Source of the DNA: Singulisphaera sp. GP187
GTDB taxonomy: Bacteria; Planctomycetota; Phycisphaerae; Phycisphaerales; SM1A02
Assembly (NCBI GenBank): GCA_945862215.1
Contig: CAMAXY010000016.1
Span: forward strand, 1 to 48,954
Length of the DNA stretch: 48,954 bases
Reading direction: 5' to 3'
The notes under the pieces are model-generated. The model was given only the letters and a program-made list of their open reading frames with translations, was not told the origin of the DNA and ran no database searches. How positions within the stretch are numbered: the first letter of the stretch is position 1; each line of letters starts with the position of its first letter. The position numbers and the translations under genes were made by a program. Below, in pieces: positions 1-48,954 of the stretch.

Positions 1-1245
1 AACAACGACACCGAAGTTGGCGCGATCATGGCTGAAGCTTTCGAGAAGGTCGGCAAAGATGGCGTCATCACCGTCGAAGAAGGCAAGGGTCGCGAAACAA
101 TCGTTGATGTTGTCGAAGGCATGCGCTTCGATCGCGGATACTTGAGCGCGAACTTTGTCACCGATACCGAAGCGATGTCTGTTGAATTCAACAAAGCACT
201 CGTCCTGATCTTCGAAGACAAGATCGACTCAGTCACCAAGTTGGTTCCTTTCCTCGAGAAGGTGATGGAATCAAAGAAGCCACTCATCATCATTGCCGAA
301 GATGTCACAGGCGAAGCACTCAGCACTCTCGTCATTAATAAGATGCGTGGCGTTCTGAATGTTTGCGCAGTCAAGGCTCCTGGATATGGCGATCGTCGTA
401 AGGCGATGCTTGAAGATCTTGCGATCCTCACCGGCGGAACTGCGATCATGAAGGATCTTGGAATCGAACTTGATAAGGTTGCGATTTCGCAACTCGGTCA
501 AGCAAAGAAGATTACGGTCGACGCAGACAACACCACGATCATCGAAGGCGCTGGAAGCACCAAGACGATTCAAGGTCGTTGCACTCAGATTCGTACCGAA
601 ATCGAACGAACTGATTCCGAATATGACCGCGAGAAACTGCAAGAGCGTTTGGCGAAACTCGCTGGTGGTATTGCACAAATCAAAGTTGGCGCAAGCAGCG
701 AAACAGAATTGAAAGAGAAGAAGAGCCGCGTCGAAGACGCATTGCACGCAACACGCGCTGCAGTCGCTGAAGGCGTTGTTCCCGGCGGCGGACTTTCATT
801 CATCCGCGCAATTCCAGGCTTGAAGAAAGTTCGCGCAGAATGCATCGGAGATGAAGTCTTCGGAGTCGATACTGTCGCTGAAGCACTCGTCGTTCCGCTG
901 CGCACAATTGCAGAAAACGCTGGCGAACGCGGCACTGTTGTTGTCACCAAAGTGGCACAAATGAAGGGAAGCGAAGGCTTCAACGCGCTCACTCGCAAGT
1001 ATGGCGACCTGATGAAGCAAGGCGTCATCACTCCAGCAAAAGTTGATCGATCTGCTTTGCAGAATGCTGCAAGCGTCGCAGGACTCTTGTTGGTCACCGA
1101 TTCGACAATCACCGAATCACCCAAGCCAAAGGAAGAAGCCAAGGGCGGCCATGGTCACGATCACGGCGGCGGCGGTGGCATGGGCGGTATGGGTGGCATG
1201 GGCGGCATGGGCGGAATGGGCGGCATGGGTGGCATGGACTTCTGA
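1..1245 (+). CDS. groEL: 60-kDa chaperonin GroEL, copy 1 (5'-truncated by the window edge)
   Basis: This is the C-terminal three quarters of a GroEL chaperonin, the ring-forming ATPase that folds proteins in the cytoplasm with GroES. The frame is open from base 1 ([10 protein letters not shown]) and the true start lies outside the window. The family segments [19 protein letters not shown] and [12 protein letters not shown] are present. The protein ends in a His/Gly stretch (GHGHDH) and a GGM repeat tail, the normal GroEL C-terminus. In the apical domain the usual YLSPYF of the polypeptide-binding face reads YLSANF, so two residues at the substrate site differ from E. coli and from copy 2. It is followed by groES and a second groEL, the reverse of the usual groES-groEL order. 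The family call is very secure; the substrate shift is inference. Confidence 0.97.
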
Positions 1246-1333
1246 TCCCACGCAGAATTTATTACACAGACTTTTTCACACACGTTCAAATTCACAATTC
1301 ACAACCTCACTTTCAACTTACGGAGATTCACAC

Positions 1334-1627
1334 ATGAGCAATGTTCGACCACTAGAAGATCGCATCGTCGTCAAGCCTCTTGACGCAGAGACCAAGACCG
1401 CATCAGGAATTTTCTTGCCGGAATCCGCCAAGGAAAAACCGATGAAGGGAAAAGTCATCACCGTCGGGCCAGGCAAGTTGCTGGAAAACGGCACGCGACT
1501 CGCACCAACTGTTTCCAAGGGCGACACAGTTGTCTATGGCAAGTACTCGGGAACTGAAATCGAAATCAAGAACGTGACTCATCTCATCATCCGCGAAAGC
1601 GAATTGCTCGGCGTCATCGACGGCTGA
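1334..1627 (+). CDS. groES: Co-chaperonin GroES (10 kDa)
   Basis: This 97-residue protein is GroES, the heptameric lid of the GroEL chamber. The N-terminal VRPLEDRIVVKPL and the C-terminal THLIIRESELLGVI are hallmark GroES segments, and the mobile-loop region TKTASGIFLPESAKEKP is intact. The start chosen is the ATG at 1334, preceded by GGAG at 1322-1325 with an 8-base spacer; longer upstream frames only read through the end of groEL. It lies 88 bases after groEL copy 1 and 31 bases before groEL copy 2, so a single GroES probably serves both chaperonins. No CIRCE-type inverted repeat was found around it. Length matches the family. Confidence 0.97.
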   Translation: MSNVRPLEDRIVVKPLDAETKTASGIFLPESAKEKPMKGKVITVGPGKLLENGTRLAPTVSKGDTVVYGKYSGTEIEIKNVTHLIIRESELLGVIDG

Positions 1628-1658
1628 TCCAATCCATCAACAGATAGGAATCCAAACT

Positions 1659-3272
1659 ATGTCTAGTAAGCAAATGAAATTCTCAACCGCCGCTCACGCA
1701 GAACTGAAGCGTGGCGTCGATCAGATTGCCAAAGCAGTTGCCGTCACGATGGGTCCAGCTGGACGCAATGTGATTGTGCAAAAGTCTTTCGGTAGTCCAT
1801 CCGTCACCAAAGACGGCGTCAGCGTCGCGAAGGAAATTGAACTCTCCGAACCATTCCAAAACATGGGCGCGAAGTTGGTTGCACAAGTTGCAAAGAAAAC
1901 TGCCGATGTTGCTGGCGATGGAACCACTGCTGCAACCGTGCTTGCCGCTGCAATCTTCAACGGTGGACTGAAGTTCGTCGCAACAGGTGCCAATGCTGTC
2001 GCAATTCAGCGCGGCATTAACGCTGCTGCCAAAGCTGCTGGCGATTTCATCACCTCCGCTTCAACGAAGTGCAAAGGCAAAGATGATCTTGCGAAGGTCG
2101 CAACTGTCAGTGCGAATCACGACACCGAAATCGGTGATCTGATTGCTGAAGCGATCCATAAAGTGGGCGCAAATGGCGTTGTTGAAATCGAAGAAGGCAA
2201 GACTGCGGACACCACGCTGGATTATGTCGAAGGCATGTGCTTCGATAAGGGATACCTCTCGCCATATTTCATGACTGATCCAAAGAAGGCGGAGTGCGTC
2301 TTGGAAAATGCGTACGTGCTTATCTATGAGAAGAAGATCTCCAATCTTGTTGATTTCCTTCCACTGCTCAACAAGATTGCGACTTCGTCGAAGCCTTTGT
2401 TGGTCATCGCCGAAGAAGTCGAGAACGAAGCTCTTGCTGCGCTCGTCGTCAATCGTCTGCGCGGAGTTCTGCAAATCTGCGCTGTGAAGGCGCCAGGATT
2501 TGGTGATCGTCGCAAGGCCATGCTTGGTGATATCGCCACGCTGACTGGCGGCGTCTTCTTCGCAGAAGACATCGGTCGCAATCTCGCTGATGTCGAACTT
2601 TCCGAACTCGGAACTGCTCGTCGCGTTGTCATCACCAAGGACGAATGCACGATCATCGAAGGCGCTGGCAAGAAAGCCGCAATCGCTGACCGAGTTTCGC
2701 AAATCAAATCTCAGCACGAAAAGTCGACCTCTGATTATGACCGCGAGAAGTTCATGGAACGTTTGGCGAAACTGACTGGCGGCGTGGCGATTGTCCATGT
2801 TGGCGCAGCGACAGAAGTTTCAATGAAGGAGAAGAAGGATCGCGTCGACGATGCGCTTCATGCAACTCGCGCTGCGGCGAAAGAGGGTTATGTTGCTGGC
2901 GGTGGCGTTGCATATCTGCGCGCAATCGCAGCGATCAATGCAGCTCGTAAAGATGCAGAAGGCGACGAAGTGTTCGGCTATGACATCGTTGCAGAAGCAT
3001 TGCGCCGTCCGACTTGGCAGATCGCAACCAACTATGGCACCGATGGAGATGTTGTTGTCGAGAAGATTCTCGAAGGCAAGGGCTCATTCGGATTCAATGC
3101 GTCGACTGGCGAATACGAAGACTTGATCAAGGCTGGCATTATTGATCCAGCGCTTGTCGCTAAGACTGCGATTGAAAACGCAGCGAGCATTGCTGGCTTG
3201 ATGCTGACAACGGATGTTCTGGTCACAGAACTGAAGGACGAGACCGCTGCGACTGAAGGGGCGATCTCCTGA
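1659..3272 (+). CDS. groEL: 60-kDa chaperonin GroEL, copy 2, lacking the GGM tail
   Basis: This is a full-length 537-residue GroEL paralogue. The ATP-site segments VTMGPAGRNVIV and DVAGDGTTAATVL, the apical YLSPYF, and [10 protein letters not shown] are present, as is the [11 protein letters not shown] segment that contains the catalytic aspartate. Start: ATG 1659 with AGGA at 1646-1649. Unlike copy 1 it has no Gly-Gly-Met tail; it ends in an acidic/Ala stretch (DETAATEGAIS). The GGM tail normally projects into the folding cavity, so its absence points to a specialised paralogue. The Lys usual in the GPKGRNV motif is Ala here. The gene is probably cotranscribed with groES and is followed by a strong terminator. 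Family assignment is certain; division of labour with copy 1 is inference. Confidence 0.97.
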   Translation: MSSKQMKFSTAAHAELKRGVDQIAKAVAVTMGPAGRNVIVQKSFGSPSVTKDGVSVAKEIELSEPFQNMGAKLVAQVAKKTADVAGDGTTAATVLAAAIFNGGLKFVATGANAVAIQRGINAAAKAAGDFITSASTKCKGKDDLAKVATVSANHDTEIGDLIAEAIHKVGANGVVEIEEGKTADTTLDYVEGMCFDKGYLSPYFMTDPKKAECVLENAYVLIYEKKISNLVDFLPLLNKIATSSKPLLVIAEEVENEALAALVVNRLRGVLQICAVKAPGFGDRRKAMLGDIATLTGGVFFAEDIGRNLADVELSELGTARRVVITKDECTIIEGAGKKAAIADRVSQIKSQHEKSTSDYDREKFMERLAKLTGGVAIVHVGAATEVSMKEKKDRVDDALHATRAAAKEGYVAGGGVAYLRAIAAINAARKDAEGDEVFGYDIVAEALRRPTWQIATNYGTDGDVVVEKILEGKGSFGFNASTGEYEDLIKAGIIDPALVAKTAIENAASIAGLMLTTDVLVTELKDETAATEGAIS

Positions 3273-3289
3273 TTCATTTGCTTAGACAA

Positions 3290-3336
3290 CGGAGGATCGT
3301 CGAACACACCACTGTTCTTCGATCCTCCGTTTTTCT
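3290..3336 (+). terminator. Rho-independent terminator after the groE cluster
   Basis: A 10-bp perfect stem, CGGAGGATCG (3290-3299) with CGATCCTCCG (3320-3329), encloses a 20-base loop and is followed directly by TTTTTCTTTC. It lies 17 bases after the groEL copy 2 stop codon and separates the groE genes from dnaJ. Confidence 0.9.
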
Positions 3337-3363
3337 TTCAACTTTTCTTTGCTGAGATTCACA

Positions 3364-4521
3364 GTGCCCGTCGAACGCGACTATTACGAAATTCTCTCAA
3401 TCGAGCGAACCGCCAACGGTGACGAAATCAAGCGCGCCTATCGGCGCATGGCGATGAAGTGGCATCCCGACCGAAATCCGGGTGACCCGAAAGCAGAAAC
3501 AGAATTCAAAGTTTGCGCAGAGGCATATGAAGTGCTTTCTGATTCTCAGCGCAAAGCGCTCTATGACCAGTACGGCCACGCTGGACTTCGGCAAGCGCCG
3601 GGACACGATTTCTCGCGGATGCGACCCGACGATATTTTCTCGATATTCAACGACATTTTTGGCGGCGGCGGCGGCGGCGGATCGCGCGGAGGACGACGCG
3701 GTCCAGTTCGCGGATACGACCTCGAAACCAGTATCGAGATCGAACTGATCGATGTACTCAACGGCAAAGATGTCGAAGTCGCATTCACTCGACGTGATGG
3801 TTGCAACACATGCGATGGTTCGGGAGCGAAAGCCGGAACGAAGCCAATCAAATGTCCAACTTGTGGTGGAAGCGGTCAAGTTGCGCAACAAGGACTTGGT
3901 GGAATGTTTCGTATGGTCACGACTTGCCCCAACTGCCGTGGGCGCGGCATGGTCATCACCGAATTCTGCGCAGAGTGTCGAGGCAACGGTCGCGTTCCAA
4001 AAAAGCGCAATCTGAATGTCAAGATTCCAGCTGGCATCTCTCACGGACAAGTCATCCGAGTTGCAAATGAAGGTGAACCCCCACCACCAGAAGCAGATCC
4101 CGCTGGCAAAGGACCGCGCGGCGATTTGCATGTGGTTGTCGCGGTCAACGATCACGAAGTTTTCGAGCGAGTCGAAGATGATCTGATCACCACGCGCGAT
4201 ATCAGTTTCTCACTCGCGGCACTTGGCGGAACAACTGTCATCGAAACTCTTGATGGCAAGGTGACTTTGGAAATCCCGCACGGGACACCGCATGGAGAAG
4301 TCTTGACCGTCGAAGGTTCTGGGTTGCCTCACTTGCGCTCGCCGAAAGTTCGCGGTGATTTGCGCGTCAGTATCTGTATCGAAGTTCCGAATAAGATCAC
4401 CGCAGCTCAAAGAGAGTTGCTGGAGCAGTTTGCAAAGACGCAGCCGAATCCTGACGAAGAATTGCGCCCTGCAGGCAAAGGCGTTTGGAAGAAAATCAAG
4501 GACACGATTTCAGGAAGTTGA
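3364..4521 (+). CDS. dnaJ: Chaperone protein DnaJ
   Basis: This is a 385-residue type I DnaJ (Hsp40), which delivers clients to DnaK and stimulates its ATPase. The J domain begins RDYYEILSIE and carries HPD at residues 34-36. A Gly-rich linker follows. Next are four zinc-binding CxxCxGxG repeats (CNTCDGSG, CPTCGGSG, CPNCRGRG, CAECRGNG), then the client-binding beta domains. I chose the GTG at 3364: a longer frame opens at a TTG (3349) that adds five unconserved residues. The bases just before the GTG (GAGATTCACA) are the same as those before groES. It lies 14 bases upstream of grpE, so the two are an operon; dnaK is not in the window. Confidence 0.96.
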   Translation: MPVERDYYEILSIERTANGDEIKRAYRRMAMKWHPDRNPGDPKAETEFKVCAEAYEVLSDSQRKALYDQYGHAGLRQAPGHDFSRMRPDDIFSIFNDIFGGGGGGGSRGGRRGPVRGYDLETSIEIELIDVLNGKDVEVAFTRRDGCNTCDGSGAKAGTKPIKCPTCGGSGQVAQQGLGGMFRMVTTCPNCRGRGMVITEFCAECRGNGRVPKKRNLNVKIPAGISHGQVIRVANEGEPPPPEADPAGKGPRGDLHVVVAVNDHEVFERVEDDLITTRDISFSLAALGGTTVIETLDGKVTLEIPHGTPHGEVLTVEGSGLPHLRSPKVRGDLRVSICIEVPNKITAAQRELLEQFAKTQPNPDEELRPAGKGVWKKIKDTISGS

Positions 4522-4535
4522 AGGACGAGAGAGAC

Positions 4536-5075
4536 ATGATGGCTGAACCAACCCAACCCCCGCAAGAACAACCAACTGCAGAAGTGCCTGATGTTCAAGC
4601 AATCGATGAAATGACCCTGCTTGCAGAATTGCACAAGCAAGTGGAAGAAAAGCAAACGGCATACTTGCGCGTGCTTGCAGACTTTCAAAACTTTCAACGA
4701 CGATCGCGAGAGAACGAAATGCGTGCACGCGATCACGGAATTGCGCATGTCGCTCGAGCAATTGTTCCCGTGCTGGAAAATATGGATCTTGCACTTGGTC
4801 ACGATTTGCGATCACTCGATGCAAACAAACTTGCCGACGCCGTCACGCTGATGCGTAGCGAATTGCTGAAGGCACTTGGTCAATGCGGAATCGAACGCAT
4901 CGATCCAAAACCAGGATCCGAATTCGATCCAACATTTCACGAAGCCGTCATGCAGCAATCTGTCGACAAGATCGCTCCTGGCCGAATTGGTCAATGCCTG
5001 CAAGCGGGTTATCGCTTTGGCGAAATTCCACTGCGATCCGCAAAGGTCGCGGTCACTCCAAATCCGGACGCCTGA
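4536..5075 (+). CDS. grpE: GrpE nucleotide exchange factor
   Basis: This 179-residue protein is GrpE, the ADP-release factor for DnaK. A long N-terminal helix region (ELHKQVEEKQTAYLRVLADF) leads into the signature ADFQNFQRRS, and the C-terminal beta domain shows FDPTFHEAVM and GYRFGEIPLRSAKVAV. The start is the first ATG of an ATGATG doublet at 4536, just after a GAGAGA stretch; a longer frame overlaps the end of dnaJ and is not conserved. It is 14 bases after dnaJ and 5 bases before the next gene, consistent with a dnaJ-grpE-led operon. The acidic, Pro/Gln-rich first 30 residues are typical of the family. Confidence 0.95.
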   Translation: MMAEPTQPPQEQPTAEVPDVQAIDEMTLLAELHKQVEEKQTAYLRVLADFQNFQRRSRENEMRARDHGIAHVARAIVPVLENMDLALGHDLRSLDANKLADAVTLMRSELLKALGQCGIERIDPKPGSEFDPTFHEAVMQQSVDKIAPGRIGQCLQAGYRFGEIPLRSAKVAVTPNPDA

Positions 5076-5080
5076 TAGAG

Positions 5081-5596
5081 ATGCCGACATACGAATATGT
5101 CTGCCGCGCGTGTCGGCACGAATTCGAGCGATTCCAGCCGATCACTTCTTCACCCGTACGAACTTGTCCCAAGTGTGGGCGCAAGCGAGTCGAGCGCAAG
5201 ATCGGTATCGGTGCAGCCGTACTCTTTAAGGGTGGCGGTTTCTATGAAACGGATTATCGAAGCGAGTCGTATCGCAAGACCGAAGAAGCAGAAAAGAAAG
5301 AGACCGAGAAAGCTTCGGAGAAAAAGCCTGCCGAGAGCGCGAAAACCACCGACAGCAAAGTAGCCCCTGTGGCGAAAGAAACAGACAAACCTGCGGAGAA
5401 AGCGGCAGCCGCATCAACAATCAGTGAATCAAAATCGCAAGCGACCTCCCAAATTCCAAAGGAAACGCCCACGATTCCTAGAGAGAAACAAGAAAAGAAA
5501 TCTGCTCGCGAAGGTCGCGGTGTCGGAAATCTCAAACAACCAGCAAAGACTCCAAGCCGTGCATCGAAGCCGGCACGAAAGACAAAAAATAAATGA
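5081..5596 (+). CDS. FmdB-family zinc ribbon protein with a long Lys/Ala/Glu-rich tail
   Basis: This is a 171-residue protein whose first 60 residues form an FmdB/CxxC zinc ribbon: MPTYEYVCRACRHEFE, then CPKCGRKRVERKI and a phenylalanine/glycine patch (FKGGGFYETDY). The two CxxC pairs should bind one zinc. Family members are usually 60-110 residues; the remainder here is a low-complexity tail of Lys, Glu, Ala, Ser and Pro that is probably disordered and highly charged, which suggests nucleic-acid or ribosome contact, although no function is established. The start ATG at 5081 lies 5 bases after grpE. The stop overlaps the rnr start in an ATGA, so translation of RNase R is likely coupled to it. 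Confidence 0.85.
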   Translation: MPTYEYVCRACRHEFERFQPITSSPVRTCPKCGRKRVERKIGIGAAVLFKGGGFYETDYRSESYRKTEEAEKKETEKASEKKPAESAKTTDSKVAPVAKETDKPAEKAAAASTISESKSQATSQIPKETPTIPREKQEKKSAREGRGVGNLKQPAKTPSRASKPARKTKNK

Positions 5597-7986
5597 GCGA
5601 ATCATTCAGACATCAAATTCTCAATCACCTCGGACACAACGGCTATCAGCCCGTCCGATCCCGCGAACTCGAACGCCAAATGCGAATCTTGGAGGATCAA
5701 ACTCCAGATTTTCGAGTGACGCTTGACGCGCTCGCGACCGAAGATCTGATCGACATCAGCAACGAAGACATCGTTCGGCTCACGCGTTTCAAAGACGAGA
5801 CCATCGGGCGAATCCGCATCAACGCTCGAGGCAAAGGCGACGGATATTTGATCCCAGATGTTCCAAGCCGCGAAGGCGATCTCTTTATCGCGGAAAGCGA
5901 TACAGGTGGCGCAATTTCTGGCGACCGCGTTCGCGTCACCGTGAATCGCCGTGGCAAGGATTGGGATCGATCTCCCGATGCAAGACCGACTGGGCGAGTC
6001 GTCGAAATTCTCGAGCGCAAACAGACTCGATTCGCTGGGCGACTTGAAAAGGAAGGTCGAGGTTGGATTGTGATTCCTGATGGACGCAGTCTGACCGAGC
6101 CAATCGTCGTGCGCGATCCTGGTGCAAAGGATGCGCAAATCGGCGACAAAGTTATTGTCGAGATCACGCGCTTTCCCGATCTGCGATCGAAAGCTGAAGG
6201 TGTGATCACGCAGCGTCTTGGTGCGGCTGGAGAACCCGATGTTGAAACGCAATCGGTGATGGTGACTTACAACTTGCGCGACGAATTTCCAGCAGATGTT
6301 CTGGATGAAGCAGCCGAAGCCGCGCGAAGTTTCGAGGCTCATCGCGAAGGACCGTGGGAAGGTCGCGAAGATTTGACCGCAACTTCTGTCTTCACGATCG
6401 ATCCGCCCGATGCGCGAGATTTCGATGATGCGATTTCCATCTCGTTTGATGCAGACAAGGAAGAATGGACGCTTGCAGTTCACATTGCAGATGTCGCAGC
6501 ATTTGTTCCGCGCGGCGGCGCGCTTGATATCGAAGCGCGCGCTCGAGGAAACAGCGCGTATCTCCCCCGCCGTGTCATTCCGATGTTGCCCGAAACGCTT
6601 TCCAACGGAGTCTGCTCTTTGCAAGAAGGCGTTGCGCGATTCACGAAGACCGCGTGGATGACTTTCGACAAGAATGGCCGTGTGCTATATGAGCGATATG
6701 CATCAACGGTCATTCGCTCGCGAAAGCGCATGACATATTTGGAAGCGCAAGGAGTCATCGACGGCGATATGGCAGCGGCGCGCAAGAACGCTAAAACCGA
6801 AACGCCTGTGGATGAGACTCTCATCGACGAATTGCGAATGTCTGCGAAGCTTGCGCAGATTCTGCGCGCGCGCAGGTTGAAAGATGGAATGATTGTTCTC
6901 AGTCTTCCAGAATCTGAATTGGTCTATGGCGACGATGGCCGCGTGAAAGATGTCGAGCCTGAAGACGATGCGTTCACGCACAAGTTGATTGAAATGTTTA
7001 TGGTCGAAGCGAACGAAGCCGTTGCAAGACTCTTTGCGTCGCTGGCAATTCCTGCGCTGCGCCGTATTCATCCCGAGCCATCGTTTCATGATGTCGAGGA
7101 ACTTCGCATGTACGCGCGCACGGCGAAAATTCGTTTGCCTGAAACGCCAACGCGAAAAGATTTGCAAGCATTGCTGGATGCTGTGCGCGGCACCGAGAGC
7201 GAACGCGCAATTCACTTTGCAGTTCTGCGATCGATGGCGAAAGCTGTCTATGCACCTGCGCTGATCGGACACTTCGCGCTTGCGAGCGAACATTATTTGC
7301 ATTTCACCAGTCCGATTCGGCGTTATCCAGATCTTGTCACGCACCGAATGTTGGAAGCGTGGACTGAATTGACTGACAACGGACGCAAGCCGCCTGGCGG
7401 AAAGCAACGGCGCGCGTTGCTCGATCAACTGCGAACAGATCCGCGCGTGGAAAATGCAGACTCGTTGGTCGAATGCGGTTCGCATTGCAGCGAGACCGAA
7501 GTGAATGCGGAACGCGCCGAGCGCGAATTGCGAACTTTCCTTGTTCTGCAATTCTTGTTTGATCATTTCCTCACCAAGACACTCACTGGTGTTATCACTG
7601 GAGTTTCGCCTGGCGGCGGCGGAGTCTTCGTGATGCTTGATCGATTCCTTGCAGATGGAATGATTCGTCTGCGCGAAATTGGCGGCGGCGGAGAGAAATG
7701 GGCACGAAGCGAAACGACGGGTCGAATGACTTCGCCGCGCAGTGGAGCAAGTCTTGGCGTGGGCGATCCAGTCGAAGTGCAAATTGCAGAAATCAATCTT
7801 GCAACTCGGCAGATGGAACTGCGATTGGTGAAATCACTGCGCAAGGCGAGCAGCATCAAGAGCGAAGAAAGCGAAGTACGTGGCAAGCGCGACAAAGGTT
7901 TTGTCGGCGGTCGCGGCGCACCGCGAACGGAGCGTGGTCACAAGAAGGGATTCAAGCAAGGTCGCAGAGGCAAACGCGGATCGTGA
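5593..7986 (+). CDS. rnr: Ribonuclease R (3'-5' exoribonuclease)
   Basis: This 797-residue protein is RNase R, a processive exonuclease that degrades structured RNA and takes part in tmRNA and rRNA quality control. In order it has an N-terminal winged-helix region (residues 1-65), cold-shock domains (RGKGDGYLIP onward), and the RNB catalytic domain with DPPDARDFDDAISI near residue 270, whose aspartates bind magnesium. The substrate-channel segment HFTSPIRRYPDLVTHR comes next, then an S1 domain (GVITGVSPGGGGVFVMLD) and a basic tail rich in Arg, Lys and Gly. Length and order match the family. It begins in an ATGA overlap with the zinc ribbon gene. The end converges with the next gene, 17 bases away, and no clear terminator is seen between them. 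Confidence 0.96.
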   Translation: MSESFRHQILNHLGHNGYQPVRSRELERQMRILEDQTPDFRVTLDALATEDLIDISNEDIVRLTRFKDETIGRIRINARGKGDGYLIPDVPSREGDLFIAESDTGGAISGDRVRVTVNRRGKDWDRSPDARPTGRVVEILERKQTRFAGRLEKEGRGWIVIPDGRSLTEPIVVRDPGAKDAQIGDKVIVEITRFPDLRSKAEGVITQRLGAAGEPDVETQSVMVTYNLRDEFPADVLDEAAEAARSFEAHREGPWEGREDLTATSVFTIDPPDARDFDDAISISFDADKEEWTLAVHIADVAAFVPRGGALDIEARARGNSAYLPRRVIPMLPETLSNGVCSLQEGVARFTKTAWMTFDKNGRVLYERYASTVIRSRKRMTYLEAQGVIDGDMAAARKNAKTETPVDETLIDELRMSAKLAQILRARRLKDGMIVLSLPESELVYGDDGRVKDVEPEDDAFTHKLIEMFMVEANEAVARLFASLAIPALRRIHPEPSFHDVEELRMYARTAKIRLPETPTRKDLQALLDAVRGTESERAIHFAVLRSMAKAVYAPALIGHFALASEHYLHFTSPIRRYPDLVTHRMLEAWTELTDNGRKPPGGKQRRALLDQLRTDPRVENADSLVECGSHCSETEVNAERAERELRTFLVLQFLFDHFLTKTLTGVITGVSPGGGGVFVMLDRFLADGMIRLREIGGGGEKWARSETTGRMTSPRSGASLGVGDPVEVQIAEINLATRQMELRLVKSLRKASSIKSEESEVRGKRDKGFVGGRGAPRTERGHKKGFKQGRRGKRGS

Positions 7987-8003
7987 TTCACAAGAAAAGC
8001 ACC

Positions 8004-9002
8004 TTAAGGGGCAAGCGGCTTGTCATAGACCACAACTCCATCATTGATCGATATTGGAGGTTGGATCGTAAATGCGATGATCGAATCAGCTTGTTTTGCG
8101 GCACCTGCCACACCGGTTGCCCCATTGCACAAGAAGTCCATCGCAAAAATGTTGTCCTTGCTGGGCGGGTCTGAACCACTGCATTTGAATTGAGTCTGTG
8201 TTGGAAACATTGTGCTGAGAAATTCAAAGTGACCATCACCAAACACAATATTCCCATCCCACTCCTTTTTCGATCCATGCAACAGAAGAGTGGGACTTTC
8301 TTTCAGATCAGTAGGGTTGGTGATTGACGAATTTGGCCCATCATTGGCGTGAACTGGACCACGCGTTCCCATCAGAGGCCGCGTGCTGTCGCCAACAGCC
8401 CTCCAACTGAGTGCCTTTCGTTGGCCGAAAATTGGCTGATGTGCATAGGACGAATAACAAACGGCACTCTGTCCTGCGGGTGGCGTATTGCCATTCAAGT
8501 TGCAATAAAATTTTGTGTCCCAATATTTATCCGCTGAAGGGTTGTACTGCGTGAGATCATAAGTGGTGTCGGCAGGCATACCAATCGAACTCGCCTTCCC
8601 CATCTCAACAACATTCGACCCAGAATATTCAGTTGGTCCAATCAGGATGTCCGTTCCAAAGGCTTCCTTAGCAATGCATGCTGAATAGAGATTTGCAGTT
8701 GTGTTTTCGAGCGGGTTTTCTTCTCCCATTCCTTGCATTTGTGTGGCGACACCTGTTGACATATTCGCCAAACGATTGATCTTGCTTGGAGTTGGCAATC
8801 TTTGTTGCGGGTCTTCCTGCGCCATAATGATCATTGCCTTCAAAACCTGCATGACTTGCGTCGCATCGGTTGCGGAGCGAGCTCGATTTCTGACATTCGA
8901 AAGAGCTGGCAATAATAAACCGATCAAAATTGCAATGACTGCAATGACGACAAGAAGTTCAACAAGAGTAAACGCTCGAAATTTGGATTTGGTTTCTGAC
9001 AT
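8004..9002 (-). CDS. Prepilin-type protein with an N-terminal methylation motif (planctomycetal pseudopilin-like)
   Basis: This 332-residue protein begins with a short basic leader and the class III prepilin motif FTLVELLVVIAVIAILIGLLL, cleaved and methylated by a type IV prepilin peptidase (glutamate 5 is present). The C-terminal part contains FGDGHFEF, similar to the H-x-DG motif of the large planctomycete DUF1559-like pseudopilin families. Such proteins are expected on type II secretion or pilus-like machines, but many planctomycetes have dozens of copies with unknown roles. The ATG at 9000-9002 is preceded by AGAAGGA. It is monocistronic, with its own promoter and a dyad element upstream, and it converges with rnr. 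Cysteines in the C-terminal half may form disulfides. Confidence 0.88.
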   Translation of the reverse strand: MSETKSKFRAFTLVELLVVIAVIAILIGLLLPALSNVRNRARSATDATQVMQVLKAMIIMAQEDPQQRLPTPSKINRLANMSTGVATQMQGMGEENPLENTTANLYSACIAKEAFGTDILIGPTEYSGSNVVEMGKASSIGMPADTTYDLTQYNPSADKYWDTKFYCNLNGNTPPAGQSAVCYSSYAHQPIFGQRKALSWRAVGDSTRPLMGTRGPVHANDGPNSSITNPTDLKESPTLLLHGSKKEWDGNIVFGDGHFEFLSTMFPTQTQFKCSGSDPPSKDNIFAMDFLCNGATGVAGAAKQADSIIAFTIQPPISINDGVVVYDKPLAP

Positions 9003-9067
9003 TGGGCCGTGTCCTTCTGATTCGATTCTAGGTTTCGAGAGGGCTAAAAAAATGATGAAAAATACAA

Positions 9068-9099
9068 ATTTTATCGCTCACTGGTGAGTCTATTGACAA
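9068..9099 (-). promoter_or_regulatory. Probable promoter of the prepilin-type gene with an operator-like dyad in the spacer
   Basis: Reading the minus strand, TTGTCA (9099-9094) and GATAAA (9075-9070) are separated by 18 bases and resemble sigma-70 -35 and -10 boxes. The spacer holds the dyad CTCAC-CA-GTGAG (9088-9077), which could be a regulator site. This rests on sequence inspection only. Confidence 0.45.
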
Positions 9100-9145
9100 T
9101 CGTAACGTCGCGAGAGAGAGCGATCAATAGAGATCATTTTGCTAA

Positions 9146-9865
9146 TCAGACGGCGAGGCATTCACGCAAAAAAGATTCCAAGCGCGAGAACGCACGGTTG
9201 GAGATCGTCGCATCGAATGCCATTCCAGCTGCGCGATCCTGAGCGTTGGGATTGGTGAACGCATGAACAGTGTTTCCATACGCATCAACTTCCCAGTGCG
9301 CGTTGGCGGCGGTCATCTCGTTGTTGAAGGCGATCAATGAATCTGGATTTGCCATTGGATCGTCATAGCCGTGCAAGACAAGAACTTTCGCAGTGATCGA
9401 AATTTGCTTTTCGATATTTGGTGGATTCAAGAGTCCGTGAAAAGAAGCCACACCGATCACGCCAGGCAAACATGCGCGCGCAGCGTCAAGCGCGCAGAGT
9501 CCGCCGAAACAAAATCCGATGACCACGATGCGCTTGCCATCTGATCCTGGAATGCGCTGCGCCGCGGCGATCGTCGCTCGCAAACGCTCGCGCAGCAGCG
9601 CGCGATCTTCAACGAATGGATTCATCAATGCGGCGCATCGCTCGCGATCAGTCGACGTCTGATGTTGGCCATAGATATCCGCAGCGAGCGAGATATAACC
9701 CAACTGCGCAATGCGCTCTGCATGGCTATCCATCAATGCGTCACGACCATTCCAGTGATGACAGATGACCACCACTGGCGCGGGCAGCGTGAGATTGGGC
9801 TTGCGAACGATCAATCCCTCGCATGGAAGGTCGCCGTGTGAATACTTATAGATTTCCTGTTGCAT
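9146..9865 (-). CDS. Dienelactone hydrolase family protein
   Basis: This is a 239-residue alpha/beta hydrolase of the dienelactone hydrolase family. The nucleophile elbow is GFCFGGLCAL (cysteine nucleophile), the acid is probably the Asp in HGYDDPM, and the histidine is in TVHAFTNP. DLH enzymes hydrolyse the lactone of chlorocatechol breakdown products, but the family is broad and the true substrate cannot be told here. I chose the ATG at 9863-9865, since the longer frame starts at a TTG and adds nine unsupported residues. No signal peptide is seen, so it should be cytoplasmic. It stands alone, divergent from the FG-GAP gene; no aromatic degradation genes are nearby. Confidence 0.88.
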   Translation of the reverse strand: MQQEIYKYSHGDLPCEGLIVRKPNLTLPAPVVVICHHWNGRDALMDSHAERIAQLGYISLAADIYGQHQTSTDRERCAALMNPFVEDRALLRERLRATIAAAQRIPGSDGKRIVVIGFCFGGLCALDAARACLPGVIGVASFHGLLNPPNIEKQISITAKVLVLHGYDDPMANPDSLIAFNNEMTAANAHWEVDAYGNTVHAFTNPNAQDRAAGMAFDATISNRAFSRLESFLRECLAV

Positions 9866-9960
9866 GGGTTGGGTTGTACCCCAAGTCGACAAGAAAAAGG
9901 GAGAGATTTTCCGATGTGACTTGGCGAGTGTTTATTGTGTGAGTTCGAAAGGAGTCGAGC

Positions 9961-11556
9961 ATGAAAAGTGGAAGAAAAAGACTTGATTTACTGGTGAAAT
10001 TGATGAGTATTCTTGCGATGCTGAGTTTTGAAATGGGCTTGGGCGCAAGTGCAAACGAAGATGCGCACTGGCAACATCGCACGCGCCTCGATGCGCCGCA
10101 GAGAATGTTGCCGCTCGGTCTTGGCGCTGCTGTTGCTGCGAGTGATACAGGGGTGATCGCTGTGGGCGGAGGTCAAGATCGCGATATTGGCGTGGATGCG
10201 GGTGCGGTTGCGATTTGGAATTGTTCTGTCAATGATGTGACTGCGCAAGAAAGAATTATGCATCCAAAGGATCATCGCCAATCTGCGTTTGGAAATGCGC
10301 TTGCCATCGATCCTGCGGCGAGCGTGTTATGTATTGGCGCGCCAAATGAAGATGGCACTGACAAAGATCTCGGCAAGTGGCCGGAAAACTTTCAGATGGG
10401 ACGCGTCTATTTATATAAGTGGCAGAGTAGCGCTGGGAATGGCGCTGGGAATGGCGCTGGGAATGGCGCTGGGAATGGCGCTGGGGAAAATTCCAGCGCG
10501 AACTGGAAACTTTGCGCAACACTCGAATCTCCGCATCCAAGTGTCGGCGCACACTTCGGATCTGTTATCGCCACGGACGGCACGCGCGTGGTGGTTGGAT
10601 CGCCCGATCACAACAGCGTCGGATTTGCAGTGGGACGCGTCGATGTCTTTGTTCGCCGCGGCGATTTATGGGTGCACGAGAGTGAGCTTGCGATACCACT
10701 TCCCATTGCAGGCATGCGCTTCGGGACGAGTTTGGCGATTGACGCAGAGACGATTGCCGTGGGCTCGCCGAGTTTCAGTGAAATTGGATTTGGGAGCGGC
10801 CGTGCAGATATTTTTCGCCTAAAAAAAGATGGGTGGCAACACGCGGGTCGAATCGAAGCGCCGAATCCACAATCCAGCGCGTGGTTTGGGATGAGCGTTG
10901 CGGTCTCGCGCAACATTCTTGCGGTTGGTGCGCCACGCGAGACGCCTTTGCAATCACAGGCATTTCCTGATCACGCTGGAGTGGTGCACCTTTTCAAGCG
11001 AACTGAAATGCAAAGCGGAGGCGAAGCGTGGCAAGCGATCTTTGCGTTGACCTCGCCCAAACCTTGGTGTGGAGAGTTGCAATACCGCCCGGAAGCATTT
11101 GGAATGTCGCTGAGTATTCGCAGAGGAACTCTCGCAGTTGGCGCATCGGAATCTTGCAACCCAATTGCTGCGGGCGAAAATCACGACGAAGGAGAAGGAA
11201 GCGGAGCGGTCTATTTATTCCACCCCGCGGATGTGGAAGGAACTTCATGGGACTTTGGCGCGCGCACTGGCGAACGATTGACTGCACCCGACGCGACATT
11301 CGATGTGCACGATGGATATCGAGTGGCGCTTGGTTGCGTACAGGCAGGAAATACACAGGCAGGCGCAAGAAGTGAAACTCGCAGTGCAATTCCATTTCTT
11401 GTCGTCGGTCGTGCGGGCAATCCAGATATGTCTCCGGGTCCTGGAGCGGCGAATGTCTATTGGCCTCAGGCGCGCGCTGTCGCGCTGAAATGGGCACGCA
11501 GTGTCGTTTTTCGACACTGGTTGCCCATCTCAAGCAGTAGAGCGTGCAATGATTAA
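9961..11556 (+). CDS. Secreted FG-GAP repeat protein
   Basis: This 531-residue protein has a basic N-terminus and a hydrophobic stretch ending near GASANED, consistent with a Sec signal peptide. The mature part contains at least five FG-GAP-type blades, recognisable from FGNALAIDP, FGSVIATDG, FGTSLAIDA, FGMSVAVSR and FGMSLSIRR, each followed by a strand ending in VGxP or VGA. This predicts a seven-bladed beta-propeller like integrin alpha heads, outside the cytoplasm. The ATG at 9961 follows AAAGGAG with a 6-base spacer. A four-residue GNGA repeat interrupts the second blade. The stop codon overlaps the oppositely oriented dus stop in a shared TTAA. The ligand is unknown. Confidence 0.85.
   Translation: MKSGRKRLDLLVKLMSILAMLSFEMGLGASANEDAHWQHRTRLDAPQRMLPLGLGAAVAASDTGVIAVGGGQDRDIGVDAGAVAIWNCSVNDVTAQERIMHPKDHRQSAFGNALAIDPAASVLCIGAPNEDGTDKDLGKWPENFQMGRVYLYKWQSSAGNGAGNGAGNGAGNGAGENSSANWKLCATLESPHPSVGAHFGSVIATDGTRVVVGSPDHNSVGFAVGRVDVFVRRGDLWVHESELAIPLPIAGMRFGTSLAIDAETIAVGSPSFSEIGFGSGRADIFRLKKDGWQHAGRIEAPNPQSSAWFGMSVAVSRNILAVGAPRETPLQSQAFPDHAGVVHLFKRTEMQSGGEAWQAIFALTSPKPWCGELQYRPEAFGMSLSIRRGTLAVGASESCNPIAAGENHDEGEGSGAVYLFHPADVEGTSWDFGARTGERLTAPDATFDVHDGYRVALGCVQAGNTQAGARSETRSAIPFLVVGRAGNPDMSPGPGAANVYWPQARAVALKWARSVVFRHWLPISSSRACND
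10431..10488 (+). repeat. 12-bp tandem repeat inside the FG-GAP gene
   Basis: The unit GGCGCTGGGAAT occurs about five times in a row; the first copy is partial and the last ends GGGGAA. It encodes repeated Gly-Asn-Gly-Ala in a surface loop. Because the unit is a multiple of three, copy-number change would lengthen or shorten the loop without a frameshift. Confidence 0.92.
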
Positions 11557-12677
11557 GAATTGGACTGATAGAACTTTTCAATCACCGCTTGCCACTCTGC
11601 AGAATTTTCGCAGCGAATGAATTCAGCTTTGACCGTGACAGCCTGCGGATGATGCGCCGCGAACTTGATTCCAAACTTGCGCATGCGTTTTCCTGTGGCG
11701 TTGTCGCCATACAGAAACTTTGCAAGCTCGAAATGTTGAAGTAGCGCAGCGCGCTGTTCGGCAATCGTTGGCGGCGTGGGCTCTCCCCCCGCCATCATTT
11801 CGCGCGCTTGCCTGAAAATCCAGGGATTTCCGATACATCCGCGCGCAACGCTGACTCCACTCACACCACACTGATCCAACATCGCAAAAATATCTTGCAC
11901 GGTCCACACATCACCAGAACCGAAAATAATTTTGTCGGGATGTCGCGCTGTCAAATCCGTAAGAAATTCCCAGCGACCCGGACCGTGATACTTCTGTTCC
12001 ACCGTTCGGCAATGCACGGTCGTCCAGGCATAACCGCATTTATACGCCGCATCAAAAATGCGCTCGAAATTTTTCGCCATCTGAGAAGTATCGTCATAAG
12101 CGCGTCGAAGTTTCACAGTGCAAGGCACACGACCCGCAACTGTTTCGACCACAGCGCGCAGAATGTTGATCGCTTCATCAGGATGCGCCAAGAAATGTCC
12201 GCCTCGATTGTTGGCACTGATTTTCTTCACCGGACATGCGAGATTCACATCGACAACATCGTGGCCCATCTTGACGATGATGTCCGCGGCGCGCGCCATC
12301 TCGTCTGCTTTCGATCCCATGATTTGACCTGCAAGAGGATGATCATCGACCGTCGCAGCAATGTTGTCGGCGACTTCGCCCATCCCACATTCGGTGGCGA
12401 TCAAATCTGGATCCTCGCGAATTTTTCCTTTGCCTCCATTGAGCAGCGTTCGATCAAGCAACGCCTCTGTCACGCAAAATGGACAGCCGTGCCTTCGCGC
12501 AATCAATCGCATTGCGCCGTCGGAATATCCCGCAAGCCCAGCCTGAAAGAACGGCGCGTCGAATCTTGGCAAGAGTGCCTGCACCCGCGGATCAACCCGC
12601 ACCAATTTCGCAGTTTCCGCGGGGGAACGCGAGAGTTTTCGCGGAGGCAATTCACTTGGGTTCAGTTCGACGCTCAT
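11553..12677 (-). CDS. dus: tRNA-dihydrouridine synthase (Dus family)
   Basis: This is a flavin-dependent Dus enzyme that reduces uridine to dihydrouridine in tRNA. The TIM-barrel marks are FQAGLAGYSDGAMR, AGQIMGSKADEM, VDVNLACPVKKI (containing the catalytic cysteine), TVKLRRAYDD and the FMN phosphate-binding SVARGCIGNPWIF. Using the ATG at 12675-12677 (MSVELNPSEL) gives 374 residues; a second ATG at 12702-12704 would add nine. The N-terminal 35 residues are unusual for the family and weakly conserved. It converges with the FG-GAP gene, the two stops overlapping in TTAA, and is divergent from the lipoprotein gene. Which Dus subgroup it belongs to cannot be said from sequence inspection alone. 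Confidence 0.92.
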   Translation of the reverse strand: MSVELNPSELPPRKLSRSPAETAKLVRVDPRVQALLPRFDAPFFQAGLAGYSDGAMRLIARRHGCPFCVTEALLDRTLLNGGKGKIREDPDLIATECGMGEVADNIAATVDDHPLAGQIMGSKADEMARAADIIVKMGHDVVDVNLACPVKKISANNRGGHFLAHPDEAINILRAVVETVAGRVPCTVKLRRAYDDTSQMAKNFERIFDAAYKCGYAWTTVHCRTVEQKYHGPGRWEFLTDLTARHPDKIIFGSGDVWTVQDIFAMLDQCGVSGVSVARGCIGNPWIFRQAREMMAGGEPTPPTIAEQRAALLQHFELAKFLYGDNATGKRMRKFGIKFAAHHPQAVTVKAEFIRCENSAEWQAVIEKFYQSNS

Positions 12678-12718
12678 ACCCCAAAGTCTACGGAGCAATC
12701 TCATACACTTGTCTTTCA

Positions 12719-13201
12719 ATGATCGAATGCCGATCCATCTCTTGTTGGGCGACTCCCCCGCGGTCGATTGTCAGATCACTTGCGCTGCTTGCAGTTGGGG
12801 CGATCTCTATGACGCTGGGCGGTTGCACCGCTCCTCTTTATGACCCTGCGCTGGCAACTCGGGCATATCCCGAATTGCTTTTGCAAGCTGAAGTGATTCA
12901 GATGCAAGCCGTGCCGAAGGAAACAGAGTTGCAAATCATCAATGGGACTGCAACGGATTATCGCGATATCGATATTTGGGTGAATCGCAGATACATGAAA
13001 CATATCACTGAAATTTTGGCTGGACAAACCATCGAAGTGACCATCACGGGTTTCCGTGATGTTTGGGGTCAATGCCCGCAGCCTGGCGGTTTCTGGCGAA
13101 CGCGTCCGCCAACGCCTTTGGTCTTAGTGCAAATTCAGCGCGACGAAACGACTCCCTTACTGGGATTAGTTGCTGTCGTTCCTGCCGACGCTGGGTATTG
13201 A
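12719..13201 (+). CDS. Small lipoprotein of unknown function
   Basis: This is a 160-residue protein with a signal sequence ending in a lipobox (LGGC, in AISMTLGGCTAP), so it should be lipid-anchored to a membrane. The mature domain has ELQIINGTATDYRDIDIWVN and a short beta-rich region, with no family I recognise. The ATG at 12719 opens divergently from dus, whose upstream ATG lies only 15 bases away, so the two share a promoter region. Base composition matches the neighbours. The lipobox and length are clear; function is unknown. Confidence 0.75.
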   Translation: MIECRSISCWATPPRSIVRSLALLAVGAISMTLGGCTAPLYDPALATRAYPELLLQAEVIQMQAVPKETELQIINGTATDYRDIDIWVNRRYMKHITEILAGQTIEVTITGFRDVWGQCPQPGGFWRTRPPTPLVLVQIQRDETTPLLGLVAVVPADAGY

Positions 13202-13240
13202 TCCGCCGCGCACTCGATGCCGCAGCGACGCCGCGAAATT

Positions 13241-14200
13241 TCAACCGCTGTTTTTTGCCGCTGGCATTGCGGCAGCCGCAGGCATTGCTATTCCCAACTG
13301 CGCGCACTTGGTTTCAAACTCTGCAAGCTCGCGTTTATTGGTTGTCGCAAGTGGCGATCCCGACTTGATTGACTCGATCTCCAACTTCGTCAAATGCATC
13401 GCGCCGAGTCGGTAATCCTCGAATGCTTCGCAGGAAATTGGAACGATTGGCTTCAGTAATTCATACATCGCTTCGGCGAAGACACGAATTTCATACTGCG
13501 CGTGCGGATCCATACGAAGCGAAAGAAAGTGAAAAAGATTGTGCAAGTCACACTTCCAATACCACTCCGTATAAACCGAAACTGGCAGCGCGGCTCGCGC
13601 CAATTCTCGCGCCACACCTTTTTCAGTAAGCCCCAAATAATCCTTGTATAGCCCCTCTGCACGATCAAGCATCACCAGAAATTCTTCGGCAGTTCCGGCA
13701 TCAACGAGACCATCGCCGCCTTGGCGATTCGTTCCACTTTGCGCACGCACAGATTCGAGCGACGGGCGATAAAAACGATCAGGCACGATCGAATAGCGCG
13801 CGCTGTACTCGTTGACATTCGCAGTGCGATGACGAATCCATTGTCGCGCAACAAACATCGGCATTGCGATATGAAATTTGAACTCGACCATTTCAAATGG
13901 AGTCGTGTGACGATGCCGCAGCAAATATCGCACGAGACCGCGATCTTCGTTCACTTGCTTCGTGCCTTCGCCATATGAAACGCGCGCCGATTGCACGATC
14001 GAAAAATCTGCAGTCTTGCCAACGGGCGCCAAGCGAGGCATGCAGTCGACAAGCGCAACAAATCCGTGATCGAGCACGCGCTTTTCAAGACGCGCAGCAC
14101 CTCCCATCACATCGAACATCTCCGTTTCTGGCATGACACGCACGATGGAGTCGGATTGCGAAAGTGAATTCGTAGATTGGGTTGTCTGCTGGGAAGTCAT
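13241..14200 (-). CDS. thyX: Flavin-dependent thymidylate synthase ThyX
   Basis: ThyX makes dTMP from dUMP using FAD, NADPH and methylene-tetrahydrofolate. The ThyX signature RHRxxxxNExSxR is present as RHRTANVNEYSAR at residues 123-135. The flanking RHRHTTPFEMVEFKF and a C-terminal RMDPHAQYEIR also match. At 319 residues it is longer than the usual 220-300: it has about 20 extra N-terminal residues rich in Gln, Ser and Thr and a low-complexity Ala/Met tail (GIAMPAAAAMPAA). The ATG is at 14198-14200. It is a single gene convergent with the lipoprotein gene. The presence of ThyX suggests that ThyA may be absent from this genome, which the window cannot show. Confidence 0.95.
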   Translation of the reverse strand: MTSQQTTQSTNSLSQSDSIVRVMPETEMFDVMGGAARLEKRVLDHGFVALVDCMPRLAPVGKTADFSIVQSARVSYGEGTKQVNEDRGLVRYLLRHRHTTPFEMVEFKFHIAMPMFVARQWIRHRTANVNEYSARYSIVPDRFYRPSLESVRAQSGTNRQGGDGLVDAGTAEEFLVMLDRAEGLYKDYLGLTEKGVARELARAALPVSVYTEWYWKCDLHNLFHFLSLRMDPHAQYEIRVFAEAMYELLKPIVPISCEAFEDYRLGAMHLTKLEIESIKSGSPLATTNKRELAEFETKCAQLGIAMPAAAAMPAAKNSG

Positions 14201-14230
14201 TTTGTTTCTGGTTTGATTTCTAGTTTCATT

Positions 14231-14731
14231 CTAGTTTGGTGCTGAATGCGATTTCAAAAACTGAGCCTTGGCATACTCGGTCAACCATCCGTTGACCACT
14301 TCTAGAGTATCCAAACCGCTGGGATTTCCCATCGCCGTCAGGTGCGGACAAGCCTGCGGATCACTCGAAAATTGAACACCTGCCATGCCCAGAGCAAGCG
14401 TCAAACTTGCCGGCGCCGTCGTACCAGCCATCGCCGCTTCGCGATTCGCAGGCCACGGCGAATTGGGCGAATCAATCTTCTCGCAATTCCATGCGCTTGT
14501 TGCCGCGATCAATGTTGCTTCGCTGTCAGGCCACAAATGGCTTTCTGTCTGCTGCGCATAACACAAGCACGCCCATGCGACGGATCGCAATGCGCCATCC
14601 GTCTCTTTCGCACGCGCGCGAACTTTCTCCACAACGAAAAACCCCCAGGTGAAAGTTCCGACCGCAAGGATAATAAAAAAAGCAAAGAGAAATTTTGCGG
14701 CTCTACGAGACTGAAGTGGAGCCGTTGTCAC
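14231..14731 (-). CDS. Small single-pass membrane protein, unknown function
   Basis: This 166-residue protein has a basic N-terminus, one hydrophobic helix ([21 protein letters not shown], about residues 14-34) and a soluble part with four cysteines and several Trp residues. No family was recognised. Translation probably starts at the GTG of a GTGA overlap with the stop of the upstream ABC ATPase gene (14728-14731), which supports this start and translational coupling. The soluble domain has the composition of an exported domain. Whether it works with the transporter is only suggested by the overlap. Confidence 0.65.
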
Positions 14732-15564
14732 ATCTGCATCCCTTCAACTCGCAAACGATTCCTTTGCCGCGCTGGGTCCGCTTCTGGAACTGCCGACAAA
14801 AGTGCCTGTGTATATGGATGCTTCGGCGCATAGATAATCTCTTCGCGCGTTCCGTGCTCGACGATCTTGCCATTCCACATCACCGCGATTCGTTGACAGG
14901 CATGATGAATGACCGCCATGTCGTGACTGATGAAAAGATATGAAAGCTTGAATTCATCTTGCAAATCCGAAAGAAGATTCAACACTTGGCTCTGAATCGA
15001 AACATCCAGCGCGCTGGTTGGTTCGTCGCAAACAATCAAACGAGGTTCGAGTGCAAGAGCGCGGGCGATGCCAATGCGCTGCTTCTGACCTCCAGAGAAT
15101 TCGTGCGGGTATCGATCTGCCGCGCCGCGCCAAAGGCCGCATCGCTCGAGCAATTTGCCAACGCGTTCTCGCACTTGATCCTTGGGCACAATTCCGTGAA
15201 CTTCCAAAGGCTCGCCGATGATGCGACCGACGCGCATTCGTGGATTGAGCGATCCACCTGGATCTTGAAAGATGATTTGCATTTGACGGCGAAGTTTTCG
15301 CAGACTCGTTGCTCCTTGCGCGAAAACATCAACGCCATCGAAAGTGACGCTTCCACTCGTCGCAGGAATCAGTCGCAGTATCGCGCGGCCAACGGTTGTC
15401 TTGCCACAACCAGATTCGCCGACAAGTCCAAGAGTCTCTCCAGGCATGATCGAAAAACTGACGCCATCAACAGCGCGTCGATGATCGACGATGCGCTGCA
15501 GAATTCCGCGCCGCACTGGAAAGTGCACATTGAGGTCTTGAACTTGGAGCAGTGGCTTGGTCAT
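14728..15564 (-). CDS. Oligopeptide/dipeptide ABC transporter ATPase (OppF/DppF type)
   Basis: This 278-residue protein is the ATPase of a peptide or nickel-type importer. Walker A is GESGCGKTT, the Q-loop is [14 protein letters not shown], the ABC signature is [15 protein letters not shown], Walker B is [12 protein letters not shown], and the switch histidine is in YLFISHDM. The C-terminal [16 protein letters not shown] is the Opp/Dpp ATPase tail. The partner ATPase, both permeases and the solute-binding protein are missing nearby; the gene is flanked instead by htrA and a small membrane protein, so it is an orphan or serves a complex encoded elsewhere. The ATG at 15562-15564 lies 5 bases after the htrA-like gene. 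Confidence 0.92.
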
Positions 15565-15569
15565 TGGAA

Positions 15570-17048
15570 TCAGCGAAGTGGTATATCAAAGTCGCTCAGC
15601 GTGCCTGAAGGAAGTGCGATAGTCAAGATTGCACTGGTTCGTCCGATTCCTCTTCTGGAAATCGCACCACGCGCCAGGCGAACATAAAAGTCTTCCAGCG
15701 TGCCAACAGATTGACCGCCCACGGCGACGATGATCGATCCTGCGGGAACGATTCCAGCCAACTTTGAATCTGGCGTGACGGCTTGCACCAAGACTCCACG
15801 ACGATGCGGCACACCGAGTGCTGCGCAGAATTCTTGGGAACTTGTCGCCAAAGTTGCAAAGCCATAATTACGCAAGATGTCTGCGATATCTGCAGCTTCC
15901 ATTTGCGGCTCTCGCTTGATCAGTTCGACATCAAATTTCATCTCTTCTCCGCGACCTTGATCCGGAAGTGGTCGCCACACTTGAAAGACAACAATTTGTC
16001 CAGGCCGACGCGTGCCGATGATCGACGGGACTTTATCCGCATCGGTCACTCGTACTCCGTCGATCGACACAATCACATCGCCAATTTGCAATCCAGCGCG
16101 CTGGGCAGGACTTCCCGCAGTGACGCGAGTGATGACTGCGCCATCTGCGTTGTAATGTTCGACGATGCAGCGATAAATTGGATTACGCATCTGCGGCGGC
16201 AGAATCGAGTTGACTGGCTGGACAGCAACACCAGAAAAACCCTTTGCAACTTCGCCGGTTGCGATCAATTGCCCGACAACGAATTCGATGATGTCCATCG
16301 GAATCGCAAGACCAATTCCGCCGAATTGTCCCTGCCCAAGCGTGCTTCCGCGACCAGTTGCAATCGCTGTGTTCATTCCAATCACGCGTCCATAAATATC
16401 CGTGAGTGGTCCGCCAGAATTTCCAGGATTGATCGCCGCATCGACTTGGATGAAATTTTCATAATCCACTTCTGAAAGTCCCGCACTGCGGCCAATGCCA
16501 GAAACAATTCCAGCACTCATCGAAAATCGAAAATCAAATGGCGAACCGAATGCGAAAACCATATCACCTTGCGTTGGAATATCGATCGAACGTTGCGCGG
16601 GCGTCAAATCATCTGCTTCAATTCGCAGGACTGCGATGTCCGTTTTCAGATCAAGCCCGACCAACTGCGCTTGCACGATTTGCCCAGTATGCAACTGCAC
16701 ATCGATTTCCTCCGCACCATCGACAACATGGCCGTTGGTCACGATGTGTCCATAGACATCATAAATCCACGCAGATCCGGTGCTGACTTGGCTGCCACCT
16801 GCACGCCCTTTTTGCGAACCAGATGCGCTCAACGAAAGAACAGAAGGTTCAACAATCATTGCAATATCGCGCGTCGCTTGATTGACTTCTTCAAGCGCAT
16901 TGCTGCGGGTCAGTCTGGACTTCGCTGCGACAACTTCTGCATCCACTTTCGCCTTGCTGAGAGCGCGAATAGCTTGCGGCGTTGCGACCAACACAATAAC
17001 CGCTGCGATTGCCACGATTGTCGCTGGCAACAGCGTTTGGATTTTCAT
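15570..17048 (-). CDS. HtrA/DegP-like serine protease with two PDZ domains
   Basis: This 492-residue protein is a trypsin-like protease of the HtrA family, acting outside the cytoplasm on misfolded proteins. A hydrophobic N-terminal segment (residues 7-24) is a signal peptide or anchor. The catalytic triad is visible as His107 (TNGHVV), Asp137 (KTDIAVL) and Ser211 (GNSGGPL). The first PDZ domain follows at about residues 280-360 ([15 protein letters not shown]). A second, weaker PDZ lies at about 410-490 ([12 protein letters not shown]). The stop is 5 bases before the ABC ATPase. The start overlaps the panB stop in an ATGA, so the genes form one minus-strand operon. Length and domain order fit the family. 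Confidence 0.93.
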
Positions 17049-18016
17049 TGCTTGGGCTCAACTCGTGGAATCGCAGTGTTGCGATGCTTCAGCGTCTCGC
17101 CGAATGACGCGCGCTGCGCATCGTTCATTACATATGGATGCTCGCCAAGTTGTCCCGACTTCACTCGGTCCATCCAAATCTTTGCGGCCGCCATAATTTG
17201 TCCGCCAAGTTGAGCCGTCGGCAACGCGAATGCAGGTTGCCAAGTGCTCATGCCCAGCAAATCTTGCAGCACAACAACTTGACCATGGCACGACGATCCT
17301 GCGCCACAACCGATCACTGGCACAGTTGATTCGCGCACAATTTGTTCTGCGACTTCTGAAGGCGCGGCTTCGATCAGCAGCATCATCGCCCCCGCTTCGA
17401 TCATCGCGCGCGCATCATCAAGAAGCGCAATCGCACTCTCGGCGCTCTTGCCCGCGGCGTAATACCCACCGTGCATTTTCACATGCTGAGGTCGCGATCC
17501 AATATGAGCAACCACAGGAATTCCAGCGCGACTCATCTTGGCGACCAATCCTGCGAATGAACGATCGACTTCGATCTTGACAAGATCGGCCAGACCTTCA
17601 GTCATGAAACGCCCCGCATTACGGATCGCCTCTGCGTCATCTGCTTGATAACTCATGAATGGCATATCCGCCATCACCAAAGTTGCAGGCGCGCCGCGCT
17701 TCACTCCCGCTGTCAACGCAATGAGAAAATCAAGCGGAGTGTGCATCGTGTTTGGCAATCCAAGAATCATTTCACCTGCGGTGTCGCCCACAAGAAGCAC
17801 ATGCAATCCAGCAGCTTGCAACCATCGTGCGGTCGTTGCGTCATAACAAGTCAGGCAAGCAAACTTTTCGCCACTGCGAACCATCTTCAGCAAACTGCGC
17901 AAGGTGAATGGAACGCGCGTCGTGGCGGCGTTATTTTCACTGGCCATTTCTCCTGCAACTTGCGCAGAAGTCTGGGTGCCGAGCGTCTTGTTTTTTTCGT
18001 TTGGTTGGGAGTTCAT
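17045..18016 (-). CDS. panB: 3-methyl-2-oxobutanoate hydroxymethyltransferase PanB
   Basis: PanB transfers a hydroxymethyl group to alpha-ketoisovalerate, the first committed step to pantothenate and coenzyme A. Family segments seen: LTCYDATTARWLQAAG, LLVGDTAGEMILG, VMADMPFMSYQ, GIPVVAHIGSRPQH, and IGCGAGSSCHGQVVVLQD. At 323 residues it is longer than the usual 260-280, owing to about 35 unconserved N-terminal residues rich in Asn, Gln and Thr; an internal ATG (MASENN) is an alternative start. It overlaps the HtrA gene in an ATGA. coaD, a later enzyme of the same pathway, is two genes upstream on the same strand. Confidence 0.95.
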   Translation of the reverse strand: MNSQPNEKNKTLGTQTSAQVAGEMASENNAATTRVPFTLRSLLKMVRSGEKFACLTCYDATTARWLQAAGLHVLLVGDTAGEMILGLPNTMHTPLDFLIALTAGVKRGAPATLVMADMPFMSYQADDAEAIRNAGRFMTEGLADLVKIEVDRSFAGLVAKMSRAGIPVVAHIGSRPQHVKMHGGYYAAGKSAESAIALLDDARAMIEAGAMMLLIEAAPSEVAEQIVRESTVPVIGCGAGSSCHGQVVVLQDLLGMSTWQPAFALPTAQLGGQIMAAAKIWMDRVKSGQLGEHPYVMNDAQRASFGETLKHRNTAIPRVEPKQ

Positions 18017-18090
18017 TTGATGATTCCAATGATAGGAAGTGATGCTTCGACAATTGTGAATAAAGAATATGTCAACCGTGCAATCCGAAA

Positions 18091-18825
18091 CTAATCTTGC
18101 TTTCCCTCACTCATAAATCTGCCAAACGATCCGCGCATTGGATTGAAGACCACATTGTCTCGACCAAGAACGAAGACATCTGCGATTTCGACCGCCTCAC
18201 GAAAAGATTCTTGCGCGCGTTTCATATCTTCGCAGGGAGTTGTAATGCGTCCCTGCACAAGATGTTCTTCGGTCACGATCGCATCGCCAGTGACCAGAAT
18301 TGTCGACGATGGAATCGACAAGAGCAATCCCGCAGTTCCCGCAGTCACTCCTGGAAGTGGAAAGAGATCCACTCCATCTGCAAGTCGATCGGGCGCATCC
18401 TTCACGCGCCGGCCGACTTCCAAAGATGTCTTGACGAAGTCGATCACGCCGCGCGTCTTGGGATCGCTTGATTGCATCTCGTCGACTTCTGCGAATCGCT
18501 CGACTTCTTCGCTGACTGCAGCAAGTGCTTCGCGATCTGCTGCTGCCATCCACCAAGTTGCATTTGGAAAAAGCGTGATGCCGCGATATTGACCTGGATT
18601 TTTACTCGTCAAGAAAACATCCGTGATCTCCTCGCACTTCACTCCTGTTCGAGAATGCATTCGTGGCTGGAGAATCTGCGGAGGCAGCGATGGATCGACG
18701 ATGATCTTGCGATTGCCAGATTCGATGAGCGTGGTTGTGGAATGCGCCTCGCGGACTGCTCCCTTTTCATTCCAAAGAGGATGAGCGCCAAGAGTTCCGA
18801 TAGAGATGACACGAAATTGCAACAT
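18091..18825 (-). CDS. Metallo-beta-lactamase-fold protein that has lost its metal ligands
   Basis: This 244-residue protein follows the metallo-beta-lactamase fold: an N-terminal strand pair, TTTLIESGNRKIIVDPSL, DVFLTSKNPGQYRGITLF, LPGVTAGTAGLLLSI, and ILVTGDAIVT. In active members the third segment reads THxHxDH; here the four ligands are Ser74, Asn76, Gly78 and Gln79. The PGHT segment has become PGVT, so a second histidine site is also gone. Only the Asp of GDAI remains. This predicts a non-catalytic, metal-free paralogue, perhaps structural or a binding protein. It lies between panB and coaD, but no link to CoA synthesis is shown. The fold is likely; the pseudoenzyme call rests on the motif comparison. 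Confidence 0.8.
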   Translation of the reverse strand: MLQFRVISIGTLGAHPLWNEKGAVREAHSTTTLIESGNRKIIVDPSLPPQILQPRMHSRTGVKCEEITDVFLTSKNPGQYRGITLFPNATWWMAAADREALAAVSEEVERFAEVDEMQSSDPKTRGVIDFVKTSLEVGRRVKDAPDRLADGVDLFPLPGVTAGTAGLLLSIPSSTILVTGDAIVTEEHLVQGRITTPCEDMKRAQESFREAVEIADVFVLGRDNVVFNPMRGSFGRFMSEGKQD

Positions 18826-18857
18826 GATTTTCTCTTGTGGTTTTCTCGCAGCAGAAT

Positions 18858-19430
18858 TCAGTCTGCCTGAGTCTCCAAAGCGAGGCGCGCAAGCGAATGA
18901 TTTGGATCGCTCATTTTTTCTCCGATGGCTTGCGCAACATTAGCTGGCACGAATGGTTTCAATTTTTCCATTGATCCACCGAACGCAGCGATTTGACGAA
19001 TGAGACTGGACGAGAGAAATGCGAACGCCTCGCCCGTGACAACGAACACAGTTTCGATTCCTGCAACTTGTCGATTGGTGATTGCGAGTTGGCATTCCGA
19101 AGCAAGATCAGTCACATTGCGAATACCACGAATGATTCCAGAAGCATTACGCGACCGCGCGAAGTCGACGGTCAAGCCGGTATAGGTCGCGATGGTGACG
19201 CGCGCGGCGTCAGGCTCGCGCCGCATGATCTCTTCGATGAGTGGTTCGAGCAGCGCAACGCGTTCTTCGACTGGGAAAAAATCCGGCTTGTCTGGATTGC
19301 GACCAACGGCGATGATGACTTCGTCGAAAAGTCGGCGAGCGCGGCTGAGCACATCCAAATGCCCTAAGGTCACGGGATCGAACGAACCGGGATAGATCGC
19401 TAAATGATGCTTTTGAGAGCCGCCAGCCAT
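18858..19430 (-). CDS. coaD: Phosphopantetheine adenylyltransferase CoaD
   Basis: CoaD adenylylates 4'-phosphopantetheine, the penultimate step of coenzyme A synthesis. The nucleotidyltransferase motif is YPGSFDPVTLGHLDVL, and the family segments GIIRGIRNVTDLASE and FLSSSLIRQIAAFGG are clear. The ATG at 19428-19430 gives 190 residues; the longer frame adds about 35 residues without family support. The usual YE in the RGIRxxxDxxYE segment is partly changed (SECQLA), and the C-terminus is about 25 residues longer than in E. coli. A possible promoter (TTGGGC, 16-base gap, TATAGA) lies upstream on the same strand. Its closeness to panB groups two CoA-pathway enzymes. Confidence 0.95.
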   Translation of the reverse strand: MAGGSQKHHLAIYPGSFDPVTLGHLDVLSRARRLFDEVIIAVGRNPDKPDFFPVEERVALLEPLIEEIMRREPDAARVTIATYTGLTVDFARSRNASGIIRGIRNVTDLASECQLAITNRQVAGIETVFVVTGEAFAFLSSSLIRQIAAFGGSMEKLKPFVPANVAQAIGEKMSDPNHSLARLALETQAD

Positions 19431-19510
19431 AATTGCCAAGTGTAGGGTGTCTATAAAGATGGGCAAAGTGCGCCCAAAAATAAATTTATGAGAATTCTTG
19501 GCAACTTCAT

Positions 19511-19540
19511 TTGCATTCGAAATCAGGAATTCCATATTTC
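19511..19540 (+). promoter_or_regulatory. Possible promoter of a small RNA
   Basis: TTGCAT (19511-19516) and TATTTC (19535-19540) are spaced by 18 bases and are followed, about 30 bases further on, by a structured, terminated region with no convincing gene. The match to sigma-70 boxes is weak. Confidence 0.3.
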
Positions 19541-19546
19541 ATATGC

Positions 19547-19669
19547 AGTCGGTGAAGTGAACGACTGAGGAGGTAGAAAACGGATCGCGAATGTTTCGCG
19601 AACCGTACGAACAACCCTGGATCGGCCCCGCATCGGACCTGCCTCCCCGAGCGGGGCCTTTTTATTTTT
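19547..19669 (+). ncRNA. Candidate structured small RNA ending in a strong terminator
   Basis: Between coaD and the glycosylase gene lies a roughly 120-base segment with dense structure. One hairpin is ACGG-AT-CGCGAA, loop TGT, TTCGCG-AA-CCGT (19580-19606), a double stem with a symmetric internal loop. A second pairing is possible between GGAGGTAG (19569-19576) and CTGCCTCC (19639-19646), the latter lying in the loop of the terminator. The segment ends in a GC-rich terminator. No known RNA family was recognised; 6S, SRP and tmRNA features are not apparent. The 3' end is well supported, the 5' end is a guess, and function is unknown. Confidence 0.45.
19624..19669 (+). terminator. Strong rho-independent terminator
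   Basis: GGCCCCGC (19624-19631) pairs with GCGGGGCC (19651-19658) in an 8-bp GC stem, followed by TTTTTATTTTT. The U-tract lies on the plus strand, so it ends a plus-strand transcript upstream of the glycosylase gene, where no ordinary gene precedes it. Confidence 0.88.
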
Positions 19670-19738
19670 GCGTTGTTTGATCCCCCATAATCCACGATTG
19701 CACGCAAGCCTGATCCGCTAGATTCCTGCGTATTCAGG

Positions 19739-20536
19739 ATGAAACGTTTTCAAAATAAATCATCATCGCAGCCAGCATTGCAAGACGCGGCAGCGACTCT
19801 TGCGCACAAGTGCGGCGCAATAAAATTCAGCGCACCCGTGGCGTTCACATATAACCCGCTGGAATACGCATGGTCCGCGCACTGTGCATTTCTTGCGCGA
19901 GCGCAAATGCGTCCAACAGTTCTTTTCGTCGGCATGAATCCAGGACCGTTTGGGATGGCGCAAACTGGCGTGCCGTTTGGAGAGGTCGCTTCTGTGCGGG
20001 ACTTTCTCGGTATCGATGAACGCACCGTTCAAATCGGTGCGCCGATGCGAATGCATCCCAAGCGACCCGTCGAAGGATTTGCGTGCACGCGCAGCGAAGT
20101 CAGCGGCGCGCGCGTCTGGTCGTGGGCGCGCGAACGATTCGGTACCGCCGACGCATTCTTTCGTCATGCATTTATATGGAACTGGTGCCCGCTTGCGTTT
20201 ATGTCAGAGACGGGAGCGAATCTCACTCCAGATAAATTGCCGCGTGTCGGGCGAGGATCGGCGAGTGTTCGAGCGCTTGAGAGTGCGTGCGACGAAGCGC
20301 TCGCAGCTGCGATTGATGCGCTCGAACCAGAAAATGTCGTTGGATTTGGCGCATTCGCGGCAGATCGCGCGCAGCGAGTCATCGATGCGATGCCGTCACG
20401 CGCATCAGCCGCCGCGCGGCCGCCCGTTCATAAAGTTTTGCATCCAAGCCCAGCGAGTCCTGCGGCAAACCGAGGATGGGCGCCGCAAGTCGATCAGCAA
20501 CTTGCCGCGGCTGGAATTGTGTTTGGCGAGAAGTAA
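19739..20536 (+). CDS. Single-strand-selective uracil-DNA glycosylase (SMUG type)
   Basis: This 265-residue protein matches SMUG uracil-DNA glycosylases, which excise uracil and oxidised pyrimidines from DNA. Motif 1 is VGMNPGPFGMAQTGVPFGEV with the SMUG Asn in MNPG. Motif 2 is VLHPSPASPAANRGWAPQ, holding the His of the second catalytic loop. GFACTRSEVSGARVW also fits the family. The start ATG at 19739 gives a usual length. The gene lies 69 bases beyond the terminator of the candidate small RNA and converges with yhcG. It is the last gene before the accessory region, and its codon use resembles the core genes, so it is probably a housekeeping repair gene. Confidence 0.93.
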   Translation: MKRFQNKSSSQPALQDAAATLAHKCGAIKFSAPVAFTYNPLEYAWSAHCAFLARAQMRPTVLFVGMNPGPFGMAQTGVPFGEVASVRDFLGIDERTVQIGAPMRMHPKRPVEGFACTRSEVSGARVWSWARERFGTADAFFRHAFIWNWCPLAFMSETGANLTPDKLPRVGRGSASVRALESACDEALAAAIDALEPENVVGFGAFAADRAQRVIDAMPSRASAAARPPVHKVLHPSPASPAANRGWAPQVDQQLAAAGIVFGEK

Positions 20537-20632
20537 GAAGATGCGGGTGTTACGGATCTCCGTCGATTGCTGGCAGAAATCCACCACTTGCTGTCGTTTT
20601 TTTTGCACAAGACGCCACTTCGCGCATTCTCT

Positions 20633-21763
20633 TTACGCATTCTTTTCACTCTTCAATCGCACAAGTCTGACTGCTTGACGAAATTTGCGTTGAATTTTTT
20701 CTTTGGGCAAAACATTCAACTTGTAACTCGCAACGTGTATCCCACTCTTCTGCAGTTCGAGAAGTTCGATGTGTTCGTCACGTTTCCCTGCACAAAGAAT
20801 CATTCCCAACGGCGCGGCCTCGCCTGTTTGGCATGCGTGCTTTCGCAACCAACTGAGATACAACTCCATTTGCCCCTTATCTTCCGCTTCGAATTTACCC
20901 ATCTTCAATTCAATCGCAATCAATCGTCGCATTGATCGATGATAAAAAAGTAGATCGAGATAATAATCACGGTCATCAATTTGCATCCGCTGCTGCCGTG
21001 CAACGAAACAAAATCCAACGCCAAGTTCAAGGATGAACGATTCCATTTCACGCAGAATCGCAGACTCCGCATCTTTTTCAGAATAGGTGTCTTTCAAACC
21101 TAGGAAATCAAGAATATATGGATCACGAAAGACAATGTCAGGAGTGACTTTGTCACGAAGGCGAAGTTGTTTCAGTTCCATTGCCGCAAGTTTCGCAGGC
21201 TTTTTCGACAGCGCACTTCGTTCGAAAAGCATCGCCCCAATCTTCTTCTCAAGTGTGCGAGTGCTCCATCGCTCCACTCGACACAACTGCGAATAAAAGT
21301 CGCGTTTGATGGGATCCGTCATCGGAATAATCGCCTTGAAATGAGTCCATCCCAATTGTGTCCGCAGTGCGGACACAATCCTGTCATCTGGGAAAACCTC
21401 GGCAAATCGGATCATTCGAAACAGATTTCGCGTTCCAAACCCTCTTCCAAATTCCGATTCCAACTTCTCGCTGAGCACAGCCACAATTCGCTCTCCATAT
21501 TCACCTCGCTCACTTTGCAGAATGTCTTGATGAATCCGCCGTCCAATGTGCCAATAAAGTGTGGTGAGCCCTGCGTCCACTGCATGGGCGACTCCTTGGC
21601 GAGCCTTCAAAATCATTTTGCGCAACTCGCCCAAGAGCGCAGTGGACTTTGGCGCACCAACTGCACGCGTCGTCGAGCTCAGCGGAGAGCGAACTGCGAG
21701 CACAAATTGCTTGGACGAAACTCGCCGAACGATCGCACCGTCGATTGATTTTCGCTTCGCCAT
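20633..21763 (-). CDS. yhcG: PDDEXK nuclease family protein YhcG (DUF1016-type)
   Basis: This 376-residue protein has the two-part architecture of YhcG. An N-terminal helical DUF1016 region contains GLTTLYWHIGRRIHQD and SEKLESEFGRGFGTRNLFRM. The C-terminal PDDEXK nuclease domain contains YYLDLLFYHRSMRRLIAIELK, whose D and ExK supply the nuclease motif. Members are often found in genomic islands, sometimes beside restriction or toxin-antitoxin genes; the molecular role is not settled. The ATG at 21761-21763 gives a length at the upper end of the family, from an extra 35-residue N-terminus. It is the first gene of the accessory region, immediately followed on its 5' side by repeat element copy 1. 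Confidence 0.9.
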   Translation of the reverse strand: MAKRKSIDGAIVRRVSSKQFVLAVRSPLSSTTRAVGAPKSTALLGELRKMILKARQGVAHAVDAGLTTLYWHIGRRIHQDILQSERGEYGERIVAVLSEKLESEFGRGFGTRNLFRMIRFAEVFPDDRIVSALRTQLGWTHFKAIIPMTDPIKRDFYSQLCRVERWSTRTLEKKIGAMLFERSALSKKPAKLAAMELKQLRLRDKVTPDIVFRDPYILDFLGLKDTYSEKDAESAILREMESFILELGVGFCFVARQQRMQIDDRDYYLDLLFYHRSMRRLIAIELKMGKFEAEDKGQMELYLSWLRKHACQTGEAAPLGMILCAGKRDEHIELLELQKSGIHVASYKLNVLPKEKIQRKFRQAVRLVRLKSEKNA

Positions 21764-21869
21764 GACCAGAGGATCCTCCTGCGAAACGAGCCTATGAGTG
21801 ATAACGCGACTTTCTCTAAAAAACGAAAAAGCGCCACACTTTTCATCATCCAGATTGTGTGCAATTCCT

Positions 21870-21982
21870 GTTTACGGGCAGAAAGCGACACGCCGTTCGC
21901 GGACCCCCCTGTCTATTGCCTGTCTACGGGCAAAAATGATCCAAAAACGAGCGTTTTACGCCCGTAACCAGGGGGTTGGATG
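21870..21982 (+). repeat. Dispersed repeat element, copy 1
   Basis: It starts with a module GTTTACGGGCAGAAAGCGAC and continues to GCGGACCCCC. A 48-base block (21910-21957) follows that is identical to 28051-28098 in copy 3. ACGGGC (21936-21941) and GCCCGT (21960-21965) form an inner inverted repeat, and GACCCCC with GGGGGTT an outer one, so a nested cruciform or RNA hairpin is possible. It lies between yhcG and vapC and has no credible open frame. Confidence 0.85.
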
Positions 21983-22029
21983 TTCTCAACCACGCAGGAT
22001 CGACTCGTCGAGCGGCAGCGTCGACAAGT

Positions 22030-22458
22030 TCAAGACCCCAATCTCTGCGGCGAACTCTTGCTCCAATTCTCAATGCGCAGTCCAGCGACACGACGAAACT
22101 CGCGTTCGTTGTTGGTGATGAGAGTCACGCCGAGTGCCAAAGCATGGCTTGCGATGAGTGTGTCGAGGGGACCGATCGGTGTCCCCTTTCGCTCGAGCGC
22201 AGTCCGAACCATCCCATAGCACTCTGCCGCGATGTGGTCGAATGAAAGCACCGCAATGGGCGCGCAGAATTGCGCAAGGAGCAATTTGTGATACAGAGGC
22301 CGTCCAGACTTTTCTGCGCCAAATTGCAATTCTGCAAGCGCGATGCTCGAAATGGAGATTTGGTCGATGTCGTAACGACGCATGCGAGCTAAAATCTTGC
22401 TCGATCCAGTACGCAAGAATTCGATACAGATATTGGTGTCGAGCATGAAGCGAGTCAC
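22030..22458 (-). CDS. vapC: PIN-domain ribonuclease toxin VapC
   Basis: This 142-residue protein is a PIN-domain toxin. The acidic active-site residues occur in the expected order: Asp in FMLDTNICIEFL, Glu in ALAELQFGAEKS, Asp in GPLDTLIASHAL, and the final NNEREFRRV segment. VapC toxins cleave tRNA or rRNA when freed from VapB. It is encoded directly after vapB with an ATGA overlap (22455-22458), the usual antitoxin-toxin order. No truncation or missing catalytic residue is seen, so it should be active. It lies just inside repeat copy 1. Confidence 0.94.
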   Translation of the reverse strand: MTRFMLDTNICIEFLRTGSSKILARMRRYDIDQISISSIALAELQFGAEKSGRPLYHKLLLAQFCAPIAVLSFDHIAAECYGMVRTALERKGTPIGPLDTLIASHALALGVTLITNNEREFRRVAGLRIENWSKSSPQRLGS

Positions 22459-22733
22459 AGCCGTCGTCGCCGCTCTGCGCGCTTTGGTTCACCACGCGCT
22501 GGCAAAAAATCATCGTCAGCTTTACCCATTGCATCTGCGAGCAACTGCCAGGCACTTTCCTTTGGGAAGAGCAGCACAGCAGTGCCAATTCGCTTGATAC
22601 ACACTTCATCGTCGTCGAAGCGAAACTCTTTGGGAAGGCGAACCGCCTGACTCGCGCCATTGAGAAAGACCTTGGCTGTCGTGGACTTGCTGTTTGCTGC
22701 GCGTCGAGATGAAAGTCGTTTGATCGGTGGCAT
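22455..22733 (-). CDS. vapB: Antitoxin VapB (AbrB/SpoVT-type)
   Basis: This 92-residue protein has the VapB swapped-hairpin DNA-binding motif AKVFLNGASQAVRLPKEFRF, followed by a C-terminal toxin-binding tail ending in basic residues. The ATG at 22731-22733 is chosen because the longer frame runs into a palindromic operator and an RT fossil. About 15 residues precede the usual family start and are Ser/Arg-rich. It is translationally coupled to vapC. The palindrome 13 bases upstream is a good candidate for its own binding site, as autoregulation is the rule in the family. Confidence 0.92.
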   Translation of the reverse strand: MPPIKRLSSRRAANSKSTTAKVFLNGASQAVRLPKEFRFDDDEVCIKRIGTAVLLFPKESAWQLLADAMGKADDDFLPARGEPKRAERRRRL

Positions 22734-22745
22734 AGTGCTCTTTTT

Positions 22746-22769
22746 AGTATATATACCCGAGTATATACT
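22746..22769. promoter_or_regulatory. Operator-like palindrome upstream of vapBC
   Basis: AGTATATA (22746-22753) and TATATACT (22762-22769) form a perfect 8-base inverted repeat around an 8-base centre. Its AT-rich arms stand out in GC-rich surroundings, and the distance to the vapB start suits a VapBC autoregulatory site overlapping the promoter. Confidence 0.65.
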
Positions 22770-22810
22770 TTGACGAGCGATTGTCAAATGTTTCATGGCG
22801 CATTTCAACC

Positions 22811-22976
22811 TACGACACCGCCGAGGAAGATCTTGATCACATCGCCATTCAAAACATATTTGCGAGTTCAGGCAAATGCCGCCGCACGAGCAAGTGCTCG
22901 GTTCGATCTGCTCAATATCGAGAAGAAATTGCGCAACATCCAGTTCTTGCTGTTTGCCAGACGCCAGAGCCATGCT
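22811..22976 (-). pseudogene. Fossil of a DGR-type reverse transcriptase
   Basis: Two pieces of the live RT can be read on the minus strand. In one frame, ASGKQQELDVAQFLLDIE (22964-22911) aligns with [18 protein letters not shown] of the intact RT. In the next frame, ALARAAAFA-stop-TRKYVLNGDVIKIF (about 22897-22826) aligns with [24 protein letters not shown], the region with the first catalytic Asp. About 75 codons are missing between the pieces, there is a frame change and an in-frame TGA, and everything beyond motif A is lost. This is my own by-eye alignment, but two independent stretches match in the right order. It starts 17 bases after the end of hepT. Confidence 0.75.
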
Positions 22977-22992
22977 TGGCGCTCCTGTCAGA

Positions 22993-23331
22993 TCAGACCT
23001 GATCGAGTTCCGCTTGAATGATTGCGACGAGCGGTGGCAACTCGATCGTGGCCGCAGACCAAACGATGTCCGAATCGATTCCCCAGTATTGGTGAATCAC
23101 AAAATCGCGCATGCCCGCCATTGCCTTCCACGGAGCGCTGGCGAGTCGTACTCGAGTCGCTGGAGTGACCCCCTTCGCCGCCTCACCGATGATTGCGAAG
23201 TCGAACATCACTGCACGCAGGATCGTGTCGTCGTTCCTGAAGATTTCGTTCGTCATGCCTTTGATTCTGTTCTGGATCCGAGTGCCAGCGTCTGCGATGT
23301 CCCTCAATCTCGCGCTGTCGCTACGCGGCAT
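22993..23331 (-). CDS. hepT: HEPN-domain ribonuclease toxin HepT
   Basis: This 112-residue helical protein belongs to the HepT (DUF86) HEPN family, RNases neutralised by partner MNT nucleotidyltransferases. The catalytic Rx4HxY motif is complete as RDFVIHQY, and the preceding AMFDFAIIGEAAKGV and following DIVWSAATIELPPLV segments are typical. I chose the ATG at 23329-23331, which overlaps the end of mntA by 11 bases; a start at 23362-23364 would add 11 residues. The pair sits between fossils of a second DGR, and the RT fossil begins 17 bases after its stop codon. It appears intact. Confidence 0.9.
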   Translation of the reverse strand: MPRSDSARLRDIADAGTRIQNRIKGMTNEIFRNDDTILRAVMFDFAIIGEAAKGVTPATRVRLASAPWKAMAGMRDFVIHQYWGIDSDIVWSAATIELPPLVAIIQAELDQV

Positions 23332-23614
23332 AGCGAACTTCCCCAAGTACAGCATCGCGCACATCCGCCTTCAGACCGCGCGGCGTCACAACATCAACAG
23401 GACAACCGAACGCTTCTTCAAGCAATTGTTTGACGGAGATCAAATCAAAGAGACTGCCCTTGTCCGCAAGTTGGACGAGGCAATCGACATCCGAATTGGA
23501 TCGTGAAGTACCGCGCGCTACAGAGCCGAAGATGCCGATGCGCACCACTCGCAGCGCGGCGAGTTCTGGGCGAATGCGGTCGATTATGGCGAGTGCTTCG
23601 GCGAGTGAAGGCAT
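23321..23614 (-). CDS. mntA: Minimal nucleotidyltransferase antitoxin MntA
   Basis: This 97-residue protein is an MNT nucleotidyltransferase. The catalytic GSx10DxD motif is present exactly as GSVARGTSRSNSDVD, followed by CPVDVVTPRGLKADVRD. Family members neutralise HepT by adding AMP units to the tyrosine of its Rx4HxY motif. The start chosen is the ATG at 23612-23614 (MPSLAEALAII); the longer frame reads into the avd fossil in a different phase. The overlap with hepT supports a two-gene operon in which the antitoxin is made first. A second, broken MNT gene lies at 27592, so the island has carried two unrelated copies. Confidence 0.92.
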   Translation of the reverse strand: MPSLAEALAIIDRIRPELAALRVVRIGIFGSVARGTSRSNSDVDCLVQLADKGSLFDLISVKQLLEEAFGCPVDVVTPRGLKADVRDAVLGEVRYAA

Positions 23615-23679
23615 GTGACGAGAATATCCAAGTTCGTAGCCCTTCGCCCGCTGCCTTTCGCCCAATGATCCAACCAGAT

Positions 23680-23960
23680 CCCACCTGATTGCCAAGATCG
23701 ACTTGAAGTGCCTCCACATAGACCGCTGATTTGTTGTTGAACAATTCCATTTCGTTGGCCAACCGCCCCAGAAGCCGCGCCACTTGGAGTCGGCGATTGG
23801 CGTATTCGAGTGATCGCGCTCGGTCTGCACTTTCGAGCGGCGAAGGCACGCGCAGCCTCACTTTGGAGAAAATCCGCCCTGATCGGTGCACTTTTTCCGC
23901 CGGCGCCGAGTTTGTGAATCATCCAGAGCACGATGTCGCCGCAGAGCAAGTGTTTGTGCA
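23680..23960 (-). pseudogene. Fossil of an avd gene
   Basis: The minus strand encodes RARSLEYANRRLQVARLLG and then NEMELFNNKSAVY followed by LQVDLGNQVG, the C-terminal half of Avd. The coding DNA is identical to that of the live avd over 97 bases. The upstream part, DIVLWMIHKLGAGGK, resembles the Avd start DILKWIIPKVGKF but lies in another frame, so a frameshift or deletion separates the halves and the middle region is unrecognisable. Downstream, the frame runs on without the Avd C-terminus. A functional short four-helix protein starting at 23891 cannot be fully excluded. Confidence 0.7.
23719..23815. repeat. 97-bp perfect direct repeat, copy A (in the avd fossil)
   Basis: Bases 23719-23815 are identical to 25450-25546 (offset 1731) while sequence on both sides is only loosely similar or unrelated. 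Perfect identity inside a decayed gene suggests recent exchange with the live copy rather than slow common descent. Confidence 0.92.
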
Positions 23961-24147
23961 GTGCGTTGCACGAAAAGCTGTGCACCAAAAACTGCGCGCG
24001 CCTTAGCACCACCGCGGGCTGGATTCCCAGATCGCGGCGGCGACTACATCGATTCGGATCGCGGCGATTCGCCAGCGCGCTTGGCGCGAGCCGATGCCAT
24101 CAACCCTGGCTTGATCCCTGGACTCCTTGCCGGCTATTCCTGCGCAA
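23961..24147. other. Non-coding stretch between the DGR template and the avd fossil
   Basis: I see no gene here. It contains small GC-rich dyads (for example GCGCGCTTGGCGCG around 24077) and the stop of the RT frame lies at its right edge. It could include the 3' end of the template RNA, which in other DGRs extends beyond the template repeat. Confidence 0.4.
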
Positions 24148-25407
24148 TCACTTGCAACAGTTCGAGGCGAGGCGTACTGACGGCACGGAACCCGATATTG
24201 TTGTTGGCGTTGTTCGGGTTGTTGTTGTTGCGCTGCGAGCCACGGCAGTTGTTGGAGTTGTTGTTCCAGTTGCCGCCGCGCAGCAGACGATTCGTGTCGG
24301 TGTTGGGATCACGCCGCCACAAGCATAACACCCCTCAGACTGGCGCAGCAATCCAGCTCTCGCCAACACCGTGTCAATGACTCGCGGACTGGAAGCGTGC
24401 GATGCGTGCCCGACCCATGCCGCGACCCTCGCCCGCAGCGACTCTTTGGTGACAATCCCCTCAGCAACCTGCCTGCCCACTGCGCGCAGCCGGCGTGTGG
24501 CGCGCACCACGCTGTTGTGCTTCAGCCGTCGCTGCCCCTGCTTGAGCGTGAAGCCGAGAAACGGGATGGTTGACTTGGTCGCATGCACGCCGCCTTTGCG
24601 CGCGTGAAGGCTCAGCCGCAGAGTTCCCAAGACTTCTTCGATCTTTGCGCGCAAATCCCACAGCGCGGCTCGATCGTCGCTGAAAACCAAAAAATCGTCG
24701 CAGTATCGGATGTATTCCCCGAATCCGAACTGGTCCATGACTGCGTGATCGAGGCGATCGAGTAACACATTGGCAAGAAACTGTGAAGTCTGGTTGCCTA
24801 TGGGCAGTCCACGTCGCCGAAAGAGCGGCGTGAAAAGATCATCGCCCGAATACCACGCGCTCACTGATTCCTGCGGATTGCTGCCATCGATGATCTGATC
24901 GAGCACCCGCAGGAACGGCTCATCGCAGACCGCTCGGCGCACCTCGCCCTTCACGACCTCATGATCGATGCTGGGAAAGAACTTGACGACATCGCCGCGC
25001 AACACGAAGGCGCGTGTGCGAGAGAGGTGCGCGGAGCGCGCCAGAGCAAGGTGCGTTCCCTTGCCAACTCGGCAGGCATATGAGTGAGCAACGAATCGGC
25101 GCTCGAAATGCGGCTCCAATATCGAAACGAGTGCGTGATGCACGACGCGATCGCGAAACGGCGCGGCGCTGATCATCCGTGGCTTTGGTTCGAGGATGTA
25201 AAACGACTTGTACTCCCCGGGTTGCCAAACTCCGCTGGCAAGTTCGCCAGCGAGTCGAAAGCACTCTGGTTCGAGGTTCAGCAGAAACTTGGCCACATCG
25301 GGCTTGCGCCTCTTGCCGCGCGCCGCATTCCGTGCGCTCTCGATCAGGTGGCCTGAGTCACAAAGGATCTTGAAGAGTTCGCCATTTCGCCCGATGCCTT
25401 TCGCCAT
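24148..25407 (-). CDS. DGR reverse transcriptase with a template-encoded C-terminus
   Basis: This 419-residue reverse transcriptase makes the mutagenic cDNA of the DGR. Catalytic Asp139 is in [14 protein letters not shown]. Motif 4 is [13 protein letters not shown] (IGNQTSQ, residues 203-209), the [IVL]GxxxSQ form specific to DGR enzymes, where group II introns have QGxxxSP. The active-site YCDD is at 235-238, followed by the thumb region [12 protein letters not shown]. The ATG at 25405-25407 overlaps the end of avd by 64 bases. From about residue 372 the frame runs through the template repeat, giving a Thr-rich tail ([17 protein letters not shown]) unlike any RT domain. Whether this tail is tolerated or functional is unknown. 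Confidence 0.96.
24177..24292 (-). other. DGR template repeat (TR)
   Basis: This 116-base segment aligns without gaps to the variable repeat at 25855-25970 (offset 1678). In the target gene frame it would read [20 protein letters not shown] and onward, 20 of its residues being Asn, most of them AAC codons. AAC-rich templates are typical because mutated adenines then give many different residues while stops are avoided. About 35 positions are adenines on the coding strand; 15 of these differ in the variable repeat and no other base does. The shared 17 bases at its 3' end (24193-24177) are GC-rich and match the place of the IMH sequence. Confidence 0.96.
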
Positions 25408-25739
25408 GCTCCCACCTGGTTTCCGAGGTCGACCTGCAAGCCTGCCAGGTAGACCGCTGATTTGTTGTTGAACAATTCCATTTCGTTGGCCAACCGCCCC
25501 AGAAGCCGCGCCACTTGGAGTCGGCGATTGGCGTATTCGAGTGATCTCGCTCGATCCGCGCCGCGCGTGTACTGCGCGTGGACGAGTTCTTCAAGCACAT
25601 CGAGATGCGCTGCCTCGATGCGCGCGCCAAGACCGTAACGAACTGTTCTTGGAAACTTTCCGACCTTGGGAATAATCCACTTCAGAATATCGCTCGCCAA
25701 GATCACTGCCGCTGGCTCAGAGGGTTGTGCATTTGCCAT
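25344..25739 (-). CDS. avd: DGR accessory variability determinant Avd (four-helix bundle)
   Basis: This 131-residue helical protein matches the Avd family of small basic four-helix bundles that form pentameric barrels, bind the RT and the template RNA, and are needed for mutagenic homing. Recognisable parts are DILKWIIPKVGKFPRTVRYG in the first helix, ARIEAAHLDVLEELVHAQYT in the second, and the EYANRRLQVARLLGRLANE helix. The ATG at 25737-25739 has no clear ribosome site but lies just downstream of the hairpin and an A-rich stretch. Its end overlaps the RT start by 64 bases in another frame. The central 97 bases are identical to a fossil copy at 23719-23815. Confidence 0.92.
   Translation of the reverse strand: MANAQPSEPAAVILASDILKWIIPKVGKFPRTVRYGLGARIEAAHLDVLEELVHAQYTRGADRARSLEYANRRLQVARLLGRLANEMELFNNKSAVYLAGLQVDLGNQVGAWRKASGEMANSSRSFVTQAT
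25450..25546. repeat. 97-bp perfect direct repeat, copy B (in the live avd)
   Basis: This is the partner of 23719-23815, inside the intact avd gene. Homology continues weakly beyond both ends at protein level (LQVDLGNQVG), but nucleotide identity stops sharply after base 25546. Confidence 0.92.
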
Positions 25740-25769
25740 TTTTAAAAAATTTTTGTTTTTGTTTTCGTT

Positions 25770-25798
25770 TTCGCTGCTGCCCTTGCGGCAGCAGCGAA
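25770..25798. other. Hairpin/cruciform downstream of the variable repeat
   Basis: TTCGCTGCTGCC (25770-25781) and GGCAGCAGCGAA (25787-25798) form a perfect 12-bp stem with a 5-base loop. On the target's strand it starts 57 bases after the end of the variable repeat and is followed by A-rich, not U-rich, DNA, so it is not a normal terminator. In the Bordetella phage DGR a hairpin or cruciform at the same place is needed for efficient target recognition. A polypurine tract lies between it and the target stop codon. Confidence 0.8.
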
Positions 25799-25844
25799 GG
25801 AGACGGAATCGGAGAAAAGGGAAGAGGAAAAAGAGAAAAGGGAA

Positions 25845-27284
25845 TTACGGAGCCCTGACGGCACGGAACCCGAAATAGTAGTTGGCGTAGCTCGGGTAGA
25901 GGTAGCCGCGCTGCGAGCCACGGCAGTAGTTGGAGTTGTAGTCCCAGTTGCCGCCGCGCAGCAGACGATACGAACCAGTCGCAGGTCCGGTGGGGTTGGT
26001 CACGCTTCCTGATGAATAAGGCCCATACCAATCCTGGCACCACTCCCAAACATTGCCAAGCGTGTCATAGAGACCCAAGGCGTTTGGAAGTTTGCCGGCA
26101 ACTGGTTGAGTGCCGTAGTTAGTCCAGTTTTGGTAGTACCACGCAATTGCGTTTACTTCGCCATAACGCGCAGTCGTAGTCCCTGCTCGACATGCGAATT
26201 CCCATTCAGCTTCGGTTGGCAAGCGCAAACCAGTCGCACTATTGAAACTTTGAATCGTGTCCCAAGAAACATTTTCAACAGGGTTGTTTGGCTGCCCAGA
26301 GAAAGCACTCGGATTGCTCCCCATCTTCGCCTGCCACTGAGCCTGAGTCACTTCGGTTTTGCCCATATAAAAAGCATTTGTCAAAGTCACTTGATGAGCA
26401 GGGCTTTCATCGCCGCCACACTCCGAATCGCCAGGACTGCATCCCATCATGAATGTCCCACCTGGCACCAACAGCATCTCGATGTTGCTTGAAGTGTCCT
26501 TGATTCTCCACGCAAATCCACTTGCCACAATCGCAGCACGAAGATTCGCGTCGGTCACAACCGCAGGGTCTGGCGCGGCTTCCAAGAGCGTTGCCCACGC
26601 GGGAACAACGATGGAGATATATGTAAACGCTCCACTTGCCGTCGCAGTTCCCTTCGCGCCTGTGACTTCGACTGATGCTGGTCCGACTGATCCTGCTGGA
26701 GTCACGGCAGTCACCGTGGTTGAATTCACTGCAACGACATCAGTCGCAGATACTCCGCCAACTTTGACGCTCGATGCACCGTTCAGAAAAGACCCAGTGA
26801 TCGTGATCGCAGTACCACCAGAAAAAATCCCTTGATTGGGAGAGACTGATGCAATCGAAAGTTGAACATATGTGAAAGGAATTGGAGCGAGAAGTGTTCC
26901 TGCTGGGGTGACGACTGAAATCGGTACTTCACCAGCTGAGCCTGCAGGTGTGACTGCCTTGACAAGCGTTGGCGATAGAACTTGCAGACTGGTGCAATCA
27001 ACTCCGCCAATCTTCACGGCAGTTGTTCCAGTCAGATTGGTTCCGTTTATCGTGATTTGAGTGCCGCCCAAGATCGAACCTTGCAGCGGAGTCACGGATG
27101 TAATCGTGCCTGGGCAAACTCCCCAAGCACCAAGAACGACCGCGAGGTCGACGCCGTTGACAAGACCATCGCCATTCGTATCAGCGCCGCCACAACTCCC
27201 CTGCCCCTGCGCCGAAGAAGTTGAAAGACCGAAAGTCATAGTGACTGCGGCGACGAGTGAAAGCAGAATTTTTAGCGATTTCAT
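25845..27284 (-). CDS. DGR-diversified secreted protein: dockerin-like repeat, two IPT/TIG domains and an FGE (C-type-lectin-like) domain
   Basis: This 479-residue protein is the DGR target. The ATG at 27282-27284 follows AGGAGT and opens a Sec signal peptide (MKSLKILLSLVAAVTMTFG). A dockerin-type calcium repeat comes next (DTNGDGLVNGVDLAVV). Two IPT/TIG immunoglobulin-like domains (ITSVTPLQGSILGGTQITI; SIASVSPNQGIFSGGTAITI) occupy about residues 55-215. From about residue 235 there is a formylglycine-generating-enzyme domain (GGTFMMGC, PVENVSWDT, RLPTEAEWEFACRAG, LGNVWEWCQDW), a C-type-lectin-like fold used as a scaffold by many DGR targets. The last 38 residues are the variable region, with Tyr, Asp, Gly, Leu, Ser and Phe at template-Asn or Ile codons. 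It is probably a surface or secreted ligand-binding protein; the ligand is unknown. Confidence 0.95.
   Translation of the reverse strand: MKSLKILLSLVAAVTMTFGLSTSSAQGQGSCGGADTNGDGLVNGVDLAVVLGAWGVCPGTITSVTPLQGSILGGTQITINGTNLTGTTAVKIGGVDCTSLQVLSPTLVKAVTPAGSAGEVPISVVTPAGTLLAPIPFTYVQLSIASVSPNQGIFSGGTAITITGSFLNGASSVKVGGVSATDVVAVNSTTVTAVTPAGSVGPASVEVTGAKGTATASGAFTYISIVVPAWATLLEAAPDPAVVTDANLRAAIVASGFAWRIKDTSSNIEMLLVPGGTFMMGCSPGDSECGGDESPAHQVTLTNAFYMGKTEVTQAQWQAKMGSNPSAFSGQPNNPVENVSWDTIQSFNSATGLRLPTEAEWEFACRAGTTTARYGEVNAIAWYYQNWTNYGTQPVAGKLPNALGLYDTLGNVWEWCQDWYGPYSSGSVTNPTGPATGSYRLLRGGNWDYNSNYCRGSQRGYLYPSYANYYFGFRAVRAP
25855..25970 (-). other. DGR variable repeat (VR)
   Basis: This is the 3' end of the target gene that receives mutated cDNA. 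Compared with the template, the plus-strand differences lie at template positions 24196, 24199, 24202, 24211, 24213, 24220, 24222, 24223, 24226, 24228, 24229, 24250, 24262, 24265 and 24292. Every one is a T on the plus strand, that is an A in the template. Thirteen codons change: eight Asn to Tyr or related, plus Asp, Gly, Leu, Ser and one Ile to Phe. Framework residues such as GGNW, CRGSQR and GFRAV are untouched. Confidence 0.96.
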
Positions 27285-27489
27285 ATATGGACTCCTGAAG
27301 TTGATCAACCGGAAAACCTGAACTGCTTTCAAGATAACCCCAAGAAGCGCAAAGTCCATATTTCTTTTACAGAAACTGGAATTGCGAAAATCCGATTCAA
27401 ACCGCTCTAAGAAGGTTTTTTGCGAAGTAAAAGCTTGCTGATTTTCGTCGTTTTGCGGCCGACAGCCTTTACGGCCGACAGCGCTTGGG

Positions 27490-27590
27490 GTTTACGGGCA
27501 GAAAGCGACATGTCGTTTGCGGACCCCCGCTTACGGGCAGATCGGAGTACTGCAACCTTACGATTTGCCCGTAACAAAGGGGGTCGGATG
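27490..27590 (+). repeat. Dispersed repeat element, copy 2
   Basis: It shares the first module GTTTACGGGCAGAAAGCGAC to GCGGACCCCC with copies 1 and 3 but carries a different second half. GACCCCC (27522-27528) and GGGGGTC (27579-27585) form an outer inverted repeat; TTACGGGCA (27531-27539) and TGCCCGTAA (27566-27574) an inner one. Two more related units, TTTGCGGCC and TTTACGGCC, precede it at 27452 and 27469. It abuts the start of an MNT gene remnant. Confidence 0.85.
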
Positions 27591-27591
27591 A

Positions 27592-27866
27592 TTCGCCGCC
27601 GCATGCAAGCGCCATGGAGTGTCGTTCATGGAACTCGTAGTTTCAGCGGCTCGTGAAGATTTTGACCCAGCCCGAAGCGACGTCGACGTGCTCGTCGACT
27701 TTCCAGATGGAACGACTGATTTGTTTGGATCATTCTTGGGACTTCGCGAGAGGACCTCGCTGCAATCCTCGCGCGCCCAGTCGATGTGATCACCATCCGC
27801 GGGGTTCGAAATCCGCTGCTCCTCGACTCGCTTCGGCGCGATGCGATTCTGCTCTATGCGGCGTGA
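27592..27866 (+). pseudogene. Broken MNT-type nucleotidyltransferase gene
   Basis: The sequence reads KRHGVSFMELVVSAARED and on through FDPARSDVDVLVDF and LFGSFLGLRE, then in another frame EDLAAILARPVDVITIRGVR to LLYAA and a stop. This is a typical minimal nucleotidyltransferase. The frame break lies at CGCGAGAGGACC (27745-27756), where a 2-base AG duplication explains it. The active-site GS is also lost (LFGSAARG expected, LVVSAARE found), so the protein is dead twice over. Repeat copy 2 lies directly upstream. It is not the same gene as the intact mntA at 23321. Confidence 0.82.
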
Positions 27867-27964
27867 TCACCGCTAGCGATGACATCGTCGATCCGCGGCT
27901 TGTGTATGGACTCACGATCACCCGACTCCCGGCTCTCATCGCTTCAATTCGTAGTGTCATGTAA
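27863..27964 (+). pseudogene. C-terminal remnant of a HEPN partner gene
   Basis: Just after the MNT remnant a short frame reads ITASDDIVDPRLVYGLTITR and then LPALIASIRSVM before a stop. The DIV-x-LPALI-IR pattern resembles the end of HepT proteins (compare DIVWSAATIELPPLV in the intact one). The rest of the gene, including the catalytic Rx4H motif, is missing. The call rests on a short match plus the expected position after an MNT gene. Confidence 0.5.
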
Positions 27965-28009
27965 AGGTGTCGCGACCTATGCGACTATGAGGAGAGACTG
28001 CCGCTTGAG

Positions 28010-28110
28010 GTTTGCGGGCAGAAAGCGACACGCCGTTTGCGGACCCCCCCTGTCTATTGCCTGTCTACGGGCAAAAATGATCCAAAAACGAGCGTTTTTT
28101 GCCCGTAAAC
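28010..28110 (+). repeat. Dispersed repeat element, copy 3
   Basis: It is the closest relative of copy 1, with 48 identical bases at 28051-28098. Its inner inverted repeat is longer, ACGGGCAAAAA (28067-28077) with TTTTTGCCCGT (28096-28106), and could form a hairpin. The outer arm differs: the right side is a C-run where copies 1 and 2 have GGGGGT. It ends 17 bases before the stop of the dehydratase gene, marking the right edge of the island. Confidence 0.85.
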
Positions 28111-28127
28111 CCCCCCGCCACCCCCGG

Positions 28128-28634
28128 TTATTTTTTCGGTAGTAAGCCGCCGAGAATTGCCCTGAAATTCTCGCCAAAGACAAAGTTGTGTTCTGGCAAA
28201 TCGAGACCCGCACGATTCTGATCAACATGACTGAAAATAATTTCAGTACGACCGATGTCGATCCATCCTCCACCGCGGTGATCAAACCTGCTGATCGTTC
28301 CGATGGTTGATGCGCCCATGTCATCGATGCGATCAATCTTCGCGTCATAACGAATCGATTGACCAGGAAAAACATCGCTCTCGAAAATTGCCTCGGTCAC
28401 CTTCGCCAAGATCACCTTCTCTTTGAATTGCCGCACACTGCCAACCAAGATTCCTGCGGTCTGCGCCATACCTTCAAGCATCAAACTTGCGGGCATCATT
28501 GGTTGCGATGGACCATCATCGCCCTCTGGGAAATGTTGGTGCAAGTGATCTTCCGCAAGTGAAACATTCTTGATCGCAACAAGCCTTGCATTGGGCTCGT
28601 GCAATAAAATGGCGTCAATCCAAAGCCAGCGCAT
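28128..28634 (-). CDS. FabZ/FabA-like 3-hydroxyacyl-ACP dehydratase (hotdog fold), gene C of the cassette
   Basis: This 168-residue hotdog-fold protein resembles beta-hydroxyacyl-ACP dehydratases. The catalytic His is in HQHFPEGDDG and the acidic residue in MMPASLMLEGMAQTAG, where classical FabZ has PGVLxxEAMAQ. A loop insertion (EGDDGPSQP) is present between them. Such enzymes remove water from 3-hydroxyacyl-ACP in fatty-acid or polyketide-type synthesis. It is the last gene of a three-gene operon behind an acyl carrier protein and another dehydratase-like gene; the start ATG is 15 bases from the ACP stop. The specific product is unknown. Repeat element copy 3 lies just downstream. Confidence 0.85.
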   Translation of the reverse strand: MRWLWIDAILLHEPNARLVAIKNVSLAEDHLHQHFPEGDDGPSQPMMPASLMLEGMAQTAGILVGSVRQFKEKVILAKVTEAIFESDVFPGQSIRYDAKIDRIDDMGASTIGTISRFDHRGGGWIDIGRTEIIFSHVDQNRAGLDLPEHNFVFGENFRAILGGLLPKK

Positions 28635-28649
28635 GCGTTACGCCGCGCG

Positions 28650-29042
28650 TCAGGCGGGCGCTCCTGCTTTCAACTTGTAGGCAACAAACTTGACGAGGCT
28701 GTCGACCGTGAAAACCTCGGAGACCTTTTCCAGCTTGGGATCAGCGGAAAATGCGGTGAAATCGACATGCGGCATTTTCTCTTTCAAGAGCGCAAGGCCA
28801 GCTGCGTTGACCACACCATCGGTGACATATTTGGGATCATTGATGTTGTCTGGGAAAAGTTCTCCCTGACCAATCTTGAAACCAAACGCCTTCTCGATAC
28901 GGAAAACAATATCCAGAAAGTCGATCGACTCGGCGTGCAAATCGGTCGTCAAGCGTGCAGTTGGAGTGACTTCGTCATCATCCACACCAAGTGCATCAAC
29001 CAAAACTCCCTGAACTTTTTTGAAAATCTCATCGTGACTCAT
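28650..29042 (-). CDS. Acyl carrier protein with a C-terminal extension
   Basis: The first 85 residues are an acyl carrier protein: four helices with the phosphopantetheine serine in DLHAESIDFLDIVFRIEKAF, in place of the usual DSLD. The 130-residue length exceeds the 75-80 of housekeeping AcpP, owing to about 45 extra residues (MPHVDFTAFSADPKLEKVSE onward). The ATG at 29040-29042 lies 12 bases after an AGGAGG site; a TTG two codons earlier is possible. It is placed between two dehydratase-like genes, so it is probably a dedicated carrier for a special acyl pathway rather than the general fatty-acid ACP. coaD and panB in the window supply its cofactor pathway. Confidence 0.87.
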   Translation of the reverse strand: MSHDEIFKKVQGVLVDALGVDDDEVTPTARLTTDLHAESIDFLDIVFRIEKAFGFKIGQGELFPDNINDPKYVTDGVVNAAGLALLKEKMPHVDFTAFSADPKLEKVSEVFTVDSLVKFVAYKLKAGAPA

Positions 29043-29061
29043 TGACAAATTGAACCTCCTG

Positions 29062-29520
29062 TCAGAATTGAAGCGTCCGTACAAGACGCATTGTAAAGCG
29101 TCCACTTACTGCCGTATCCGACGACGATATCGCAGACCCCGCAGATGCGGCAGTCGCAATCTGTGAATGTCGCAATACCGTCGCACTGCCGCGGAAGACA
29201 ACGCTTCCATCGTCTGTTTCCTTGTCAACGATCACTTCGCTGCGCAATCCTTCGCCGGGTCGCACGAAGTTGCCATACCGAAGAGCGCGAACTCCCCCAA
29301 GCACCATTCGCCGTGGAGCCCCATCACCCTTAGCTCGGTCGCGCGCTTCCAAGACCAAGCGGGCGGATTGCACCAGAGCCTCCAGCATGAAGACCCCTGG
29401 CAAGACATGGAACCCCGGAAAGTGATCCTGCAGATATTCCTCGGCCAAAGTCACATTTTTCAATGTGACGGCTCTATCTGGGCCGCATTCAAGAATCTGG
29501 TCTACAAGTCGAAAGTGCAT
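29062..29520 (-). CDS. FabZ-like 3-hydroxyacyl-ACP dehydratase (hotdog fold), gene A of the cassette
   Basis: This 152-residue protein has the FabZ segments LQDHFPGFHVLPGVFMLEAL with the catalytic His and Glu both present, followed by VQSARLVLEA and the strand VLGGVRALRYGNFVRPGE. I chose the ATG at 29518-29520 (MHFRLVDQILEC); the track-length frame begins with a TTG three codons earlier. Its C-terminus has a Ser/Ala-rich insertion (TAASAGSAISSSD) before the last strand. It begins the dehydratase-ACP-dehydratase operon and is divergent from ftsK, 51 bases away. Two dehydratases around one ACP may act as a heteromer or on successive intermediates; this is inference. Confidence 0.87.
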   Translation of the reverse strand: MHFRLVDQILECGPDRAVTLKNVTLAEEYLQDHFPGFHVLPGVFMLEALVQSARLVLEARDRAKGDGAPRRMVLGGVRALRYGNFVRPGEGLRSEVIVDKETDDGSVVFRGSATVLRHSQIATAASAGSAISSSDTAVSGRFTMRLVRTLQF

Positions 29521-29571
29521 GAATCCCAAGGCTAATTGATTCAGGGCGGCTTGTCCTGCCGATAATCAAGA

Positions 29572-32253
29572 ATGGCAAAGAAGTCGCCCATGGCTATCGC
29601 ACGCCCGAGCAACAGCTCGGGAATTCTCCCTCCCGCATCAATGACGAGGAAAATCCTCTGGTTGGCAGGTGCCGCATTGTGGCTTTATGCCACAGCTTGC
29701 CTCCTGAGTTTTTCCAGCTTCGACTGGCCGAGCCACACGGTTGCTGTGCAGCAATACCCGCCGAACAATTGGGGCGGACGAGTTGGCGCAGTGCTGGCGT
29801 ATGGACTCTATGAAGCACTTGGATTTGGAATATGGGTGCCAGTGCTTTGCGGGGGATACGCACTTGGTGTGATCGCGACTGGCAGAGCGATACCACATCC
29901 GATTGTTCGATCGATTGGTGCGTGCATCGCAATGCTCTCGGTCTCGGCCTTACACGCTCTTTGGTTTCCGCACTTCGGATCTTTGGCCGGAGCGGAAGCG
30001 GGATTGGTTCCAGGATGGATGGCAAATCAGATTTGGGGACGCTTCGGTCCCATCGGATCGAACATCATTGTTCTTTCAGGTTGTCTGATTGGATTCATCG
30101 TGGCAGTTGATGAAATTGTTATGGCTCTCCCGGGTGCGCTTGTGAAAGCTGTGCAGGCACTCGATCCAGTTTGGAATGTTGACTACAAGGGAATGCTCGG
30201 CCGTGTCTTTGGCGGTCGAAAGGGAACTCGTCTCCAACCAGCAATGATTGGTGTTGATGGCGACGAGTTGAATGATGGGGCGGACGTTGCGGAAAAGGAA
30301 ATTGTGGAGAGTGCGCTGGATCGTCGTCGTCGTCTGGTGCGAGAATCGCGTCAGGCGGCGACGGCGGCCAGCCTTGGTGTTGTCATCGAATCAGATGATG
30401 ACGAAGAAGTGAGCGAGGCATATTCGCCCGCTGCGAAGACGAAAGAAGCAAAATCCAAAGCAGTAAAAGAGTCAGATTCCCCTGATATTTTAGCAGAAAT
30501 CGCAGATGCGGAAGAGGTCGAAGCAGCGCGCCCTGCACTGAGTGCGCAAGATCTTCGAGAACGAATTGCGCGCATGCCTGTGCGAATGGCGGGCATAACC
30601 AAAGTGCTTGCACGCGACGAAGACATTCCGCGCGAAGTGGATTACACCGGATACAAGTTTCCAACGCTTGACCTTCTGGAAGAGCCCGAGGAAAATTTCT
30701 CTGCGCGTATGGAAGGTTTCGTGCGCGAGCAAGCTGGAGTGCTGACAGAAACTCTGCGGACATATCAACTCGATGGTGAAGTTGTTGGAATTGAAAGTGG
30801 TCCAGTCGTCACGCTCTATTCTGTAGAGCTCGCACCGGGAACTCGCGTCGCTCGTTTGGAAACGATTGCCAAGGACATCGCGCGCGCGCTCAGCGCTCCA
30901 AACATTCGCATCATTCCAAATATGACCGGCAAGACCGCGGTCGGAATCGAAGTGCCAAATCGTCAGAAGGAAAAAGTTCGCCTGCGAGAATTGATGTCCA
31001 GCGGACACGCCGAAGGAATGCGACTGCCAATGTTCTTGGGCAAAGACAGTTCTGGCGAGCCTTTGGTTCTGGACTTGACCCGCATGCCTCACGTGTTGAT
31101 CGCGGGAACAACTGGATCTGGAAAGTCCGTCTGCATGAACAGCATCATCATGAGTTGGATCTATACCAAGCGACCAGATGAATTGAAGTTGGTCTTGGTC
31201 GATCCGAAGATGGTCGAGATGAGTCAGTTTGCGGACATCCCCCACTTGATGGCTCCAGTCGTGACGGACATGAATCACGCAGCGGGAATTTTGGAATGGA
31301 CCGTCAGCAAGATGGAAGAGCGATACGAACTCTTCAGATCGACCGGAGTTCGCGACATTTTGGGTTACAACGCGCTTGGAGAAGAGGCAATTTTCGCCAA
31401 GTTGAACCCCGTTGACGACGCTGCAAAGGCACGAATCCCCAAGAAATTGCCATATATGGTCTTTGTGATCGACGAGTTGGCGGACCTTATGTTGACCAAC
31501 AAGGAAGTCGAAACGCACATCGTGCGCATCGCTCAGAAGGCACGCGCGGTGGGCATCCACTTGGTGCTTGCCACACAGCGACCTCAGGCGAATGTTGTGA
31601 CAGGACTGATTAAGGCGAATATGCCCTGCCGAATCGGATTCAAAGTGGCAAGTGGTATGGACAGTCGAATTGTGCTCGACCAAAAGGGCGCAGAATTGCT
31701 CTTGGGCCAAGGCGACATGATGGTGGTGACTCCATCGGGCAGTGGCGAACTTCGACGATGCCAAGGCACGCTTGTCACCGACAATGAAACCCGCAAGGTG
31801 GTCAACTTCTTGAAGGATGTTGCCGCTCCAAGCTTCGAGCGAAGTCTGCTTGCTGTAAAGAGTTCCGCTCATAATTCTGGGCAAGGTTCTGGCCATGGGA
31901 ATCCTGGCGAAGGTGGCGAAGTTGATCCCAATGAACGCGATCCAATGTTCGACCGAGCGGTTGACATCCTCATCGAAACTGGTCGTGGATCGGTCAGTCT
32001 TTTGCAGCGCCGACTTGCGATTGGATATGGCCGAGCATCGCGATTGGTCGACCAGATGTCGATGGCTGGAATTCTCTCCGACCACAAGGGTTCGGTCGCT
32101 CGCGAAGTGTTGATCACAGGCGACGATTGGGCGCGCATGAAAGCGATGGAGGCTGGCGGAGAAGATGCCGACGGGATGAGTGGCGGGATGAGTGGCGAGA
32201 GAGACGGAGAGAGAGACGGAGAGTTGACCGTGGAGCCAGTCTCGGACGAGTGA
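29572..32253 (+). CDS. ftsK: DNA translocase FtsK/SpoIIIE
   Basis: This 893-residue protein is the FtsK translocase that pumps DNA through the division septum. Four or so membrane helices occupy residues 25-200 (for example ILWLAGAALWLYATACLLSF). A charged linker follows, then the motor: PHVLIAGTTGSGKSVCMN (Walker A, near residue 511), KLVLVDPKMVEMSQF, MVFVIDELADLMLT (Walker B), HLVLATQRPQANVVTG. The C-terminal winged-helix gamma domain (RGSVSLLQRRLAIGYGRASR) should read KOPS sites. The end carries a repeat-rich acidic/Gly tail (GMSGGMSGERDGERDGE) absent from most FtsK. A short terminator-like stem follows. The start used is ATG 29572; internal ATGs at residues 7 and 24 are possible. Confidence 0.96.
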   Translation: MAKKSPMAIARPSNSSGILPPASMTRKILWLAGAALWLYATACLLSFSSFDWPSHTVAVQQYPPNNWGGRVGAVLAYGLYEALGFGIWVPVLCGGYALGVIATGRAIPHPIVRSIGACIAMLSVSALHALWFPHFGSLAGAEAGLVPGWMANQIWGRFGPIGSNIIVLSGCLIGFIVAVDEIVMALPGALVKAVQALDPVWNVDYKGMLGRVFGGRKGTRLQPAMIGVDGDELNDGADVAEKEIVESALDRRRRLVRESRQAATAASLGVVIESDDDEEVSEAYSPAAKTKEAKSKAVKESDSPDILAEIADAEEVEAARPALSAQDLRERIARMPVRMAGITKVLARDEDIPREVDYTGYKFPTLDLLEEPEENFSARMEGFVREQAGVLTETLRTYQLDGEVVGIESGPVVTLYSVELAPGTRVARLETIAKDIARALSAPNIRIIPNMTGKTAVGIEVPNRQKEKVRLRELMSSGHAEGMRLPMFLGKDSSGEPLVLDLTRMPHVLIAGTTGSGKSVCMNSIIMSWIYTKRPDELKLVLVDPKMVEMSQFADIPHLMAPVVTDMNHAAGILEWTVSKMEERYELFRSTGVRDILGYNALGEEAIFAKLNPVDDAAKARIPKKLPYMVFVIDELADLMLTNKEVETHIVRIAQKARAVGIHLVLATQRPQANVVTGLIKANMPCRIGFKVASGMDSRIVLDQKGAELLLGQGDMMVVTPSGSGELRRCQGTLVTDNETRKVVNFLKDVAAPSFERSLLAVKSSAHNSGQGSGHGNPGEGGEVDPNERDPMFDRAVDILIETGRGSVSLLQRRLAIGYGRASRLVDQMSMAGILSDHKGSVAREVLITGDDWARMKAMEAGGEDADGMSGGMSGERDGERDGELTVEPVSDE

Positions 32254-32258
32254 GTTTG

Positions 32259-32284
32259 CCCAAGTGAGATTTTGGGGCTTTTTT
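32259..32284 (+). terminator. Possible terminator after ftsK
   Basis: CCCAA (32259-32263) and TTGGG (32272-32276) form a short stem, followed within two bases by a run of six T. The stem is only 5 bp, so efficiency may be low. Confidence 0.5.
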
Positions 32285-32441
32285 GCGGTTTTGCACTTGT
32301 TATTTGTCGCCGATCGTGTGTAATGGACTCCGTCACAAATTGGCGTCGGCGCGACTTGGTGCGAGTGGCTTGAAACGGATTTCTTGTACTCGCGGATTGC
32401 TGGAGAAATGCTGAGCGCGCCTCCCAAGGAAGGGTGCCCTG

Positions 32442-35400
32442 ATGATCGCAAAACCTACTCCCGCTCAATCCAATGCATACGACTTGCGTCGCGCTGATGG
32501 CTCGATGATTCATGGAATGACTCCAAAGGATATTCGCCAGATGGCTCTGGCAAATGATCTGTATGCGGATGACATGATTTGCAAGACGGGTGATGATCGA
32601 TGGCGATCTGCTGCAACATTGTCGGGACTTCCGATTCGCACCCGACCAGAGATTGTGGTGGAGGCCGCGCCGATTGCGGTGGAGGCCGCGCCGATTGCGG
32701 CCGTCGAGCCAATCAAGCAAATTGTTGAAGTGGTTCCTGATCCGCAGATCGAACAAGCGAATCATCGTGCGGAACAATTGCAAAGTGCGTGCGATCAACT
32801 CTTGAACGAACGCGATGAATTTTTGCAGCGAAGCGATGATGCGCGCCGTGAAAGTGAACGAGCAAATGTGGAGATTGAACGCGCACGCGGCGAAATTAGA
32901 CGGCTGCAAAGCGAGAGCGCTGCGATGATCGACCAGAGCAACCGCTCACAAAATGAAGTCGATCGATTGAGTGCAGCTGTCGAAGCAGCACTCGATGATG
33001 CCGAACGATTTTCGCAGGCAAGCGAGCAGGCTCTAAGCAAGATCGAGAAACTTTCCAGCGTGTATGCGAAAGCGTGTGATGAGATTGATCGACTGCAGAG
33101 CGAAAACGGCGACATTCTTGCAAGATTTGACCAGTTGACTGCGCAAGCTGCGCAGGGAGCTGTACTGCAAAAAACGATCGATCAACTTCGACAGGAGAAC
33201 GCCACGCGAAATCAGGCGGCGCGCGAAGCAGACGAAGCGCACGAATCCAAGAGCACGCAATTGCTTGGGAAAATCCGCGACTTGTCCGAGCAAGTACGCG
33301 TGCGACTCGATCCATCCGTAGGACTCGCATTGGAAGAAGCTGTGCGCGAACGCGACGTGGCCCTGCAGCATGTTGAAGAAGCAATCGCAGACCGCGAAGA
33401 ACTTGTGGCATCGCTTGGACACTCGCAAGATGCAATTCTCGCTGGCGAAGATCTGCGCCGTGCGCTTGAAAAGACAATCGCAACACTCAAGACAACAGTG
33501 ACCGAGCATGCAGATCAACTGACGCAAACTCGCGCGACGGTTGCTGAATCTCGCACGGCATACGCCGCGTTGGTGGCGCGAACCGAAATCGCAGAAGCTA
33601 TCGCAAGCGAGGCGGATCACGCCAAAGCGGAAGCGAAAGTGTGGATTGGTCGAGCCACGGAACAACGTGATCACGCAATGAAAGAACGCGACGCGGCTCT
33701 TGCAGATCGCACCGCAGCTTTGACAGAGCGCGATTCGACTCGACTTGCTGTTGGTGCGACTCAGACTGACTTGGTGAAAGTGCGCCGCGAATTTGACGCT
33801 TTGCGAAGTGACTTTGATTCTGCGTGTATCGCACTGACGGAACAAACTGCGCGTGCTGCTGGTCTGGAAAATGCTATCGCCACGATGCGTGCGCAGAATC
33901 AGGAATTGACTGTCGAGCGTGATGGGCGAACTGAAGATGTTGCGCACTTGAACGAAGAAATTCAACGTTTGGATCAACAGTTGCAAGAGCAAAATCGTCG
34001 TGGCGGCGACCTGGTACAGAAACTTGCGGCAATCGAATTTCTTGCGGCAGAAATGGAAATTGATCGAGACAGTGCGCGAAGTGAAGCGGCTGCGCTTCAG
34101 GGCGATCTTGCCACAGCGCGTGAAGCAGTCGCTTTGGAATCTCAACGTCAAGCGGGACTTGAACGAGAACTTGCCGAAGAACGATCGCGAATCGTTGCGC
34201 GCGACGAATTGATTTTCCGGGAATCTTTGCGCAGCGAGCAACGTGAAACTGAAAACCGAAAATTGAGCGCTGATATTGCGGCTATTCGTGCGGACTTCGA
34301 TACGCAACTGCGACGAGCAGACGATGCGACTGGTCAGGTCGCGGCAGTTCAACGCGATTTGCAGGCTTCGAAAGTTCTTGTTGCGGCCCAAACCGCAGAG
34401 ATGGTTCAAGCGCATCAAGAACTTGAAAATCTGACAAGCCTCGAACAATCTGCGCGCGCATCGTTGACAGCCGCAAGTCGAGAGCGCGACGAACTTGCAG
34501 CGGCACTCGCAACTGCTCATGCCGCAGTTGCATCGCGCGAACAACAAGTTTCTGCGGAGCGTGGTCTACGCGATCAAGCCGAAGGGAGTTCGCGACAACT
34601 GTTGACGAGTTATGAAAAATTGGCTGACGACACGGGTCGCCGAATCACCGATCTCGAAATCAAACTTTCTGAAGCTGGACATGACATGCAGGCGGTTCGT
34701 GTTCGCGAAGAACATTTGATCGCATCACTCGCCGAAGCACACGCGCAATCGAAAATTGTCGCACAGAAGATGACGAGCATCGAAGAGCAGCGCACTGCGA
34801 TGACTCGTGACAGAGATTCTCATGCGAAGCGAGCTGGCGCAGAAGCGTCCGCACGTGCAGCAGCCGAAGACAAGATCAACAGTGCTAATGAAAGAGCGAA
34901 CAAAGCCGAGCGCGATGCACGAGCGACGCACGAACGATCTGTCCAAGCTGCGATGATCGCACTCAACGGTTCGAAGCAGCGTCTCGACGAGGATTATGCC
35001 CAGTCCAGAGCAGAGATTGATGTTCTCGAGCAACTCGTTGCAGAATCCAGCAAGCGACTGATCGCTTCGGGTGGAACGATTCCTGGCGTGCCGCTTCTTC
35101 CGCGCGAAGCTTCGGCGAAAGTTGCCGCCGATGCGAAAGCTGCGGCAGAATCCGCGGCTTCGCTTGCTGCGCATGTCATGCAAAATGCAGCGCAGCCTTT
35201 GCAGTCTCAGCGAATCGAAACCCCCGTCCGTTCCCCAGCACCACCAGTCAACTTTCGCATGATCGATGGCGGAGTTGATGACACCGCTCCATCTCGGCCA
35301 CAGGCGGCGCGTTCAAGCAGTGTGCAAAACACAACGGGTCGAATGGGCGGACAGCGTGAACGTGTCTCTCAGCCAAACTCGCAAAAATCTTCGTCGTCAT

Positions 35401-37688
35401 CCGACGACGATTCTAGTTCTAGTCCCACTTCTCAAGTCGCAAAGCCGCCGCCAACAAATATTGCGCAGACCAACACGTCGCGTCGCACTGTTTCTCAAGC
35501 AGCCGTGGACGAAGCATGGCTTGACGATCATTGCGCAGCAGATGTTGCCGAGATTGCCCCCAGAAGCATCGGACTCGTTTCAATCACTGCACTTGGAATT
35601 GTCATCACTGCGACCATTTCTGCGCTCCCAGAATTTCACGCACTCGATTTGCGCGCCGCATTCACCCGCATCGCAGGATGGGTGATTGCGGTACCAGCAA
35701 TCATTGCGATCGTGCAACTCATTACGACTCGATGCGAACCAATTCTCGCTCGTCGAATTCCGACTCTTGCCGCAATCATGCTCTTGATTGCGCCTCTTTC
35801 AAATCTTGCCTTCGGATCTGCGCCATGGATTGGCACTTGGCTACTTGCTGCAATCGCCGCATTGCCTTGGATGATGTGTTATGCCGCGTGGCCAGATGCA
35901 AGACAAGTGCAAGGATGTCGATCAAATGACCTGATTGTCAGCGCGTTCGCAAGCCGCGCTTCTGCGGCATCGATGATCAGCGGACTTCTTGCGATCATCG
36001 GCATTGCAGTGACACTTGTGCCATGGACGCTCAGTTCACTTGCGAATAATTCTGGAGTAATCGCATCCACCGCAATTGCTTCTCCCGTTGGAGGAATCTT
36101 TGCGCTGCTGATGGTCGCTTTGATTGTCGCACATCTCACTCAATCGCTTCGATCGCATGCTCCACTTGTTGCGTGGAGCGCACTGGCAGTTTGTGCGACA
36201 TTCTTCTGTGCATCATGCGCATCGCTTGGAATCGACGGCGCGCTGACAACCATTGCCCCCGCTGCTTGGATCGCGCTCTTCGCAGCATGGTCTGCAATCG
36301 CAGCGAGTTCGCTTGCATCGGCGCATTCGCCACGACATATTGCAGCAGCGATAGAAGGAATCATTGAAGATGATGCGCCATCACTTGTCGCACACGAACG
36401 AATCAATGCTGCCTGTGTTATGGCGCTGACTGCGCTTCTGCCGATTCTTCCTGCGCTCACATCCTTCCATCTCGTTCGTGGACGATCGCGCCGTGCCGAA
36501 AGTCAACTTCGATCTCTGGCCAACTTCGAACTTTGGTTTGCGGTTTTACTTGCGATGAATCTCTTGGTCGCTTTCATTTTTCCCGCGCCAATTGGCGCTT
36601 CTGTTTTTCTAGGACTGATCACAGCGCACGCAGCGATTTGTCTCGGTGCTGCGATCACTGTCGGCGCGGATCGCTTCGTCCGATTCCCTTCTCCCGCTGC
36701 TCTGCTCGCTCGACCAGGCGGCGGACTCGATCTTCCACTTCCACTCGTGACCGTTCAGCGCACCGCAGAAAATTCTCCGCACAGACCCATTGTGCATCCA
36801 TGCGGCACAACAACTTGGGGAATCGTCACGCTTGCACTCGGCGCACTCGCAGTCGAAAGTGTCACGCGCAATCCAGCGCTTGCATTCTCGCTGGGACCAA
36901 TTGTTGGACTTGCAATTTGGCTTCCATCTTTGATCGCATCGCGCTGCAGACACCAAGACACGCTTGTACTCAGCGGCCTTGCGACAGCGATGGTGGTGAT
37001 CGTCATTGCCGCCGGATTCATCCTTGATACCGCTGTAAATCCAGATGAAATTCCAATGATGGTTGCAATTGCTGGAGCAGCCGCTGGTGTTTGGGCCCTG
37101 TTGGTTGGTTGGGCATTCAAGGGAATGACTCAACTTGCGACACTCGCGCGCGCTTCTGCGCAGATGGAAGTCGACGAAATGGGCGAAACGATTGCGCCAA
37201 TTGAACACCCACTTGCTGCAAGACGCCGCGAGAGTCTGATGCGACGCGTCGTGATCGGCGCATCTGGAGTGACCGCGGCATCGACATTGATTGCCGTCAT
37301 TCCAATGTCGGCACCAATCATTTTTTCTCCCCTGTTTGTCTGCGGCGTACTCTCATTGTCGCTCGCCGCGACGGTTTGGCTGATTGCAAATCTGCGTGAT
37401 CGAAGCAACCTTATTGCAAACGCTGGCCTCTTCACCACGATGATGGTGGCAAGTTCATTCTTCGCTGCATTACCACTTTTCTTCCGCGCTGCAGAACTTG
37501 GCGCGCTGGCTGCATTGAGCGCGCTTCCATTTTGCGCAGTTGCCGCCATCTCTGCACTCTTGACCGCGGGAATTATCAATACACTTCGAGAACCAAAGTC
37601 ATTGATACACGAACGCAAGACTGCAACGCGCAAGTCCACGCCTGCACGACGAAAGACAGGAAGCAACCGAAAGCAACTCGCTTCATGA
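32442..37688 (+). CDS. Giant GYF-like / coiled-coil / polytopic membrane protein, unknown function
   Basis: This 1748-residue protein has three parts. Residues 10-65 (YDLRRADGSMIHGMTPKDIR, then WRSAATLSGLP) resemble a GYF_2 domain, a small ligand-binding fold common in planctomycetes. Residues about 100-870 are a continuous coiled coil rich in Glu, Arg, Ala and Gln, long enough to span over 100 nm if extended. A low-complexity Ser/Pro linker follows (about 935-1000). From about 1045 to 1725 there are many hydrophobic helices (for example SLVSITALGIVITATISAL and IFALLMVALIVA), ending in a basic tail. No family covers the whole. The layout suggests a membrane-anchored tether or scaffold. The stop overlaps the cytosine deaminase start in ATGA. 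Confidence 0.85.
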   Translation: MIAKPTPAQSNAYDLRRADGSMIHGMTPKDIRQMALANDLYADDMICKTGDDRWRSAATLSGLPIRTRPEIVVEAAPIAVEAAPIAAVEPIKQIVEVVPDPQIEQANHRAEQLQSACDQLLNERDEFLQRSDDARRESERANVEIERARGEIRRLQSESAAMIDQSNRSQNEVDRLSAAVEAALDDAERFSQASEQALSKIEKLSSVYAKACDEIDRLQSENGDILARFDQLTAQAAQGAVLQKTIDQLRQENATRNQAAREADEAHESKSTQLLGKIRDLSEQVRVRLDPSVGLALEEAVRERDVALQHVEEAIADREELVASLGHSQDAILAGEDLRRALEKTIATLKTTVTEHADQLTQTRATVAESRTAYAALVARTEIAEAIASEADHAKAEAKVWIGRATEQRDHAMKERDAALADRTAALTERDSTRLAVGATQTDLVKVRREFDALRSDFDSACIALTEQTARAAGLENAIATMRAQNQELTVERDGRTEDVAHLNEEIQRLDQQLQEQNRRGGDLVQKLAAIEFLAAEMEIDRDSARSEAAALQGDLATAREAVALESQRQAGLERELAEERSRIVARDELIFRESLRSEQRETENRKLSADIAAIRADFDTQLRRADDATGQVAAVQRDLQASKVLVAAQTAEMVQAHQELENLTSLEQSARASLTAASRERDELAAALATAHAAVASREQQVSAERGLRDQAEGSSRQLLTSYEKLADDTGRRITDLEIKLSEAGHDMQAVRVREEHLIASLAEAHAQSKIVAQKMTSIEEQRTAMTRDRDSHAKRAGAEASARAAAEDKINSANERANKAERDARATHERSVQAAMIALNGSKQRLDEDYAQSRAEIDVLEQLVAESSKRLIASGGTIPGVPLLPREASAKVAADAKAAAESAASLAAHVMQNAAQPLQSQRIETPVRSPAPPVNFRMIDGGVDDTAPSRPQAARSSSVQNTTGRMGGQRERVSQPNSQKSSSSSDDDSSSSPTSQVAKPPPTNIAQTNTSRRTVSQAAVDEAWLDDHCAADVAEIAPRSIGLVSITALGIVITATISALPEFHALDLRAAFTRIAGWVIAVPAIIAIVQLITTRCEPILARRIPTLAAIMLLIAPLSNLAFGSAPWIGTWLLAAIAALPWMMCYAAWPDARQVQGCRSNDLIVSAFASRASAASMISGLLAIIGIAVTLVPWTLSSLANNSGVIASTAIASPVGGIFALLMVALIVAHLTQSLRSHAPLVAWSALAVCATFFCASCASLGIDGALTTIAPAAWIALFAAWSAIAASSLASAHSPRHIAAAIEGIIEDDAPSLVAHERINAACVMALTALLPILPALTSFHLVRGRSRRAESQLRSLANFELWFAVLLAMNLLVAFIFPAPIGASVFLGLITAHAAICLGAAITVGADRFVRFPSPAALLARPGGGLDLPLPLVTVQRTAENSPHRPIVHPCGTTTWGIVTLALGALAVESVTRNPALAFSLGPIVGLAIWLPSLIASRCRHQDTLVLSGLATAMVVIVIAAGFILDTAVNPDEIPMMVAIAGAAAGVWALLVGWAFKGMTQLATLARASAQMEVDEMGETIAPIEHPLAARRRESLMRRVVIGASGVTAASTLIAVIPMSAPIIFSPLFVCGVLSLSLAATVWLIANLRDRSNLIANAGLFTTMMVASSFFAALPLFFRAAELGALAALSALPFCAVAAISALLTAGIINTLREPKSLIHERKTATRKSTPARRKTGSNRKQLAS

Positions 37689-38143
37689 GCAACATTACAA
37701 ATGAAATCATCGAACTCGGTCTCATTGCGGCAATCGAACAAGCTGAAAACAGCTGGCGTGAAGGCGGTATACCAATCGGATCAACACTGCTGAACGAAGA
37801 TGGAGTCATCGTTGCGCGCGGCCACAATCAGCGCGTGCAATCTGGCGATCCAACTGCGCATGCCGAAGTCGACTGTGTTCGCAAAGCTGGTCGACGGCGC
37901 GATTGGCATCGACTGACGCTGATCTCAACACTCTCGCCTTGCGCGATGTGTTCAGGCACAACGATCCTCTTTAAGATTCCCCGCGTGATCATCGGCGAGA
38001 ACAAAACTTTTCTCGGTGCCGAGGATTGGATGATCAAGTGCGGCATCGTGCTGACCGTGCTCGACGATCCGCGTTGCATCGCATTGATGGAAAGAATGAA
38101 GCGCGAAAAGCCAGACTTGTGGGCCGAAGACATCGGCGAATAA
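37685..38143 (+). CDS. Cytosine deaminase, yeast FCY1-like
   Basis: This 152-residue enzyme belongs to the zinc-dependent cytidine/deoxycytidylate deaminase fold and looks like yeast-type cytosine deaminase (Fcy1), not the larger bacterial CodA. The zinc ligands are HAE (in DPTAHAEVDC) and PCAMC (in STLSPCAMCSGTTIL). The segments REGGIPIGSTLLNEDG, VIIGENKTFLGAE and the C-terminus LWAEDIGE match the family end to end. It converts cytosine to uracil for salvage. Its ATG lies inside the stop of the giant membrane protein gene (ATGA), implying translational coupling of two proteins with no obvious link. It converges with the epimerase gene. Confidence 0.9.
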   Translation: MSNITNEIIELGLIAAIEQAENSWREGGIPIGSTLLNEDGVIVARGHNQRVQSGDPTAHAEVDCVRKAGRRRDWHRLTLISTLSPCAMCSGTTILFKIPRVIIGENKTFLGAEDWMIKCGIVLTVLDDPRCIALMERMKREKPDLWAEDIGE

Positions 38144-38147
38144 ACGC

Positions 38148-39122
38148 TCATCCACCCGAGAGCGTTCTTTGCAGGCCTTCTGCGAATTGAATCACAGGCT
38201 CGTATCCAATCAACGCCTTCGCTCTATCAATCGAAGCCATGCTGTCGCGCACATCGCCTTGACGGGTCGGTGCGAATGTCGCCAAAATCTTTGTTCCCAA
38301 AATTGCGTTCATCTGATCGAGCAAGTCGAGCAGCGTAAACTTTGAACCGCATCCGATGTTCATCATTTCGCCCTGCAACTTTTGCGTCGAAGATCCTGCA
38401 AGCAAATTGGCGTGGACTGCATTGTCGACATGAGTAAAGTCTCGTGTTTGTCTGCCATCGCCAAAGATCGTCGGAGACATTCCCTGTCGCAAACTTGTTG
38501 CGAACTTTGGAATCACAGCGGCATACTGCGAATCTGGTCGCTGCCGCGGCCCGAAGATATTGAAGTATCGCAAGCTGACTGCTGAGAGACCATAACAAAT
38601 GCTCCATGCGCGGCACAGATGCTCCCCTTCCAACTTTGTCACCGCATACGGCGAAAGTGGATCAGGCGACATCGTTTCAATCTTTGGAAGCGTGGGAGTG
38701 TTTCCATAAGCCGAACTGGATGCGGAATAGACCACGCGACCAACACCACCATGTCGCGCAGCTTCCAGAACCGCCATCGTTCCAGTTGCGTTTGCTTCTT
38801 GAAACTTCATCGGATTTTCGACAGACGCTGGCACAGATCCGAGCGCTGCAAGGTGAAAAACAATTTTCGCGCCCTTGACCGCGCTTTGTATCGCTGACGA
38901 ATCAAGAATGCTTGCCTCGATGAATGTGACGCGTTCAGAACTTCGCTCGATGTTCTCGCGCCGACCATTGGACAAATTATCGATGACGGTGACCTTTGCA
39001 CCCAATTGATCAAGTGCAGCAACAATGTGCGAACCAATAAATCCCGCTCCACCAGTCACGCAAACTGGACACTCTGCATACGCCGCGCGATGCTGAGAAA
39101 GCCAGTGGCCAGCAGTGGTCAC
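38148..39122 (-). CDS. NAD-dependent sugar-nucleotide epimerase (UDP-GlcNAc/UDP-glucose 4-epimerase type)
   Basis: This 324-residue extended short-chain dehydrogenase binds NAD at CVTGGAGFIGSHIV and has the catalytic YxxxK in SPYAVTKLEGEH, with SASSSAYGNTPTLPK and RYFNIFGPRQRPDSQYAAVIP typical of WbpP/TviC-like UDP-N-acetylhexosamine 4-epimerases. It probably makes precursors for surface polysaccharides. The start is a GTG at 39120-39122, 2 bases after the atpA stop, in a position usually held by atpG. A start further inside would lose the conserved glycine loop. It may be cotranscribed with the ATP synthase genes, which would be unusual. Substrate preference cannot be settled by eye. Confidence 0.9.
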   Translation of the reverse strand: MTTAGHWLSQHRAAYAECPVCVTGGAGFIGSHIVAALDQLGAKVTVIDNLSNGRRENIERSSERVTFIEASILDSSAIQSAVKGAKIVFHLAALGSVPASVENPMKFQEANATGTMAVLEAARHGGVGRVVYSASSSAYGNTPTLPKIETMSPDPLSPYAVTKLEGEHLCRAWSICYGLSAVSLRYFNIFGPRQRPDSQYAAVIPKFATSLRQGMSPTIFGDGRQTRDFTHVDNAVHANLLAGSSTQKLQGEMMNIGCGSKFTLLDLLDQMNAILGTKILATFAPTRQGDVRDSMASIDRAKALIGYEPVIQFAEGLQRTLSGG

Positions 39123-39124
39123 TA

Positions 39125-40690
<1,566 letters not shown>

Positions 40691-40715
40691 TTAAGAACGA
40701 GCATTAAAAAATAGT

Positions 40716-41315
40716 TCAGGAGATGAATCTCTTTGAGTCGCTGCGAACAGCCGCGCCTCCAGATTCAATAATGGTTTCTTGCAATCGACGCAGTTGAGTC
40801 GCAACCGATCCATCCACAAGTTGGTCTGCGATGCGCAACTTGATTCCACCGATCATGGACTTCTCTGCGTAATAATGAAAAATCGCTTCGCTGCCGATGG
40901 TCGCGCGCAACTTCTCGCGCATCAATGTTTCGGTTGCTTCGCCCATCGGTTGACCATCGACCGTATAGACATCGACTTCTGTCTTGCCGAACAATTTCTG
41001 AAGAAGCGTGTCGTATGCCTTTCCCATCGAAAGCAGATGACCGAGGCGTCCCTTGTGATTCACAATTCGCACAAATCGATAGATCGCATCGCTGACTCGA
41101 CCCTTCAGAACACGTTCAATCGTTGCAGTTCGCGCAGCACGAGCAACCGCTGGCGATCCAAGAAATTCTACGAATGCTTTATTTGCACCGATCACTTCGC
41201 AGAGTGCATCAAGTTCTTCGCCAATTTCTTGGGCGCGAGAATTGCCGCCTTCTTTCACAGCCAATTCCAACAATGCGTTGGCGTAGACGGTGGCGATTTT
41301 ATCAGTGGCAATCAT
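40716..41315 (-). CDS. atpH: ATP synthase F1 subunit delta
   Basis: This 199-residue protein is the delta (OSCP) subunit, which joins the b-subunit stalk to the top of F1. The N-terminal helical domain begins TVYANALLELAVKEGGN, and the C-terminal region contains SEAIFHYYAEKSMIGGIKLR, IADQLVDGSVATQLRRL, a family signature. It is slightly longer than the 175-180 usual. It starts at ATG 41313-41315, 6 bases after atpF. Position between atpF and atpA is the standard order. Confidence 0.94.
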   Translation of the reverse strand: MIATDKIATVYANALLELAVKEGGNSRAQEIGEELDALCEVIGANKAFVEFLGSPAVARAARTATIERVLKGRVSDAIYRFVRIVNHKGRLGHLLSMGKAYDTLLQKLFGKTEVDVYTVDGQPMGEATETLMREKLRATIGSEAIFHYYAEKSMIGGIKLRIADQLVDGSVATQLRRLQETIIESGGAAVRSDSKRFIS

Positions 41316-41321
41316 AAAAAC

Positions 41322-41864
41322 TCAGTTGCGCTTGCTAGGCCCAGACCCAGACATTGTGGACATTGTGGACATTCCTGCCATCGACTCTTCGATCATTCGC
41401 TTCTGATCTGCGGGATTGATCTCACGCTTCAAAATACGACCAGCAATGGAAACCGCCAGAGTAGCCGCGTGAGATTCGAGTTCTGCGATGGCTGCACGCC
41501 GCGCATTTTCGATTTCTTCGCCTGCGCGACGAGCACGTTCTGCCAAATCTGCTTCGCTCTTTGCTCGAATCTCGTCACCCATCCGAACCGCTTCGGACTT
41601 TGCCTCGCGGATCATTTGAGCAGCTTGTTCAAGCGCTTCAGCGAGTTTCTGTTCGAACTCTTTCTGCTTGGCTGCAGCAACAGCGCGAGCTGCTTCTGCA
41701 GATTCGATCTCGTGCAAGATCTTTGCATTGCGATCATCGAGTCCCTTCAGGATTTTCGGCCAGACAAATACACCAAGCGCAATCGCAACCACCGAAAACA
41801 CCACGATAGTGGTGATAAACGGCAGCAAGTTGAATGCGAGCGGATCAGTAGAAGCGATCAACAT
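41322..41864 (-). CDS. atpF: ATP synthase F0 subunit b
   Basis: This 180-residue protein is the peripheral stalk b subunit: one N-terminal membrane helix (LLPFITTIVVFSVVAIALGVFVWP) and a long charged helix (residues 40-160) with regular Glu, Ala and Arg content. It ends in a small Met/Ser/Thr repeat (MAGMSTMSTMSGSG) that is absent from most AtpF. The ATG is at 41862-41864. It lies 79 bases after atpE. A single b-type gene is present, so the stalk is probably a homodimer. Confidence 0.94.
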   Translation of the reverse strand: MLIASTDPLAFNLLPFITTIVVFSVVAIALGVFVWPKILKGLDDRNAKILHEIESAEAARAVAAAKQKEFEQKLAEALEQAAQMIREAKSEAVRMGDEIRAKSEADLAERARRAGEEIENARRAAIAELESHAATLAVSIAGRILKREINPADQKRMIEESMAGMSTMSTMSGSGPSKRN

Positions 41865-41943
41865 CAGACAATCTCCTCAGAGGTTTCCAAAGGAATCCAA
41901 GCCAATGCATGCAAGGGCATGCGAACAAAGAAACTCTGTTCGA

Positions 41944-42309
41944 TCACTTGAAGTTGAGGAATCCGGCGACCACAGCGAAAAGTGCAACACCTTCGATGAG
42001 AGCAGCGGTCAAAATCATATTGATGAAAATTCGTGTCGCCATCTCAGGCTGACGAGCAATAGACTCGACTGCACTGCCACCGATACGACCAATTCCAATG
42101 GCTGCACCGATTGCTGCAAGACCGCAGGCCAATCCAGCACCGATTGCTTTACCCCAATTCGCAGCAGCGATTTTGGCAATCTCCGCAGCGTTCGCAGCAG
42201 CGACTTTGGCAATCTCAGCGGCGGCTGGATCAACTGCATCCGCAGCTGATGCGAGGTTGACGAATACTGTTCCGGCGATCAAGGCAAGAGTGAAATGAGC
42301 GAGCTTCAT
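41944..42309 (-). CDS. atpE: ATP synthase F0 subunit c with a signal-like N-terminal extension
   Basis: This 121-residue protein contains the two-helix c-ring hairpin: AIGAGLACGLAAIGAAIGIG, the polar loop ESIARQPEM, and the ion-binding helix AALIEGVALFAVV with the essential Glu. Ordinary c subunits have 70-90 residues. Here about 25 residues of a signal peptide (MKLAHFTLALIAGTVF, ending NLASAADA) and a short helical repeat AEIAKVAAANAAEIAKIAAA precede the hairpin. The helix-1 Gln of sodium-type rings is not evident, so proton coupling is more likely, but this is inference. It sits between atpB and atpF in the standard order. Confidence 0.95.
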   Translation of the reverse strand: MKLAHFTLALIAGTVFVNLASAADAVDPAAAEIAKVAAANAAEIAKIAAANWGKAIGAGLACGLAAIGAAIGIGRIGGSAVESIARQPEMATRIFINMILTAALIEGVALFAVVAGFLNFK

Positions 42310-42415
42310 GGGTGTCGATTCTCCAGTGGGTTAAGTGCAGTTTTGATACGTGATTCAGGAATGAAACTTGCTGGCGAACATCGCCCGCAAGGGGTGGGCA
42401 ATATACAGAGTTCTC

Positions 42416-43390
42416 TTAGTGTGCGGCAGTCGTGACAGAAGCGTCATGACCTTGATGGGTTCCGTGCTCAGAATGACCCTCTTCCTCTTCATGAGCCATC
42501 AGGCTGATAAAGACAGCGGTCAAAAACATGAAAATAAAGGATTGCAGAACAGCCACGAAAACTTCGAGGAATGTGATCAAAATCGCGCCAATACCGCTGA
42601 CGATGGTGATGCCGCCGACGGCAAATATGCCCAAGCCAGCCTTGATGGCCATCGCACCGAACATCGTCAAGGTGATCAATAGCGTGTGCCCAGCGACCAT
42701 GTTGGCAAAGAGTCGAATCGCCAAGGCTGCGGGCTTCACAAAGAGGCCGAAAAATTCAACAACGAAGATGATCGGAACGACGAGCCAGAGAAAGATTGAT
42801 CCGTGAACCAGTTCGTGTCCGCCGCACAAATGTTCCAGCCATCCTTTGACTCCAAGTTCTCGGAATCCCTGAAACTGAATGACGATGAACGAGACAAGAG
42901 CCAATCCACCCGTCACTGAAATGCTTGCCGTCGCAGCGCCGCCAAAGATTGCAGAGGTTTCATGTTCTGCAATGTCAAATTTCTTACCCATCAATCCATA
43001 GATCGCATCTTGGATGTCAACGAATGGGATCAAACCCACTATATTTAGCGCTAAAATGAAGAAAAAGAGCGAAAGCAAGAATGAGAGATATCGCTTGGTC
43101 AATCGCTCGCCCATCACTGGAATGAGCATCTCATTTCGCAAATAGACGACCACAACTTCAACGAGTGCTGCGAATGAACCAATCGGAATGAAGCGACGAT
43201 TGCCCATCTCAACAGGACCGGTTGCGATTGACTTTGCGGCCTTGTGCATCAAAAGATAAAGCACAATTGCACAACCGATCAGTGTGATCATGCTGAGCAT
43301 GACTGGTTGATCAAATAAGCTGAATCCAAGGACTCCCTTGTCGACAATGTGGCCGATTGGATCTGACTCGCTTGCTAGAAAAACTGACAT
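42416..43390 (-). CDS. atpB: ATP synthase F0 subunit a
   Basis: This 324-residue membrane protein is subunit a, which forms the proton half-channels. The essential Arg is in LAIRLFANMVAGH. Other helices are visible (SFLLSLFFFILALNIVGLIPF; SIFLWLVVPIIFVVEFFGLF; VAVLQSFIFMFLTAVFISLM). The N-terminus (ESDPIGHIVDKGV) is typical. A His/Glu-rich C-terminal tail (EEEEGHSEHGTHQGHD) extends beyond the family end. The ATG is at 43388-43390. It is followed by 106 bases before atpE. Length is above average because of the loop with FDIAEHETSAIFGG and the tail. Confidence 0.95.
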   Translation of the reverse strand: MSVFLASESDPIGHIVDKGVLGFSLFDQPVMLSMITLIGCAIVLYLLMHKAAKSIATGPVEMGNRRFIPIGSFAALVEVVVVYLRNEMLIPVMGERLTKRYLSFLLSLFFFILALNIVGLIPFVDIQDAIYGLMGKKFDIAEHETSAIFGGAATASISVTGGLALVSFIVIQFQGFRELGVKGWLEHLCGGHELVHGSIFLWLVVPIIFVVEFFGLFVKPAALAIRLFANMVAGHTLLITLTMFGAMAIKAGLGIFAVGGITIVSGIGAILITFLEVFVAVLQSFIFMFLTAVFISLMAHEEEEGHSEHGTHQGHDASVTTAAH

Positions 43391-43417
43391 TCGCCACGCA
43401 CCTCAAAGTCGGATGTG

Positions 43418-43909
43418 TTATTGCCGCGCGTCGCCGACTGCGGCGCGAGGCAAACTCAAGGCAATCATGCCCACTTCAGCAAGAACAACTGCGAAGTAGC
43501 AAGCCCCCACCGCCACCACAAACTGGCTTTTATCACAGGGGGCTTGGGAGTATAACGCCAGGCTTGCAAGAGGGGTCAACAGCAGGCGAAAGACCGTTCC
43601 CGCAAGCCAGACTGTGATGAGGTCGATCGCAAAACGTGGCCGCCAGGGTGCGGTGATCACCCACCCAAGAAGGGCAACGGGTACCACCGCAACCACTGCT
43701 CTTGCAGCCATTTGCCAACCTTCCCATCCCCAAAGTGGGGCGCAAATCGACCACAAAATCGCAACGAAGGATGCAACAACGATGATTCCAAACATTATCT
43801 TCAGCCAGGGAATTTTCAGCAGTGGCCCGAGGTTTGAACTGGGCGTAGGGACAGTTTTTGGCACAGAATTTGCGGCAGACTGTGGATTGGCATCAATCAT
43901 GGCTTTCAT
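43418..43909 (-). CDS. Four-helix membrane protein in the AtpI position
   Basis: This 163-residue protein has a 30-residue soluble N-terminus and four hydrophobic helices (LKIMFGIIVVASFVAILW; MAARAVVAVVPVALLGWVI; FAIDLITVWLAGTVFRLLL; FVVAVGACYFAVVLAEVG). It has no obvious family match, but it lies exactly where atpI genes sit, between atpZ and atpB, and overlaps the end of atpZ by 8-17 bases depending on which of two ATGs (43907-43909 or 43898-43900) is used. An assembly factor for the c ring or a magnesium-related role is plausible by position only. Confidence 0.7.
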   Translation of the reverse strand: MKAMIDANPQSAANSVPKTVPTPSSNLGPLLKIPWLKIMFGIIVVASFVAILWSICAPLWGWEGWQMAARAVVAVVPVALLGWVITAPWRPRFAIDLITVWLAGTVFRLLLTPLASLALYSQAPCDKSQFVVAVGACYFAVVLAEVGMIALSLPRAAVGDARQ

Positions 43910-44243
43910 CTCTGTTCTTCCATTTTTCCTGCAGAACCGGCCGCGTCGGTTTCGTTCCTTTGGATTTGTTCATTCGGTCGAGTGCAGAATTCAACTTTAA
44001 AGCGCCTCGAATGAGCGTGTATGTCGCCACTGCCAATCCGCATCCTGTCCCAATGAGTGCACCAATAGTTTCGTCTCCCAGCCATCTTCCAACGATCCAA
44101 CCAAAGAAGGCGCCCGCAAGCATTTCTGTGACGAATTGCCAGCCAAGTCCCATCATTTTCCACCCTATGCGCACCTGCGCCTGTTCATCTTGCACGCCCG
44201 TGCTAGATGCAGAACCAATCGAAGATGACTTTTTGGAATCCAA
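43893..44243 (-). CDS. atpZ: AtpZ/AtpI-family protein
   Basis: This 116-residue protein has two hydrophobic helices (FVTEMLAGAFFGWIVGRWLG; GALIGTGCGLAVATYTLI) separated by the short DETI loop, the pattern of AtpZ, a small F0-associated protein encoded first in many ATP synthase operons. It is linked to c-ring assembly and magnesium or calcium transport. No ATG is available: the frame begins with a TTG at 44241-44243, or a GTG could be used inside (VQDEQAQVRIGW). Its start region is divergent from nuoI, leaving only about 68 bases for both promoters. It begins the ATP synthase operon. Confidence 0.82.
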   Translation of the reverse strand: MDSKKSSSIGSASSTGVQDEQAQVRIGWKMMGLGWQFVTEMLAGAFFGWIVGRWLGDETIGALIGTGCGLAVATYTLIRGALKLNSALDRMNKSKGTKPTRPVLQEKWKNRDESHD

Positions 44244-44311
44244 GAGTGCATAGTAATGACTCGCGGCGGTGACTCACTGCAGTGAAGCGGTGGCTACTAT
44301 CCTCTCCCGCT

Positions 44312-44869
44312 ATGTCGATCCCAGACGATCAAATTGTCGATGTCACTCCGAAGCCTCTCACCTTGAGCGAGAGTCTCTTCGTCCCCAGCATCATCAAAGG
44401 TCTCGGCACAACTCTGCGACATTTTTTCGAAAATGTCGGGCGTGATGGAACGAATAAGAAAAACTTGTGGGTCGTGCAATATCCAGAACAGAAGCGCGAC
44501 GATCGACCAGTCGAAGAAGGTGGACAGTTTCGGCCGACCTTCCGCGGTGTTCACCGTTTGAATAAAGATGAAGATGGTCGCGTTCGATGCGTTGCATGTT
44601 TCATGTGCGCGACTGCTTGCCCAGCAAATTGCATTCACATCGTGGCTGAAGAAAGCCCTTGGGAAGACCGCGAAAAATATCCCAAGCAATTTGATATCGA
44701 CGAACTGCGCTGCATTTATTGCGGCATGTGCGAAGAAGCATGCCCAGTTGATGCGATCGAATTGACCCCGCACTATGAAGTTTCAGGATTGACTCGCGCA
44801 GAGTTGATCTTCGATAAGTCGAAGTTGCTTGAAATCTATGATCACACGGTTGCTGAAAAGCCAATGTGA
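44312..44869 (+). CDS. nuoI: NADH-quinone oxidoreductase subunit I (NuoI)
   Basis: This 185-residue protein carries two 4Fe-4S clusters, CVACFMCATACP and CIYCGMCEEACPVDAIEL, in the arrangement of NuoI, which passes electrons from the NADH arm toward quinone in complex I. The flanking FRGVHRLNKDEDGRVRC and HYEVSGLTRAELIFDKSKLL match. The start is ATG 44312 (MSIPDDQ), with a GTG at 44282 as a less likely option. NuoI normally lies inside a 13-14 gene nuo operon; here it is alone, between atpZ and an AsmA-like gene. It could be a moved complex I gene or a second copy for another hydrogenase- or ferredoxin-type complex. Confidence 0.93.
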   Translation: MSIPDDQIVDVTPKPLTLSESLFVPSIIKGLGTTLRHFFENVGRDGTNKKNLWVVQYPEQKRDDRPVEEGGQFRPTFRGVHRLNKDEDGRVRCVACFMCATACPANCIHIVAEESPWEDREKYPKQFDIDELRCIYCGMCEEACPVDAIELTPHYEVSGLTRAELIFDKSKLLEIYDHTVAEKPM

Positions 44870-44907
44870 TTGCGAGAGGCCGGCGGCTCGACTGAATTTC
44901 TTTCTTT

Positions 44908-47900
44908 TTATTTCCCAAACATCTTTATCAAATCTCCCACTCCTTTGCCAATCTTTTTCGCATCAAGCGTAGATGCATCAAAGACCATCTTGACTTGACT
45001 CTGCAGCGGAACGGGCTTGCCATCAACATCACCTAAAGGTCCTGAAAGTGTGATGTCGACTTGCACAAGATCGCCTGGATCTATCGGTAATGTCTTGATC
45101 GCCTCGCTGAGTTGTTGCGCAGTCGAAGACAACGGGCCCGATGCACCACCAATCGATCGACCAAGCGACGAGAGCGGATATCGACAGGTAATCGCATTTG
45201 CATATGGCGGCGTCTTGCCAAGATTGATATCGCCTGACAACTTCAGTACCTGCTGCCATTGGTCGCCAAATTTGCCTGCTTTCACGATGAAATCTTTGTA
45301 TTTCAAGCTGCCCTTGCGCACCGTGACCACCAGCGGTTCGATGAGCGCAGGGATCGTGTCCGACTTTGCATCTTGCGCCAAAGCAAGCATTCCCAGGAAT
45401 TGATTACTTCGCACGACTTCGACATCACCCACATCAACGCGCGCATCAAGATCAAGTTTCGCCAACTGCCCATCGAGCGGATAGGCAGCCTGCGAAACTT
45501 GCAATCGAATGGGCGGGGCTTTTCGAATATCCGCGAGAACTGGATTCATCGGCTCGAGAAGTCTGCGCTGCAGGACTTTGTTGATTGTAAAAGTGACCGC
45601 CAATGGATTTGCCGCGGTAATAAACACCATGCCACTTGAGATATCAACCTTGGGGGCGACGACTGACAAATACTGTGTCTTCAAATCGGCCTTGACCACA
45701 GTTGTCTGAATTCCGTTGGGAGCGATGACAACATTCGCATCAACAGATGCGTCGATTTCTGGGCCAAGCGCTTCAACCATTTGCCCACCCTGACCTGCGG
45801 CAGCATCGACGATCGCCGTCGGAACTTTTACGCATCGAACTTGCGCAGTCCACGCACCAGCGAGAACATCAAAGATTCCAGCCGCATTGGAAAGTTTTTG
45901 ACCACTCGCTTGCGCTGTGATCGACCCGGTCTTTTCCCCGCCGCTCGTCAACGAGAGCGTCATCGAATCTGACAATCGAGGCGATTTAATTTCTGCATGC
46001 GTTGCGCCAAGTGCCACGATGGGCTTTCCCTTGGGTTCAACTTCGATCGCAGCAAGATCAAGTGACACATCGCAAGAGCCATTGAGCATTCCACTTGCAG
46101 GCATGATCAGCGATTTGATATGAGCACTCAAATCAATGGATCCCAAACGAGTCAGCGCTGCAGATGCGTCTTTCGTGCCATTCATCCAATCAACCAATGA
46201 AAGTGCGAGCGCGCCAGGAATCTTGACTTGCATTTCGCTTGCTTGAAGCGTGAGAGGAGTTGTAACTGCGCCCCCGACTGCTCCAGCCGAAGCATCGCTG
46301 GCGAAGAGCGAGCGCAAGTCTCCGCTTGCCGCGATTCCAAGAGAAATCGGCCCTGGAGCAGAATCGCCAACTTGAAATGTTCCATTCAGTCCAGCATTCA
46401 ATTCGCGGTCAAATCCTGCTGATTTCATCGTGAATGCAATCGCTCCCATCGAAAGTTTCTGCTTGCCCGCAGGTTCAATGGCGATCGCTGCGAGATCCAT
46501 TCGAAGATCAACCGCACCACTTGTCGCTGCACCTGTAGGCAGCGAGAGAGAATTGATATTGAAGGCAGCGTTGATATCGCCGAGCTGTGTGATGGATTTC
46601 GAGAGCGAATCCGATCCACCATTCCAATCTGCCAACGCGATTGCCAACGCGCCGGGGATCTTGATCGAGAGCGTGCTTGCCTTCAGTGCCAACGGATGAT
46701 CCTTGCCATCAGAAGATGCTCCGAGAAGCGAACGAAGATCACCGTTCGCATCAAGCGCGAGAGAAAGATTTCCCGCCGCACCAGAACCAACTTTGAACTT
46801 CCCTGCGATCGAACCCTGAGCGCGTTCAGCCAGTCGGGGGCTCTTGACGCTCATCGTGATTTTTTCGAATGCAATTGCTGCGCGATTTGGAGGAGCGATT
46901 GATCCTGGCTCCACAACAACATTCATGACAACAGATGCATCTTCCGCGCGACCAGTCCAGCGACAACTTTCAATGTCAATCGATCCGATAATGGATCTTC
47001 CACCAGTTTGAGCAACAAGCGGACGCCAATCAACTCCGGTTCGCAAGCCGAGTGCTTGCTCTACGATTTCTGCAGGAACATCGAAACTTCCAGTCGTTTT
47101 CGCGATATCTATTTGCGCAGCAGTTGGCGCGCCGTTTGCATCTGCAGCGACTTTTCCTGGAGTGAGAGTCCCCGAACTCTTCAATGCGAGTCGTGGCAGA
47201 CTGATGTCTGTAGTGAATGCATCCTTCGTCAGTTCGCGATTGAAAGAACCTTTCACAGTTCCTGGGCCAACGAGTGCTGCGCTGCCCTCGCCCGCATCAA
47301 TCATTGCCGCCAGCGTGTCGCCTTGTGAGATTGCCACATCGAATGTCGATTGAAATACAGCGCTTGCAAAGTCTGGCAATCGCACAGTCGCTGCGATTGT
47401 TGCGGCGTCACGCCCAGGATTCGTTGCACTTGGCATCTGCATCAACTTGAGACCCACCTGTGCATCAACTCCACCGATTGAACCATCTGCGCGCGTTGAA
47501 AGCGTCGCAGATGCGGAGAAACCTTGCAAGCGACCGCCATGAGTCAAACCAGGTGCGGCAGAAAGATCGATTGCATCTGTTGTGATCTTTGTTGAAATCG
47601 TTGAGGGCAGAAATCGACCGGCCGAAAAAGAATCCCATGTCCCAGTCATCGCAGCAATTTGAACTGCGACACGTGTTGGTGAAGCAAGCACAACCGCTGG
47701 CCCTGCATATCGATCGACAACAGAAGGCGGCACGATCAAAGAGCAATCAATCGGCTGAGTCGAGAAACCACTGTTAGTCCAAGTGATTTTTGTTGCGATG
47801 GAAGTCGCACTCAGTCCAAGAGTGACAGAAGCATTTCCTCCTTGTTTTCCCCCGTCATTTTCAATTTGCGCTGCGACATTCGTGATCGCCGCATCTGCCA

Positions 47901-48954
47901 ACATCAAGCGCATGCTTGCATCAAGCCAAGGCGCGTCCGCAAGCATCATCGGCGAGAGTTGCACTCGCCCCTTCGCAGTGGCAGCATCGACTGCAAGTCC
48001 TTGTGCATTCACCAAACCTGTGATGACTTGGTCGATTGCGATCGCCGATCCATCGACTGATGATTGAACTTTCAGTGTGATTGACTTTGTTGGATCAGAT
48101 GTTTCAAGCAGAATTGTGGTCGCGCCAACTGCGAATGACATCGTGGGAGAAATCTTCATCGCCATCGGCGCGATTGAAACACTTGTATTCATACGCGAAT
48201 CTTTCCAAGCCATCGCCGCATTCTTTGCTGGGATTGGAAGAGAGATGTCAGAACCTTGAATTGAAACGGCAACTGGTGCAGAAACTCCCAAAGTCGGCGG
48301 CAATAATGCGGGATCAATCTGCGCGCTGACCGCGAGTCGATCGATCGTTACAAGATTGCCATCTTCTGCAAGTCCGCCAGCTGCAGTGACCGAAAACTTC
48401 TGCGAGGAAATTTCCGCACTGCCTGTCCGACCTTCCAGAGTGATCTTCGCATTCAGCGACGATCCAAGATCGCGCGCCGCATTCAAAGCAGTCGGCAGAT
48501 ATGGCGCAAGCGCAGATGTTGGAAGGTTGACCAACGAGATCGATCCTGCGAGAGATCGCTTTGCTGCATCCATCGGATTTGTTGCATCCAAACTGATGGT
48601 GGAATTGGCTGATTCTCCAGTGGGAAGTTGAATGGTCGTGTTGCCTGACACGCGAACCGCGTCAGCGAATTTTGCCGAAGTGATTTTGATTGAAAGCGAG
48701 TCGATTTCCAGCGGAACTCCTGCAGAAGGAATTGCCAGCGCGCTCGCTTGCAGATCGACGTCGATCGATGCGGCATCCATATTGACAGATCCATCCTTTG
48801 CAAACAGTCCACCAACCATGCCATTGAGTGAAAGCGATCCAGTTTTTTCTCCAACTTTTGTGGCGGCAGAAAACGTTGCGCGCACACCAGCGTCTTCGAC
48901 TGAAAATTTTCCTTTGAGTCCGTTGATTTCAATCTTTGGATCCGATTGCGAACC
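44908..48954 (-). CDS. Very large AsmA-like repeat protein (5'-truncated by the window edge)
   Basis: The frame is open from the right window edge to 44908, at least 1348 residues, so the true N-terminus lies outside; a GTG at 48885 is not the start because the frame continues upstream (KIEINGLKGKFSVED). The protein is rich in Ala, Ser, Asp and beta-strands, with AsmA/TamB-like repeats. At least three related segments of about 200 residues recur, each with IPGALAIALADW or IPGALALSLVDW, followed by DLAAIAIEP or DLAAIEVEP. AsmA-like proteins form hydrophobic grooves that bridge bacterial envelopes and carry lipids. The C-terminus (DVDGKPVPLQSQVKMVFDAS) closes the repeat. Family assignment is tentative; repeats are clear. 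Confidence 0.75.
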   Translation of the reverse strand, partial: GSQSDPKIEINGLKGKFSVEDAGVRATFSAATKVGEKTGSLSLNGMVGGLFAKDGSVNMDAASIDVDLQASALAIPSAGVPLEIDSLSIKITSAKFADAVRVSGNTTIQLPTGESANSTISLDATNPMDAAKRSLAGSISLVNLPTSALAPYLPTALNAARDLGSSLNAKITLEGRTGSAEISSQKFSVTAAGGLAEDGNLVTIDRLAVSAQIDPALLPPTLGVSAPVAVSIQGSDISLPIPAKNAAMAWKDSRMNTSVSIAPMAMKISPTMSFAVGATTILLETSDPTKSITLKVQSSVDGSAIAIDQVITGLVNAQGLAVDAATAKGRVQLSPMMLADAPWLDASMRLMLADAAITNVAAQIENDGGKQGGNASVTLGLSATSIATKITWTNSGFSTQPIDCSLIVPPSVVDRYAGPAVVLASPTRVAVQIAAMTGTWDSFSAGRFLPSTISTKITTDAIDLSAAPGLTHGGRLQGFSASATLSTRADGSIGGVDAQVGLKLMQMPSATNPGRDAATIAATVRLPDFASAVFQSTFDVAISQGDTLAAMIDAGEGSAALVGPGTVKGSFNRELTKDAFTTDISLPRLALKSSGTLTPGKVAADANGAPTAAQIDIAKTTGSFDVPAEIVEQALGLRTGVDWRPLVAQTGGRSIIGSIDIESCRWTGRAEDASVVMNVVVEPGSIAPPNRAAIAFEKITMSVKSPRLAERAQGSIAGKFKVGSGAAGNLSLALDANGDLRSLLGASSDGKDHPLALKASTLSIKIPGALAIALADWNGGSDSLSKSITQLGDINAAFNINSLSLPTGAATSGAVDLRMDLAAIAIEPAGKQKLSMGAIAFTMKSAGFDRELNAGLNGTFQVGDSAPGPISLGIAASGDLRSLFASDASAGAVGGAVTTPLTLQASEMQVKIPGALALSLVDWMNGTKDASAALTRLGSIDLSAHIKSLIMPASGMLNGSCDVSLDLAAIEVEPKGKPIVALGATHAEIKSPRLSDSMTLSLTSGGEKTGSITAQASGQKLSNAAGIFDVLAGAWTAQVRCVKVPTAIVDAAAGQGGQMVEALGPEIDASVDANVVIAPNGIQTTVVKADLKTQYLSVVAPKVDISSGMVFITAANPLAVTFTINKVLQRRLLEPMNPVLADIRKAPPIRLQVSQAAYPLDGQLAKLDLDARVDVGDVEVVRSNQFLGMLALAQDAKSDTIPALIEPLVVTVRKGSLKYKDFIVKAGKFGDQWQQVLKLSGDINLGKTPPYANAITCRYPLSSLGRSIGGASGPLSSTAQQLSEAIKTLPIDPGDLVQVDITLSGPLGDVDGKPVPLQSQVKMVFDASTLDAKKIGKGVGDLIKMFGK

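Follow-up and report, generated by a model that had tools for sequence, protein, structure and literature searches.

The DNA analysed here (hereafter the window, 48,954 nucleotides from Singulisphaera sp. GP187) carries, at a probability of about 0.86, a diversity-generating retroelement (DGR) of the Avd/reverse transcriptase (RT) type, whose template-copied cDNA would replace the 3′ ends of secreted FGE genes both in cis and in trans. The RT would copy a template RNA with errors at adenines, and the mutated cDNA would be swapped into the 3′ end of the neighbouring FGE gene; the same RT and template repeat (TR) may also write several distant genes. The sequences argue for this through a TR and a variable repeat (VR) that differ at A only, A-biased differences among related repeats, uniform bases at the non-A positions, repeats that are mosaics of templates, and hairpins that accompany the 3′ ends of targets. 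An A-only TR/VR pair, an RT with the DGR motif, Avd, an FGE-type target and a 3′ hairpin are all present, in agreement with a preliminary description that had called a DGR from the TR/VR pattern, the IGNQTSQ motif of the RT and Avd.

The cassette and its island

The TR (24177–24292, minus strand) is AAC-rich and aligns over 116 ungapped bases with the VR (25855–25970, minus strand), which forms the 3′ end of the target gene; the likeness ends directly beyond the repeat on both sides. Mismatches occur at 15 of the 116 positions, all 15 at a template A, as previously described. With 35 adenines in the TR and 81 bases of other kinds, such a concentration has a hypergeometric p of 1.2e-9; at the 81 non-A positions the cis VR shows no mismatch. 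Template adenines occupy first (18) or second (17) codon positions and never the third (0). They leave 19 VR codons open to change; the recount gave 13 changed, the number first reported. A conserved segment 3′ of the TR (24100–24176, minus strand), with a hairpin bearing a GUGA loop, is a candidate piece of the template RNA; single-sequence folding of its window copy was no better than that of shuffles, and an Rfam search of positions 22000–30000 gave no match at E ≤ 1.

The target gene (25845–27284, minus strand) encodes 479 aa, with a signal-like N-terminus and an EF-hand/dockerin-like motif, both judged by eye, followed by two TIG stretches (Pfam PF01833) and an FGE domain (FGE-sulfatase, PF03781, 2e-45) that includes the VR. 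The TIG and FGE assignments of the preliminary description thus hold in Pfam, and its dockerin-like repeat survives as a motif seen by eye, with no Pfam dockerin model matching the target at E ≤ 0.001; within this genus, however, the architecture is not unusual, many secreted TIG/FGE-like genes having been found there. The best solved relative is the Treponema denticola variable protein 2y3c (4e-32), which together with PF03781 places the VR, by sequence matches, at the 3′ end of a gene of C-type-lectin fold. A structure model (mean pLDDT 58.2) was confident for the TIG part alone and unusable for the FGE part. The protein is probably a surface binder, and the binding partners, prey or phage proposed as its ligands are guesses.

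Between target and RT, in the gene order first given, lies Avd (25344–25739, minus strand), which overlaps the RT start and matches two profiles below their curated cut-offs (PF22296, 29.6 bits against 40; NF033474 DivGenRetAVD, 59.7 bits against 80). A relic of a second avd gene (23640–23834, minus strand) retains 150 bases at 89% identity; the genome otherwise holds one RT match and one avd. The RT (RVT_1, 3.5e-20) carries IGNQTSQ (residue 203) and YCDD (residue 235), the general forms in DGR RTs being IGxxxSQ and YxDD, and by sequence comparison, rather than a tree, is kin to the BPP-1 brt at an identity level of 32%. Its ORF (24148–25407, minus strand) reads through the TR, which lies inside it because there is no stop ahead of the TR; beyond about residue 353 it is no longer homologous to its relatives. 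The overlap was discarded as a conserved trait, since all seven relatives examined stop ahead of the TR, at 358–374 aa.

The DGR sits in a 7.47-kb island (20542–28008) that is absent in G012:C166 and G002:C83, an empty site being present in a relative, and whose GC content is slightly shifted (0.541 versus 0.527). Besides the DGR it holds toxin-antitoxin and nuclease genes, all on the minus strand: a YhcG/DUF1016 PDDEXK nuclease (20633–21763), a PIN-domain gene (22030–22458) with a MazE-like antitoxin ORF that is below the cut-off (together 22030–22973), and a MntA/HepT-like pair (22993–23614; HepT 22993–23364, MntA in part of ORF 23321–23830). At its right edge lies a palindromic repeat (28009–28110), with more copies at 21862–21975 and 27482–27531 (partial). 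An exclusive link of this repeat to FGE genes was rejected: in the stretches read, 14 of 27 copies lie about 300 bases or less 3′ of a target-like gene and 13 do not. The window contains no tRNA. A phage-borne origin is not supported, the DGR being flanked by chromosomal genes (FtsK, FabA-like), viral contigs yielding seven relatives at 34–39% and the phage matches, among those listed, standing at no more than 37%.

Distant repeats and their templates

Twenty-nine FGE matches were found in this genome, TR included, and 28 FGE domains. In twelve of the 28, the domain finishes with a repeat that clearly derives from a template; most of these twelve lie on other contigs. Their best template is the window TR for six (four closely), a template of another species for five and that of a second DGR for one. 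Remote VRs on contigs C52, C53 and C30, all at contig ends of the draft MAG, differ from the window TR at 19, 22 and 24 A but at 3, 2 and 2 of the 81 non-A positions. These VRs and the twelve domains led us to reject a single-target reading; that the element is aimed at a TIG/FGE protein, as first stated, is correct for the neighbour and too narrow overall, since dispersed FGE genes bear such repeats too. The targets are homologous over their whole gene length.

When 13 VRs of this genome were pooled, each against its best template, 271 of 454 A and 68 of 1051 non-A positions differed. Similarly, four remote VRs of G016 have 0, 0, 1 and 2 mismatches at the 80 non-A positions of that genome's own TR. 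In all, 51 VR-like repeats were compared (13 from this genome), a set biased to good fits because it was found by similarity to templates; it leaves out weaker or partial repeats (e.g. G006:C95, G017:C66, G010:C105, G013:C4, G041:C36, the C110 domains, and single matches in G009, G038 and G048).

Variation confined to template adenines among strains had been put forward as a check on the DGR; made here between species, the comparison supports the DGR call. Among 15 related repeat pairs, 12 differ at template A far more than elsewhere (p ≤ 9e-4; for example 21/30 vs 8/86, and 20/36 vs 1/80), whereas the remaining three hardly differ at all. C30 and its G012 counterpart differ at 4 of 122 VR positions and 18 of 323 flanking positions. 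Because this pair is near-static and two more pairs lack A differences, some targets appear frozen, and C30 looks to have been so ever since this lineage and a close relative parted.

The element may still work, but its present activity, implied when it was first called intact, is unproven. Counted against activity are C30, hardly changed since that split, and the RT that lacks a stop ahead of the TR, unlike 7/7 relatives. With the avd relic and decayed cassettes elsewhere in the genus, such as an RT fragment in G005, they speak for an element recently dead in this lineage, whose VRs would record past writing only. Such a death is nonetheless doubtful, since the RT and Avd frames are open, the catalytic YCDD is kept and the cis VR has no non-A mismatch to the TR.

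Related genomes suggest that the template has altered over time. Two templates are joined by a single switch in each of four mosaic repeats, which come from three genomes; other mixed rows gave no clean mosaic (G013-TR, p 0.58; G018_C2, 0.12; G005_C15, 0.75; G000_C62a, 0.18; G010_C110, 0.05). A succession is a tentative reading, to which we give somewhat less than even odds: the DGR, on a mobile toxin-antitoxin island, would alter or swap its template between species, old targets would be stranded and some captured later by the new template, leaving mosaics that mark the homing tract, and an intact 3′ DNA hairpin would license the FGE genes that can be written. Alternatively, the VRs of foreign template could have been written by a co-resident second DGR that is lost from the 93%-complete assembly. 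G016 and G002 each hold two kinds of RT, contigs with DGRs frequently break at repeats, and an avd relic adjoins the TR. We nevertheless hold a lost second DGR to be unlikely: this genome has a single RT match, and VRs of G005 and G008 fit the G016 template (1–2 of 80 non-A mismatches) without a full RT match in those genomes. The mosaics, too, require two templates on one gene, though not the loss of either.

Hairpins and the source of the variation

A perfect 12-bp stem with a 5-base loop (25770–25798), 56 bases 3′ of the VR, is the candidate hairpin of the cis target, and hairpins of remote targets share its place. In 21 genomes (G000–G012 and eight of the order; G013–G018 lay outside this search), two unrelated hairpin sequences occur in 16 copies (11/11 and 5/5), all 25–208 bases 3′ of a VR, adjacency being read by eye off the coordinates. 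T-rich stretches follow some of the hairpins, again by eye.

These hairpins might be plain transcription terminators of FGE genes without a role in target choice, as their location past the stop codon and those T-rich stretches would allow. This is rather improbable, given that both sequences are found solely 3′ of VRs in the genomes searched and that stems of at least 8 follow 16 of 50 VRs versus 7 of 134 other ORF ends. Moreover, stem length drops as non-A mismatch rises (rho −0.45, p 0.001, related rows counted as independent). In a second count, by fit, stems of at least 8 accompany 14 of the 19 VRs whose non-A mismatches number three or fewer and 10 of the 31 others; 50 of the 51 VRs entered this count, G016_C74 being without downstream sequence. 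In this genome the long stem is kept only at the four closest targets. The relation is a trend, and the hairpin was rejected as a strict target predictor across the genus.

Whole-gene homology among the targets would also be expected of remote VRs that are mere drifted copies of the cis gene. That origin is very improbable: in 53 of 53 chosen VR pairs, A positions differ more than the gene upstream (49–86% of them differ) and the other repeat bases less, the pairs coming from 17 of the 51 VRs picked for low non-A mismatch, two of which yielded none. Diversifying selection or gene conversion in a large FGE family, with no DGR involved, has a negligible chance in view of the A-only pattern adjoining RT, Avd and TR, and of nine of the 28 FGE domains in the same genome that carry 19–30 non-A mismatches to their best template. 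Points weighed against writing in cis and in trans by an Avd/RT-type DGR were the Avd scores under curated cut-offs, the RT without its own stop, the frozen targets and the position of remote targets at contig ends.

Relation to known systems

The roughly 50 repeats come from a single genus and relatives of it, involve several templates and include intact, decayed and mosaic targets. They make a natural experiment in which one can ask why a distant gene becomes a DGR target, for how long it stays active and what follows once a template is replaced. A large survey describes its own method as blind to remote targets, and such systems may therefore be under-counted (PMC8144416).

The closest known system is the T. 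denticola DGR with TvpA-type targets, where one TR has up to seven targets, some remote, where TR types are distinct, and where targets survive that belonged to another TR type or to DGRs since lost (PMC4891356). FGE-type variable proteins, multiple remote targets, distinct TR types and leftover targets are common to both systems; leftover VRs of another template are thus no novelty (PMC4891356). As in that system, several targets (C52, C53, C30) fit one TR, here with 2–3 of 81 non-A mismatches, and may have been written by this RT. In T. denticola, an accessory gene annotated as helicase/RNaseD (HRDC) lies between TR and RT, whereas here no such gene does, Avd preceding the RT and the TR following it (PMC4891356). 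With an Avd-like accessory ahead of the RT, the working would therefore be T. denticola-like in a cassette of a different type. Neither mosaic repeats nor hairpins turn up as words in that paper, a search of the available text for ‘chimer’ and ‘hairpin’ giving 0 matches each (PMC4891356).

The Bordetella phage BPP-1 DGR shares Avd, RT, TR and VR, the 3′ hairpin and the RT kinship at 32%; in its hairpin, 3′ of the VR, stem structure matters and not sequence (PMC3240598). Phage hairpins lie 4–34 bp past the VR and have GRNA loops, whereas those here lie about 16–60 bases past it, with loops GCAAG, CTTC or CAA, and BPP-1 has one phage target in contrast to many chromosomal ones (PMC3240598). The Thiohalocapsa PB-PSB1 DGRs also have several targets, some best read as trans, as well as degenerate loci and, at DGR loci, MITE-like repeats; their nine loci go with 15 conflict-system targets, whereas secreted TIG/FGE proteins and several templates over the genus are found here (PMC10907252). 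Finally, cyanobacterial DGRs share remote targets at gene 3′ ends, for which cruciforms were suggested as a cause; there the cruciforms are a suggestion (PMC7517822), whereas in the 21 genomes searched here the hairpins occur nowhere but 3′ of VRs.

The core cassette and its island

Pairwise alignment of the template repeat (TR, 24177–24292) with the variable repeat (VR, 25855–25970), both on the minus strand, covered 116 bases with 15 mismatches, and 15/15 fell at template adenines (35 A, 81 other bases; p = 1.2e-9). The adenine-only differences of the preliminary description, and its count of 13 altered codons, were thus recovered; template adenines are confined to codon positions 1 and 2. 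The target gene (25845–27284) holds the two TIG stretches and the FGE-sulfatase (FGE) domain that had been proposed, and among solved structures its closest relative is 2y3c, a variable protein of T. denticola. Avd (25344–25739) matches DGR Avd models with scores under the model cut-offs. The reverse transcriptase (RT, 24148–25407), as had been read from the sequence, contains RVT_1 with the DGR motif IGNQTSQ, and YCDD; it is 32% identical to BPP-1 brt, and its best solved relative is 8ub7, which we take to be the BPP-1 enzyme. Its frame (419 aa) reads on through the TR (24148–24300) with no stop ahead of it, and the RTs of 7/7 relatives examined stop earlier, at 358–374 aa. The window RT has lost the stop ahead of the template. 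The full complement detected in the genome holding the window (G000) was one RT, one avd and one avd relic.

The segment 3' of the template is kept in nine loci and is predicted to form a hairpin with a GUGA loop, where both-side changes were found at 7/16 predicted pairs in at least one sequence. Evidence for a conserved folded template-RNA segment at this place is moderate, because in single-sequence folding 3/4 sequences, the window's among them, were not clearly better than shuffles.

An empty site was found in a relative, G012, where contig C166 joins window positions 19493–20541 to 28009–30953 (96.3% and 98.0% identity). Contig C83 of another relative, G002, breaks at the same left edge; about 245 bases separate its two sides. 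Besides the DGR and the avd relic, the 7.47 kb missing from both carry PIN/MazE-like and MntA/HepT pairs and a YhcG nuclease. A palindromic, MITE-like repeat forms the island's right edge; it has 9 copies in G000, two of them at the island, where a third, partial copy is also located (21862–21975, 27482–27531 and 28009–28110, flanking the DGR island). Of 27 copies in G000, G002, G008 and G012, 14 are found downstream of a TIG/FGE-like gene, at a distance of up to about 300 bases. A frame-broken relic of an MntA-like nucleotidyltransferase (27620–27870; PF01909, 5.2e-7, reading joined by eye) is situated between the target gene and this edge of the island. No match to the RT core was found in G012, which holds window-type VRs; machine and targets therefore part company.

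Scattered targets and several templates

In the G000 assembly (2.79 Mb, 112 contigs, 93.5% complete) the window template matches 13 places, itself counted, and there are 29 FGE matches, one being the TR itself. Among the 28 FGE domains, 12 had at most 9 non-A mismatches (differences at template bases other than adenine) to a genus template, 4 had 11–14 and 9 had 19–30, while 3 were not alignable over most of their length. Relative to the window template, A/non-A mismatches were 15/0 for the VR adjoining it (cis VR), and, for VRs named by contig, 19/3 for C52, 22/2 for C53 (with a 3-base insertion), 24/2 for C30 (with a 6-base insertion), 23/8 for C62a and 27/9 for C18. Contigs C52, C53 and C30 terminate within the FGE gene because the sequence there is common to other targets. 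Several FGE domains were seen in one open frame (G000:C110, L136, four domains in 1526 aa; G000:C56, L015, two repeats in 819 aa; and L096), possibly representing multi-repeat targets.

RT adjoins the template in relatives G013, G016, G023 (of the same family as G000) and others. Five G000 VRs (C62b, C4, C111, C56a, C18b) have 4–7 non-A mismatches to the G016 template versus 14–17 to their own, and for C24 the best fit is a template belonging to a second kind of DGR (4/86, versus 19/79 for its own). Four G016 VRs differ from the G016 template at 0, 0, 1 and 2 of 80 non-A positions. Across the comparison set, 51 VR-like repeats collected by similarity to templates, 45 of the 50 having downstream sequence showed at most 9 non-A mismatches to the best template.

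Decayed cassettes were seen in G005. In one (C5, L083 4603–5281), hairpins and an RT fragment come after the VR; in the other (C15, L090), an avd fragment does. The VR region of the latter recurs almost unchanged in G012:C184, from another species of the genus, and G023:C17, from a different genus, has a similar region (98% over 227 bases, 91% over 167 bases); this likeness may reflect transfer, a frozen target or a binning error.

Traces of repeated writing and template mosaics

For 12/15 tested pairs of related VRs, differences at template adenines far exceeded those elsewhere; 3/15 were without such excess. Between species, the C24 VRs of G000 and G012 differ at 21/30 A versus 8/86 other bases (flank, 114/1737) and the pair G005_C11/G012_C215 at 20/36 versus 1/80, and the C16/C102 pair inside G016 at 21/36 versus 0/80. 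Pairs from different templates differ at non-A sites too (G000_C16/G005_C11, 19/35 A versus 14/81). In 53/53 pairs, non-A bases were less diverged and A positions more diverged than the gene directly upstream; this set derives from 17 VRs picked for low non-A mismatch, 15 of them yielding pairs, a choice that favours the non-A result. The VRs of C30 and its G012 counterpart differ at 4/122 bases, their flanks at 18/323, and two further related pairs have zero differences at A; these three pairs speak against present activity.

Window and G016 templates are distinguished by 13 non-A positions, at which most VRs of either kind carry one single type. Four VRs show a single switch. C52 is G016-type at its 5' edge and window-type in the remainder (p = 0.007), G012_C76b and G012_C229 have a window-type body and a G016-type 3' edge (p = 0.007 and 0.009), and G008_C29 has a G016-type body and a window-type 3' edge (p = 0.003). 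The single-switch test was not significant in five other mixed rows, the G013 template itself included. Most simply, each mosaic can be read as a gene that had last been written from one template and was then overwritten by the other, the leftover edges marking the homing tract.

Hairpins downstream of variable repeats and known systems

Searches of 21 genomes (about 64 Mb) gave 11 copies of TCCGCGGCCTTCGCCGCGGA (at most 1 mismatch) and 5 of GCAGGCTCCGCCAAGCGGAGCCTGC (at most 2 mismatches), and each of the 16 lies on the strand of a VR, 25–208 bases downstream of it; reversed control patterns gave zero matches in these genomes. The region 3' of the cis VR that corresponds to these remote hairpins has an unrelated 12-bp stem (25770–25798). 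All four G000 VRs that have 3 or fewer non-A mismatches show a stem score of at least 8 within 130 bases, as against 0/9 others. Over 50 VRs the trend between stem and non-A mismatches was weaker (rho −0.45; 14/19 with at most 3 non-A mismatches versus 10/31 others). Perfect stems of at least 8 followed 16/50 VRs versus 7/134 other ORF ends.

According to the available part of PMC3240598, BPP-1 requires a 3' hairpin whose structure counts and whose stem sequence does not; cruciforms have been suggested for remote cyanobacterial targets, in the portion available of PMC7517822. A literature search of titles and abstract beginnings found nothing on this planctomycete system, on template mosaics or on hairpins restricted to remote targets. 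DGRs with several targets, with remote ones, with distinct template types and with leftover targets are already published, as the accessible parts of four reports indicate (PMC4891356, PMC10907252, PMC6642488, PMC7517822). The comparative material of the planctomycete DGR is unusually rich.
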